DNA from: Sclerodactyla briareus
Taxonomy: Eukaryota > Echinodermata > Holothuroidea > Dendrochirotida > Sclerodactylidae
Length of the DNA stretch: 64,000 bases
Direction: 5' to 3'
NCBI GenBank assembly: GCA_026419785.1
Contig: JAODTK010005021.1
Location: 62,001-126,000, forward strand
A model generated the notes under the pieces. The model was not told where the DNA came from and did not search any database. It saw nothing but the letters and a program-made list of their open reading frames with translations. Position 1 is the stretch's first letter, and each line of letters starts with the position of its first letter. Shown in pieces: positions 1 through 64,000 of the stretch. Made by a program: the position numbers and the translations under genes.

Positions 1-2545
1 GCCATTCCTGGACTGTAAATCATCCGTTTTTTGTTTTTTTTCTCACGAAAGGCGTGACAGATAACCTGAAGAGCATCTTTGCAGTGTTATATCGTTATCA
101 GTGAGTCAATAGATGAAGCTGCCGGTTAACTTTTCTCACGCTTGGAGACGTGATTTATTCGGGATATTATACCCACGAGTACTAGCAGTGCGAGGTGAGC
201 CCTAGAGCCACTGGCTGCTCGAAGTGGCTGTGTACGCTTTGTACGTGACACACTGAGTCAGGCGAGCCTTATAAAAGGTACTGGTGGTTAAGCGTACATG
301 AATGTAACTTGGAATGGCAATTCAAGGAAATCTTTACTGGACTTAGGGTTATATACTTTATGTTAACGTCGACCGAGCGGTCGATTGGGAAAGTGTTTGG
401 CGAGTAGCAATCTCTTGTTCTGGTGACCTTTTCTGGTCGGTTGGGCCATATCTTCACTAGAAAACAGAGAGACTTCCACATTGTAAGTATGCTCCAATTT
501 TGTTCTAATTGAACAGTGCACTGGTGACCTGCTACGTCTGGGTGCTGAGCACAAACGTAAGTTTCACACATGTTATGCGTGCTCGCGCTTGCCGCTACTA
601 GTTCCCATATCCGGCATGTTTGAAGTGCGCAATAATGTCGCTGTGCACAGTACCGCTGTCTTACGGCTATGCAACCAAGGGCGGGGACTTTTGAATTCAC
701 TCTGATGATAAAAACGGAGGGGGCTTTTCACGGTCATACAAACTGCACCGTTTAGACTGTCTGAGGAATCTAGAAAAGCGAGGAAACATTCTCTTGCCTG
801 AAGGTCCCCCCCTTGAAAAGCCGCGATTTCAGCTACATATGCAGCCCCCGTTACTCGACAGTATTGAAGTGTGACCATCCCCTTGAAATAATCATTTGCG
901 AACAGTGTGGTAACAAGAGATACAAAAACATACAGCCTCCCCCATTGAAAATTACCAGTGGCATATTTCGGATGCGTTGAGCTTCCATGATCATTATTGT
1001 CTACCTCACTTCACCAAATTCATTTTAGATTTGATTAAAGAGCGCCGCCGACATAATCTTACGTTCAACGAGGGCACGGCTACAAGCTATCGGTATGCCG
1101 GCCATTACAATGTCAGAACTATCAGTTTTTCCGTCCTTTTGGGGGAGGGATGGGTAAGTTTATTAGCTCCCTGAATTCTCGTGACCCTGGTAATTGGCTA
1201 CGATGCCACGGCGGCAAAGAACTGGTCCACTGTTCGCTGCTATCTGTAATAAAATGTAAAAAAGCAATAAATGTTTTAACTGCAAGAATAATGATAAGAA
1301 ACACGTATTGCATACAGTGCGACACCGGTTACCCGGCGTTAATCAGCACGCTGTTCCTGCAAATTGTCGTTTTCCTCTCAGCGCCATCCTGGTCTTCGAC
1401 TTTTCACTTCAACTTTTTCTCGAGACTGAGCATGGCGTCCCCTCTCTCGCTGAAGAAAGATGTAGAGTCGGTAGACATAGACTTTTTTTCGGCCATGGCA
1501 TTCGCGTTTGAAAATCAGATGCGACTATTTGACTATTCTGGGCAATTTCCTCAAATGAACACAATCTTCTCGAGGGGCCGTTTGATTCTTTGTCACAGTT
1601 TAGATCATGTTTTTTTACTTGGGTTTTTTACGTTTGTCAGATTTCAGTAAGCGGATCACATTTTCGAAATCAGACTACATCGACGCCACTGCGACCAGCG
1701 TGTAACGATCACGGCTTGCAGAACTTGTACAGCCCAGTAAAACTCTCTCAACTTGGTTAAAATGTGTGGACACCGTTTTATTTTGTCCTCCGTATGAAAT
1801 AGATAACAACCTTTCATGTTTGTCTGCTTCGAAAACTGATCCTAGGTCCAGCAACACAGCCCACAGTGATCCGTGACAACGTTGCTCTGGCATACATGGT
1901 GGACGGATAGTCCAATCCATTTAAACTTTGTGTGATTTCAATTGATTGCAATATGTGCACTGTATTCGAACACGTTTAATAAATTTTTATAGTTATTCAG
2001 TAGTCAACAACATCTAATATCAACCCGGCCAACGAAATTCGTTATCTTAGGGTGAAGTAAATCTCAGTTCATTTGTAGATTTTTTAATGCACACATTATG
2101 TACCCACTATTTAGTACATATAATTTTTATGTTTTTTTCAGATATTTTTTCCACAAAAGCTAATATTCAACTACTAAATTATATGGAGTGGTTTGTTGAG
2201 TACAAACGAGCAACTTCACAATAGCAGTTAGCATGTTTGGAGTGGCATTACCACCCGGAGGCAATGCCCTGCAACGTTGTTGTACCAGAACAATGTCTGA
2301 ACATAGGAACTATCGACCACCATTCGTAACAGTACTGCGAACGACTCCCGCTACCCGAAGTAGCATTAATGACACATCTGGCACCAGGGATTACTATTAG
2401 TGTTTTTTTTATACCCTAGCATTGGCCTATAAATACCATAAGGTCCCAATTGAATTCTGGCATGCTCGCTGAAGATCGTTGGACTTTTCAAAATGACAAA
2501 AATGATATACTCCCTATGAAAAATATCGAAATTGAACGATTCTAC
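1..2545 (+). repeat. Dispersed duplication, copy A (partial at window start)
   Basis: This block aligns in the same orientation with 21603-26800. Matching stretches are roughly 1-330 with 21603-21950, 400-590 with 24325-24485, 655-1060 with 25612-25975, 1095-1420 with 26025-26400, and 2235-2545 with 26475-26800. Shared strings include TTTGCAGTGTTATATCGTT, GGCTATGCAACCAAGGGC and GCGAACGACTCCCGCTA. Identity looks high, with many small indels. Similarity already exists at base 1, so the left border lies outside the window. Copy A has about 750 extra bases (about 1450-2230) that copy B lacks. I recognise no protein. The longest frame (1150-1650, 166 codons) keeps only a short stretch of resemblance in copy B, so I do not call it a gene. 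It may be an unclassified transposable element or a segmental duplication. Confidence 0.8.
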
Positions 2546-3009
2546 GACTGAATTCATTTCAATGGGAACCCTACCCAACTTATCAGACCCGGCTGTCATT
2601 GGTAGGCAATAACCCCGTACAGCCTCCCCTCACGTCAGAAACGTGGGTGTCATATTTGACAGTAACATGATGCCCAGCATGTTCTGACAAGGTTTTGAAA
2701 ATCGCCATTTCTATATTCAATCTCTTAGGAAATTAGGAATCACATGTCTGCTAAAACCATGAGTATCTGGTCCTTCTTTGTCCATATCACTTGGACTATG
2801 CAAACAGTTTGTTATATGGTATACCCCTCTATTCATTGCATAAGTTGCAAAGTTTGCAAAATTGTGCTACCGTCTTGTTTGAACTGCTATGACTTCAGGT
2901 CTTCATCTACGAGTATTCTGTACTCCCTACATTGGTACCTATGTAATTCCAGGATCAGTTAAGATCCTACTTGCTTTTATACAAGTGACTTCATGATATG
3001 ACTCCTGCC

Positions 3010-3305
3010 TATTTAGCTCAGCTATTTCCGACTTCTTTGATCCCCCCCCGTTTGCTCTGAGATCCAGTAATTGATTAGATCTCATGATCCTAGAACGAGA
3101 CGTTGTGGGTCGTAACCCTTTGGAACCCTTGCCGTGTGTCAGTAGAGGCTTTTTTCCTCCCTGGCCCATTTCAAGTCCAGTCCTCAAAACTCACTTCTTT
3201 CGAGTGGCTTATGCGTAACTTTGTGCAGCGCCTTTGAACACCGTGTGGATTTGGGCGCTATATAAGTTAATGTATTTTATTATTATTATCATTATTATTA
3301 TATTT
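3010..3305 (+). mobile_element. LINE 3' end (CR1/L2-like tail)
   Basis: The stretch ends with GGGCGCTATATAAGTTAATG followed by ATT repeats, the sort of 3' terminus seen in L2/CR1-group LINEs of many animals. Just upstream, the plus strand around 3155-3215 reads as the usual LINE ORF2 C-terminus: a phenylalanine-containing segment, then an LKTHFF-like patch (AAAACTCACTTCTTTC), then a stop. No reverse transcriptase core lies upstream, so this is a 5'-truncated insertion. Target duplications were not resolved. The tail match is seen directly; the clade assignment is from family knowledge. Confidence 0.65.
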
Positions 3306-3550
3306 GCATAAATCGTGTCGATTTTCTCTGTAGTTGATCTAACTCACACGGAACTTGGTAGATGGGGTTTATATTTGGATCTGGTCACATATCCAGTCCA
3401 ACGGCATAATCAAGCGAGATACTTGAGACGGTTCCCTTGACCTGTGAATTACCAACCGAGCAATGAGAAAGAATTGACAAATGATATATTTACCTATCAG
3501 CCTATTGGGAGAATTGCACAAAGGGGCATCTATAGAGAGAGTGGTACACT

Positions 3551-3720
3551 CTCAAAATGTTGTGTAACCTAGCACACCTTCCGGTTTTTGTCTGAAAATA
3601 CGCCATCATTGTGTATACTCTAACAAATTTGTTTTTTACACGGAGCTTCACATAATGTTGTTGGTAGCTTAAATTACACACACCGGATAGATGTGCGGTT
3701 TACACAGTGTTGTGTAATTC
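3551..3720. mobile_element. Palindromic MITE-like element, copy 1
   Basis: The ends are inverted relative to each other: AATGTTGTGTAACCTAGCACACC at the left answers GGATAGATGTGCGGTTTACA and GTGTTGTGTAA at the right. The reverse complement of the block aligns along its length with 14098-14268, including the internal ACACAATGAT string and the CACACCTATC-type arm. A ~170-bp non-coding palindrome present twice in opposite orientation is what a non-autonomous DNA transposon looks like. I could not fix a target-site duplication, so the superfamily is unknown. Confidence 0.65.
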
Positions 3721-3775
3721 CCCATAACCATTGTTATTCATTGACGAAGTTAGAGGATCTCTGCAGTAATTACAG

Positions 3776-4150
3776 TGTGTGTATGTATGCATGTGTGTGG
3801 TATGTGTGTTGTTGTGCGTATGTGACGCCCAGCTTGTAACACGATAACTCGACCAACCTGGATGGATGACGCTCCTACTTGGTATATGTGTTCCCTATGA
3901 TGAGTACATGAACCCTATTGTTTTGGTCTGAAATGTGGAACATGATAAGTCCAGAATGATTGGCATGGCCAGGTTGAAATTTATTGTATGGCTTTCTTAC
4001 GGAGTTACAGGACCCTGATGTGTTTTTGGTTGGGTCGGATTGGAATTCGGCAAAATAACACAATTTGTGAAAATTTCGGATGTTTGGCCAATTTTGGCTT
4101 GTAAACCGATAACTCGATCCCTCCACCTGTATGGATGAAGCTCATACTCT
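3776..4150. repeat. TG-rich tract and a ~265-bp spaced direct repeat
   Basis: A short TG-rich microsatellite (3776-3830) is followed by two copies of a ~45-bp motif. The first starts at 3833 (CTTGTAACACGATAACTCGA) and the second at 4098 (CTTGTAAACCGATAACTCGA). Both continue into a CTGNATGGATGANGCTC core and a CTACT/CATACT end. Sequence between them resembles a non-coding repeat that I have seen only as dispersed copies in marine invertebrates. No gene is apparent. Confidence 0.5.
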
Positions 4151-4999
4151 GAATCTTACACGGGTAGAGAGCAATTAGGTCTCACATGATTCTCCTTATG
4201 GCAGTACGACCCCAACATCCCGGTCGTGATCTCTGCATAGTTAACTACAGTACATCACACGTAACCTTCTAGACTGTTGCAGTGTCTCGCCGTTTTAGTC
4301 GCCAGACATTATTACAAAACATTCTCTGCTCAACGATAGTTCATCCGTTCAGGCGACTATTACTGACGATTTAGCATGTGCTATGTATCCTTCCTCCATT
4401 ACTGGTAGATTTCCCGCGTGTTAATCCCTCTCGCACATTCGTCCCGTGAGGAATCAATGGCGCATTTTTTCCCTTTCTCGGAATTGTTTGCACTGTTCGA
4501 ACGTAACGTTTGATGTCTATCCTTATCCCCGGTCCTCACAATGGGTACAATTAATATTTTCGATACGACAGACTTGACCTGCGACGGTAGGTTGAAATGG
4601 CGTATTAACATGGCTGCAGTGGCTATGGCTCACCATAGTGTCCTATCCCTAACGGGCACGTACAGCGAAGGCTGTTTTTGAATTTTTGTGAAAGGGCAAT
4701 TTTTGGTTTATGAAACCCCCTCTCTGTCATGGCCACTCCAGTTCGACAAATCGACCATAACCAATTTAGCTGTTTAAACAATTCACGGAAGAGTGAAAGA
4801 GTGATAACGCAGACCATTATGTGTAACGAACGAGATGGGAGAATCCTATGCTGCTGTGGAGAAGGATTTGCAATTTTGGGCAATTTAGCATTTATTTCTG
4901 AACAAACACCTGTGTATGGATCCTACCTTATTTAGGACTGCTTATCTTCCCTTTCACATCAGTGCCTCAGGTCTAAACATATGCAGCGCTGGGAACCCT

Positions 5000-5310
5000 A
5001 AAGGACCTGTCACACATCAAGAATGTGATGAACGGATATCAACGAATGAAAATAAAGCTAATCATTGGGATTCGTCGAAGAAAATACCAAATAAACGGAC
5101 GATCACTAACATTCACGACGAAGAGAACGGACAATGAACGATCGACTTGCGGATAGGGAACGTATTTGTACGTTCAGCCGGCTGAGCGACACCGAACAAT
5201 ACAGAATGAGAACCGGATGTGTACTTTGTCAAACGAATGCAGTACACACAAAACGTACAGTCGACGTATGAACGATTGTCGCAGACAGCGTATGACCTGA
5301 TAATCCAGTT
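5000..5310. repeat. CpG-dense non-coding repeat
   Basis: The interval is packed with CG-containing words (GAACGATCGA, ACGTACAGTCGACG, CGTTCAGCCGGC) in an otherwise AT-leaning, CpG-moderate region, and it begins with AGGACCTGTCACACATC. Similar CpG-dense stretches lie at 5600-5800, 6460-6700 and 8200-8350. I read them as related short non-autonomous elements rather than promoters, since no gene follows. A diverged CpG island cannot be excluded. Confidence 0.35.
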
Positions 5311-6459
5311 GTGATGCAGCATTGTCCCTCAAGCACCGCAGTCTACCAGCTTACATCCCGAACTGTCTTCGTCTCTGAGACTCAGCCATCGCCTAACCCA
5401 CCATCGTCTCTGTTGTCTTAAGCTTTGCACTCTCCTGGCGCCCTTTTTCATATTACAAAAGGTAATGGGCATTCTGCATGTGGTATCTCAGCCTGAGTAT
5501 TGGCGGCCCTGTAATGAAACCTAATTCCTGTTCGTCTCTCAATCTCATCGTACGTTAGGGTCCGACTAGTAGTGGGTGAAGAATGCCATAACCGTGCCTT
5601 TTCATATGATCTCGACTGTGTACGTGTATTCAGGCGTTGTGTGCGTGTTCATACTGTGTTTTGGTCCGTTGGGTTATTCGGTATCACCGTATACAGCGGT
5701 TCAATGTGTCCGCATGTCCGAAACGAACATCGCCGAATCACCCAAACGGCGTCGTCATGCGTTTCGTCGACGCTATTCTTCGTTAATGTGTGGTGGGGCG
5801 AACTGAATATGGAAAACGATGTGTCATGAAAGAGTTGAACTTCTTCTATTGTAACAACCGGCCCTCTATGTCGCAAATAATACTCAATTCTACAACGGAC
5901 TGTTGCAGTGGGATGTTCGTGAGTTTCAGCGCAATCTTTCAGACTACCGCTAGCATCTTTTGCCCAGGTCTTGTCGAGAGTAAAATTTCAGCTACCCAGT
6001 ACTCGTTTTGGAACTTCATTCGACGAACTCTTAGGCATTTTCCTTTCTTGATTATTATTTCTCTTCTGACCTTCGCTATCATATTTGGATGAAACCGGCT
6101 GCATTTTCGTGCCACACAATAGGATATCTGTCCTCCCCATCAAAAAGCTATACATAGCAAAGGAGTTTCAGATTACGAACTCTTGACATCAGATGACCTA
6201 ATACCTAACCCTAGCCCTATCAGGTGTTACTGATATAACTTCATAGTTCCTTCACACAGGATTATGATGGGAATTAGACACATACATTAGCGATGCGTGA
6301 TTGTTTAACAAGTGTGTATATGATCATTAGTCAGGGCAGTCTTTCAGAATGGGGCTATGGTAGTTTAGGGTTTTTTTTAGAAGTACTGCCAGTTTTCCTC
6401 GGGCATTTCTACTATTGGATGGGGATTTTCTTAGGCGCATATACGTTACGGGTGTCGCA

Positions 6460-6700
6460 GTTGCGTGTTAAGCCGTCCACATGGATACGTTTCCGACAAC
6501 GTCTCCGTCGCGTCTCCGTTCCGTCATGTACGTCAATTCTATCACGTTGGCACGTTTAATCAATGCGCGGGCCACACTGGTTCCCGTTTCCGTTCCGGTC
6601 ACGTTCAATAGGTCAGAAAAATTGACGCAGGCGTACGCAATCTTCCGGATTGCTCAAAGTCCATATACGTTTCAGAAGCAGAAGTGACGTACTGATCGAT
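6460..6700. repeat. CpG-dense repeat with CGTCTCCGTTCCG words
   Basis: The block repeats variants of CGTTTCCG, CGTCTCCG and GTTCCGTCA. The reverse complement of 8210-8340 shares the pattern (CCGCTCCGTCACGGTCCACGTCAA against CCGTTCCGTCATGTACGTCAA), which suggests two inverted, diverged copies of one short repeat. The short open frames across it show no protein family. Confidence 0.4.
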
Positions 6701-8199
6701 CCGTCAAGTTTGAAGTCTCGCCATGTTTAAAATGCTAATTCTGAAAAAATGGCACAAAAGAAAGCCCATCAGCTATACTGGGGAAAAAGGGGTAACGCTA
6801 TTCAACCACATTGACTCTTACTGGAAGTATCTGATTTGCTTGTTTGTCCAAAAGCAGTGGTCACTTGACCCGTAGTAACGAGTTTGAAGGCTACATGGAA
6901 GTGAAACTGGATGCTCCGGGTGGGGGGGGGGGGCTTTTTCAGGCGTTCTTTTTTGGTGGGGGGGAAGAAGGAAAGCAAGGGTAGAGGGGGTGGTAGCATA
7001 TTAGGTATATTCAATTAGATAATCAACAATATTCTATCTCACATGACAGGCAAGGGTCAAGCGCGATATTTTTTTTTTTTTTATTTGATATGTGGGGGGT
7101 GGCATATGAGTCATCTCCCCCAATGATCCAGGCATGCATCTCCTGAAATTAATAAATGAAATGAGGGTAGCAACGAATTAATACAGTACGCCATACACAA
7201 AGGCACAACACATATTTCTAATAAGATTGCCTAAATTTTATATTGCGGAGGCCAAAATGAAAAGAAGAAAAAAAGATTCGCGCCTGCCGCGTGTTCTCTG
7301 ACTTTTTTTTTCGGCATAAACTTTTTCTCCATATCGGTCTTGACCAAGTGCGGTGAACAGATTGAAATCGCCCAGGATAACTTGGTTTTGAACGATTCTG
7401 TCCCCCACCCCCCCCCTCCCCCCGCCCCCCCAGCCAATGCTGGAATCCAACTGGCATGCACATAAGTACCAATGGCTAGAGTTTCCGTCTCTTCTAATCC
7501 GTATTGTTAATAACGAGACTGACTTCGCCAGTTGGCATTATATATAGGCGCGTAGGTGGGCAAAACAATGTAAAAATTGTGACAATCTCTAACGGAAACA
7601 AATTTGAAAAAAAGGACACATTTTTGTTGCCGCTCGATGTTCTATCTTGATTTTCTTATCAGTGCCGTAAAATGCCACATTTTCCACACAGTGATGTTCA
7701 AGCAAATTCCCGAGACGCGGGCAACCTCTAACCAAATTGGAAGGGTCCTCTATGGGCAGCGGAAATCCTCGAAATAGTTATGGTAGGAATGAAGGCCACG
7801 ATGAAGAACTGTCCAGGGACAGTGTCACTACATAATTTGTGGTATTCACGAAGGTCCTTTCTCTTTTTTCGGGGATTGATTTCGTGGGCCCACGATCCCC
7901 TCCGTTCGCCCCTGTGGACAACGAGGGTTAAGACTGCGAAGTCGTCATCACTGCTGGAGACCGCCATTTCGAATAGTTGTGACTAGTCGTGGGTTGTGCG
8001 AAAACCGAACCTCGTGTAACCAATTATCCAGCAATCAAACTATATACATCAACTACCCCACTGTTTGGGCAAGAGTTCTTCCCTAGAAAAATATTCGAAT
8101 TGATAGTATTCAGAAACCTACTTTGGCCACTGGTGCGATATATGCAATAAAAAAAGCTTTAAACATCCCCAAACGATTGCCATGGTCGAATTTTATTCT

Positions 8200-8350
8200 G
8201 CAATAGCATTTGACGGATACGGAAAAGAACGGATCCTGTTCGGAGGAGGCGGTCTTCGTCTACGGCGGCATCCGTCCGCACAACGGAAATAATAAATTTG
8301 ACGTGGACCGTGACGGAGCGGAAGTATCCCAGGGTGGGACAGGCCAAAAA
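8200..8350. repeat. CpG-dense repeat, inverted relative to 6460-6700
   Basis: The reverse complement resembles 6480-6560. Open frames on both strands (8210-8479 plus, 8159-8347 minus) overlap and have no recognisable family, which fits compositional bias rather than coding. Confidence 0.35.
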
Positions 8351-9111
8351 AAAACGTCAGACTGTAAACAAAGCTACGGAAGATATACCTGGTCTGATTA
8401 CAGAATTGGGTTTATAGAACAGTATCTACGGTATTTCTCGTCAACCGTAGAAAAGGGCGGGTGCCTGGGAGCAGGTTGACCGTAATTGCGAATCTGTAGA
8501 CATTTCCAAGGATGGCCCCTCAATTGTCCATTTTTCAATCGCATGTTCGTTGATTGAGGCGAATACTGCAATTTATCTGACAAAGAGATACGAGTCTTCT
8601 CTACATCAGGACCCTCTCTACTCTATTCCCTTGGAACTTTCGTTCATGATTCTGTTTAAAAACGTGATAAACAATAATTTCCATTAGTACCCACGTGTTA
8701 AACGCCGTGCAGGGCTCAGCGAACGTCTTTCTGACGTCATGTTACCACTCTAGTCTGTGAACTCTTGAAGAGTCCGTGTGGTCGGTATATATCGGAAACG
8801 TAAATTTTTCCATTCACCCGAATTTTAATTCGGTAATTGATAAAAAAGGAAAAAACGACGCTCGTCGGCGACCAGTGACAGAATGGTTCGTTCTAGTTAT
8901 AGGGCCAGCGAAATGACTGATTAAGTCAGTAAAATTTGTACCGTAATGTGACAAATTCAAGTTGCTCACCTACGCTTAAATTGCTCCCAGGTCGATTCCA
9001 ATTTTCAAAGTTTATCCCAGGTGTGAAAACTCCGTTCTATAAACTACAGTGAGGTTGGAAGAAGATAATTAGGGTGCAAGGTATTTTAGCCGAAGGGAAA
9101 ATTTATCTAAT

Positions 9112-9190
9112 CTATATATCATCTATATATATTATATCTATCATTTCTCATCTATCTCATCTATCTATCTATCTATCAATTATCTATATG
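9112..9190 (+). repeat. (ATCT)n microsatellite
   Basis: An imperfect ATCT/TATC tract runs through this stretch, with TATATCATCTATATATATT at the start and CTATCTATCTATCTATC near the end. Confidence 0.9.
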
Positions 9191-9429
9191 ACTTGACCTC
9201 AATGGGAAGGTTGCTTTGGTGTTGGCCAAGTTAGTCAATTTTTGGTGTTGAGGGTTTGTTGTCAAACTAGATGAGGCGGTGAGGATCTCGGGTGTCACAC
9301 CTGAGAGCGATAGTCGTATATTAACGTGCAGTAAGTTGGCTTTCTTTTTGCGCAATGTTCAAGGTATCTAGGGATGGTGAGATGATTTAGCGGTTTGGTA
9401 CAGGAGCGTTACCCCGACGTAACAGGGAT

Positions 9430-10060
9430 GATACTTGTCTTGGCTAAATGAGGACATTTCCACAGTTAGAAGGGCACAAGCTAGTCATGTTTTGTCTATA
9501 GGCAGGATCAGCGTGAGAGTCACCGTGGGATTGACGGTGTTGGAATTCCGTCGTATGTTAACTCTGAGTTTAATTATTTGGAGAGGGAGGATATCAGCAG
9601 TAGTTTGGTCAATTCTGTGTGTTGTACAATTCCGTATAAACTCAGGTTCACCGTTCTCCTGATAGCTCTGAAGTAACAACTTCCTTTTTCGATATGCTCA
9701 ACAACGTTTCCGGCAAGAATTCATCATTCATGCATGGGCAGTTTTCAATATACAGATATATTCTTGGTTAAGTGTAGTAATGGCAGTCATTGTTCGGACT
9801 CCTTCGAGATTACTCAGGATTGTTTCTTACACCAGCGTGTTAACTTTCTCACCAGGGAACACAAATCTTGGATTTAGTCTGAGAGTGTCTTGATTTCAGG
9901 GAACAATCGTGGAGAGTATCGGTAGCTTGGTGCAGGTGATCACGATATTATAGCTTTTTGATGTGTATTGTTCAGTCAATTATTCCTCAGAATTAGAGCT
10001 CGTTCCTAGTTTCCTGGAAGCGAATTTGAATGGGATTTCCGAGTTCCTGTGTAGTGTTAA
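9430..10060 (+). mobile_element. LINE fragment: AP-endonuclease domain
   Basis: Read across frames on the plus strand, this stretch follows the order of a CR1-type LINE endonuclease. A WLNED box lies near 9441 (family TETWL). It is followed by an ESPWD patch near 9515 where the family has the GGGVGI loop, then a frame with PPNSSEVTTSFFDMLNN around 9650-9705, a degraded GDFN box near 9735, a cysteine-rich DSFEITQDCF stretch near 9800-9835, and LGAGDHDII near 9931-9957, equivalent to the family's GSSDH box holding the catalytic Asp-His. At least four frame shifts separate these pieces. The domain would nick target DNA to prime reverse transcription. No reverse transcriptase follows, so the copy is truncated; the 33440-35860 copy is a close relative, sharing the GDHDI core. 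Confidence 0.75.
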
Positions 10061-10589
10061 TTGGCCTGATTCGTTCTAGGGTTAGAAGAGTATATTCTTG
10101 GATAGTCAGTAACCCAGTTATATGGTTGAATAATGGGTACGTGAGTAAAAACAAAACTATATTAAATGGTTCGAATTATGTGAAATTTATGTTCACACAA
10201 CGTGGTTTTGTTTATTTTACAACCCTCAATTTCAATTTGTTCAAGTTCAATTTGGAGACTGTTAGTGAACACAAACCTGGAGTGGGTGTGCACCTAGAGC
10301 ATGTTTACACAACGAATTGCCCGTTGAGCATATGATACTTCCGAATACAGAAACGAACATTGTACAATCCATTTCCTTGCTAAATTGTGACGATGTGACC
10401 ATACCACGTTACTTTGATAAACTTCATCTACAAGAAATGGATATCATACTTAGCATGCGCGTAGTGAGCACATGGTCCAGTATTCGGCGTATGGCTTTCT
10501 CATTAGTAGTAAATGTGTATGTTCTACGTTTTTAATGCTCAAACCTGAATTTAAAAAAAAAAAATCTCTGATTGATTGTCATTTGACTT

Positions 10590-10921
10590 TCGGTTCCTTC
10601 CCATCATCTGCAATTACTCATCATGGTAGCTCAGATCATATATCGATATATCGCCCGGTTTTTCAGTCATTTACCTTTCTGGTTCCTTCCCATCATCTGC
10701 AATTACTCATCTTGGTAGCTCAGATCATATATCGATATATCGCCCGGTTTTTCAGTCATTCACCTTCCGGTTCCTTCCCATCATCTGCAATTACTCATCT
10801 TGGTAGCTCAGATCATATATCGATATATCGCCCGGTTTTTCAGTCATTTACCTTTCTGGTTCCTTCCCATCATCTGCAATTACTCATCTTGGTAGCTCAG
10901 ATCATATATCGATATATCGCC
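10590..10921 (+). repeat. ~89-bp tandem repeat, about 3.7 copies
   Basis: The marker CGCCCGGTTTTTCAGTCATT begins at 10651, 10741 and 10829, with the unit truncated at 10918, giving spacings of 90, 88 and 89 bp. Units are nearly identical. Each contains GGTTCCTTCCCATCATCTGC, TTGGTAGCTCAGATC and the palindrome ATATATCGATATAT. A 152-codon frame crosses the array only because the unit is close to a multiple of three; its translation is periodic and frame-shifted, so I do not call it a gene. Confidence 0.95.
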
Positions 10922-13575
10922 ACAGTTTAATCAGCGCCTGTTGACTGCAGCGCCACGAGTAGGCCAGTAAACCGTTTCTAATGAACGCTTTTTGCATCGT
11001 GCCTCAGGACGGGAAGTGAAAACAGGTCTGGTTAACCTAACCAATACTGTTTGTCCTAAAAAATAATCCTCGTCAAAAGTAGGACCTCGGAATTGTGCGT
11101 CATGCCTGCGTCACTGGAATATCAGTAACAGGATACAGTCTGCCCGTGAGCACATTGGCATTTAGGAACTGAGGTCACCACAGATCAAGACTGAAAGAAA
11201 AGAACGGAACGAATGGAATTGATCTGGTTAACAACTTGTAGATACATCCCTGGAACGAAAAACATCCAGGTATTCATTCCTAGTAGGCTTAATGTAAGGG
11301 ATAGTAGAGTAAAGTATCGCAGCTAGGGACCTGGAGGGATTTTACGGAATTGCATACTATGCTAAAATTGAGGGGTGGTATATTATGAGTGATACTACCA
11401 GATCTATTATAGTTTGAGGGACCAAACATGAGTTAGACGAACATTAACATCGAAAGCAGTTTCCTTGAAAGCCAACGGTCATGTAACAGATTCGCTCTAA
11501 ACTAGCACAGGTGAGAAGGGCATGTCAAACCCCCAGACCCCACATTCCGTGGTTCCGATTATGTTGCCCTGTTGAGAATTTCAATTCACTTTTGGGGAAT
11601 CTGGGATTATGACCCGAGGCTCCCACAGACCATACACAGTCAATGTGTATTTTTTCGCCTTGATAAAGGAAAAAAAACGAAGATATTCCACTCAGAAAAC
11701 AAACGGGTTATTCTTCCGTTAGTTTGTGAACAATTTCACATCAACTTTGTAATTTGGGGGATCCTACAGTTCCCTCGCGTGTCACAAGGCAAATTTTTGG
11801 CAGAGAAAGTTAATATACTGCTATTGCACATCTGTTTCTGTTGAGACTACTAACAAAAAGGACCCTACATAGCCTACTATACCACGGAAAAAGTTGTTGT
11901 TGTAATACGTATTAGGTACAATGAACATTATACGGGAGGTACTGCGAGCCTTTTTAATGAGCATAAACTCCTCACTATAATTGATCTATATTACTATCGA
12001 TGAGGTATACTTTAATGATATAGTTATTATAACTTTATTACGCGTTACAGATATCACTTAAGCAATTCTTTCTCCAGAACAGTCCGAAAAAGGAATACAC
12101 GGTGCACTGAGGTCCCGCTACGGAAGAGCTGAAAACAATACTAACATATAACTATTTTGTTATATTTCCTCCGTCTCGATATTAATGAGTTTGCCTTTTC
12201 TTCTTTCTTTGATCGTTATCATCCAAATCAAATCCTTTTTACCTTAAGTTTAACCATAGAGCCGACTAGAGAGGTTTATATTCATTCCTGGTCCATCTAC
12301 CCCATCTATGCTCTAAAGTTATTGTTATATGTATCATGTATATTTCCACCAATTTGTAAGATATTATGTAACATATGTAAGTCTGCGGATTGTCTGAGGT
12401 TTTTAAACGGGACAAACAGCAATACACAAGATGTCTTACGTTGTCTGAATTCAAATTCGTTTTAGCTCAAGTTCCAACATAGAGACATGTTCTAATTCAT
12501 TGTAATATGTTTATAATTATGTAAATTATTATTATATAAGAATAATAAAAGAGAATAAATGAGAATACTGACAGGCACACCTGATTTTAAACAAAAACTA
12601 GCACTTCTGTGTACTGAGTCTGTATGCAAAGCATATAATCACAGTCAGACAAGAACAAATTCTTCTTAGTATCTGGACATGCAAGTTACAAATATCAAGG
12701 GATGTTAACCCCATTGTGGGTGGAGGTAGTACAAGATAAATTCGGATCTTTTAAATACAAAATCTCTGCGCAATCTCTGGAGATTGCGAACATCTCGCAA
12801 GAAGGTTCCAAGTGCAAGTACCAACTGTCACCTTTCGAAAATTGATCTAGGGTGCAAGGACAAGTGGAAACAATATAACTGGGTAATCTATACGTGTGGG
12901 TGGATGCCACGAGAGATCATTTGTATATACACCTGTTGCGCAGGGTGTCTTTCTGGAATAAAAAACGCTTCGCGAGTTGAGATGATTGTGTTAGCCTAGA
13001 TTTGTGGCTCGCTTTTCTTCGCGGCAATGACTTAATAGTATATGTGCCAGCGTGTGGTAATAGTAAAATAACCCTACACTTACGTCTCCGGCTGTCGGGC
13101 CGTGAACCATGAAGAATGATCAGCACAACACCATTCCAATGCAACGACAGTGTGTATGACAGGTAAACAGTCCAATAAGTGATTAGGATAGAAAACAACC
13201 GAACGAAATAATTCAACTTATGCTGGAGGCCACCAGCTGCCGCCTTCCAGGATGACATCACGTTGCAAGGTGGGAGAATGAACTGACCAGAAATACATTT
13301 CGAAAACGTTCCTGAAAAGCGGCGTGTTTTCCGAGCAGGGAAAGTGCGTCTGTCAGTCCAACCTGATTGTATTAGCCTAGATTCGCAGCTCGCGTTTCTT
13401 GTATGAGATTGAGTCGGTCACTGCGGGTGACGACGTACGGCGAGTTAATCTACTTCGGGAATTTCCACTTAGCATATCGTGACGTAATGGGGTTGCCCAC
13501 ACACCTACTTCTTCGACACGTCATCGTGTGTATGTTCGTTCAATACACGGAAGAAGTAACGTAAGGGAGCAAGCA
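10922..13575. other. Intergenic stretch without a recognised gene
   Basis: I see no protein family here. Frames of 90 and 102 codons (11572-11844, 12157-12465, both plus) lack recognisable motifs. A ~45-bp direct repeat built on TTAGCCTAGATT and GCTCGC occurs at about 12990-13020 and 13370-13400. The part at 12480-12560 is AT-rich. Confidence 0.5.
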
Positions 13576-13639
13576 ATTCTTTCAAATATGTTGTTGTTGA
13601 ATTTCTCCGAAAACAACAATCATCGAAGATAACAGTTTT

Positions 13640-13790
13640 TTTTTGTGTTTATGAGCCTTGTGTGTGTATGTCGTACCACTTTTGTCGTTATGAGTGGTGT
13701 GTGTGTGTATATGTGTGCGTGCGTGTGTGTGTGTGCGCGCACGCGTGTGTGGGTGTGAGTAGTTGGTGTGTGGTGTGTGTGGTGCCATAT
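13640..13790. repeat. (TG)n microsatellite
   Basis: A TG/GT-rich tract interrupted by CGCGCACGCG. The minus-strand frame across it is low-complexity Thr/His and is not a gene. Confidence 0.9.
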
Positions 13791-14097
13791 ATTTAATTAG
13801 ACATTCCTTGTACTGGTTGTGAGACGTGTGAGACGTGTCTAAATCAGTTTTCGAATTTGTTCCAATATGTCAAATGAATAGCTTGCCTCAGTTTCAGAAG
13901 TGCATTTGATCAGGAGGAAGCACGAGTCAACACCAGTATTGTGATGGACACCGAATGTTACTAGGAACTTCGGTATTATTATCAGTTACGGGACATTGAG
14001 CAATGTTTGATAGTAATGCCGGGCCAGTCCTGCAGAGTTTATTCTCGCTCTGAGAATCATCCTTGTTCGCAAAACTGTACTCCCAAAAATGTTGTTT

Positions 14098-14268
14098 GGA
14101 ATTTACACAACACTTTGTAACCAGCACACCTATCTCAGTGTTGTGTAAGGAACTCACACAACATTGTGTGGAGGTGATGTAAAAAAAAAATGGCATAATA
14201 GACACAATGATTGTGTATCTAACACAACACCGGGATAGGTGTGCCCGTCACACAACATCTTGAGGAGA
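14098..14268. mobile_element. Palindromic MITE-like element, copy 2
   Basis: Left arm TTTACACAACACTTTGTAA plus AGCACACCTATCTCAGTGTTG is mirrored on the right by CAACACCGGGATAGGTGTGC and CACACAACATCTTGAG. It aligns with the reverse complement of 3551-3720. No coding capacity. Confidence 0.7.
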
Positions 14269-14550
14269 GGGCGATTTTTTCACAACTATGCCAAATCTTC
14301 TGGATTCCTAGTTCATCTACAGTCTGAGCGAGCTCGTGCTAGGAGGGTCAGTGATCATACATTGCTGAGGAGTTCCTACGTGCAGAGTTTGATGATCAAC
14401 TTCATCAGAACTCGTAGTCTACGTACCTACGATTTCGTTTGTGATTTCGTAAGTGGATCTATCACGGCACGGGGGGCGTGACAGAAAATGAACCGGAATA
14501 TCTAAGCAGTTCAATTAAATGTAGGATAATTGCACGTAACCTACATTAGT

Positions 14551-15104
14551 CCATGAGCTCGGAGGACCCCGAGCACCCCACCCCAGACTCTCCGTGCGTG
14601 GTATCATTTTGACCGGGGGACCCGTCTGAACAATAGTTTGCATGTTACCATGAAAAATGTTGGGATGAACTTGCACAGCGGCCATTTTCCAAAATGGCCG
14701 CCGTTTGGGACTGTTTCCACCCCATATCACAAACATCGAAGGCTATAAAGCTGTGATTTTTGGTTTTTCAAAGGTTTTCTGGTCAAGAAATCTAGTATAA
14801 GAAAAGGGAGTACATTGTTCATTGGGCTTGCTGTGGCGACATTTGAAATTCAAAATGGCCGCCAAAGTGAGAAAAAATGGCAAATATGCGGAAAACCAAA
14901 AGAAAATATGCAATATCGGGTATTAATTCGTTTGATGTCTAGTTCCCATAAACCATTAAGATCATTCGCAATATGTGGTGCTGTACCACTTTGAAAGTCT
15001 AGAATGGCCACCAAAATAATGACCACCAAAAATGCGGCAGAGAACAAAAAAAATGACATAAATGCAGGAAATACATTCAAAATATGCACATTTGGGCAAC
15101 AATC
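14551..15104 (+). repeat. Left long terminal inverted repeat
   Basis: About 554 bp, imperfectly complementary to 19531-20107. It carries several copies of an AAAATGGCCGCC-like motif (around 14690-14700, 14852-14863, and degenerate near 15003), which reads as a subterminal array of possible transposase-binding sites. Short frames across it have no family. Confidence 0.85.
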
Positions 15105-18100
15105 AATTAGTTTTTCTACGGTGAATTGTTGCTAAACACTCAAGACAGGGTGGTAACATTGCTAAGTCCACGTTGCGACCAAGGCGCAATTCGGATGACG
15201 AGCGCTGCTCGTGATGAGGGTGAACCGGAGTTTATATCGCTTGTGAATCTGAGGACCAGAGAGTGCACAAGTGAATTATTCCAGGCAGCAAACAGTTCGT
15301 CTGTAAACTTGCCCATTCACGTCCAAGCTCTGTAAGGATGGTATGGAATTTTGTTAGCTTTTGCATCGTGTTGATTGGCTTCACTTTCCCTTTTCTCGGA
15401 AGGGCGCTTGGTCGTATCAACAATGGTAAATGCATCTTAACAACACAGATGGTGACCGTGAGGCTAACACAAAGTGGAAAAAATGATGAAAGAAGAATAT
15501 GTCTGGGGTGTGGGTGTGTACTCGTGCATACTCAGAGCTGTTCTGAGCAGATTTCAGTACATGATTTTTTTTTCGTGTATATGTTTCTTCCTGATGGATA
15601 AAACAGGCAGGAATTTTTCTGGTGTGGTGCCATCACTGCGAGCAGAATGCGGAGCCGTAGACACAGCTACAACCTTAACTTGAGTTGGAACAGTGACGAG
15701 AGTCGTCTGAGCTCCAAAACCATCAGGATCACCCGTATCAGTTGCTGCTTGTTTTCGTCGTCCGTAAGGAAGAATTACCAGTCAAATGGTCTCTTATTCT
15801 TGCCCCCAAGATGAGTTCTCTGAGCATCCTCGTGCTTGTCTTTCTAACGCCTTTTAATGGAGGTTCCATTGTACATGTCAGTGCTGAATCTCATGTTCGA
15901 ATGACTTTGGCATGGTGTCACGAACACTTGCAGCTGTTTCAATGGCGTCAACAGGTGGGGGACGGAGGGGGGGGGGGGCATGTCCTCACAATGCTCCCCC
16001 ATTGCTTTAACATTTTCACACAGTGAAATTTGAAAATGTGTGACGCTCATGGATGATCTCCTTGAAATTGCAGGATGTCACGCATGCAGTTAGAAACATG
16101 GCATATTGCCATTACAATGATAACAGTGGCATCAGGAAGGTGGAACTGGTGCTCATTTAACTATTTCTTGAATGTGATGGCATTCCTCGGCTTTGGGAGT
16201 TACTGCCAGGACCCATCGCAGTTCCTATGCTGTACGGTAAGGAGTGAGAGGTACTTCATGACATCCTCTAGTTCAATCATATTACTGTCTGGGACTTCAC
16301 AGGTAGTTGAAAAGCTACGCTTTTTGGATTTTGTAATCAAAACTTTATTGACATGTATTGATCAGAACAAACATTATGTGTGTTACGTAAAGTGAGCAAG
16401 TTCATTTTCTTCAGAGGTCAAGAAACCATCTACCTTCTCTAGCCGTTCACGAATGACATCTCCTTTGACTCGTACCCAGCATGATCAGCCTCCCATGACA
16501 TCATCCGTTATTTCAGGTGATGCAGAAGCACCGATAAAAAGGAATATAAATCCCTTGTCAGTTAAAATCGAACGGTTCATGTAGCTGTTATGGCATCCAT
16601 AGGTTTGTACTTCTTGTTCACTCTTGTTCACTTAGGCAGTTCGGAGATTCTGTGTTGTCGACTCTTTGCTCGGACAACATATATGACATAGAGATGGTAA
16701 TATAAACTGGTAACTGGTAAATCTCTTAGTTGTGGACCAATTCTGTAGTCCTGCACCACATCCAACAGCACCACCATGTGACTTGCAAGCTTCATAACGT
16801 CTCGTCAATCGTGTTAGAGATTGCCAGGAATCATAAATCGGAGCAACATTGAGTCACCTCCCTCAAGTAGCTCTATAAGGATGGTATGGAATTTTGTTAG
16901 CTTTTGCATCGTGTTGATTGGCTTCACTTCCCTTTTCCTCGGAGGCGCTGGTCGTATCACAATGTGTAAATGGCATCTTACACCAAGATGGTGACCGATG
17001 AAGGCTAACACACAGGGAAAAATTATGAAAGAGATATCACTGTGGGGTGTTACCGTGCATACTCATAGCCGTTCCTGAGAATAATTTCAGTACATTGATT
17101 TTTCGTTGTATTTTTTTTTTTTCGGTTCTTCCTGAGTGGAAACAGGACAGAATTTCTTCTTGGTGGTTGGTGCCATCCACTTCGAGCAAGAATGGCGGAG
17201 CCCTAGAACAGATAAACTTAAAGTGCTTGGAACAGTGAAGCGAAGTCGTCTGAGCTCCAAACACTCAGGATCACCCGTATCAGTTGCTGCTTGTTTTCGT
17301 CGTTCGTAAGGAAGACTTACCAGTCAAATGGTCTCTTATTCTTTTCCCCTCTATGATGAGCTTCTCGCTGCATCCTCTTCTTTGTCTTTCTAACGCCCTT
17401 TATTGAGGTTCCATTGTGTACATGTCCATTGCTGAATATCATGTCGACTGACTTTGGATGGTGTCACTCGAACACTTGCAGCTGATCTCATGGGCGTCAC
17501 CGTGGGGGACGGATGGGGGGGGCATGTCCTCCATGCTCCATGACTTTAACATTTTCACACAGTGAAATTTTGAAAATGTGGTGACGCTCATGGATGATCT
17601 CCTTGAAATTGCCAGGTATGTCCACGCATGCAGTAGAACATCGCATTGCCATCTACAATGATAACAGTGGCATCAGGAGGTGGAAAATGAGGATCATTAA
17701 CTATTTCGTGATGTGATGGCATTCCTCGGCTTGGGGAGTTACTGCCAGGTACCCATCAGCAGTCCTGTGCTGTACGGTACAGGAGTAGAGAATACTTCAT
17801 GACATCCTCTAGTTCAATCATATTACTTTCCTGGGACTTCACAGGTAGTTGAAAAGCTACGCTTCTTTGATTTTTGTATTCAACAACGTATCTTGACATG
17901 TCTTGATCCGAACAACATTATGTGTGTTACGTAAAGTGAGCAAGTTCATCTTCTTCAGAGGCTCGAAGAACCATCACCTCTTAGCCGTTCACGAATGAAC
18001 ATCGACTTTGACTCCGTACCAGCATGATCAGCTCCCATGACATCATCCGTTATTTCAGGTGATGCAGAAAACCGATAAAAGACTATACAACTTCTCCTTG

Positions 18101-19187
18101 TCAGTAAAATCGAACGGGGTTAATGTAGCGTTTATGGCATCATAGTTTTCTGTACTCTTTGTTCACTCTTGTCACTTCGGCAGTTCGGAGATCTCTGGGT
18201 TGTCGACTTCCTTTGGACTCGGGACAACAATCTGCCATAGAGATGGTAACTATAACTGTGGTAATTGGTAAACTCTCTTAGTTGTTGACCAATATGTTAG
18301 TCCTGCACCACATCCAACAGCACCAACATGTGACTTGACACGCTTCATCAACGTCTCTTCAATCGTGTTATCGATTGCCAGGAATCATAAATCGAGCCAA
18401 CATTGAAGGCACCTCCCTCAAGTAGCTATATAAGGATGGTATGATTTGTGGCTTTGCATCGTGTTGATTGGCTTCACTTTCCCTTTTCTCGGAAGGCGCT
18501 GGTCGTATCACAATGTGTAAATGCATCTTACAAACAAGATGGTGACTTTGTTGCACCTGGGTGTGTGGTTCCACATGGCTAGAAACACGGAGAAACATGT
18601 CAAATAGCGAGGATAATGTGGCCATCGAAACTGAAGAATAGGACCTGAACTCCTATAACAGACACTCAGTGTAAAAAATAAAGTTGTTCGTCTTCACAGC
18701 CTGGATTAGCTCCAGAACTAACCAGATGTGGTCCATGTATGACAACCACAACTATGCCGTCTTCCATAGCTTTCCACCTCTCACCTCTCCTTGAACTTTG
18801 CGATCCATCATGAGAGTTGTATTCCATCATCTTCTATGCCCGCAGTTCATCGTCGACTGGGATGGTGTCTCCAGAATGCCCTGCATCAACGACTTTGACT
18901 CTTCACGCAGGATGTCTGTCAAATTGGGTTTCACTTCATTAGCCCCATATATGCAGTGTCAGGTAACCGCTCGAGGACCTCTAGCACTGTCTCACATACC
19001 ATAGCTCTTCTGTACTGCTTACCAGCCAACACCCACGTGGAGATCCAGATGATATCAACCCTGCCTCAATCATTATATCAGCTAACCCAGTGCCGTTCAT
19101 CTTCTTAGAAGCATTTTCAGGTACGCACATACGACATGAAAAGCTTCCAATCATTAGGATGTGCTTCTCACAGCGAACATGCCACAA
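15103..19187 (-). pseudogene. Broken gene of a large FEN-nuclease-like transposon family
   Basis: Reading the minus strand N to C across frames: 19187-18981 has GTGLADIMIEAGLISSGS and a Tyr-rich continuation; 18960-18850 has PNLTDILREESKSLMQGI; 18785-18665 has a YMDHIWLVLELIQAVKTNN segment; 18650-18540 has FFSFDGH and a Thr-His-Pro-Gly end; 18530-18483 has DAFTHCDTTSAFREKG. Two ~1.55-kb units then repeat the middle of the protein: FMIPGN, IIVDGNA, DMYNGTSIK with ERQARGC, DENKQQLIRV, and HTPDIFF. The last part has KVKPINTMQKLTKFHTIL, LPPCLECL and a stop at 15103-15105. This order matches a family of very large uncharacterised invertebrate proteins whose GCDTTSA.KGIGK region resembles the DNA-binding turn of FEN/XPG nucleases. 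Frames break repeatedly, so no product is expected. Family membership is firm from motifs; the nuclease role is inference. Confidence 0.8.
15330..18540. repeat. Internal ~1.55-kb tandem duplication, two copies plus a partial third
   Basis: The marker GGATGGTATGGAATTTTGTT (shorter in the third copy) occurs at about 15337, 16877 and 18432, a spacing of about 1,540-1,555 bp. Unit 1 and unit 2 align end to end with scattered one-base indels. The third unit stops after about 115 bp, where it joins the FFSFDGH part of the gene. In protein order each unit starts with the CDTTSAF...KFHTIL piece and jumps back to FMIPGN, so the junction lies inside the reading frame. This could be a real rearrangement or a read/assembly artefact. 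Confidence 0.9.
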
Positions 19188-19529
19188 TGCACGCCTGTAA
19201 GCCTAGGCCTATGAGATGCACACACACTCAATGAGAATCATTGTTAGGCTAGGTTAGGCTATAGCCTAGTCTTTGTCGTTCCCAAAATCTTCAGAAAAAT
19301 TAACCTCTTAGAAGAATAAAACTTGCAGAGGAATAAACACAGACACATTGATGCTGCCCAATTGGGCATATTTTGTATGTATTTAACTGCATATTATGTC
19401 ATTTTATCTGTTCCGGCGGCCATTTTGGTGGTAATTTTCCGGCAAGCCATCTTGAATTTTCGGAAATGTTGTAACAGTTCCCAAAATTGTTAGGAGTAAC
19501 TTCTAATAATAACTAGGAATGAAGAACAC

Positions 19530-20107
19530 ATGATTGTTGCCCAATTGTGATATTTGATGTATTGGCCTGCATATCGATGTTCATTCTATTTGTCTTCCCG
19601 CATATTGGTAGCCATTTGGCGGGCCGATTTTGGATTTTCAAAGTGTTTATAGCACCATATATTGCAAATGAGTCTTAGGGGTATGGAACCCATGCAATCA
19701 ACTAATTCATACCCATTTGGCATATTTCTTTGGATTTCTGCATATCTTTCTTGCGATTTCTCACTTTGGGCGGCCCAAAAATTTTTTCGGCGGCCATTTC
19801 GAATTTCAAATGGCCGCCACAGCACAGCACAATGAACCAATAGTAATGCCCTTGTTCTCACTAGATTCATTGACCCAGAAAACCTATAAGAGACCGAAAT
19901 TTCAGCTTTACAGCCTTCGATGTTGTGATTGGCGTGAAAACAGTCCAAAACAGCGGGCACCACATGTGGAAAAATGGCGGCTGTGCAGAGTTACCCCAAA
20001 ATTTTAGATGTAACATGCCAAATATTGTCGGAGGGTCCCCAGGACCAAAATGATACCAACTCACGGAGAGTATGGGGTGGGGGTGCACGGGGGGTCATCT
20101 AGTCATG
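19530..20107 (-). repeat. Right long terminal inverted repeat
   Basis: Complementary to 14551-15104, with GGCGGCCATTTCGAATTTCAAA, AAATGGCGGCTGTGCAGAG and GGTCCCCAGGACCAAAATGA as anchors. The inner edge is repeated once more: the block at 19330-19450 (TGCCCAATTGGGCATATTT ... GGCGGCCATTTTGGTGG) is a direct, diverged copy of 19520-19640, so this arm carries an extra subterminal repeat. Confidence 0.85.
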
Positions 20108-20109
20108 GA

Positions 20110-21600
20110 TACATACTTCTTCTTTGGTTTACGTTAATGTCAATTATTGTAGGTGCCATGAATCAGGTTTGTATGATCGTTGTGGTTCACTTTAAGTGTA
20201 GAATCCTAGTGAAAATTCACTCAGCTGTTTATTTATGTCCCGATTTATACAGAGGGGAATCTAAATCTCAGAAAGACCAATTTCACGTCAAAAAAAAAAC
20301 ATGCCAGCAAGGCATTAATGAAGATCGTATACTGTGCTGCTATTCTACCTCGTAACCCGGTAATAAACGTATCGTATAGAATCTATTGAAGTGGATTTTC
20401 ATCAACTTTCCTTTCCAGAGTCTCATGAATGTTTTGCTCAATATCGAGTTGCAAAGAGTGCATTTTGTTTGTGGCTCGGTATACGGCTCGGCTGCCTTAT
20501 CCTTACCCTCGAAGTCACATAAAAAGGACTATTCAAATAAAAGTGCTAGTATTTATTTTCTGATTTTCGTCTATAGCGGAGTTCTTTATTTGGTGGTTCT
20601 TTCCATCATTACTGTTCATGAGACTTCTTCTGGATAGCCATCTAGGTTGATTTTCAAATGTTCCATTTCCATCTCTGCTTAGTTCAACTATGCTTCCTCT
20701 GTCTTTCCTCTTGTTTCGAAGATTCCTATACTCATCAGAGTCTGCTACGCACACCGGTTGTAAAGTTACGGTACGCCTAGTTGATAATGCTAAAAGATTG
20801 ATGTCTTCTGTCGGAATTTAACTATCCACTGAGAGGAAAGACTTGGGGCGCGTCACTGACAGCGTGTTTAAAATAGATAGGTATCATGTGACAGTTTGAT
20901 TGATGTTAGTTTGGAGGGCAACACACTTTAAATTTCCATATAGGCTATTGATTGGTGTCTGTTTTTTGTTTGATACTAATCCGCGGTATAAACCGTGACC
21001 CTTATTAGCATTTCGAAAAGAGCTCCTGAAAAATAAAACATTAGACGAAACATTTTCATAACACTTCAACAACGTTTTGTGTGCCCTGGTTATTCCTATA
21101 GGCGTAATCTACGCTTGTCGCTCAGCACAAGTCTGAAAAAGTAGGTCTGAATATTACTCTTCTACGCTGTTATTCTGGTCGGACATCGTTACGAGGAGCA
21201 ACATAAACCATTTCCCAGTAGCTTTCCCAGTTGTTCCAGCCCCGCAACTCGTTTCGTTATCATACATTGCTGACAAAACAAACCAAAATGAAGGGGAACG
21301 ATTTTCATGTTCGATGTAGACTATAACATGACGCGTACATTCAAGCGCATTGGGCTATATGGTGGCACTTTCATTCACCATCACTACAAACCCTCAATTC
21401 TAATTCCACCACACCCGTTATTCATCAGAGGACAATATAACCTGATACTATTCCCCCATAATACCGTGTGTAATATTCATTCGATCTGTCAGTATAAACA
21501 CAGCGTGCCTGTTTTTGTTTTTTTTTTACCTCACATACGTCATCCTGGCTTCCTAGCAAGGACTTTTGTTTTTTCCATGTCGGTGATATTTCTGCCGATC
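20110..21600. other. Intergenic stretch without a recognised gene
   Basis: Frames up to 118 codons (21307-21663 plus, ending inside the duplication) have no motif I recognise. No clear repeat structure apart from homopolymer runs. Confidence 0.5.
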
Positions 21601-21602
21601 AA

Positions 21603-24600
21603 GCTCCGCATTCCGGGATGTCAGTCAATCGGGTTTGTTGTTTTCCCTCAAAGAAGACGGTGACGATAAACTGAAGAGGCTTCTTTGCAGTGTTATATCG
21701 TTATCAGTGCAGGTCCAATAAATGATCTGCCGGTTTAATTTTCTTCTCACGCTTTGTGAAGTGATTTATCGAGATATTATACCGACGAGTAATGGCAGTG
21801 CGAGGCAAGACCTTCAGAGACACTGCCTACTCGTAAGCGAGGTTGTGTAACTCTTTGTAAGTGACAAACCGAGTTAGGAGCATTATAAAAAGTACTAGTG
21901 GAAAAGCGTACACTATGTAGCCACTTTAATGGAAATTCGAGCGGAGTTTCAGGGGAACCGCGAATATAACTCAGTTCCAATATACAGTACATGCATCCAA
22001 TCTGTTATGTACATTGGGAAACAAAGGGTCTAACGTAAATCACTCACTCGCTGCTCCACTTCCTGGAGCACTGCCTGGAAGGCACCTAGCCACATCCACC
22101 GGGCCCGTCGCTTCTAATCGCCCGGCCTCCTCCGGGCAAGCCACCAGGCCTGGGACCAATTCCTCATCTCCCCCACCTACATTCTCTCTCTCTCTCGAAA
22201 TTTGCACATCGGCCAAATATCGAATTCCTGGGTTACTCCGTTATGTGGTTTCCCAGTTTGTACCAATTAGGAACCTAGCAGGATGCTCATACCCTTACAC
22301 TGCAGAGGATCTCGTTTTCAAAATGGAAGACGAACAAAGACCAAACTCTTGCATTCACATTTTATGTTTTCTATTAGCCATTTCTGAACTGGTGCCACAT
22401 GTTCAATAAAAGGATATCCTCCTTCTATTTCTTCTTCTTCTTTCCGTTTGAATATCCGGACGAAAACTCGGAAAACCATCGATTAGCTGAAAGTACTGTA
22501 TCTTGTATAATATCCTGTCATAATTATCAGCCATATTCATAAGTCATTTGGGTATGGGTTGTTTCTTCAGTCCCTGGCCTTTCTGGTCTAGCCATAGCTT
22601 ACACATTATTATTACACAAGCATTGCTGTTTGCCTCAATGCATTCCATCAGAAGAAGGATCAACGTTGATTGAGATTGAAAGCAGTCGTCAATGTTATAC
22701 TGTATTTTACTAACACGTTCTAAAATTCGTCACCTCGATACTTCACAATTTATCTAAACACTGTACGAGCGTACATTGAAAAGTCGCGCATACTGAATCA
22801 ATATCGTCGCCAGCATAGTTTACATAGGACACAACCGATTTCGTGTGTAACCGCCATGACGTCAGCCATTACATAACCATTTCGACACCCCTTTTCTTCG
22901 CAAAACAGTACAATGTGCTCTCGAGTGAATAGGACGCATTTTTGTGCATGACTAATAGAATTATACTGAAACCGTGCATTGTGTATGCCAGTTGTACGTA
23001 ATGAAAAAAAAAGGTTTCACGTAATATTCAATGAGCTTAACTAAATCAGGGTTCATCCCGTTCCACATCGATCAAGGACATCGCATTGTAAGTTACAGTA
23101 ACCGAAATCAATATAATGATTGCACTCATACATTCGAAATAGAAGCAAGAATGACTCTGTGGAACGACACTGTCGAAGCTGTTCGCGAAGGAGGGGCGAC
23201 CTTTGGAAGTAGCGAGCATATATTTATGACCACTTACCTTACATCTAACGACTATTCATCTAATCAATTTGCCATACTTATCTGTCTGCTCAAGTTTATC
23301 CTCACCTTACCATGCGACACATCACGGAACTTAGGAGATTCAGCCACATTACACCCCTCGCAAGTTAGGCCCAGTTCAATGGGAATGTATACTATACGAT
23401 TCCCCCAAATTTAAGTGACGCTCCGTTCGTGGTTAACTCCACAAGATTGGTGTCTAAGGCGTCATGGGACAAATTACTGGATATATACGATGACAGGAAA
23501 CCTCCCCTTCAATGAATGATATGCAGCGCGTGGCAGCATGGGTGCAATATTCATTAAACTTGATAAACATCTAGACAGAAGTATTCATAGCGTCTTTGAC
23601 TCGAGAATATCTTGGGCCCAGTATATGTTAAATATAACAACCTTTTTCCAAGAGCCTCTGTCAGCTATATTTATATAATTTGACGGGATTCACGACGAGA
23701 GACATTTTTTTTTCACTTTTCTACATCCTTTCAACCATTTTTATTCGTATTCTGAACGCTCCGAAACGACCCCTTCAGATGAAACCCGATTCAAACTTGT
23801 GCCTTTGCTATTGCACCATAACAAACACCGCGCTCCTGTCACAGCGCCATATTAGTGCCAATTTCGGGAATCCTCCTTAATTGTGACGTAGGCGACGACC
23901 GAGACTGCCACTTCTAACTGTAACAACAAATAACAAGCCATACAGTCCAACAGCAACTGTATTTATGATTCTTCAGTCAATTTTTTAGGCATGGCCCTCG
24001 TCGAAACAAACAGATACACTTCATATTCGGTACCCCACAAAAATAAAAAACCACCTCTCACCCTTTCCAAATTATCATTTCACCTTAATTTCTTGATAAA
24101 AATTCCAAACGAAATGACTGGATTTCGCGACATGAATCAATCTGTCAAACCAGCAGTCGCGTGATTCAATAACCTAGCAAGTTTGCGCACCACGACGAAT
24201 GTCAGTAGCTATTTTTACATGTGCAATCTTCACACACAGTCAAGTCAATGGAAATCTCCAAAGGACGTGTGTAACGTCGGAAAGAGCTAATGGTGAAAGA
24301 TTATTGGCGATTGGAGCAATTTCTTGGTCTGGGTGACCTTTCTAGTCGGTGTTGGTCGTACCTTCATAGGAAAGAGACTATCCGCACAGTGTAAGTTTGG
24401 TGCGATCCAATTTTCTAATTGACCCTGCACTGTGACCTCTACGTCTGGGCGCTGAGCACCAACGAGGTGCAACGTATGCTTGTTTCGCATCTTGGTCGTC
24501 TGCTACGTCACAAGATGTCATTACACGAGAAGACTTAATCTATGCTGGTTGATCGCAACATGGATTTCTTTCGTCTCTAAACTAAATGACTATTATTCCA

Positions 24601-26800
24601 TTAAAGCAACGCAGAGATTTATACATTTCTAGGACTTTCCGTTATGGAGGTTTAGTCATTTAAGTTTGTGTATTGTGAAGCAGTGTATTGCCGCAAGAAC
24701 AAAATGCATCCCATCCTTGCAATAATAAATGATGTCATACTTGCAACCCTGCAACTTCTTTGTTTTCTATTGAAATTCAAACACTAAATTTCCTCACTTC
24801 AAAGCATTTAGTCTATGGAGGGTTGTACTGCAATGGGTTGAGTGTTGAAAGGTTATTTTAGTGGAGAAATACCAACGAACCTCTGTAGATGTTGACCTAT
24901 TCAACCAAATGAAACAATCAAATACATAACATAATTTCCATGTGTTGTTCATGTGTGACGTCATTCATTATGCGTCAATTGGGATCTCTCCTCCAATTGC
25001 TCTTCTCAATGGCTCAAACTTTGAGGGCCAATAACTCCACATAGGAACGTCGATTGAATGGAGTTTGACCAATAAATAAAGTTTCCTTCTCCACAATATG
25101 ACCTCCGTGTATCTGAGCCTGCAAGTTGCCCGTCACAGGGTACCCGTTGATGAAAGCTGTCCTGAAAATGTAATCGTGTGAGAAGCTACTGGGAATGATG
25201 ATTGACAGCAACGTTGTCATGGAATAGTCAGATTGTCATATTTGTGAATAATAACTAGTCGTAGAATGGCCCTCCTCAGACGTATAAACATGTCTTGATA
25301 ATTATACGAGAATCTTCATTTATAATGGGATTCTGCTTCAAATTTTAGATGATTGCAGTTATTTGGGGGGACTTTTGGACTGGTACTTATATTATTATTT
25401 TATTTATATTACGATTCATTTTTCTTAGTGTTCATAGTAGTCTCATTAGTAAGGGCCTCGGGTAAGTTTAGCGTCCTGGCTAACGAGGTTGTACCCTTTC
25501 AAAAACGTTTCTTTTAAAATAAATTAAAAATGAAAAAAGCAGAGTATCGGGGGATATTTGAAGATTGCGCAAGAAGAAGAAAGAAAATGGCGCATGCACA
25601 GTCCCACTGGTTATGGCTATGCAACCAAGGGCAGGACTTTCGAATTCACTGTGACAATGATAACGGAGTGGTTTCTTTTACGGTCAGTAAACACCGTTGT
25701 CTAACGATCCCCTTTGAAGCCGCGATTTAGCTACATATGGTTAGACATTGTGTTAATACCTGAAACAATCAGTACTCGACCGTATTGAAAGTGGAACGAC
25801 CCTTGAGAATAATCATGTTGCGAACAGTTGTGGTGGGTACATAGATGCCAAAAAACATACAGCCAGTCCCCATTGACAATTACCAGAGGCAGATTTCGGA
25901 TGCGGAGCTTCCATGGTCAGTATTGTCTACCTTAATTCACCAAATTCATTTTAGATTGATCGAAGAGTGTCGAAATAAATCTCGCACGGAGGGCACGTTA
26001 CAAGATCGTTAAATATCGAAATGCCAATTACAATGTTAGAACTGTCAGTTCTTCTTTTTTAAGTGAGGGTATGGTTTAGTTAGAGTTGGTTTATTTAGTG
26101 CTTCTCGAGATTGTTTTTGGTGGTGAGAAGAGAGTCTCGATGATGGCCATCTGGTGTAATTGGCTACGAGGCCACTGCGGCAAAGAGCTTCACCACGTTA
26201 CGTGAAAGCTGTATGTAATAAAACTTGGAGAATAATCTTGTAATGTCTCGTAAGTACTGCAAAAATATGATAAAGAAACACTGTATTACATACAAAGAAG
26301 CCGGTCGGCCGGAGTTAATCAGCACGCGGTCCTCGAAAGTTGTCGTTTCTCTCGGCACGACGTCATCCCTGGTCTTTGTCCTCCTCACTAAATGCTGTTC
26401 ATCACGGATACCAGAGGAGGGCTTTGTGGGTCCAATGAACAAACCTTTTAATACGGGTGGGAGAATTTCTTTGGACGAGTGCCATTAATACCCGGTGGCA
26501 ATGCCGCAGTGGGATGTCTATTATCAGTATTATAATGCTGAAATAGGATTATCGAACAGGCTACGTAACAGTACGTTGCGAACGACTCCCGCTAACAAGA
26601 GTAACATCAATGACAATCTTGCCACCGGGGATTACTATACACGTGCGTACTGATATGTGGACTAAAAAAGAACAATAATGTACCAAGGGAATTCTGGAAT
26701 GCATAGATAGATTGGAATTTCGTTGAATGTGCGAAATGACAAGGATGATATACTCCGTATGGAAAAAATATACGAGATATGAAACAATCGACCAAAACAC
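21603..26800 (+). repeat. Dispersed duplication, copy B
   Basis: Direct-orientation partner of 1-2545. It is twice as long because two blocks absent from copy A interrupt it: about 21960-24270 (2.3 kb) and about 24500-25600 (1.1 kb). Matching text resumes exactly on either side of each block (for example GGTGACCTTTCTAGTCGG after the first, GGCTATGCAACCAAGGGCAG after the second). The interruptions are probably insertions in B, or losses in A. Confidence 0.8.
21960..24270. other. Block interrupting duplication copy B, unknown content
   Basis: The largest frame, 22014-22409 plus (131 codons), starts with a Pro/Ser/Gly-rich part and then a less biased part. A second frame lies at 23031-23414 plus (127 codons). 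I recognise neither, and no ends with inverted repeats were found. It could be a third insertion or unique sequence deleted from copy A. Confidence 0.35.
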
Positions 26801-27315
26801 ATCAAAAATGGACTTCTACATGCAATGTTTAATTTTAAAAGTATTCCTACTAAATAACAACTATACAAAACAACAAAAATATTAAGGTTACCACCTCTGT
26901 TTACCTCCGATAGCCCTCTCAAAGAGTAGCAGTTACATAGATCGCATGTTTATCAAGTAGGCAGCTGTGTTATCTGATTTAACTGGTAACATGCATAAAA
27001 GCATAGCCCACCGGGGGGCGAAATAATCAAAAGTGAATGGTTCTTTTTTGTATAGTTGGGTAAGAATGCTTGTCTGTTCAATAATGTTTCGTTGGTTGAC
27101 TTCGATTCACACACCCATTAGTTGTGAGTATGATTAAAATCATTGCTCGTTTAGAAGACAACAATCCTCTGATGTTATGAGGGTAATGAAGGTGCTAACA
27201 ATTAGAACAATTAATGGCGACTGACATGCTATATACTTTATTGGTTACGCCAAAAGTATTATTGATAGTACCATATTCATGGTTAGTAATGAACGCGAAT
27301 GGCAACCATTTGGGG

Positions 27316-27400
27316 GCCACAAGGTGTTTCGAACTCCGAACTTCCGGGTGAATAGTTAACGCTCTGTCCACGTTGCTTACTACTCGTATGTGTTCTCACC
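27316..27400 (-). ncRNA. Possible tRNA-derived SINE head (box A and box B like)
   Basis: On the minus strand, GTGGACAGAGCGTTAACT resembles a degenerate RNA polymerase III box A, and AGTTCGAAACACC about 35 bases later resembles box B (GWTCRANNC). The spacing and the absence of a cloverleaf acceptor stem argue for a SINE head rather than a functional tRNA. No second copy was seen in this window, so the call is tentative. Confidence 0.3.
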
Positions 27401-28479
27401 TCACCTCTGTATGGACGCCATGAATTGCCTCCAGACAGGACTTTCATCCTGTCCACCGTAGCCCCTGTCAAGACTCATTGGTTCGCCCTATCCAAAGGGA
27501 TACAATTGGGGCTGGGGGGGAACCACCGCGGCTCATTTGCAACTAACATGGCAGAGAAATCAGTGTATGGCCCATACAAACTCCATTAATACTGCTCGCT
27601 CCTCGAGCAATTTCATTCGCCCGCCAACCTGAAAGATGTTCGCTGGCGCGCTGCCAGAGACTTTAACTCTGACGCTAACCTGAGTGAAATATGATGCACC
27701 ACCAGCAAGGCTATGGGCCGAGGATTCGGTCACACTCAACCAATACTAGATTATGTCAACACCACTAACCATCATCCTTCCATTTGGAATACCGAAGGTA
27801 CTCTAATAGACCCCGTCTCTAACAGACCCCTGATGCTTCAGAAAATGCACATATAGGACTTTGGAAACTGAAACTATATAATCCCACTAACTTTGTCTTT
27901 ATCAGAGTATTCACTCCATAAAAAAACCTGCACCATCATTAGTATAAGCCTCTATAATATCCAATGTTGATATTTAGTCACTCATCCATGTTAACGCTCT
28001 GATGAAATCCTCTTCCTTCTGTACGGAAATGAATAATACTTCAGTAGCTAGTTCCGTGTGGAATTTGCGAACTCCCAACTGTACCTACCTGCATTTTCGT
28101 GAATGATGATGATTTTTATCGGGTGGTGCGGAGCGTATACCTGGTCTGGCGAAAGTATTCACAGAACGGCAATTTGCTGGCTAAGAAGCCTTCGATTCTG
28201 AGTTAAGATTTGTCCCTGATTGGCATGAGGGCTGATAGTATCTTCTGCGTTTGTCAACTTTGAAATAGCTAGTTTTACTTCCGTGGTCTGTTGCTGTGTT
28301 ATTCTGATCGATGAACTCCCTTTACATGTTCATTATTGGGGGAACGATAATTTCAATGGATTTCCATAGTAAGGGAATTTTATTTAGCATGAATTTGACG
28401 AATCTGTGAAAAATTGCTTACCAATAGTTTTATTTAGTCCACCCTAAGTGTTAGAATAACCATTCTCGGGAAAAGTCAG

Positions 28480-28665
28480 AATTCAATATGGCGTCCAAGC
28501 TGGCCGCCGAAACCGGAAAAAAACCGAAAAAGAATAACATATGACGCAAAATCCAGTTTAGTTGAGATGGATCCACAAAACTTTGTTTCTAGAGGTATTT
28601 TGCACTCACACCATTATATTAAACTTAACCAAGATGGCGCCCAAAATGGCCGCCAAAACAAAAAG
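28480..28665. repeat. Subterminal GGCCGCC motif array, left end of second element
   Basis: Three ATGGC(G/C)-type motifs with GGCCGCC lie within 180 bp. The motif resembles the array inside the first element's arms and a pair at 55497-55670. Confidence 0.5.
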
Positions 28666-28832
28666 GGAAAACACGCTAATGAAATCATAGTTTTGACCCC
28701 AAATCATGCTTGATATGCCGGGTGAACCTAGACGTATCGTTTTTCCAATATATTGTACCTTCTCGCTAGGCATATATACATTTGTATGCTCAAATGTACC
28801 ATAGTGGAAAATTGCCGTTCCACCATTCCCCC

Positions 28833-28848
28833 CCCCCCCCCCCCCAAG
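28833..28848 (+). repeat. Poly-C run
   Basis: About 18 uninterrupted cytosines; similar C/G homopolymers occur near 7405-7435 and 6922-6935. Confidence 0.9.
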
Positions 28849-29129
28849 ATTGCCGCAAAATAATACGGTTGAAAGGGTATCTATCTAAAATATTATTTAC
28901 AACAAATTCTTAACGTTTGTGATGTAATTTAACTCTTGCTTTCACAACAGTCACCAGCACCTCGTTGCTGCATTCCCCCTGGCAGTTGCAGCAGACAAAC
29001 GTCATAAGATACTCAGGTGCACAATAGGGTCTGTGTTGGGACCGGTTATGACTTTTGCTCAGAGCTTCCACCAATAAGGCAGGACTTCAATGATGAAGTT
29101 TACAGCAAGCAGCCAATCTCTAGTCGGAA

Positions 29130-31730
29130 GATAAGTTCAGAGAAGTGTAAGTGTTGTGCCTGCAGTCTGTGTCGGAGGTAGTGGTGGGTAGTTTCTCAGG
29201 TTTGATGCACCCAAGAGACGGCCCGCTTGCTGAATATGTCGAATCCCAAGTCTCCTAAGGCTTTTGAAGCTTCCCCGAATATTGAGCGTGAAGAGGTCAC
29301 AGGGACCGGCTTTGACGAAATCGTCTTTCTCTGCTCGGGTGTCAAGAAACACTTTCAGGTCTCTCTTACTGTATGTATTGCACAACTTAGCCAGCACATT
29401 TGATTTGTAAATCCACAGATCGCAGAAACTGTGTCACAGCCGGAAAAGCTGTGCAAGAAGATAAGATATTTCCGGTATTTTTTGGTGGGAAGGGTATTTT
29501 TTCATCGTACTTGCCGACATCATACGATGTTTCCTCCTGGCGGGTTGAGGAGAATCGGGTTGAGCTTACGACATGATGAATCAGCGAAACCATGATGTCA
29601 GTGTCCTCAGCCCTCACCTCAACAGAGGACTCCCTTGCCTCATCCGAGAGCTACTCGAACGGGAGATGGATAAGAAGTGTCCCGCATCATCGAGCATTTC
29701 TGTGTACACTGATTCCCATTTCTTTTTTTATGTAATTGATTGTACTCAGCAAAGCAGCCGAATGAGCTGAGTTGTTTGCGATGTCCAGGAGTTCTCTCTT
29801 GGACCCAGGCTTTTGATGTCCGTGGAATAGGATGTCGCAGCAGCATTTCCCGTTCGTCTAAGTGATCGTGGTTTTGGAGAGCTGCGTATCTGTCGAAGAC
29901 TACAGTATCCGTTGCCTGACTCCCCATAGACTTGCACAAACTATAGGTTGCTCTCGGCGATGTCTCTCCATGTTAGATTCACCTCCCATTTGACGTTGTG
30001 TAAGAGCCACCCCCATCAATCACCAAGCTTGTACAGGAGTGTTACTCGACGGGCTCCACATATGCTGTCAGGACCGTCCCTAGGGCCAGCGAAGCTTGTC
30101 AGGTTTTCTGGTATCTTTGCCGAAAAGAAACATGTTATGGCGTCAGTTCATATCGCAGGCTCTTTGTCTTGTCCCCACGCTCACTGATGATGATGAAGCG
30201 GTTGAGTCAATGACCAACTTCGTCCCGTTGATTTTCGGTCCACTCATCTGAGGCAGGCTTGCAAGGTTTGACCCTTGTGTTTTGGTTACATTTGAATCTA
30301 ACAACACAGTGGTCCCATCCATCTTGGCCTAGTATTCCTCTGCCGACTCTCTGCTGCTCAGCGGTTGAACGGGTCCTCGAAAGTGTACTAAACCAGTGAA
30401 GAAGGATAATGAATCTACGAGTCCCGTGCGGCATCAGAGGGGTTCACCTGCTGCAACCATCCTACGATATTGTGACGGCCATCATTGTCCTTCTCATCCG
30501 CATTCTTGTGACATCACTATGGACAGGTAGATTCATAACTATTCCCAGCTTGGTGAATATAGGGAAATGGTGAGCGTAGGAAACCTAAGACCGGTGCCGA
30601 TTCATTTCGGAAGCGTCCTCTGTTCAAACCACCTAAGACTTGGCACACGCATGGTGTGGTTCTATTGTGGTGTCAGTTAAAGTCGGTTAAAGTCTCGGCT
30701 GCATGATTGTAGGTACAGCCTGGATCCCTTAGCGTCCTGGTTGATGGTTTCCGCTGCTGCGAAGGTGTGCGCAATGCTGCAGCTGAGGTGACTGCGTGGT
30801 CTGCGATACGCTCACAACATGATGAAGACGTTAATAAGATCGTTCTGCGTGATGCCGGACCCAGAAATGCAGGTGTTTTCCCCCTTCACCAAGGTCTCAA
30901 GCTTGCTCCATCATTCTTGAACACAGTGAATATCTTGCTTTGCACCATTGCGTTGTACCCCGTCGGGATCAAAGTTCGAAAATGATGGTGAAAATCACGG
31001 AAAAAATATAATTTAGCAGATCTAGGGGATTTATAGGCTCACCTTTCGGTCTTGATGTAATTCCATGTCCTAACACCTGTCTGCTGAACACAACATCTAT
31101 CATCACGGCGTGGTAATTCCGCAGCTTGCAAAGTAGGTGGAAACGGATAGATTTCGAACAGGTACGCTGAGAGGATGTGTTTGCTCTGCTGCTGCCTGGG
31201 TAAATCAGCTGTATCATCTCTTGCCGCCCAGAATCTGCCAGTCTCCGTTGGACCCAGGACGCTTCCGGTTAGGTGGAACCAGCCCAATCTGTGATGAGTG
31301 CAGCTTGAGGACTAGAGGACAATTCTGAGTGCTTTAAACCATATAGGCAAGTCAAACGTGACCACAGCAGGAGACTGACTGTTACGGATGCACTCATCAG
31401 CGTGGTTGACGTAGTTACTGTAGTCGTCTGGTCCCCATGATGATCGGGACAAAATCCTTATGGGACCTTTACTCGCATTCAGGTTCGGTGTGTATTGATT
31501 TCAGAAAAAACCATTCCATTGTGTTGTTCGGACGTGGGTTTGTGGTGTTCGATAACCCATCCTGCCGCCCAACCCCCGATGTCCCCTGGAGCAATACTGC
31601 TTAGCGTGACGCGGAGGATCTGCTATGGGAAAAAGTTTACCGCTGAAATCCCGATTTCCGACCCCCTCAATGACCCGTATATGTCGGGTGATTTCATAGA
31701 AGACTCCGGTCAAGTAGGTCACTCCTAGGA
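29130..31730 (-). pseudogene. Broken gene related to the 15103-19187 transposon family
   Basis: Read on the minus strand across frames, the N-side (31330-31140) shows LGWFHLTGSVLG, comparable to the family's LGGFH...LG segment, and 30700-30580 has a GGLNRGR stretch. The nuclease-like half is clearer: TVVFDRYAA at about 29915-29885 (family VVFDGY), RELLDIANNS at about 29795-29770, AEDTDIMVSLIHHV at 29612-29570 (family DDTDVLVLLIHH, acidic pair intact), HSFSGCDTVSAICG at 29456-29415, LAKLCNTYSKRDLKVFLDTR from 29394, and a degraded LPPTS near 29185. These correspond in order to the DxD and GCDT.SA boxes in the other pseudogene. The closest relatives I know are large uncharacterised invertebrate proteins. 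Frame breaks throughout; no product expected. The N-terminal limit is uncertain. Confidence 0.7.
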
Positions 31731-32429
31731 AATTTGCAGACCATACATCACTGAACTGGGCCGTACTCGGTTGGGTGTAGTGTGTTTCCCTAACTCCATG
31801 AGATAGCGTTAGGCTAGACGTGAACTGAAGTCGTGCTAGCCTCTGTTCATATAATCGATTTGATGATAACCCTGTCTTCCAACCACTTCGGTGTAGCTTA
31901 GCATTCTTACAATGTTTCTTGTAATTTGAATATCACCAAACATTAAGTGGCCTTCACATCAGTAGAGAAGGTATGTTGTCTCAATCTTGTGTTTGATGAC
32001 GGTTCGCCTGGGTGCACAGGTCTGCGTGAGTGAACTAATGAACTTGGACTTCGATCCATGGAAAGCACGGAGAGTCTTTTATCAGTGTCATCGTAACTGT
32101 AGCATCATACGCCTATTATACACAGCGGCAGCGGCCTCAGGGGAGGTAGCTGAGGGGTTGGGGACGGAGGTCACACCTAGATGCGAGATACGTTTTTTTA
32201 AGGGGTTCGGAGTCCGTATTCGCTAAACTGGTTCGTTGGCATTGTTCAGTGTGTTTTAATAGTGTTGTGCGTGAACCCAATTTTTTGTTCACCCGTAGAG
32301 TCGGGAACATTATCGGGCGCTAGTTTTATTCGGAGGGTCTTGATAATACCAGGAGTCCACGATCACTAGAACAATGATTGTGGATTCATTCCCGTACACG
32401 GTATTGTTTCATGTATTAATTTCTATAAG

Positions 32430-32475
32430 ATGTTCATTTTGGCGGCCATCTTGTACGCCATTTTGAAACTATGTG
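32430..32475. repeat. Right subterminal motif of second element
   Basis: GGCGGCCATCTTGTACGCCA followed by TTTTGAAA is the inverted partner of 28487-28515. Confidence 0.5.
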
Positions 32476-33439
32476 AATATACATCATATAAAACATTATG
32501 TAATCGGCAAAGACCCTCTGGCCGATAGGAAAAAAGAGGCGCCCTTCTGTCGTGCTGTTAGAGAACAGTACTTAATCTCCACCCATCACAATTACCGTTA
32601 ATAGAAATAAGGACATGTACCTAGATTAGGAGTGACTTGTGAAAAGAATCCACTATAAGTACTGACGAACATGTCCGTGCAACCTCGGAATATTATTTCA
32701 TCAGTTCGAGAATACCTTTCCGCCGAATACTTTGTGTATTCGTTGCAATCGGTTTGGTTCTTGTTTGCACCACGGTGTCGTAGCTGATTAACAAATACCA
32801 TACGAGTTTTTGGTGTACTAATAAATGCAGGGCAAAGAGACGGCTGGGTTGTTTCGGATACTGGCAACAGCGTCCAACACATGTTCAACATCTTGCAAGA
32901 TTCGGTATTACCTAAGGCACACATGTCTGTTGCGATTCGCGAATGTCAATTAACCGGGCAAGAAGTTATCTCGAAATAGGGGACAGGTGGACCCGAGGAG
33001 ATGTCAACGGTTTTCAGTCGATTAGCTGAGGTAGACGATATAATCCGGATGCTCCAAGAGCATCTCAACCTGCCTCTGTCATGAGAATTATGATGGTTAC
33101 TTTCCTTTTGCATTTTTTATCGTACCCACACTGTCTGTATCGCGCGGAATGGCGGGTGTCAGAGTCTGGTGAGGTTTTTATTGAATTTGCAGCGACATTT
33201 TTCGAATACCAGTTGCTCGAGATATGGAGAGCAACTGCAAACATTTTAGACGAATGTTTATGGTTTCCAAAGGATCTAACCACGTTCATCATCTTTTCAG
33301 TCCCAAACGTACCCATAACTAGTTCTTACAACGACGAGCCCTCTCAAGATTTTACGCATCCCAGATAGCCAAGTACATCCTCCCTACTTCTTCAGTTCGT
33401 TTCAAGGCTCACACTCATTTGGAGGGTGCACTCTCGTAC

Positions 33440-35860
33440 ACTCAAGCATCCTCTGTCTGTTGTCTATATGCATTTGATCTTTGCTCTGATGGTTCCAAAA
33501 TTCGTAGTTTCTTTCTGTAGAAAGGTAGAGAGCTTGGGTACTCTCGGGCAGTGATCACGATATTTTAGCTTTCAATTGCTGTTCTGTTCAATATCCCATG
33601 AGTGTAGAGCTTCTTCCTTGTGCTCGAAGGCCGATTGGATGCATTTACCAGGTTTTGTAGCAAAGTAGATTGAATAATTTTTTAGGAAAGTACGCGATCT
33701 GTTGAATCTTGGAATGGTTTCATGGGAAAGGTAACGAGGTTATGAAAGTTTAGTTATTGGAGGAAACGTCGCAGTAAGAACAAGAGCCCTTTGGCCATCA
33801 ACGTAAGCGACATTTATGGCGACTTTTTCGTTCTTCTGGGTCCGTGTCTGATCTAGAACATTTCAAAAGTTCAGCAAAAGACTTGTCCAGCGTTTAGTTC
33901 TGGTGGCTAACTGATTGAGAGGAAGATTGTCTACATATCGAGTTAGGATCCTCGTGCATGGTTCTCTGTGTGAGGGGGAAGACAGAAAGCAAGGGCAGCC
34001 ATTGGTTCTTGATTAATCCGACTCGGGTAGGACAATCAGCGATAGCCAGGAGACGGCTAAGAGTTCTTAAGAATTTATTTCCCATCTGTTTTTACTCATG
34101 AGACCTTGGATAAATTTGGTGGCCTAGTTGTCGGGGTTTCTCCGCATACATATATTGGTCCCATAGTGTGTCGCCTGGTGATAATCGGAAACTGCAGAAG
34201 TCAAAGGATAAAGATCCTGGTCTGACGGAGTTTCATCCTTTATATTAACATCCTTTGCGCCGAGTTGTCTTGTTCCTTAGTTATTATTTTCAATAAGGCT
34301 CTGCAAGAAGGTATGTTCCGGACGATTGAGGAGAGCAAATGTTTCTCCATTTTCAAGAAAGGGAAAACGGTCTCTCCTGTAATTACAGAAGGAAGTCCTT
34401 ACTAGTGTTGTTGCAAGGTAATGGAATCATCATCGGGATCATATGTTAATGATTTCAATGAGCATAGTCCTGATAAGGATTCTCAGCATTGGATTCAGAA
34501 AAAATCGTTCGTGTTGGAATAATCTATTGGAATTTATGAGAGATGTTACATGTTCTGTGACAACGGCGATGCTGTTGATATAATTTCCTTTTTCCTTTCA
34601 GAAGATTTGTCAAGGTTCCTCATGAGCGTCACTTGCAAGGTGGAGAGCTGAGCCAATGAGGGGAATGTCCTTAGGTGGATTCGTGAGTGGCTTTTCATAA
34701 ATAAGAACAGCGAGTTGTCATAACATGACGGTGTATTCTTGGCAAAAGGTCCTAGTGGTGTTCTTGCGGTTCTTGGGCGTTACTCTTTCTGGAGTATACT
34801 GCCGATCTGAAATTGGTTCATTCCAGGGTTTAAGAAGTTTGCAGCCGATCCTAGGTATCTGGAGGTCGGTTCGAATGATGATGCTGCAAATGTTTAAAGG
34901 GGTCTGGATATAATTTCCAATGGTCCTTCCGCCTGGCAAATGTTTTTCAATGTCGACAAGTGCGCAAAGTTATTCTGTTGGTTTTCACAACGCAACGCTT
35001 CCTCCAGTTGAATGGCCAAGATTTCAGGAGGTGATTTCAGAAGAAAATCTTGGGTTTTTTTTATCTTCTTTGAAACCTTCCAAGCAGTGTGCCGAAGTTG
35101 CTAGAAGAAGGTATGGATGCTTGGCTGATTAGACGTCCCTTCGTTTTCCTTGATCATGATATCGTTGTCAGACTGTTAAGCACCGTTGAGACCGCACTAG
35201 GGTATTCTGTACAGTGTGGAATCCTTACTTTGGCACAAGACAAGCCGTATGAAATGTTCAGCGCGCAACTGGACTGATGCCACTGTCTAAAAAAATTAAT
35301 CCTACGAGTAAAGATTTAAGGTCGTCTCGGTCTACCTAACCAGGAGCTTGAGCAATTCGCGGTGACTTGATCCAGGTTTTCAAATTTGTCCATGCCTTCG
35401 ATGACCTTTCTTCCAACTACTTCTTCGAATTTCCCAATGTTACTGCAAATAGAATCCACTGTCTCAAGCTCGGGCAAGTGCGTGCGAATGACATTCTAAT
35501 ATTTCTTCTCGCACATGTGATCATTAGTGGAATGTCCTTCCTGAAAATGTTGTTTCCCAAGAGTGTCAATAGCGTACCAAGGAACAGTCCCTTGATTTTT
35601 TTCAGCGAATCACGGGCGCATTAATTTACCCAGGACACCGGGGGGGAGAGTTTTGGTTCACTTGTTCTTTCCTGTGCTGATTATGAGGGCGCGTGGTGGT
35701 GCCGCGTATCGGTCCTCTCGGCCCGGCCGCGCCGGTCTGGCCGTGGGGGACGTATCGCGTGCGAGGATTTCAGTGCCCGTCTATGCCCGAACGTTCCTCC
35801 GGGCTCACCGCCCCGTCTCTCTTTGGAACCCGTGATCCAAACTAACTAAACTAAACTAAC
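33440..35860 (+). mobile_element. CR1-like LINE: endonuclease end, reverse transcriptase, 3' tail
   Basis: The plus strand carries, in order and across frame shifts: GSDHDILAF (33552, end of the AP-endonuclease); a DKDPGLTEF box (34210, family D.A.GPDG); FNKALQEGMF (34289) and FKKGK with the PVNYR-like patch (34355-34400); HGFRKNRSCWNNLLEFMRDV region (34485-34545); GNVLRWIREWL (34659); VYSWQKVLV (34730); SNDDAANV at 34871, the place of the catalytic (F)ADD box with its first residue changed; FNVDKCAK (34949); ADIRRPFVF and HDIVVRLLSTV (35130-35190). The C-terminal 85-codon frame is at 35367-35624, with FEFPNVTANRIHCLK and a NVLPENVV-equivalent. A GC-rich 3' region ends in AACTAACTAAACTAAACTAA (35840-35860). 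It is 5'-truncated and inactive. Confidence 0.9.
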
Positions 35861-35879
35861 AACATTCTAGCTTGGTTTG

Positions 35880-36480
35880 ATCGCACTCCATAATGACATT
35901 AGGCGATTGTAATTCTTCATTAATACTTCAAAACGTATTTTGGGTCTGCCTTGTGCCCTCCCGTCCATTCCTCTATCGGAACGGGCCTTACCGCAACGCC
36001 ACAAAATTCTGAAAGATTTTTCCCACTCCGGCCACAAAGTCCTTACAGTTATTGCCTTCCGGTTTAAGACTGAAAACTTTCGAGCCGTTCTCAGAGACTC
36101 GTGAACAGTTTTTAACCATCTGCCGCTAGGATTTTTAATGCAGCCCATGCACGTGAATTTGGTGCTATACCGCCCTTATGGATTTTAGATTTTCCGATTG
36201 GTCCGATCTATTTAGTTCTTGAATCGTCTTATCCATGTTACAATGTCAGTATTATATTGTGTATTTTTCCTATTCAACCGGTCAATGCAATACTTTTTAG
36301 TTCGTTTTATAGTTTTAGGTTTTCAAATACTCCTGCTCTGTTTATTGGGTTCCTTATATATTATTATATGTCTTTATTCGTTTTATTTTTGTATACCAGT
36401 CCTTGCCATACAATTCCATTGTATTTTTATACGTTTGGCTAATAATTGTCTAGATATCTAGCTATCCATCGTTCCGCGAA
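35880..36480 (+). mobile_element. Possible LINE C-terminus and T-rich 3' region
   Basis: On the plus strand at 35930-36110, a frame with NATKF, FPTPATKSL and LRLKTFEPF resembles the end of L2-group ORF2 (W.SLP...S...FK.RLKT.LF). It is followed by a 250-bp T-rich stretch (36240-36440) like a LINE 3' untranslated region. The overlapping 93-codon minus frame (35867-36148) has no family. The match is short and I am not certain. Confidence 0.35.
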
Positions 36481-38060
36481 ACGGAGGTTTCGTTATATAC
36501 TACTTGGAGACGTCAATGGCATATCACTGAGTGCCTACCTCACTCTATGAGCTCGGATAGATGTGTCAAAGCTGAATTCTTGGCTATCGCAACTGTCTCA
36601 CTCAGCCCTCGTTTCTCTTAGTGACTTTCATCTTGGACGCTGGCCCGATCGCTGTCCATGGAATTAAATGATTTGATTCGATGTCTACGAGTTCCGGAAG
36701 CCAAATCTAAAAGCTAATCTTGGCCCTGGCGGATTGTCTGGATGAGCACCCACCGGTGACGACTCGCCTTCCTATTCTCGCATATGGCCAGATATTCGTG
36801 GCAGGATGTGACCATTCTCAACTGCTCTGACTGCCGTTTTACGTTCCTTCTGAAAAGACGATCAGTAAAACTCCAGGATCCGACCACTTTCTCAGACTGG
36901 GGAAGCGTCGTTCAACGTGACTGATACAACCGACGAGACTGACGAAACAGACCCCAGACGCATGCACACATCGGAACAATGAAGGAAAGACCACGACATC
37001 ACCCATCTCAACTGCAAGACACCACCGAGAAAAGAACGTCGGGTGACTGCTGACATCGCACCCGTAATGTTTGCTTGCGAAGTGCCGCTGATACTACTTT
37101 TGCCAGACTTCCGGCCCTTCCTGCCACCTCTGTACTCCAGGTTTTCGCTAGTGAAACCGGCTTGTCTTCGGCTATGATGCTCCTCTAAAGCCAATATTTC
37201 TGCTGAACTTCTCAATCCATGTATGGTCAATCTCCCCCCCATATTTTGCCTGTTTCGGTGATACATCTATGACGTTTCTTCTACTACTCGCATGGTTTGT
37301 CAGGCACGAGCTGGTAGGCACAGAAAACGCTCCAGGTTCTGACGTCATTTTCCTCCTGAATGTGCTCCTGAACTTGCTGCCCATTCTTGGTAAACTATAC
37401 CGTCCATGTTATACTATGGGATGTTATCCTTCTGATAGGACGCATGTCCATGTCGCCTCGTGCGTAAGAATTGACAAGCCAATCCGCATCCCCTAACTAC
37501 CCGGCGATTGCCATCACACCTCCGAAATACTGGGACCATAATACCAAGAATGTGTGTAATTATCTGGAATTTCATTCCTAATCTGACGCCCATCCGTATT
37601 GTTTCCTGTCGTGGCAGGTCTCCGGTCCCTTTTCTGTCAACAATCATGGGGCTCTAGCCATTGACTTCATAGGATCAGGATCTCCCTGTAACTTTCAATT
37701 TGCGCATGTCAAATAGTTAGGAAGCGTAAATTGTAGTAAAGACTGGCACCCATCCGGCTCTGACAACGATTTCGAGGCTTTCCGGAATGCAAACGTCCTT
37801 ACCGTCATGAATGCCTAAGACAAACATATTCCATACAGATAAGTTTTGCATTGCTGGCACCGGAAAAAAAAGTTCAACATTGTTAAGATTTGGTGGTCGG
37901 TGATACACCCTCGGTGTATCCAATGGGTGAATCTGATCTGACATCGCTAACTGCTCAACAGTTTTTTTCCACTGGATAAAATTCCGCTAATCCGTCTACG
38001 ATCGACTCTCAGCCGCCACTATGCTGATGAAGACTGATTTGTCTTCATCGCCGGTCTTCC
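36481..38060. other. Stretch with overlapping frames, no firm call
   Basis: Overlapping frames on both strands (longest 36892-37266 minus, 124 codons, Ser-rich) show no recognised motif. Because a LINE reverse transcriptase starts just downstream on the plus strand, part of this may be its upstream half, but I could not find endonuclease boxes. Confidence 0.35.
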
Positions 38061-38079
38061 TACAGTGGACCCACTCTTA

Positions 38080-38400
38080 GCTGCTTTGAGCACGTATATG
38101 AAGAGGAAATCCACAAAGTGGTGAAATCATGCACGAGTAGAAATTGCCCTTCAGATCCGATTCCAACACCCCTTCTGAAGAGTTGCTGTGATCTCTGTCC
38201 ATTCTGACATGGATTGTAGTTAATGAATCGATTAGCCCAGGGGAAGTCCTGATATCTGGAAATCGTACCTTGTGACCCCTTCCTGAGAAGAAGAAGTAGG
38301 GTTTGAACATTTTGCCCGCAATAACGGGTGAGAGAGTCTGTCTCAATACGAGCATCCTTTACTGCTGAAAAACCTGACTGCCCACTTGGCTCTGTCTTAC
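38080..38400 (+). mobile_element. LINE reverse transcriptase N-terminal fragment (L2/CR1-like)
   Basis: The plus strand at 38105-38215 reads EIHKVVKSCTSRNCPSDPIP followed by TPLLKSCCDLCPF. This is the fingers-region signature of L2-group reverse transcriptases (SCPLDPIPT.LLK.C.D.L.P). It continues with VNESISPGEV (38220) and a degraded PLLKK patch (38275). The overlapping 115-codon minus frame is its shadow. The polymerase core with the catalytic DD box is absent, so it is a fragment. Confidence 0.7.
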
Positions 38401-38409
38401 AACACAACT

Positions 38410-41400
38410 ATAGCAGTAGTTTTAAGGTTTAAGTGTTAATTTTAGAGTACCACTCAGGAAAAATTCCCCGAGGGGGTGGGCAGCCCCACCCGACGGGGAT
38501 CTGGCCCCCTGCCCCTTCTGGCGCCACCCTTGAAACCAACGCTCGTTTTTCCCCCGCCACATGACGTGTCTAGAACCTGCGTACACAAGATAGGTGGTCG
38601 CTTCCCATTTTAATTCAGCTGTAAAGAGCTGGATCTTTCTCTTTTCCTCAGTAATCGTGACGGGGGGTGTCTTAAATTTTGGGGAAATATGGGCTCGCCC
38701 TTCTTTCTTGTCACTTCGTTTGAAAAGTGGGGGGTCACAACACTACACCAAAAGCAAGATATACAAGACTAGGTATTCAACATGAGTGTATTACGGCGAG
38801 TTTCGCACATTAACTGTGACATGGGAAAAGCCAATCCCAAAGGTGTTATGTGATCGATGACAAAGAGGAATAGTTTGTATGTTGCAAGGTCCCAATTGAA
38901 TATTCCCGCTGCCCTCTCCACCGGAGAAGGAATTGGAAAAGGAATTTGCATTAGGAGAGTATCAAGCCTCAGACATTTTCAGGAAGGAGCGCCTGGAGGT
39001 TTATGGCACATTTCAGACTAATCACACCTCGGAATCGACTTTTTAAATGCACTTCGAGGAAGGGGATTTTCCCTATTAGCGTACATGCAGCAATTTTCTT
39101 TTAAACAATTTAAACGCTGACGCTATTGAGGTATCGACACAACGGAGCCATCACCTAGCAATAGATCCTATGCCTACGAATAAGATCTCACGAATTGCCT
39201 GAAATTTGATGGCTGTTGATGTCTCATCGATCATTGCACTATGCGCATGTTAATGTAAGGGATATCTACATTAATCCTCCTTCATCGAGCAGGCAACACG
39301 GATTTCCCTGTTCCATACCCCGCCGTTCCTGCTTGAAAGAGGTTCATGCAACATGTGTATACGTTGCACAATAACTTTGTTAGGCAACTTAAACGTCATT
39401 CTTCCCTTGTATGGCGAAGTCAAATGGGGGCATGTACGGCAAGGCTTTACATCGAATGACATTAAGGAATAAGAACGATTAGGCTCAGATTTGTGTAGTA
39501 GTAGTCATTTTGTTGTTAACTGTTGTTATACAGAGATTGCGTACCCGTCGGGAGAGTGATGCCGACTCATCCATCAATAATGCGCTTCATTCGGTCTAAC
39601 ACGTCAAGTACGAGTACATTTATTATTCTTTTATAGACTGTCTGGTAATGCTCATCGGAGATGACTCGTGAAGGCAACTGACACACGTGCGCTATCAAGT
39701 GTTAGCTAGGTTATGTCAAATCGTCGCTTAAGTTTAAGATCAAGTCTTTACACGTACGATCGTACACGTACGATCACTGTTCCTATCCTGACACACTGTG
39801 TCCACGGTCTCCTGTCAATAATTCTAGAGCTATTACCAAAATGCATCCTTGCCAATACATATAATTAGCTATTCTTAATCGCATTCACCATTGCAATCAC
39901 AGTATGTAGCTACACCATATGGGCTATTCTACATCGTATTTGTTAGGGATATTGTTGTACTTCCTACCACAAACATTATTAGTGCTGCCAGTCAAGTGTG
40001 AGAATTTTATTGCCAGAACCTGGTACTTTTTTTCTTGAAAATGGTCTGAATAGTTTGTCGACAGTTTGTAGATATAAAAGTGACAGATTGTTCTGGTAGT
40101 AGATCGCTTCTTAGATACCTTGACAAAGACTTGAAGTTTCGATAAACGCCAAAACGCGTATTCCCGGCAGTTCCATGTTTAGTTTGGATTGCATGACCCA
40201 ATGAAGGGACAAACATAAAAAAAAGTTTTACCGGAGGACTTGATTTGGGGCAAGCAGGTTCCCAACGGATATTGGAATACCAGTCGGCGGATTATTATCA
40301 ATTATTACGCACACCATAGGCTATATCGAGATCGGAGGCGAAGATATGGGGGGTGAGGGCCTAGTTAGTGACAAAACGAGGTAGCCCGCCTTCAGACTAG
40401 CTGAACCGCTCTTTAGAAACAGTAACAACATGACCGAGCTTTCAAATACTTGGATGACAAAAATCCTAAAATAACCTTCGACCACGTCATATTGTAACAA
40501 ACGGGGAGAATGCGATCAGCATCATTCCTATGATACGAATGGAATAGTCCCATCAGTCACGAGGGAGCAGATACGCAAATGTTTCTGCTTGTCAGACGAA
40601 GCAGTCGAGGAGGGATCCAAAATGTCCTCGTCAAAGTTTATGCCACTGAGTTCGTACATCGCGGATCGTGTTTGCCATCCGTGGGATCGATCCCAACAGT
40701 TCAGGCTTGCATGTGGGCCATGCTATGAGCCTTCGGTTGGACTCAATTCACGACCTTTTAATTTACCCTCGATGAAAAACAGATGAGCAGTGGTGTGTCT
40801 TTATCATGTTTCCACAGGCGACATGCTCAGATTCTGTGAAAGGGGGCAGAAGGACTGCCATGGCAAACTTGGGATTGTGGTTGTGAGAAGTTTTGCTGTT
40901 TTCAACAAGTTCAGTCAGTATCTGCTTTTGGTAAGAAATGATATGAAAGTCCTGAGCAGTTCGTTTTCACAAGTATGACAGGAGTACAGCTGACGGCGTT
41001 GGATGTACATGGTTGGAATGTTCGCTCGGAAGCATGAGACCATACGAAAGCCATCCTCCAACTGAGCCGGCTTACTGCTCATGTGTGGAGCCAAACACGG
41101 TCGTCAACGGTCCACAAATTTCATGGACTGAGGAAGGTTAGGATGGTGGACCAGTGGCATTTTGGTGTCCGATCTTGCCTCCTAAGCTGAGAGCTATTAA
41201 ACAACTGATGGAAAAAGGGGGGTACAATCAAAATGCGTGGGAGATGCAAAGCATTGATTTTCACTGGGCCTGCACAGCGATATGATTTAAGATAACTCCA
41301 CGTGCTGGTCCAAGGGCCATGATGTGAAAAAAAGGGAGGGTATTGCGATTGTTTCATAAATCTTGTGAGGAAAAAAACTCACTTCGCAAAACCAGATGGA

Positions 41401-43870
41401 AAAGATTACCGACATCATTTGAACAATTAATAATTCCGGATCGTCGATACTGTAAGGCTTGCTTGTACCAGCGAAGGATGGGCCATAGAGAACATAGTTG
41501 CCTGCTATGGTTGACTGGAGGAGAGGACAGCAGGGAAGGCCGAATCTGTTGATTTGAAAATTATGTTGAGGATTCGGGAGGGGGGAATAGCTCCTGGCCA
41601 ATTGTCTTTTTTTTTTTTTTACGATTCAAGTGTCACAAAATAAGATCTATATAAATAAGATTTCAAAATGTGAAACTCGGAGAAAACAGATGTTTCCTTT
41701 TTTTCCTTTGTTCTCTCGCGCGACTTATGAGTGTAACCCGCTCCCCGTGCCCAAAACTTCCAAATCATGAACGCCTCCCACCGAACCAAAAATAAGAAGG
41801 AGTAAGACAAATGAGGGTGTGCCCCAGGTTGCCATGTTTGTCAATTTGGTACATTGTCTTGATCTCTTTTTACAGGATATTTGAGATGGAATGTGTTTTC
41901 CAAGGTGGGTTTTTGCAATTTTTATTTCAGTATCCTACGAAAATAAACCAAGGACGGAGACGAGACGGATACTCACCAAAAATTGAAATTCTGTGATAAT
42001 TATAGTAATAATAGTGTTTCATGGGCGAAATAGTAGCCATCTTGGAAGGAGTGATCCCAGAGGTAACTTTTTAGACCAAATTTGGTTGTTCGTCCGGAGG
42101 TGAAAAGTTTTGCTCTTCTGCCCCACAGCCTGCAATGTCCAACATTTCTGTTGGAAACATACATTCATTACATAGTGTGCCCTATCATTCCATACTATTC
42201 AAAGCACAGACCCCCAATCAGGGTTCGCTTGAGGATGGAAATGATTGCCACAAAGGTGAGATTTACCACACTCGTTGTCGTATCGGTCGGTGACGACAGG
42301 TTGTCTACAAATCACCAGCTACCATATGTGATCGGTCCAGACCCCGTACTTTAGTACTTCAGAATTGCGGGTTGGGGATATAATGCGTATTGCACAATGA
42401 CACAAAGTCCTATTGAGGGCAATCCATAACGTATATGCGAAACAACCTTCACAATTCGCTATACATCCTATTGTATTTTGGATGTCTGCTGCTCCGTGCA
42501 AGCCTCAAACATTCGACAAGTATTTCTGCCCGGGAATGACACAATGTATCGAATCATTATAGTTAGGAAGCCTGTCCTCGAAACCGTTGGATTTTCCAGG
42601 TGAAATAAATGAGCATTAGATTAAAAACTAAGAGCAACAACCAGAAAAATAGCTGGGTCGTTCTGAACTTGTGGTTCTGCCTGGAGGGCATATGAAAACC
42701 ACACACTCAAAATTGAGAGGTCTAGCCTGCTGCCGTGTTGAGCTTTTTTCAATTTATGACGTCTCGGGGCACAATGCATAGGGTTTTCAAAACTACTTGA
42801 TTCGCAGATGTTCCCGCGGTGCTCTCTGTGACTAAACAAGGAGTACAAAACTCGTATGGTAGATTTTTGTCTATTTTTCTTTTTCATGTCACTCACATTA
42901 TCAAAAAAAAGTGCTGAATGTTTGCATTATGTTAGGCAATCATCTTCACCATGATCCACCACCAAAAGGGAGTCCACTTTCGGGTGATCCTAGCGATGGA
43001 GGAACAAAACATCAATCGGTGTCATGCGATCCGCGGTAGCGCGGAGTTTTCGGGAGTCACTACCATAATGTATCCCCAAACCAGGACTCTGTCACTTTTA
43101 AACAGGTCTTTTCAAGAAAACATTGAGTTCTTGGCCACGGAGAGATTCCCGCGGAATTGTTGTGCGGAAATTGACCATGTGGTGGATGGTGCCGAGTTCG
43201 CTTTACTGAGTAGCGTTGATGACTAACTCCAGTCGGACCTTTTGGTCGGTGGGTGCCTTAAGTACGTTGTTAGTTCTGTCTTGGAGTTCCAGTAAGCATA
43301 CTTGAGTCGCTCAAAGACCTACTGGCACCTGCATACATTCGTTTCAATTACTGCTTGGTTAATTGAAAAGGGATACTCTGGGCCTTGGTGTGAAAGATGA
43401 AACATCTAATCATTCCATAGAAAATAAAAATAAACTACAAAGTTGGAGTCTCTGAGTGAAATGCGTCTCCAAATCGATCATTGCAGCCTACTAGTAAGAA
43501 ACAACATATTCACCCGAGGTGGGGCGCTGGGCAGTTCTTCTCCCTCGCCATATATTAGTGTGTGATAGGTGGTATTAAATAGTAATACTACAGTGCTGTG
43601 GTTGAGAGCGGTCCACCTATAATGTGTGATACAGGCACATTGTAACTATGAGTGCCACATACATAATATTTTGTTGCAGGAACCGCCCCTTCGAACAAGT
43701 CAAGTAAGCAGAATGGTAAACGTCTCAGTAGAGTTACAGGGGCAAATGTGTTAGGACCTAATGGAACAGATTAATTCTGGTAGAATGATAATACAGCAAA
43801 TATCAATGTCAAATTTGCGTTTGGGATATATATGCACATATATGATATGATATTATGATATATGGATATC
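38410..43870. other. Intergenic stretch without a recognised gene
   Basis: Frames of 60-104 codons occur on both strands (for example 40589-40786 and 42951-43226 plus, 41287-41601 minus). I recognise none. Low-complexity features are a short palindromic repeat of CACGTACGATCGTA at 39751-39777 and poly-T at 41607-41620. A single GTAGCCATCTTGG near 42033 is too little to call an element end. Confidence 0.45.
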
Positions 43871-43879
43871 ATGCATATC

Positions 43880-44100
43880 ATATTTTGTACACTTTTTAAT
43901 CACATTTTATCACGTTGGTATTTGTATACTAAGACCTATTTTCTATCTTTTTATTCTTTCCATTCTTTCCTAAGTGTTTGTGTCACCCCCCCCAATTTTT
44001 ATTTTTGTTTTTATTTTTGTGGGGGGGAAGGCCCCTTGGAACACGCTTCAGTTATTTAGCGCTATATAAGTTAGGTAAATTAATAATAATAATATAATTA
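43880..44100 (+). mobile_element. LINE 3' tail (second copy of the GCGCTATATAAG type)
   Basis: T-rich 3' region, then GCCCCTTGGAACACGCTTCA, then TTAGCGCTATATAAGTTAG and AAT repeats. The GCGCTATATAAGTTA core is shared with 3251-3265. No coding part remains. Confidence 0.65.
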
Positions 44101-45185
44101 TCTGTAAGGGTATGTGCATGGTTCGTCTCTTTTTCACTGTTGATAGATGTAGACACGATGAAAAAAACAATTTTACTGGTGGAACGTTTAGTCAAACGTT
44201 TTTGTACGGGCTGTTCCACGAAGTCCTGAATCACGGTACTGTAGTGTATACCATACTTGTAGCATCATATCTTAATAAAGTTAACTCAGATGGACTTGCA
44301 ACATACCATATGAGTGCAAATGAAAATTCAGCAATGTTGAAATTTCAACCTATTCCCAAGCAAACTTATCTAGCAGTGGAAGAAATTGAGGGGTAAAATT
44401 GGAAAGATGGGGAGGAGAATAATGGGAAACAAGGGAGAGCGAAGAAGAGAACAAGGAGAGAAGCGAGTAAAAGTGTAATAGGGAAGCAGGAATAGAGGAC
44501 ATAACTAAAAGTGAATAAGAAGTTTAAAAACAAATCCCCCATCATCTCGTCAGCGACTCGCTGTGGGGTTTTCGAGTGGGACACATGGGTGAACGGGCGG
44601 AATACGGACAGATGTGGCGTATAATATAGTTATGGCGTGTACTTGAAGCTTAGATAAATCATTTCTCCCCGTTTTGGACTCGCTCTAGATTTATTATTTT
44701 GGTTCATTTTTTTTTTATCACCCCTCAAAAAGTCGCTCTCAAACTACAGCACGAACCACACAGTGAAGCTAAGCTTTGTTCCCCACATTCACTGCACAAG
44801 TCTGTTCTGCGTCGTCTTTCATTGATCAATGGTAGGGATGCTATCAGACAGAGCTCTTGAGACAATGTTTTGCTAAAGTTCAATTTTCCTTCTAGGTCGG
44901 TCTGTTTGACATGCTGAATAAATTCGGATATTATTCGTCGATGCATCACCTCAAGATTAAATGCATTGCTTATTGTTTCTTTATCATACTTAACCCGTCA
45001 GTGGTCGTTCTTTTTGGGATGTATAACCGTACATTCTTTGGAGTATAATATATATTTGCCACTGATATTCACTTTCGATGACCATCACTGGTTGCAAGTC
45101 TCCAGGTCCTACCCTTAGGCTTGAGTAATTGGTCGATGAGTGGGCGTCCTTCGCATGCTGATCCTGAGCCCCACAATGTCCATAT
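44100..45185. other. Intergenic stretch, nothing supported
   Basis: Frames of up to 94 codons (44112-44396 plus) without recognised motifs; purine-rich around 44400-44530. Confidence 0.45.
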
Positions 45186-45190
45186 ACGCA

Positions 45191-45221
<31 letters not shown>

Positions 45222-45372
45222 GGATATATCGTATAGTATATTATATATATATATATATCTTCTTATATATATATATATATATATTATAGATATAATAAAT
45301 ATATATCTCTATATATCTAATATATCTATATATATATGATAGATATAGTTATATTAATAATTATTATATAAT
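45186..45372. repeat. Imperfect (TA)n tract
   Basis: About 185 bp almost entirely A and T with long TATATA runs and self-complementary segments. Confidence 0.95.
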
Positions 45373-47510
45373 TTCCAGGATATCGCATGCTACCACTCGC
45401 TTTATTTCAGGGGCAGTGGGCTTTCCAGCAGTTTCTCCGTGCACTACGGGCAAATTAGTGTATCATTCTATTGCCAACACTACACTTCATGTCTACTTTA
45501 GAGCCATGTATTACAGCTGAGCCATCCTTGCCCCATGTCCCTTATACCGCTATTTTATTAGCTAATGTCATGTGTAGGACACGTGGACATCCTGTTGCGG
45601 GGGTATTCCATTGAATTATTTTCAAACGACAGTTTCGTGGACATCTACCGACTGTCCGATTGACCAATTGTCCTTACCGAATTCGAGATGGATGGCAATG
45701 GATGATCTCCTGAGCTCGATTATAGTTGATAGTACATCACGTTCCGGATGCTTTGTCCCGCGACTGTAGTATATATGACAAATGAAGAGCACTCGAGTCA
45801 CCAGCAGATGATTCGTATTGCAGGGTCAATGATCGAAGCAAATCGATCTAGGTGAACGAGTTCAATATTCCAAAATGCCGAAAGCTGGAGATGTACGAAC
45901 TAGCCGGGGTTGAGAGAAATCGAGAATCAATGATAGAAAAGACACTTGCTTGCATACGTGCACAACGCCATGCGAGGTAATATGTCCTATCCCTCAAACT
46001 GGAGGATTTGCACTTGCATGCAGTTTTTTCTATAACACTCACTTCGGTTAAATAGTCACTGTTGCACGAGTATGTTCTCCTAATTAGTTGTGCATACAAC
46101 AGTCGAAGAGCCCCACGATGTCGATAACATTCACTCTGTTTTCTTATAATCACCGACATTCCCAGGTAGATACCACGTTCGTGTAGCCTACTGATACTAG
46201 CCATCTATTGCACCATCTAGGGTAGTATTCCAGGGCACAAACTAGGCCTCGTCTCCCCTTAAGGCAACGAATCCGATGATGTGCCAATGGCAAAATACCC
46301 TGCGGTTAATATCTGCGCCTATATATGTTGCTCGAGTATCCTTACCCCAAACAGGGAACATGGACGGTGTACATACAATCGAATGTAATTGATCGCATAC
46401 ATTCCTCGAGGCACCTCTCTACCGGTCTCATGTTCATTTAGAATTCTGACTATGACGTTCAAGACCTCTGTCGTTGATACACTAACTTATATATCAAGCC
46501 AGTATAAGGGAAGGCTAACTGTTAGCTCGTCACGATCCTCCCGCTGGTTAGCGAGTTCACTCGCGCAAAACCAAGGTCCATGGTAACCCCATGAGAATTT
46601 CACGTTCACGGAAAATGTCATGACTGCATAGACTCTGGAGCTGGATAATGTCTGGATGTTTCATATCGTGGTGCTTGGAGTGAAAGACATTTTTCGTGTG
46701 AACGGGTAGACCAATTATTCTGTTATATTTGGGTCTTTCTCTGAGCAGCGAAAAGATATGAATAAATAAAGTAAATATCTTGAAGAAATAAGAAGCTGTA
46801 TCTCACAAATGTATTGGCATATCTACACTTAGCAGCCCAAGTTCTGGGAACCAGCACAACCGAATAGTCTACTCATCAGTCATCTACCATCCGAGAAATG
46901 ATTCCTATCAGTGGTTCACGTCTGTTTTGTGAATTCAGCCATTGCATCAGGGGCGTGCGTCAGTGGGCGGGCGATTCCGATACCAATTATCCCTGCACAC
47001 CTTCCTCGTGTAGGCTGCACGTGAAAGACGTCCGTCGAAGGTGGAGGTTGAATGGCGTCCTATGGGCAGGATGACGCACCCTGTCTCGTTACCCCAAGGC
47101 GATATTCGGAACGAATGGGCGAGTAGTCACGTAGGTTCGTATCAGTAATTAAAAAAACACATGGTTGCATAAGTCTGCAAACAGGAGTCGTCAGATTATT
47201 ACATGCGTTATTCTTTGTGAGCGCGGACGCAGTCGAGGCCGTCCCCGGAAGAAGCTAGGCAGACAACATCACATATCGGGACGTGCCTGCAAAGCCGGAC
47301 ATGTTTCAAGGTACTGAAAGGAATAGCATGAAGGAAGATGACAGCGTCACAACTATGTTCCCCCGGACGACTGCCACAGTCATTGGGACGAGTGACCCCC
47401 CCCCGTGAGGAGTTATGCTTATGCTGAATCCGTGATCTGGTTTTTACTGTTTCCACCTGTGTCGTATACATCATACAGCCCTACTACGCATGCGCATTTT
47501 TTCAACGTGC
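45373..47510. other. Intergenic stretch without a recognised gene
   Basis: Only short overlapping frames (longest 45848-46204 minus, 118 codons). No motif or repeat recognised. Confidence 0.45.
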
Positions 47511-47685
47511 CCTGTAAAAACCCAACGCATTGGGATATCTTGATACATCTTAAGTAACTTGCTGCCTGGAACTTTCAAGGATGAAATGATTTTTCTATAT
47601 AAAGAAATCAAGTTGAGTTAACTTGAAAATGTTCATGAAGCAAAGTTGATCAAGTTATGTCAATGCGTTGGGTTTTTTTACAGTG
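47511..47685. mobile_element. MITE with 21-22-bp terminal inverted repeats
   Basis: Left end CCTGTAAAAACCCAACGCAT(TG) at 47511-47532 is the complement of right end (CA)ATGCGTTGGGTTTTTTTACAG at 47661-47683, apart from the length of the A/T run. The ~130-bp interior is itself partly palindromic (TTAAGTAACTT, CAAGTTGAGTTAACTTGA, AAGTTGATCAAGTTA). CACTGTAAAAA-type ends with CAAGTTGA interiors are widespread among animal MITEs. No target duplication was clear, so no superfamily is assigned. Confidence 0.85.
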
Positions 47686-48240
47686 TAGTTCTGCATTGGC
47701 CGAACAATACTCTAATCACTAAGCTAAAACAGTATAACTCTAACAATCAGTACATATGATTCCTATACAATAATCGCATTCTTATCACCGCGTAGGAATA
47801 TTGCATGAAATTCTCCTATGGACAATGACGTTACCACTAGGTAATCGCCAACGTTCGAATGCAGGGGATAGCATGATTGAGTTGCTGCTACTATATGATG
47901 TGGAAAGACTGTTCTAGTGAGCTGAACATGAACCCATTTTTGTTCAATGACAGTAGACCCTGAGATACGCAAAATTTTGATCCTCCCAGTAAGAATCTCT
48001 AGTTGAATGAATTCTATAGTTGAAAAATAATCCACGCACCGTAGAGTAAGCCTATACACTAACTGATGCATTAACAGGGCTACACGCTCGGACGTCATTC
48101 TTGCACACAAAGCAGCGTTCTTGTTGCTTCTTACTGAGATAACTATATTATATATTTTGGAATAGAATTAGAATGTTAGGATAAGAAAGCCGTGGACAAT
48201 ATCCCCTCTCCACCTTCACATGTAAATTGTGAAGATGTAT

Positions 48241-48291
48241 TTGACTTACTCACTTAGTAAGTGAGGTTAGTAAGTAAGGTTACTTACTTGA
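48241..48291. repeat. Short palindrome cluster
   Basis: ACTTACTCACTTAGTAAGTG and AGTAAGTAAGGTTACTTACT are self-complementary; together they can form alternative hairpins. Confidence 0.6.
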
Positions 48292-48787
48292 CTATTCAGA
48301 GGCTACAGCATTTGTTCGCTCAATTCATCAATTAAAATACAATAGCGCCCACCATTTTTGCGTATCCGTGATAGTTGTCTACCCGGTCGGAAAGTCATGG
48401 GAAATGGGAAAACCCCATCGACAGTGCACGTAAATTGTGACTCGACGTTCTCGACCATGGAGCTATTTTGAGAGGAAGGTGCAGGGCATAATGTAGGGCC
48501 AAATGTAAACTATTGAAGAAAAAAAAAAAAGTCCCGTGCGAGTTATACCCTACGGAATGTAATTGCAAGTGTAACATTGTATCAGCCGCCATACACACAA
48601 AGTTTTGTTAACTCCAACTTGAATTGCAGGGAAGCTGCGCAGTCGAAGTCTTTCTAGAGCAAAGCAACATTGAGTATGGAAAATACCAGTACGTGTGATG
48701 TTATATCAGCCACAAAGAGAGAGCAGTCACCTAGCCGCACCTTTATTATTTGCCAAGGCCAAAAGAATCTACGCAATCATGCATGTG

Positions 48788-48872
48788 TGATGTGTGTGTG
48801 TGGTTGTTTGTGGGTGTATGTGTGTGTGTGTGTGTGTGTGTGGTGTGGTATATGTGTGGGTGCGGGATATGT
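48788..48872 (+). repeat. (TG)n microsatellite
   Basis: TG-rich tract interrupted by GGT and ATG. Overlapping frames rich in Cys/Val come from this composition. Confidence 0.9.
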
Positions 48873-48879
48873 AGTGCGG

Positions 48880-51800
48880 ATCGTGGAACTGTGGAGAGGA
48901 CATCTATCAGAACGCAGGTCGCCACTGAAGTTCAAATTGACATGTGGGTTGTAGGTATTCTAAGTCAGCACAGACCACAGACTGAATTTCTTTAAGTCAT
49001 GCTGTACTCAGTGGATCTTTGCTCAGAGTGTGGACATTTATATTCAAGGAAGGATATTTGGCAGGGCATGAACTGAATAATGGGAAAGGTCACATAGGCG
49101 TTTAAATAAAGTGGTCAGGCAATCTTCTTTCATCTGATATCTTCGCAAGAGATAACATTTTTAGGGGATGGGGTCTGGAAAGCTTTGTTTATCCTAGGTG
49201 AAATGCATCTGATGACCTACTTTGCTCTCATTTGACATTTTGACCTTCCTTTGGCGTGATGACTGGATGCGCCTCTTCAAGTCCAATCAAAAAAGGGTTA
49301 ATTCCAGTACGCCTACTACCGTTGCCGCCAATCCTTGCACCAATCCACATTTGCCAGACACTCCATTTACCTGTGCTTCTGCACTAAACTGGAAATAATT
49401 GGCCGACAGCCATCCAATGACCTAGGCGGTTGCCAGGAACTTTAATCCTTTAAGGTAGCTTTCTCTCAAAATGTCAAAAAAAAAAAAAACAATGACCCAT
49501 CAGGCTTTCAGGAGATGGCCCCTTGGAAAGTCTGCTGGATCTATCTGGTAAGTACAGTAATGGCACAGTTACGTTTGGCACTTACATATTAATATGCAGG
49601 GTTACCATTGGTTATACTTTATAATCCGGGGAATAGGGAGGGAGGTTGTCTGGGGGTAGCACTGACAAGGATTCCTGGGGCCTTGGGCTTCTTGTTTCTT
49701 CTAGGATCTAGGTAGGGGGCGGATGATCTCAAATGTCGGTTGTACATACTTCGCACGTGGACCCAGCAAAGGGACAAAAACATACCAATAAGTTTATCCT
49801 CCATCTTCTACCTCCTGTATTATCGCCTCAGTTTCGACTAGCCAAGACGGAATTCCTTTCGGTAAGGACAAGAAGTGAGTTCCCTTCTTTTATTCATTTT
49901 TTGTTTTTTATCGAAGTATATGTCGTTGTTTAGAATGTTACCATTCCTGCCTCGCCAATTCGCTATTTTCAAAACCATCTCGATGTGGAACAGCATTCCT
50001 AACAATTTGATATTCAGGGCATTATCCTATTCATCGCTGAGCTGAACGATTGTTTGTAACGTCTCGATCGTTCTCGATATCTGTATATATCACATATTAT
50101 ATCAGGATCGTTAATCTTGCTACGAACGCTCCGGATTTTGAGAAAATATTGTGAATGATATACTAGTATGTATGACATTTATCATCAACACAGGTCCCTT
50201 TTTCCTTGTTGGACTGGAAAAAAAGTGCGACAGAACATTAAAAATCGTTATCGTGAACCCACCCTTAAGCCTGGGAAAATGATATTTCCAAAAAATCGGG
50301 TGTGGTGATAGTTTGCATTACTTCCCCTCTTCCCATGATGGATGTCCTTACAGTTCATCAATAATCTTAACGAGATTATCCCATGTGAAATGTCAGCTCT
50401 ATCCGGCGTGAAGTTTTAATGTCACTGTTTCTTGGGAGGAACCCAATCCCCAGACTATACATAGGGAGTCTCGCAGCACCTGGAATGCCCTCATATACAG
50501 CTTCGCCGTCCTGTTTCAACTTCTCCCTATAAATTGCACATGTGTCCTTGCAATATCTGGGTGCATGCATACCAGTAGGCCCCTGCTACCTTTGTTGCAT
50601 ATGAAAATATCTACAGAGCCCCTCCACATCTGGTCCCATTAGGTAGACAGAGTTCGGATTGCATATTAGCTTCGATTCACATTTTTCTCTTAGTACATTT
50701 CATTTTGATTCCTTTAGTAGGGTCAATAAATTATACCACTCAATCATTCTCCTCCCAATTTACAATGAATTCCTGTACTTTGAAGTTAGGGATTAAGGTG
50801 TGGGCTCAATGATACAGACACAATGTAAACTGTGCACATGGAGGGACATCATCCCAAGTTGCAAGTTTTTCATTTGGAATTACTCCATAATCATAGTAAA
50901 TGGGCGGCAAAATTAATGTAATAATTTCGAAGAAATCTCCGTATTTGAAGAGGCGTCCCACAAAATCCTACGATGATGTTGGGTAAAACCCATTATACTC
51001 TTTTCATTGCCCCGGCCTAATAAATTATTCAATTGAATTCCATTCAGAAAAAATGTGATTCGGGGTAATTATGCGATCCGAACTGTCTACCTAATGTGCA
51101 GATGTGAAGGCATTGTGAATATTGTCATTTGTTCACTAATTTTTCCATGACAAATTACAACTCAAAGATAGTGGCATTTTCACTTTGCCATCCACATCAG
51201 TGTTCAAATCAGTCCTCCACATTGATGCAAACTTAATGAATTTGTGTGAAGGTTGAATTTAATGGAGTTACTATCCGAGCAATGCCCTTCGGAGCATCGG
51301 AATGTGGAGTTAGTTCATTCCACCAAGCTGGAAGCAGCGCGAACCCTGTTTTGTAAGACTGAACAACAGCATACCAATCAATAGCATAGAAAAACACATG
51401 TTCAATAGTAGCCTTATACATACCATAAATAGGTTGATACTTTCTCAAGTCGTGCAACTCGTTGAACAGTCGTGTTAATGCTTGGGAGCGCGTATCGCCT
51501 AACGCGGAAAAGCCAGATGCGGATGGCATAAAGAACAAACATTGTATCCAATGAAGCCGTATATTGGCACGTGGATCGCGGAACGCGAACTAAACAAAAA
51601 ACTAAAGGATGTTGAGTTTATTCCGCGTTCCATGTTGAAATTCACCACGAGAAATATATACCACACATAAACATTCAGTTTGCCATAATTATGCGGGACA
51701 CGAACCAAGGAATGCGAGTGATTCATTGCCATTCCAGTAATACCCAACTTATGTCACAAAAGGAGACTTTCAATAAATACTACATCTGAGCAGACAAGTA

Positions 51801-52340
51801 GAAGATAATAACTACCACACCAATATGAAGTGTAAATTGTCATTGACCCAGATGTAAGATATTAATTTATGTTTGTAATTGCTAGCGTATATTATTAAGT
51901 GGTTTTGATAGTAATTATCATGAGATTTCAGAGAATCCCTGAACACCAAATCACAGCAATATCTTCGAGACACTAAGTGAAGAATTCTACAGTTGCCAAC
52001 CCAATCTCGCATATTTTGGCATATTTTGCAACCATTTTACCAATGGGCATACAGGATCGCACACCTCCAGGGGAATCAGGATTCTCCTGAAGGTGGGAGG
52101 AAGTGGACCAAGATCCCAGCGCAGACTCTCCCTCCCGCTCCTCATTTTCCCATTCCAAGATTTATATTTGGGAAATTCTTTGATATTTTACCTGTAACGT
52201 ACCCGATCGGGATCATAAACAATTCAGACAAATGAATTGTCCGGTGGTTGGGAGGGGAGGGGATTTGTTTGAAGTACGTCAGTGCAATATGACTTATTTG
52301 TTGTTGCAACAGACGATCTGGTTGTAACGAAAATATGTCC
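48880..52340. other. Intergenic stretch without a recognised gene
   Basis: The longest frame is 51233-51538 minus (101 codons), with no family. Poly-A at 49477-49490. I see nothing else that I can support. Confidence 0.45.
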
Positions 52341-52344
52341 CCGA

Positions 52345-52377
52345 AGGTCACAAGGTCATTGAGGTCAATGAGGTTCA
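52345..52377 (+). promoter_or_regulatory. Array of four AGGTCA half-sites
   Basis: AGGTCA occurs at 52345-52350, 52353-52358 and 52362-52367, with AGGTTCA at 52371-52377. Spacers are 2, 3 and 3 bases, that is DR2 and DR3 geometry, which nuclear receptors bind as dimers. Further half-sites follow (TAGGTCA near 52395, TGACCT near 52492). No gene is adjacent, and AGGTCA-rich simple repeats occur in marine invertebrate intergenic DNA, so function is unproven. Confidence 0.4.
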
Positions 52378-52399
52378 AGGGAAATGAGCAAAGTAGGTC

Positions 52400-54050
52400 A
52401 CCATAAATAAGCTATCCCAGACGGACAAAACATTTCATACAACATTGCTCTGAATTTTTTCGTTGCCAAGATATAAAAGATTACCCCAAGGTGACCTCAA
52501 TTACCATGCCTGACCCCAAAAACAATGGGTTTCTCCTCACCATATGTGCAACCTAATATGAAACCTATAATCTTGCATCAACTTATATATTGTTCTGACA
52601 AGGTTTTTTTTTTCTACTTTCCTCTGTCGTGGCCTTGGATGAACCTTGACGAGCACTTAAAACATAGAAAAAATCCTCACCCATGAGCAACCCCCGTGCC
52701 TAATTGGAACTCGCATTACCTGGTGCGCGTTTCGTTGAAATGGATCGTGCTGAAAAGGGGTGTCCCACCCAAACACACACACACCGCAAGTGCACGGACA
52801 TGACTGCAAAGATTTATTTTGCCTTCGGCATGAATCAATAGTATCCGATGCTTATATAGCCTCTCTTTCCCCCACATGATCAAAGGCTTACCACAGATAT
52901 TCTATCCTAGATGAACTTAGCCCTATCGAAATATCATATAATTCAGGCTTCGGTTGGCATGTGTTTAGTCATGTACGGCGAATTGTCCGGACCAGCTATT
53001 TATCATGCACCAAGGAATGTCCATAACAAAGTTATCCGGGGAACAATGTACGCTACATTTGGTTGCTGCTCCCCGGAGTGGAAGCAAAGAACTGAAAGGA
53101 AATTCAGGTGTATGATCCCACAGTCTATGAGCCTTGATACGTTTATTGGTTCCATTGACAGTCTCAGAACCCGAGAACTGGTGCATTCCCACAGTCAATA
53201 GCACACTCATGTGTGTTCGTGCTACCCCACGATGCCAATAACAACGCGAGGAACCACACCACCCAGTCATCCAATTATGCTTGTATGTCGCAGTCACAAC
53301 ACATGTCTGTATTTGCCTTTCCTTCGATTACAGGCAATGGCAGTTAATAAATCACTTGATGCAATGTTAAATTTTCATAGCTAGCGCTTCCTTAATAACA
53401 CCGCACATCTCCTAATTTGTGTACTCGCATTGGGTAATACCGGATTTTCGCAGTATTATATAGCTGTGTGTAATGATCACGATAAGATGGACAATTGAAC
53501 CAGTGATGACATTGCCTAATATTTTTTAACTCTACCTTCAGTTTATGTGATCAGGTTTAATTAGGAGTTCTCCATTACCTAACATCACGCTCTCAAGAGT
53601 GGAGTCGATAATTAACCTTCTCCAACTTCATGGCATATCCTTGCATAATTGGTAGAAGTGTCCTAGGTTTCCCATCAGCTATACGAACCAGCCTATATAT
53701 TTCTTAGGTAGGCCATATATTCGCCACTGGTGACTAACATTCGATTGACGACAACAGTTGCAGTACGTAGCCTATTACTTGTTTAAGTAGACGCGTTTTG
53801 CCTAACTCCACTATAATTCGCAAGGGGACCGTATCATCATGCGTATATTTGAGGTCACCGTGTGCATGGACGCCCTATCGAAAGTATTCCCCGCTTGCAT
53901 AACACGTTTGATAGGAGTGACTCCCAGTGGAACTCACGCACGCTATGCTTGCAGTAGCCTACATATTCTGTAGCTCACCACGCCGCATGTAGGCGTACAG
54001 CTCGGTTCCAAGTAACGGTTCCATATAATCACAGACTGTCCGCCCCCCTC
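52400..54050. other. Intergenic stretch without a recognised gene
   Basis: Overlapping frames at 52911-53201 plus and 52965-53297 minus (96 and 110 codons) have no recognised motifs. Confidence 0.45.
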
Positions 54051-54054
54051 GACA

Positions 54055-54300
54055 ATTGAAATAATTAAAATGATAAGAATAATAATATACTAAATAATGA
54101 AAATACTAATAATAATATAATAATAATAATAATAATAAACTAATAATCATAATAATAATACTCATAAAATAATAATAATAATAGATAATAATAAAATTAC
54201 AATAATAATAATAATAAATAATAAATTAAAATCATATAATATAATAATAATAATAATAATAATAATACTCATCATAATAAGTAATAATAATATAATTATA
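54055..54300. repeat. (AAT)n microsatellite
   Basis: About 245 bp of AAT/ATA triplets with interruptions; the poly-Tyr/Ile minus-strand frame is a by-product. Confidence 0.95.
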
Positions 54301-55228
54301 TGGCCAACTCAGATTGGGAGGACAGGACACTAACCCACAGCTTACAGAAAAACTACCAATTAACTGGTTTGCAAGAATACCGTGGTGAATGGGCTCAGAA
54401 ACAATGCATGTCAATACCATAGAGAAGTGACGACGTGACTAATCATAATCGCTTACAGATGGACCAAATGCACATGGTAGATTGAGACCGAAGCACTTAT
54501 AACAGCTGCGCAGGACCAAGCCCTCAACACCAAGCACCATCCGAGCCCAGAATACCCGTACCTGCCATGATTCAAAGTGAGAATGTGCAATGAGGCAATG
54601 AGCTGTCAGCCACCTAACACGGCATGTCAGAAACTGGCCGGTCCATGTACCTGAAAAGGGCCATAATGACGTAGCCGCTGCAATTGCACCAAAAATCTTC
54701 CAGTACTAGACAACCCACACAACAAGTACCGTGGCGTCACGAACCAACGCCATTTGAAGAGATGCGAGGGTCAAAATCCTCCTGGGATTTTTCGAATCAG
54801 GACAGACAGGGTCATAAGCCAGAATAACTTGACCTGGTAATCGTCCCGACAAAGACTAATCTGCGACATAGTAGATGAGCCGTCCCTACGATACAAACAT
54901 AGTACGGAAGGAACGAGAAAAAGATCCGCAAGTACCAGACCTTAAACGCGCAATACAGATGATGTTGAATTGAAAGCCCATAAGTGGTACCTGTTAGTGA
55001 TCGGCGCACTATGAGCTCCACACCCTAATTGATCAACACGCTGACATACCTGGTAATCACGAAACGAAACCTTCTTCAAAGCCGCACTCCTGGGCTCCGC
55101 TCACATACTCCTACGAACACTAGAACTTCCCAGAATCCGGGTAGGAATCCGAGGTCAAGGAAGAAAATAGATACGTCCCCAAGAAGTTGTGAGGAGAATT
55201 TATAATAAAAAACCATGCGGGCCGGCGA
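54301..55228. other. Intergenic stretch, nothing supported
   Basis: No frame above 70 codons, and no repeat structure recognised. Confidence 0.45.
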
Positions 55229-55335
55229 CATATATATCTATGTCTATTTATTATATATATATATATATAATATACTATATATATATATATCTATATATCT
55301 TATATTATAATTATATATATATATATATTTTATAT

Positions 55336-55391
<56 letters not shown>

Positions 55392-55400
55392 TATATAGAC
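55229..55400. repeat. Imperfect (TA)n tract
   Basis: About 170 bp of TATATA runs with short breaks. Confidence 0.95.
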
Positions 55401-55489
55401 AAGAGGCAAAACTGTAAAACAACAATGCTACGTAATGATAGGCTGGATCTCGGCTAATCCTGGTTCGTCATATTCCTGGCAGAAATGGG

Positions 55490-55800
55490 AATTGCGGCCA
55501 TTTTTTTATCAATTTTTTGGCGCCATCATTTGAATTACTAAGAGGACTAATTTAATTGCATCCTCTGCCTCAAACACAATATAAATAACATCTTTTTCAT
55601 TTCCTGTGATAATTTTTGGAGCCAACGTTGTGCCAAACAGTGAAATGGCGGCCATTTTGGACGCCTTCTTGGATTCGAAGTTTCCACAACTGGGATTCCC
55701 GGAGTTTTTGTATGTTCTCTACACCTTTTTCTGGACCTATGCCCCCAAACATCCTCTTGTTACCAGACATGTTCCATCTTTTGGGGTAATTTTGAGCTAA
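55490..55800. repeat. Candidate solo end of the GGCCGCC-motif element family
   Basis: GCGGCCATTTTTTT (55495) plus GGCGCCATC (55520), then about 125 bp later GGCGGCCATTTTGGACGCC (55646) with TTCTTGGATTCGAAG. The complement of 28480-28650 has the same order and spacing of motifs, including the GACGCC word. The 64-codon and 94-codon frames across it lack a family. This may be a solo terminal repeat or a non-autonomous derivative. Confidence 0.4.
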
Positions 55801-56042
55801 TCCTCTATGCCTAATAGAATAAACCCCCTTAACAACAGGACAAAATACAGATATAGTAGTACTCGTGGACTTAGGCCACATGTCAGTTCACCAGCCTAGA
55901 ACGTAGTGATGAAAGTGTAGTGGTTCAAGGGCCCAGGTCTCTATCATGGCCAACGATGGTGACTTATATATTTGACCCGACTAGCTCATTCAGTTTTCGT
56001 CCTCCTACTTTCTTTGGAGGGAAAATACGAGGCACAGGACGA

Positions 56043-56106
56043 GGCAGTCCCAGACTATCTTCAGTTATACCGTCAGTGTATAACGGAAGAAGGTCTGGGA
56101 CTGACC
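56043..56106. other. Strong stem-loop
   Basis: CAGTCCCAGAC + TATCTTCAGTTATA pairs with TATAACGGAAGAAGG + TCTGGGACTG around a 9-base loop. Four mismatches occur in a 26-bp stem. It resembles either a tiny palindromic MITE or a microRNA-precursor-like hairpin. No protein gene overlaps it convincingly. Confidence 0.6.
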
Positions 56107-56782
56107 GAAAATGATACATAATGAATCACAGCACCTTGTACTTCTTTGATTTATTTCTACAATTTCTTTTTTTCTTTCTATTTTTATTCTCTTATTTCAA
56201 TTCTTTATAATATCTAATTTCTCTATTATTATATATTTCTTATACGTATTTGAACTCTGTCCGTTCGGTTTTCATACAACCTAACCTGTTTGTGGGAAAA
56301 CCGTAGTCAGAGGGTCTAATATGACAATGGTGTTTGGGGGTAACTTTATGTACACTAGTATTTCGACAGGGTTTTTCAACAGTCGAATTGCGAACACTAT
56401 GTGAATTCCTCAACGCAACGTACAAGTTTTTCTTTTTCCAATTGCTAATCAGTTCAGTTGAAGTGAGAATACGCTACTATTAAAGTTATAGCAAAACAAT
56501 GTGTAAAAAGTGTTTAATTCCCAAATCACTGTAGGAAGAGCGTATTGATTCCGTAGCTCTCACCAGGCTGTCAAACTGCTACGGGATTATAGCTTCACAG
56601 TCTCAATATTCGCACCAAACTGCTATCAGCATGTTTCCAGGGCCCACATATTCGAATCTTCTTTGTCACGGAGTTAAAAGAAGACCGAAGCAGTGGGGCT
56701 TGGTTTTATTGTCACATTCTGCATATTTAAATTTTACGGCATTTCCGGGCTTGAACATCCCTGACCGGCTATACATACATAT

Positions 56783-57190
56783 CATGCATATTCATATTGA
56801 AGATTCTGTTTCTATACGTCCAAAATATTGAATTCATTTCATTGTTTTACATTTTTCTATTTCATTATACAATCTTCAGTGGTTCTAGGCTTATAAAAAG
56901 GTCATGCATATTGATATTGAAGATTCTGTTACTATATTTAGTCCACTATTCATGCGTTGCATACGTCGAAAGTATTGACACTCTTCCATTGTATTGACAT
57001 TCTTCTATTGTATTATACGATCTCATTGGTTTCCAGGCTTATAAAAAGGGTCCATGCAATATTCATATTGAAGATATGTGCTATATTCAGTTCGACTATT
57101 CACGCGTTGCATACGTCGAAAGTATTGACATTCTCCCAGTTGGTTGACCATTCCCTATCGTCGTTATACAATCTCAGTGGTTCGATGTAT
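56783..57190 (+). repeat. Degenerate tandem repeat, ~120-150-bp unit, three copies
   Basis: The marker CATATTGAAGAT appears at about 56794, 56916 and 57064, each preceded by CATGCA and followed by a TATAC-containing block, CTCAGTGGTT and CTTATAAAAAG. The GCGTTGCATACGTCGAAAGT block is present in units 2 and 3 and reduced in unit 1. Frames of 66-100 codons across it are periodic and not gene-like. Confidence 0.85.
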
Positions 57191-57259
57191 TGCTCTACGG
57201 ACCGTGAGACGGAACTAGTCCATGCGTTCGTATATCTGCAGCGTTATGTAGAAATATAG

Positions 57260-60200
57260 CATGCATTTGTACACTCGGATATATTTATGATAAAGCCGTA
57301 ACCATTCACTTTGTGCGGACCTTGTTTTGAAAACACACTGTAAGAGATTTTCACCATCTCTGCTGTAACCGATTTTTCCCGGTTAAGACGTTAACCACTG
57401 ATAGGCTGGACAATGACGTGGACCAGATTAACATACCAACTTGACTGACGCCTGATTCTGAGCCCAGCCAGAAACGACACACCCTGGACAGAGCGCGGTA
57501 TGTCCTTTGTCTTATTTCCAATATAAGTATTATCGCCGCTACTTCCGGCGGTCTAGACTTGAGGGCTGTAGAACGGGTTCATTCTCATGGGCCTAAAATT
57601 AAATTGTCATGTGAGTCGATTCCCTCTCATGGGTAGGTCTTGTCATTGAGTATGGGTATCGGTCAGTTAACCACAATCCATTCTTCGTGTTTTCCATGAC
57701 TAATTCAAAACCTTTCATCACTGAACTTCACCCCGGTCTCATTTATCCGCAGAATGAAGTCTTAATCTCCGAAAACTGTCTTTAGAATCGAGTTATTCGT
57801 GGACGAAAGGTCCGGGTCACGTGACAGCGCGACAAAAAAACAATACTGTCCTCCGTGTGACGTGACACATGGACAGTATTAGAGGTTTACTACTACCTTA
57901 CTAGTTTTTTTTTTTGCTACCGGTATAATATCTCGTATTTATGTCACCATCATTTTTATCTAGAACATTTCCACTGCAGGTGCCCTGTGAACGAAAGACC
58001 TGTGGAGGGCCTCTATGGGTGCCACTGTGACGCGGGAAAGATGGGTGGCGGAATCTCATCAAGTCCTTGTTAAAGACGAGGTGCTCTATCGTCTGGTGTG
58101 AGGTGTGGGTCCTGTCTGTCTGTCTGATATATGACCCCATAGTGATAGCTTATCCAATTTACATTGAATTCATGTATGATGTATGAGTTTTTCAAGCCAG
58201 ACTTTAACATTGATGCAGCGTACAAACCTTGATAGGAACACACTCATACTGGATAACAACCGATGTCCTTCACCACTTTTGCCGACAAGATTCAATAAAT
58301 ATTATAGGTAATAGTGTATTTGGATCCATCTATCCATGCTACTCTGATGAATTCGAAGAAAATACAAACCAACTGTATAGGTGTGATTCCCTTTCATAGA
58401 AACTCCATATATTCACAACAAATAAAAAAAACTGTTCACGTTTGGTATTTCAGTACCGGTAACCATTCCGTAGACGGATGTTCTAACGGCCATTAAGCCA
58501 CTTGTACCTCAGTAACAGTCACCGGAATGGCACTGCAAAGTAGCGCTGCGGATGGTAAACAACTTTTAGTAGGAACCAAATATGTTGCTTGACACTTTTT
58601 AGTAACCATAATAAATCTCCAATATAGCTATTCAAACCTTTCGTTTCCCCACCAGGATGAGGATGTTTTCAAAATATGCTAATAAGGTACTGGTTCGAAG
58701 TCCACGCCCCTTCTCTTCGAGGCTATCAGCGAGCTAGTGCATTCTTCCTTTGTAAGTCTTCCTTTTTGTAATAGATTCTTTGATATTTCGCAAAAATGAC
58801 CAATCCACATGCAATATACCACACCTGAAATATCCATGTTGATTTCCATCTGTCTTAGTAATGAGGTCGAAGGGGCATACTTTCGCCCCAAGCTCTCGCT
58901 ACGCCCTTGCGTTCCCTATTAAGGAAATGTAAGGTCTGAGTATTTGGAAGGAGGCTAACACTGTCAATGAGAGACCAACATGCAATTAACATCTTCCCCA
59001 AATTGATCGAAAAAATATTGTTCACTTCCCCAGATATGCCTGTGTGAAGGTCAGGCAGGGGTACGGCCATTTTGATAGGGATTCTGCTTTCTCTCGGTTG
59101 GTTGCATTATGATTATTGGCTTCTGTGGAACAAATATCTAGATATTTCATAGATGCGTATACTATGGTGAAAAAAATCGCTAATTTAGGTGAACTGAGCG
59201 AGGGCCAGAGTCTGAATATGTCCTATTTGTTTTGCGAAGATGTATTTTTCCACAGAGGCCAACAAAATTATAAATAAAAGGACCAAAGCAACACCGAAAG
59301 GCGCAATAAGCGATGTCCAATGCGTATACGGAATGCGTATCACCGCGAATAAATTCTATGGAATATCTTCCTTAAAAAGCCATTAACGAAAATCTGCATG
59401 GACTGCTGCATTGTTATGGTCTGTTCGCATCCACTGGCATTGTTTCTCCTCTTCTGAACAAACGTTTTTCAGATTGTCGCTTAAATTTGTAATTTTCTTC
59501 CTCCAGCCAGGACCGCATACGCATCTATGGAATCCCAGCCAAACATGAAAAAATATATATGTTTCACTTATGACGAGCCGTGGGCATGAAAAAACCAACC
59601 TCATAAAGTAGCTATGATCGCCTCTGGAACTAAATGAAATGCATATTAACTGGGCAAGCAAGTGCATTCTGCTTTATTCTGACACACTTTGGGTGTTTTT
59701 ACGATGTACAACAATATTCGAGACATTATGCTCCACTTCGGAATCAGCGTGACAGTTCGAACACTGCCGGCGGACCACTCTATGCGGCTGAAACGGACAC
59801 GAATGTAACTCATAATCCGGGACTTCTGTACGTAAGCCTATATCGGGAAATATTACTGCGGCATATGTGAGTACGGTAGCCTACACTGGGGACATGAAGT
59901 AGGCCACGGGGTAAATATATTCGGGATTCATTATACGGAAGGTTTATACCTTTTTCTCGCGCATTCTAATAATTCATTATAACTGTACGATGCTGTTAGA
60001 ACTCCTGAAGTCGTCCGAAATTGAAGAAAAAAATCTTCCGGGTTCTGTCTGATCCCGACAAAGTGTGACGGGGGCTAATTGCAAAGTGATCGTGACTATG
60101 GAAAAACTTTAACCTAGTTTGAGACTATCATTTGTGATAATTACATGAAAAGAGCCGAGGCGAGGATTTTTTTATTCAGTTCGAATCAAAGACTTAGTAT

Positions 60201-61415
60201 CATATTATCATATGATTGTTGGTTCCGAACTGTAGCGGATAACGGGAAACAGACAATAGAGGATTTATCCGAATCTGCTATCGGCATATTTCGGTAATCA
60301 CTCGGGATGGCGGCTACCTACGCAGCTGTAGAATACCTGAACGGGCGTCTTCCAGAAATCAACACATTTTCCCGGGTGAAAGTTCGAACTAACGTTGGAG
60401 AAGCTACCGGTAACCTTAACACAATAAGACAGACAGTGGGTGGTGTTCACCAAAAATTTCCGGTAATGATATTTTATTATACGACATTACAAAATAGCGC
60501 TCAGTTCCTTTTTCTTGGTTTATTTATTCGGACCTGCAAAAATCTGGAAAGTAGCATGTGTAATAATACAGAAGCAGTTTCACTCCTTTCTTTCAAGTTG
60601 CCAATTAGCAAATACATAATGAGTATTAGCAATTGAAACCAAAATGCCATGCATTCAAATCCTCGCGATAACATAATGTGTCAGATTTCCTAAATTATTC
60701 AAATTAGGTCGATATTAGGCTCAGAGTTAATGACAATTTCTATTATATTGACCAGTAATTTTTTAACTTGATCATTTGCCGAAATATTAGAAAAGAAAAA
60801 TAATATTGCTGATCAACGTTAACGTTGATATTTGTCGCGGAAGTCAATAACTTCGTCGTGAATAGCGTTGTTGGGCTAGTAGAATGTTAAAAACAATTAT
60901 AATATAGTATTTATATAAAGAAAATTAAAAGCCTCTCACGGGGGTCAAACCTAAAAAAAAAAAAGTTATTGGGTATTCCACTTCACTTTTGAGAGATTGA
61001 TCAATGACGACATTTGAAGCACAGAATATGCGCTTCCCCTAAATTAATGGCGGCTACGATACCCTGCAAGAAAAATGATGACCTTTGCCAATCCCAGCAT
61101 GATCACTTAACCTTGGAGTCCCGCGAATTATTTATGAGAGGATAGAGGCCGACATGTTGAAGCACGGCCTGTCCTCAAGAGGCTCATCACATGACCAGGC
61201 ATATCAAGGAACTGATGGCACACACGTTCTTCCTCGTGCACACAACGCTCGTCACTTGCAGTCAGCTACCCGAAACCCGAAACTGGTCATTCTTGATTGA
61301 TACAATAAATTTTCTACAATGTGAGGTTGCAGCATACTATTCAAGCCCCCCCCCCCCTCCCCAGTTATTTCCAAGTCAGTTCCAATTGCAGTTCGGAAAA
61401 TCCCTTTACCTGTTA
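57260..61415. other. Intergenic stretch without a recognised gene
   Basis: Frames up to 109 codons (60307-60636 plus). That frame begins with MAATYAAVEYLNGR, ordinary-looking but unrecognised, and has no homologue I know. Poly-A near 60953-60964 and poly-C at 61347-61357. Confidence 0.45.
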
Positions 61416-61419
61416 ACAG

Positions 61420-61575
61420 ATACAGGTACATACCATGGATGTGGCTACGAATACAGACCAGTGCGTATGAGTAGAGGTACGGGCCATGAGTACGGGTAAT
61501 TGCAAGAGTCCCCCGCTGTGAGTACGGGTACGAGTACGGATCTATGTGCCTGTGTATTGGTACGGGAGACCGTTA
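61420..61575 (+). repeat. Degenerate GAGTACGGGTAC repeat
   Basis: Variants of (G)AGTACGGGTAC and GTACGGG recur irregularly, for example at 61488, 61520 and 61559. Confidence 0.6.
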
Positions 61576-62549
61576 CAGGAATCACACCGAGTACAGTTTT
61601 TTTTAGTGTATTGCTCTGGGACGCATTAACTATGGAAACCGCTTCGATTAGGACTCTTGTCGTCATTAGGGTGTCAATCATGTTGCCCTGTTTTGAGTGT
61701 GTAGGAAGTTCGTTGTGCTGTAGCAAACGCTTCGAATTTCTAGTATACAGGTAAAAAGGTCTAACGTCACTCGGCAGACAGGGATACCGCTGTATCGTAT
61801 TACCCCAAGTGCTCAAATGCTAGGTCAGAACGCATGCCGTTTGTACATGTTAGTGGCGCATAATGTGTTCTCATGACATGGTGCATTGCAACCTTCATAC
61901 GGAAAGAATCACGCCAGATATTCATCTTTGTGTAACCTCGAACCAAAATCTAATCTTTGTAAACACGACCGAACCCTATTTTTAATAATTATTTGGGGTA
62001 TGTTGTATACGTCAAAGGAGACCTAATCAGTTCACAAAACTTGTTTCAACTGTGATTTTTCTGTGGTTTTTTTTTCCTGTGTTTTCTCCAGAGCATGAGC
62101 TTCTATTGAATTGTTAGAAGTAGGTTAAATCAGGGGCGGCGGGCGAGAAGTCGCCGGGTAATTTGGCCACGTCTCCCCGGCAGGGATCCATCAATTCATG
62201 CCACGACACAAGGACGTCACCGTACCCTTTTAACCAACAACACCATTTTTGGTCTAAGTGGGCAATACATTTTTCAAATTCCACATTTTTTGGCTGAAGT
62301 TTGAAGGCCCGTAGTGAATATTTGAAGTGAGTCATACCGATAACGTGAACTTTAGTGACCTTCGTCAGTTTGCCTTTGCTTCTCATAGGTGATAGGCACT
62401 ACACTGTACTTTATTCATTGGATATCACGGGATGGTATGGTTTCCCGGTCAAATGAGAACCTCAACGTTGATTGAGAATCCAGTATTTCACCTCTTCCAG
62501 AATTACGGCAAATGTTTTCCCCTACTGAAGAATGACTAATATTTTTGGT

Positions 62550-62806
62550 ATGAATTTCAGTGTTGGCACTAAGCTTTTTAATCTGGGGGAGGAATTTCTG
62601 GCCTTGTGATTTTTTTTTTTTTATTTCGAGAGGCATTTTAGAAGTGATAGGAGGGATCACATATACAGTACCACTAACAATCCCAAAACCCAGAATGTTG
62701 GTAGGAATGTCCCTATTGGACATATTTTTTGGGGGAGGGATTCCTGCAATTAGCAGGATGGAGAAATCCCTCTTTCCCTCCCCTTAGCGCCAACACTGAT
62801 GAATTT
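62550..62806. mobile_element. hAT-type MITE with 8-bp target-site duplication
   Basis: The element spans 62558-62798 (241 bp). Its left end CAGTGTTGGCACTAAG and right end CTTAGCGCCAACACTG are inverted repeats with 15 of 16 bases matching. Both sides carry the identical octamer ATGAATTT (62550-62557 and 62799-62806). CAGTGTTGG-type ends plus an 8-bp duplication are the hallmarks of the hAT superfamily. It has no transposase, so it is non-autonomous. Frames across it (62415-62723 minus, 62560-62787 plus) are incidental. The perfect duplication suggests a fairly recent insertion. Confidence 0.93.
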
Positions 62807-64000
62807 ATAAGTGTGTAGAGCTGTTCCAGTAAATTGAATTATATGTTGACCTAATTGGAAGCATTCTATTCCACCGTCCAACTGTTCCGACATCGACTTT
62901 CTTCGAGCCTGCAGGCGTTACCGAACATCAAGTCGGCGACAGGCCTTAGCTGAACAGGAACTCATTCAACCCACAATAGAGAACCGCCCTTGCGCAATAT
63001 GTGTGTTGGACTAGCACAATTAAACCTGAAAGAAAGAAAAAAAAAACATGAGCCCCGCATAGACGACGCTCAGATACTGACTGGAATTCCCGTCCGGCCA
63101 ATAGGATTCTAGACAACGAGAGCCACAAACAGCACTTAATCCATGAATAATGCTTGTTTTCTGCCAAAGTAATGTTCGGAAGTTATCAGGGGCTTGCTTA
63201 GATTATTTGCCCAGTCTAACATCCATCTGTAATTAAACTAGGATTAGCGAGCCCAGGTGAACTCCGATCAAAGGACCATTTAGTCACTCTGGACAGCTAT
63301 TTTGTGTACGAACCTTGTTTTCAGTAACACACAAATAAAATGGACACCACCTCCATGTGCAGATCTATTACTGTAAAAACTGTGAAGTGGTATACTGAGG
63401 CACACTGATATCAAACGCTCCAAAGGTTAAATCACCAAGAACATGCAGTGCATCAACTCTGTGCAGTCATACTTGTGGCCGCTCGTACTCGTAGGAGAAG
63501 ATTATGCATAATCATGACCTGCGCATGGAATTCCACAAGACGTTCTGATGGACACTTATAGCAAGGACCATATGAGGCTCTGGGGTATAATGCAGTGAAG
63601 AGCCGTGGGGAAACCTATTTAGAGCGTCTCGAAGACTGTAAACATGAGACTAGTTAGGAAACGGCAAACATCGACAAAGAATAGAGGAAAATCGGGCAGG
63701 GATGTTGCATAAATATAATGATTTAACGAATATCACAAGGACTGATCGATCGAATAAACAGTTTCATATGCTCCGCGCAAAATAACAGTTTCATATGCTC
63801 GGCGCGAGGAAGTTCACTATAAGTATAATATAATATAAACTGCAATGCAATCCAGGCAATTTCTCCGCTTCTCGCGAATTTAGAAGAGCCCTGTATATGT
63901 CTATTAGCGTTTCTTATGCTATACGGGGATTAGTAGTGTTGTACATCGAGCTGCTAAGGATGCGGTACAAGACCCTTATTGTATTTCTCCTTACAATTTA
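62807..64000. other. Intergenic stretch without a recognised gene
   Basis: No frame above 75 codons. A 28-bp unit with AACAGTTTCATATGCTC occurs twice in tandem at 63753-63808. Confidence 0.45.

Follow-up and report, generated by a model that had tools for sequence, protein, structure and literature searches.

Elements of the AcademX lineage carry a nuclease of the XPG type, and hAT elements duplicate 8 bp of their target site. P-element and Hermes transposases are not known to have a FEN-like domain. As published, AcademX elements leave target site duplications of 3 or 4 bp and AcademH elements of 9 or 10 bp, a length tied to the nuclease encoded by the former and the helicase encoded by the latter (PMC10045372). 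Duplications are elsewhere given as 3 bp for Academ and 7-8 bp for the P element (PMC5199201). Academ elements have expanded in bivalves, where their mean length is 5,565 bp (PMC10294476). No Academ reference sequence is contained in the available portions of PMC10045372, PMC10294476, PMC9004415, PMC10799480, PMC9587614 and PMC5199201.

The window analyzed here is a stretch of 64,000 nucleotides from the sea cucumber Sclerodactyla briareus. Its segment 14547-20111 very probably represents a cut-and-paste DNA transposon in a defective copy, and the nuclease-bearing AcademX lineage of the Academ superfamily is its most likely placement, judged against published descriptions. The element is mostly ordinary, yet it ties to mobile DNA an animal protein family that is widespread and has no name.

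Inverted arms and target site duplications

An earlier sequence-only reading proposed two inverted arms around a FEN-like nuclease gene, and the arms are real: their local alignment scores 495, whereas none of 50 shuffles exceeded 39. The arm-to-arm alignment which that reading had recommended (blastn, 14550-15116 vs 20109-19521) covers 616 columns at 75.6% identity, or 87% when only substitutions are counted. Termini were placed by comparing 31 arm ends, and the outer ends read TAG at 14547 and TA, with one G missing, at 20111 (Table 1). The stretch 14981-15107 additionally matches 19477-19347, so that the right arm possesses an extra inner unit and spans 19347-20111; the left arm measures ~0.57 kb and the right ~0.76 kb. 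This extra unit is of the same kind as the unit of a 177-bp array at locus L023. Ten ATGGCSRCC-type sites occur on the two strands of the window, six of them within the arms; they resemble YY1 sites and may be promoter elements.

Table 1. Features of the element and its gene, with positions in the window
Feature	Position	Strand	Basis
Left copy of 3-bp target site duplication (CAT)	14544-14546		Flanking sequence comparison
Left terminal inverted repeat	14547-15116	+	Arm alignment, termini comparison
In-frame TGA closing the truncated coding region, within inner end of left arm	15103-15105	-	Frame of family alignment
C-terminal nuclease part, to about residue 1490 of 1568 in P0015	15106-15325	-	Alignment to relatives
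Tandem unit copy 1 (part of transposase domain, nuclease domain)	15326-16868	-	Self-alignment
Tandem unit copy 2	16869-18423	-	Self-alignment
Partial third unit (CDTTSAF stretch), joining the 5' gene part	18424-18546	-	Self-alignment, motifs
Surviving 5' gene part, from about residue 669 of P0015	18590-19187	-	Alignment to relatives
Extra inner unit of right arm, ~174 bp	19347-19520	-	Self-alignment
Right terminal inverted repeat	19521-20111	-	Arm alignment, termini comparison
Right copy of 3-bp target site duplication (CAT)	20112-20114		Flanking sequence comparison

Target site duplications, which the same reading suggested looking for, are 3 bp long. The scan took in 23 loci (the window, L009-L028, L059 and L060), of which 11 have two credible outer termini; the 12 dropped because they lack these are L011, L012, L014, L017, L019, L020, L022, L023, L025, L026, L028 and L060. 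L026 also has inner matches, which we regard as spurious, and L021 has a second plus-strand match (at 5331) that was not used. The 3-bp flanks are identical in 6/11 pairs (CAT, CAA, AAA, CGT, GAT, AAA) and differ in L015, L018, L021, L027 and L059. When the right flanks were shuffled, six matches were reached in 5 of 200,000 shuffles, and no pair among the 11 matches at 4 to 9 bp. One further pair, TTT/TTT within a T-run at C1105, was added afterwards by eye and brings the count to 7/12; its match also holds at 4 bp.

The window holds other repeats as well. A short palindromic repeat occurs in two copies of inverted orientation (14085-14264 and 3551-3735), and the copy beside the left arm is perhaps a small non-autonomous element. 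A tandem repeat of ~88 bp, its pieces 91-95% identical to one another, occupies 10578-10934.

The protein family and its predicted domains

A read-through of the window gene found 14 relatives, and a profile built from these found 236 proteins at E up to 1e-5, of which 120 were listed; the members are mostly unnamed, hypothetical or uncharacterized. Sources among the matches listed include Solemya, Haliotis, Littorina, Palaemon and Myxine. Many relatives sit on contigs of about 5-7 kb, and 36 of the 123 family proteins collected are 1,520-1,630 residues long. Pattern matches in viral contigs (34 stretches) and in bacterial and archaeal genome contigs (98 stretches) include none that encodes a relative, in searches from which the window's own genome records were possibly left out. 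Two relatives, P0092 and P0120, are filed in Candidatus Thiodiazotropha metagenome bins and are perhaps animal host DNA inside symbiont assemblies. In P0097 from Solemya velum (1764 residues), the predicted protein combines the relative with a Pfam PF00567 domain, either by gene fusion or by gene-model error.

Full-length relatives of ~1,570 residues combine a DDE transposase and a FEN-like nuclease in one polypeptide. The transposase domain has a predicted RNase H fold in which a helical insertion separates the second Asp from the Glu, and its closest solved folds are the P-element and Hermes transposases. D487/D490, D658 and E912 are present in all 30 aligned full-length relatives, and C79, H93, C96, C138, C141, H200 and C203 are likewise invariant in the 30-member alignment. 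The FEN/XPG likeness noticed in the sequence-only reading is borne out: the C-terminal half has a predicted FEN/XPG fold, with seven acidic metal-ligand positions in the order expected of the FEN/XPG/Rad2 nucleases. These are invariant in the 30 full-length relatives, with few exceptions in the wider set, and by residue numbering they would correspond to FEN1 D34, D86, E158, E160, D179, D181 and D233. A structure-specific 5' nuclease activity is a predicted function of this domain. The idea that the nuclease is the mobilizing part is not supported, as the protein of full-length relatives also includes a DDE transposase domain.

Family models add little to these folds. The sole Pfam listing is DUF6589, in 8/30 full-length members (best E 3.4e-5, below the cut-off in all tables examined), and no Pfam model exceeds the cut-off in 13 proteins scanned singly. 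NCBIfam gave nothing for 5/5 proteins, and at E up to 0.01 the listings for the 30 proteins include no helicase family. A PDB sequence-profile search returned Exo1 sequences only, at E 1.3-2.1, too weak alone. In the VIA-align fold lists, a missing fold is no evidence of absence.

The fold and the duplication suggest how such a protein might act. The DDE domain would cut at the TAG arm ends and join them to target cuts staggered by 3 bp. The C-terminal Exo1/FEN1-like nuclease may remove 5' flaps, or open hairpins, that remain after excision or strand transfer, and the N-terminal Cys/His positions may bind zinc and DNA. Complete sets of DDE and FEN residues in one open frame raise the question of why a cut-and-paste transposase needs a flap nuclease, and let one ask whether the nuclease sets the length of the 3-bp duplication. 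Linking the family to DNA transposons should also prevent its members from being misread as host nucleases.

The same domains could instead mark an undescribed DDE superfamily of its own that fuses an Exo1-class nuclease to a P/hAT-like transposase, the likeness to AcademX then being coincidental. Such a cut-and-paste superfamily of molluscs, a crustacean and a hagfish, its fused flap nuclease processing intermediates and setting the 3-bp duplication, is improbable. It draws on the P-element and Hermes transposases being the closest solved folds and on the scarcity of Pfam matches given above. However, hAT duplications are 8 bp long. Those of the P superfamily are 7-8 bp (PMC5199201), and none of the 11 pairs matches at 7 or 8 bp. 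The 3-bp duplication, the nuclease in the same protein, the arms and the size instead fit the published accounts of AcademX and Academ.

The damaged window copy and its relatives in the genome

The coding region of the window copy lies on the minus strand and covers ~669-1490 of P0015 (1,568 residues). The motifs reported earlier are found on that strand: VDGNA at 17642-17656, HTPDIF at 15495-15512, DENKQQ twice (17284-17301 and 15742-15759) and CDTTS twice (16947-16961 and 18498-18512). The TGA at 15105-15103 shares its frame with the family alignment, which ends at 15106. It lies just inside the left arm, at the position given by the sequence-only reading. In C2018 and C2144, however, the coding match reaches residues 838 and 841 of 850 in the relative P0001 and stops ~370-380 bases short of the nearest arm match; thus the contact of stop and arm is a trait of the damaged window copy.

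The claim of a complete architecture is not supported. Compared with P0015, the window copy is missing residues ~1-668, including two DDE residues, and the last ~78 residues, and it is internally duplicated; it cannot encode a full-length protein. The surviving 5' gene part starts downstream of D658, the second aspartate of the DDE triad. Mapped on full-length relatives, the copy retains its arms, the glutamate region and the nuclease part, and the stretch with the two catalytic aspartates has no match in it. The copy would therefore move, if at all, only in trans, through the protein of another copy acting on its arms.

The internal duplication (15326-18546) consists of tandem units of ~1,541-1,554 bp. 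In our interpretation of fragmentary alignments, the order of P0015 residues in the window is 669-~880, a piece ~1380-1420, then twice ~890-1420, with the second pass extending to ~1490. Counting substitutions, copies 1 and 2 are 94% identical. There are 86 substitutions and 117 gaps between them, and 97 of the gaps span a single base, a pattern that points to unpolished long reads. Many one-base gaps interrupt the frames of the gene. Given the predominance of one-base indels, dating the copy by arm divergence and reading its broken frames as evolutionary decay were both rejected. The gaps between the tandem units, like those of unpolished reads, speak for the highly improbable explanation that the inverted arms and tandem units are assembly artefacts from mis-joined noisy long reads. 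Against it, arms with conserved termini and 3-bp duplications are present on further contigs; an artefact is plausible only for the tandem duplication inside the gene. Neither the N-terminal loss nor the duplicated unit is short enough to be a simple read error, though the 1.54-kb unit could be a mis-assembly.

The 319.5-Mb assembly (3,171 contigs) contains at least 89 pieces matching the left arm, several per locus, and 31 stretches matching P0001. The window, C2018, C2144, C1369 and C2786 form one DNA family, 67-91% identical over gapped gene pieces. Both arm ends, which the sequence-only reading had suggested searching for in other copies, are present in C2018 and C2144 besides the window. 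The left arm is full and the right partial at C1369; C2786 has a single partial weak arm (E 9e-9) and a gene that reaches the contig end. Arms, whole or partial, thus accompany 5/5 copies found of this DNA family. These five copies, together with the 3-bp duplication, support the assignment of the gene between the arms to a long-TIR transposon, the part of the claim about a mobilizing protein that holds.

Gene copies without arms, and arms around unrelated genes, had been named as observations that would speak against this link. Six distant relatives (C1293, C2791, C3001, C2833, C850 and C2194) lack the same arms within 1.5-3 kb of flank, save for one 30-base match (E 0.006) at C850, but they have no DNA similarity to the five-locus family; the check took in six of seven loci, with C3097 left out. 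Locus C2833 is also 81.5% identical over 417 columns to a remnant at 29432-29677 of the window (minus strand; GCDTVSAI, EDTDIMV), which belongs to a second family of the same protein type and has no DNA similarity to the element at 14.5-20.1 kb.

Arms without the gene occur at 18/20 loci (L009-L028), where the stretch examined has no P0001 match; non-autonomous copies would be expected to look like this. Eight of the pairs used for the duplication comparison are gene-less and 1.0-2.9 kb long. The 18 loci also speak for another scenario, a FEN-like host nuclease gene that an unrelated non-autonomous element captured or that happens to lie between its arms. This scenario has very little probability, given the arms in all five gene copies and the DDE transposase domain that full-length relatives have in this polypeptide.

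Transposon arms also seed satellite-like DNA, as seen at L023:1919-4039, where inner-arm sequence has given rise to a 177-bp unit arrayed in 11.8 copies. Repeated inner-arm pieces of similar spacing in several other loci suggest such arrays there too. At L017, two minus-strand arm ends (3643 and 5412) have nearly alike outer flanks, which suggests a local duplication or an assembly duplicate.

Comparison with described elements

The domain resembles the nucleases Exo1, FEN1, XPG and GEN1 in fold and in the order of its seven acidic positions. It differs in sitting behind a transposase, and identity is 6-15% over the aligned parts of the structure comparison. P-element and Hermes (hAT) transposases share the RNase H core and the helical insertion between the second Asp and Glu, but their target duplications are longer. 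AcademH belongs to the same superfamily by description, and its helicase and 9-10 bp duplications are its own (PMC10045372); here no helicase family is listed for the 30 proteins, and none of the 11 pairs matches at 9 bp.

Academ elements in general share terminal inverted repeats and a length of several kb with the window element (PMC10294476). The XPG module of Academ, mentioned in the sequence-only reading, proved the right lead, and the features tested fit AcademX. Unlike AcademX elements as described, the window copy is truncated at both ends, internally duplicated and equipped with an extra ~174-bp inner unit in its right arm. The DDD/E core is present in the relatives, with its aspartates absent from the window copy; the nuclease is encoded with the transposase, the duplications are 3 bp long and terminal inverted repeats are present. 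By description, the closest likeness is to AcademX, a DDE-type transposase with a nuclease and duplications of 3-4 bp (PMC10045372).
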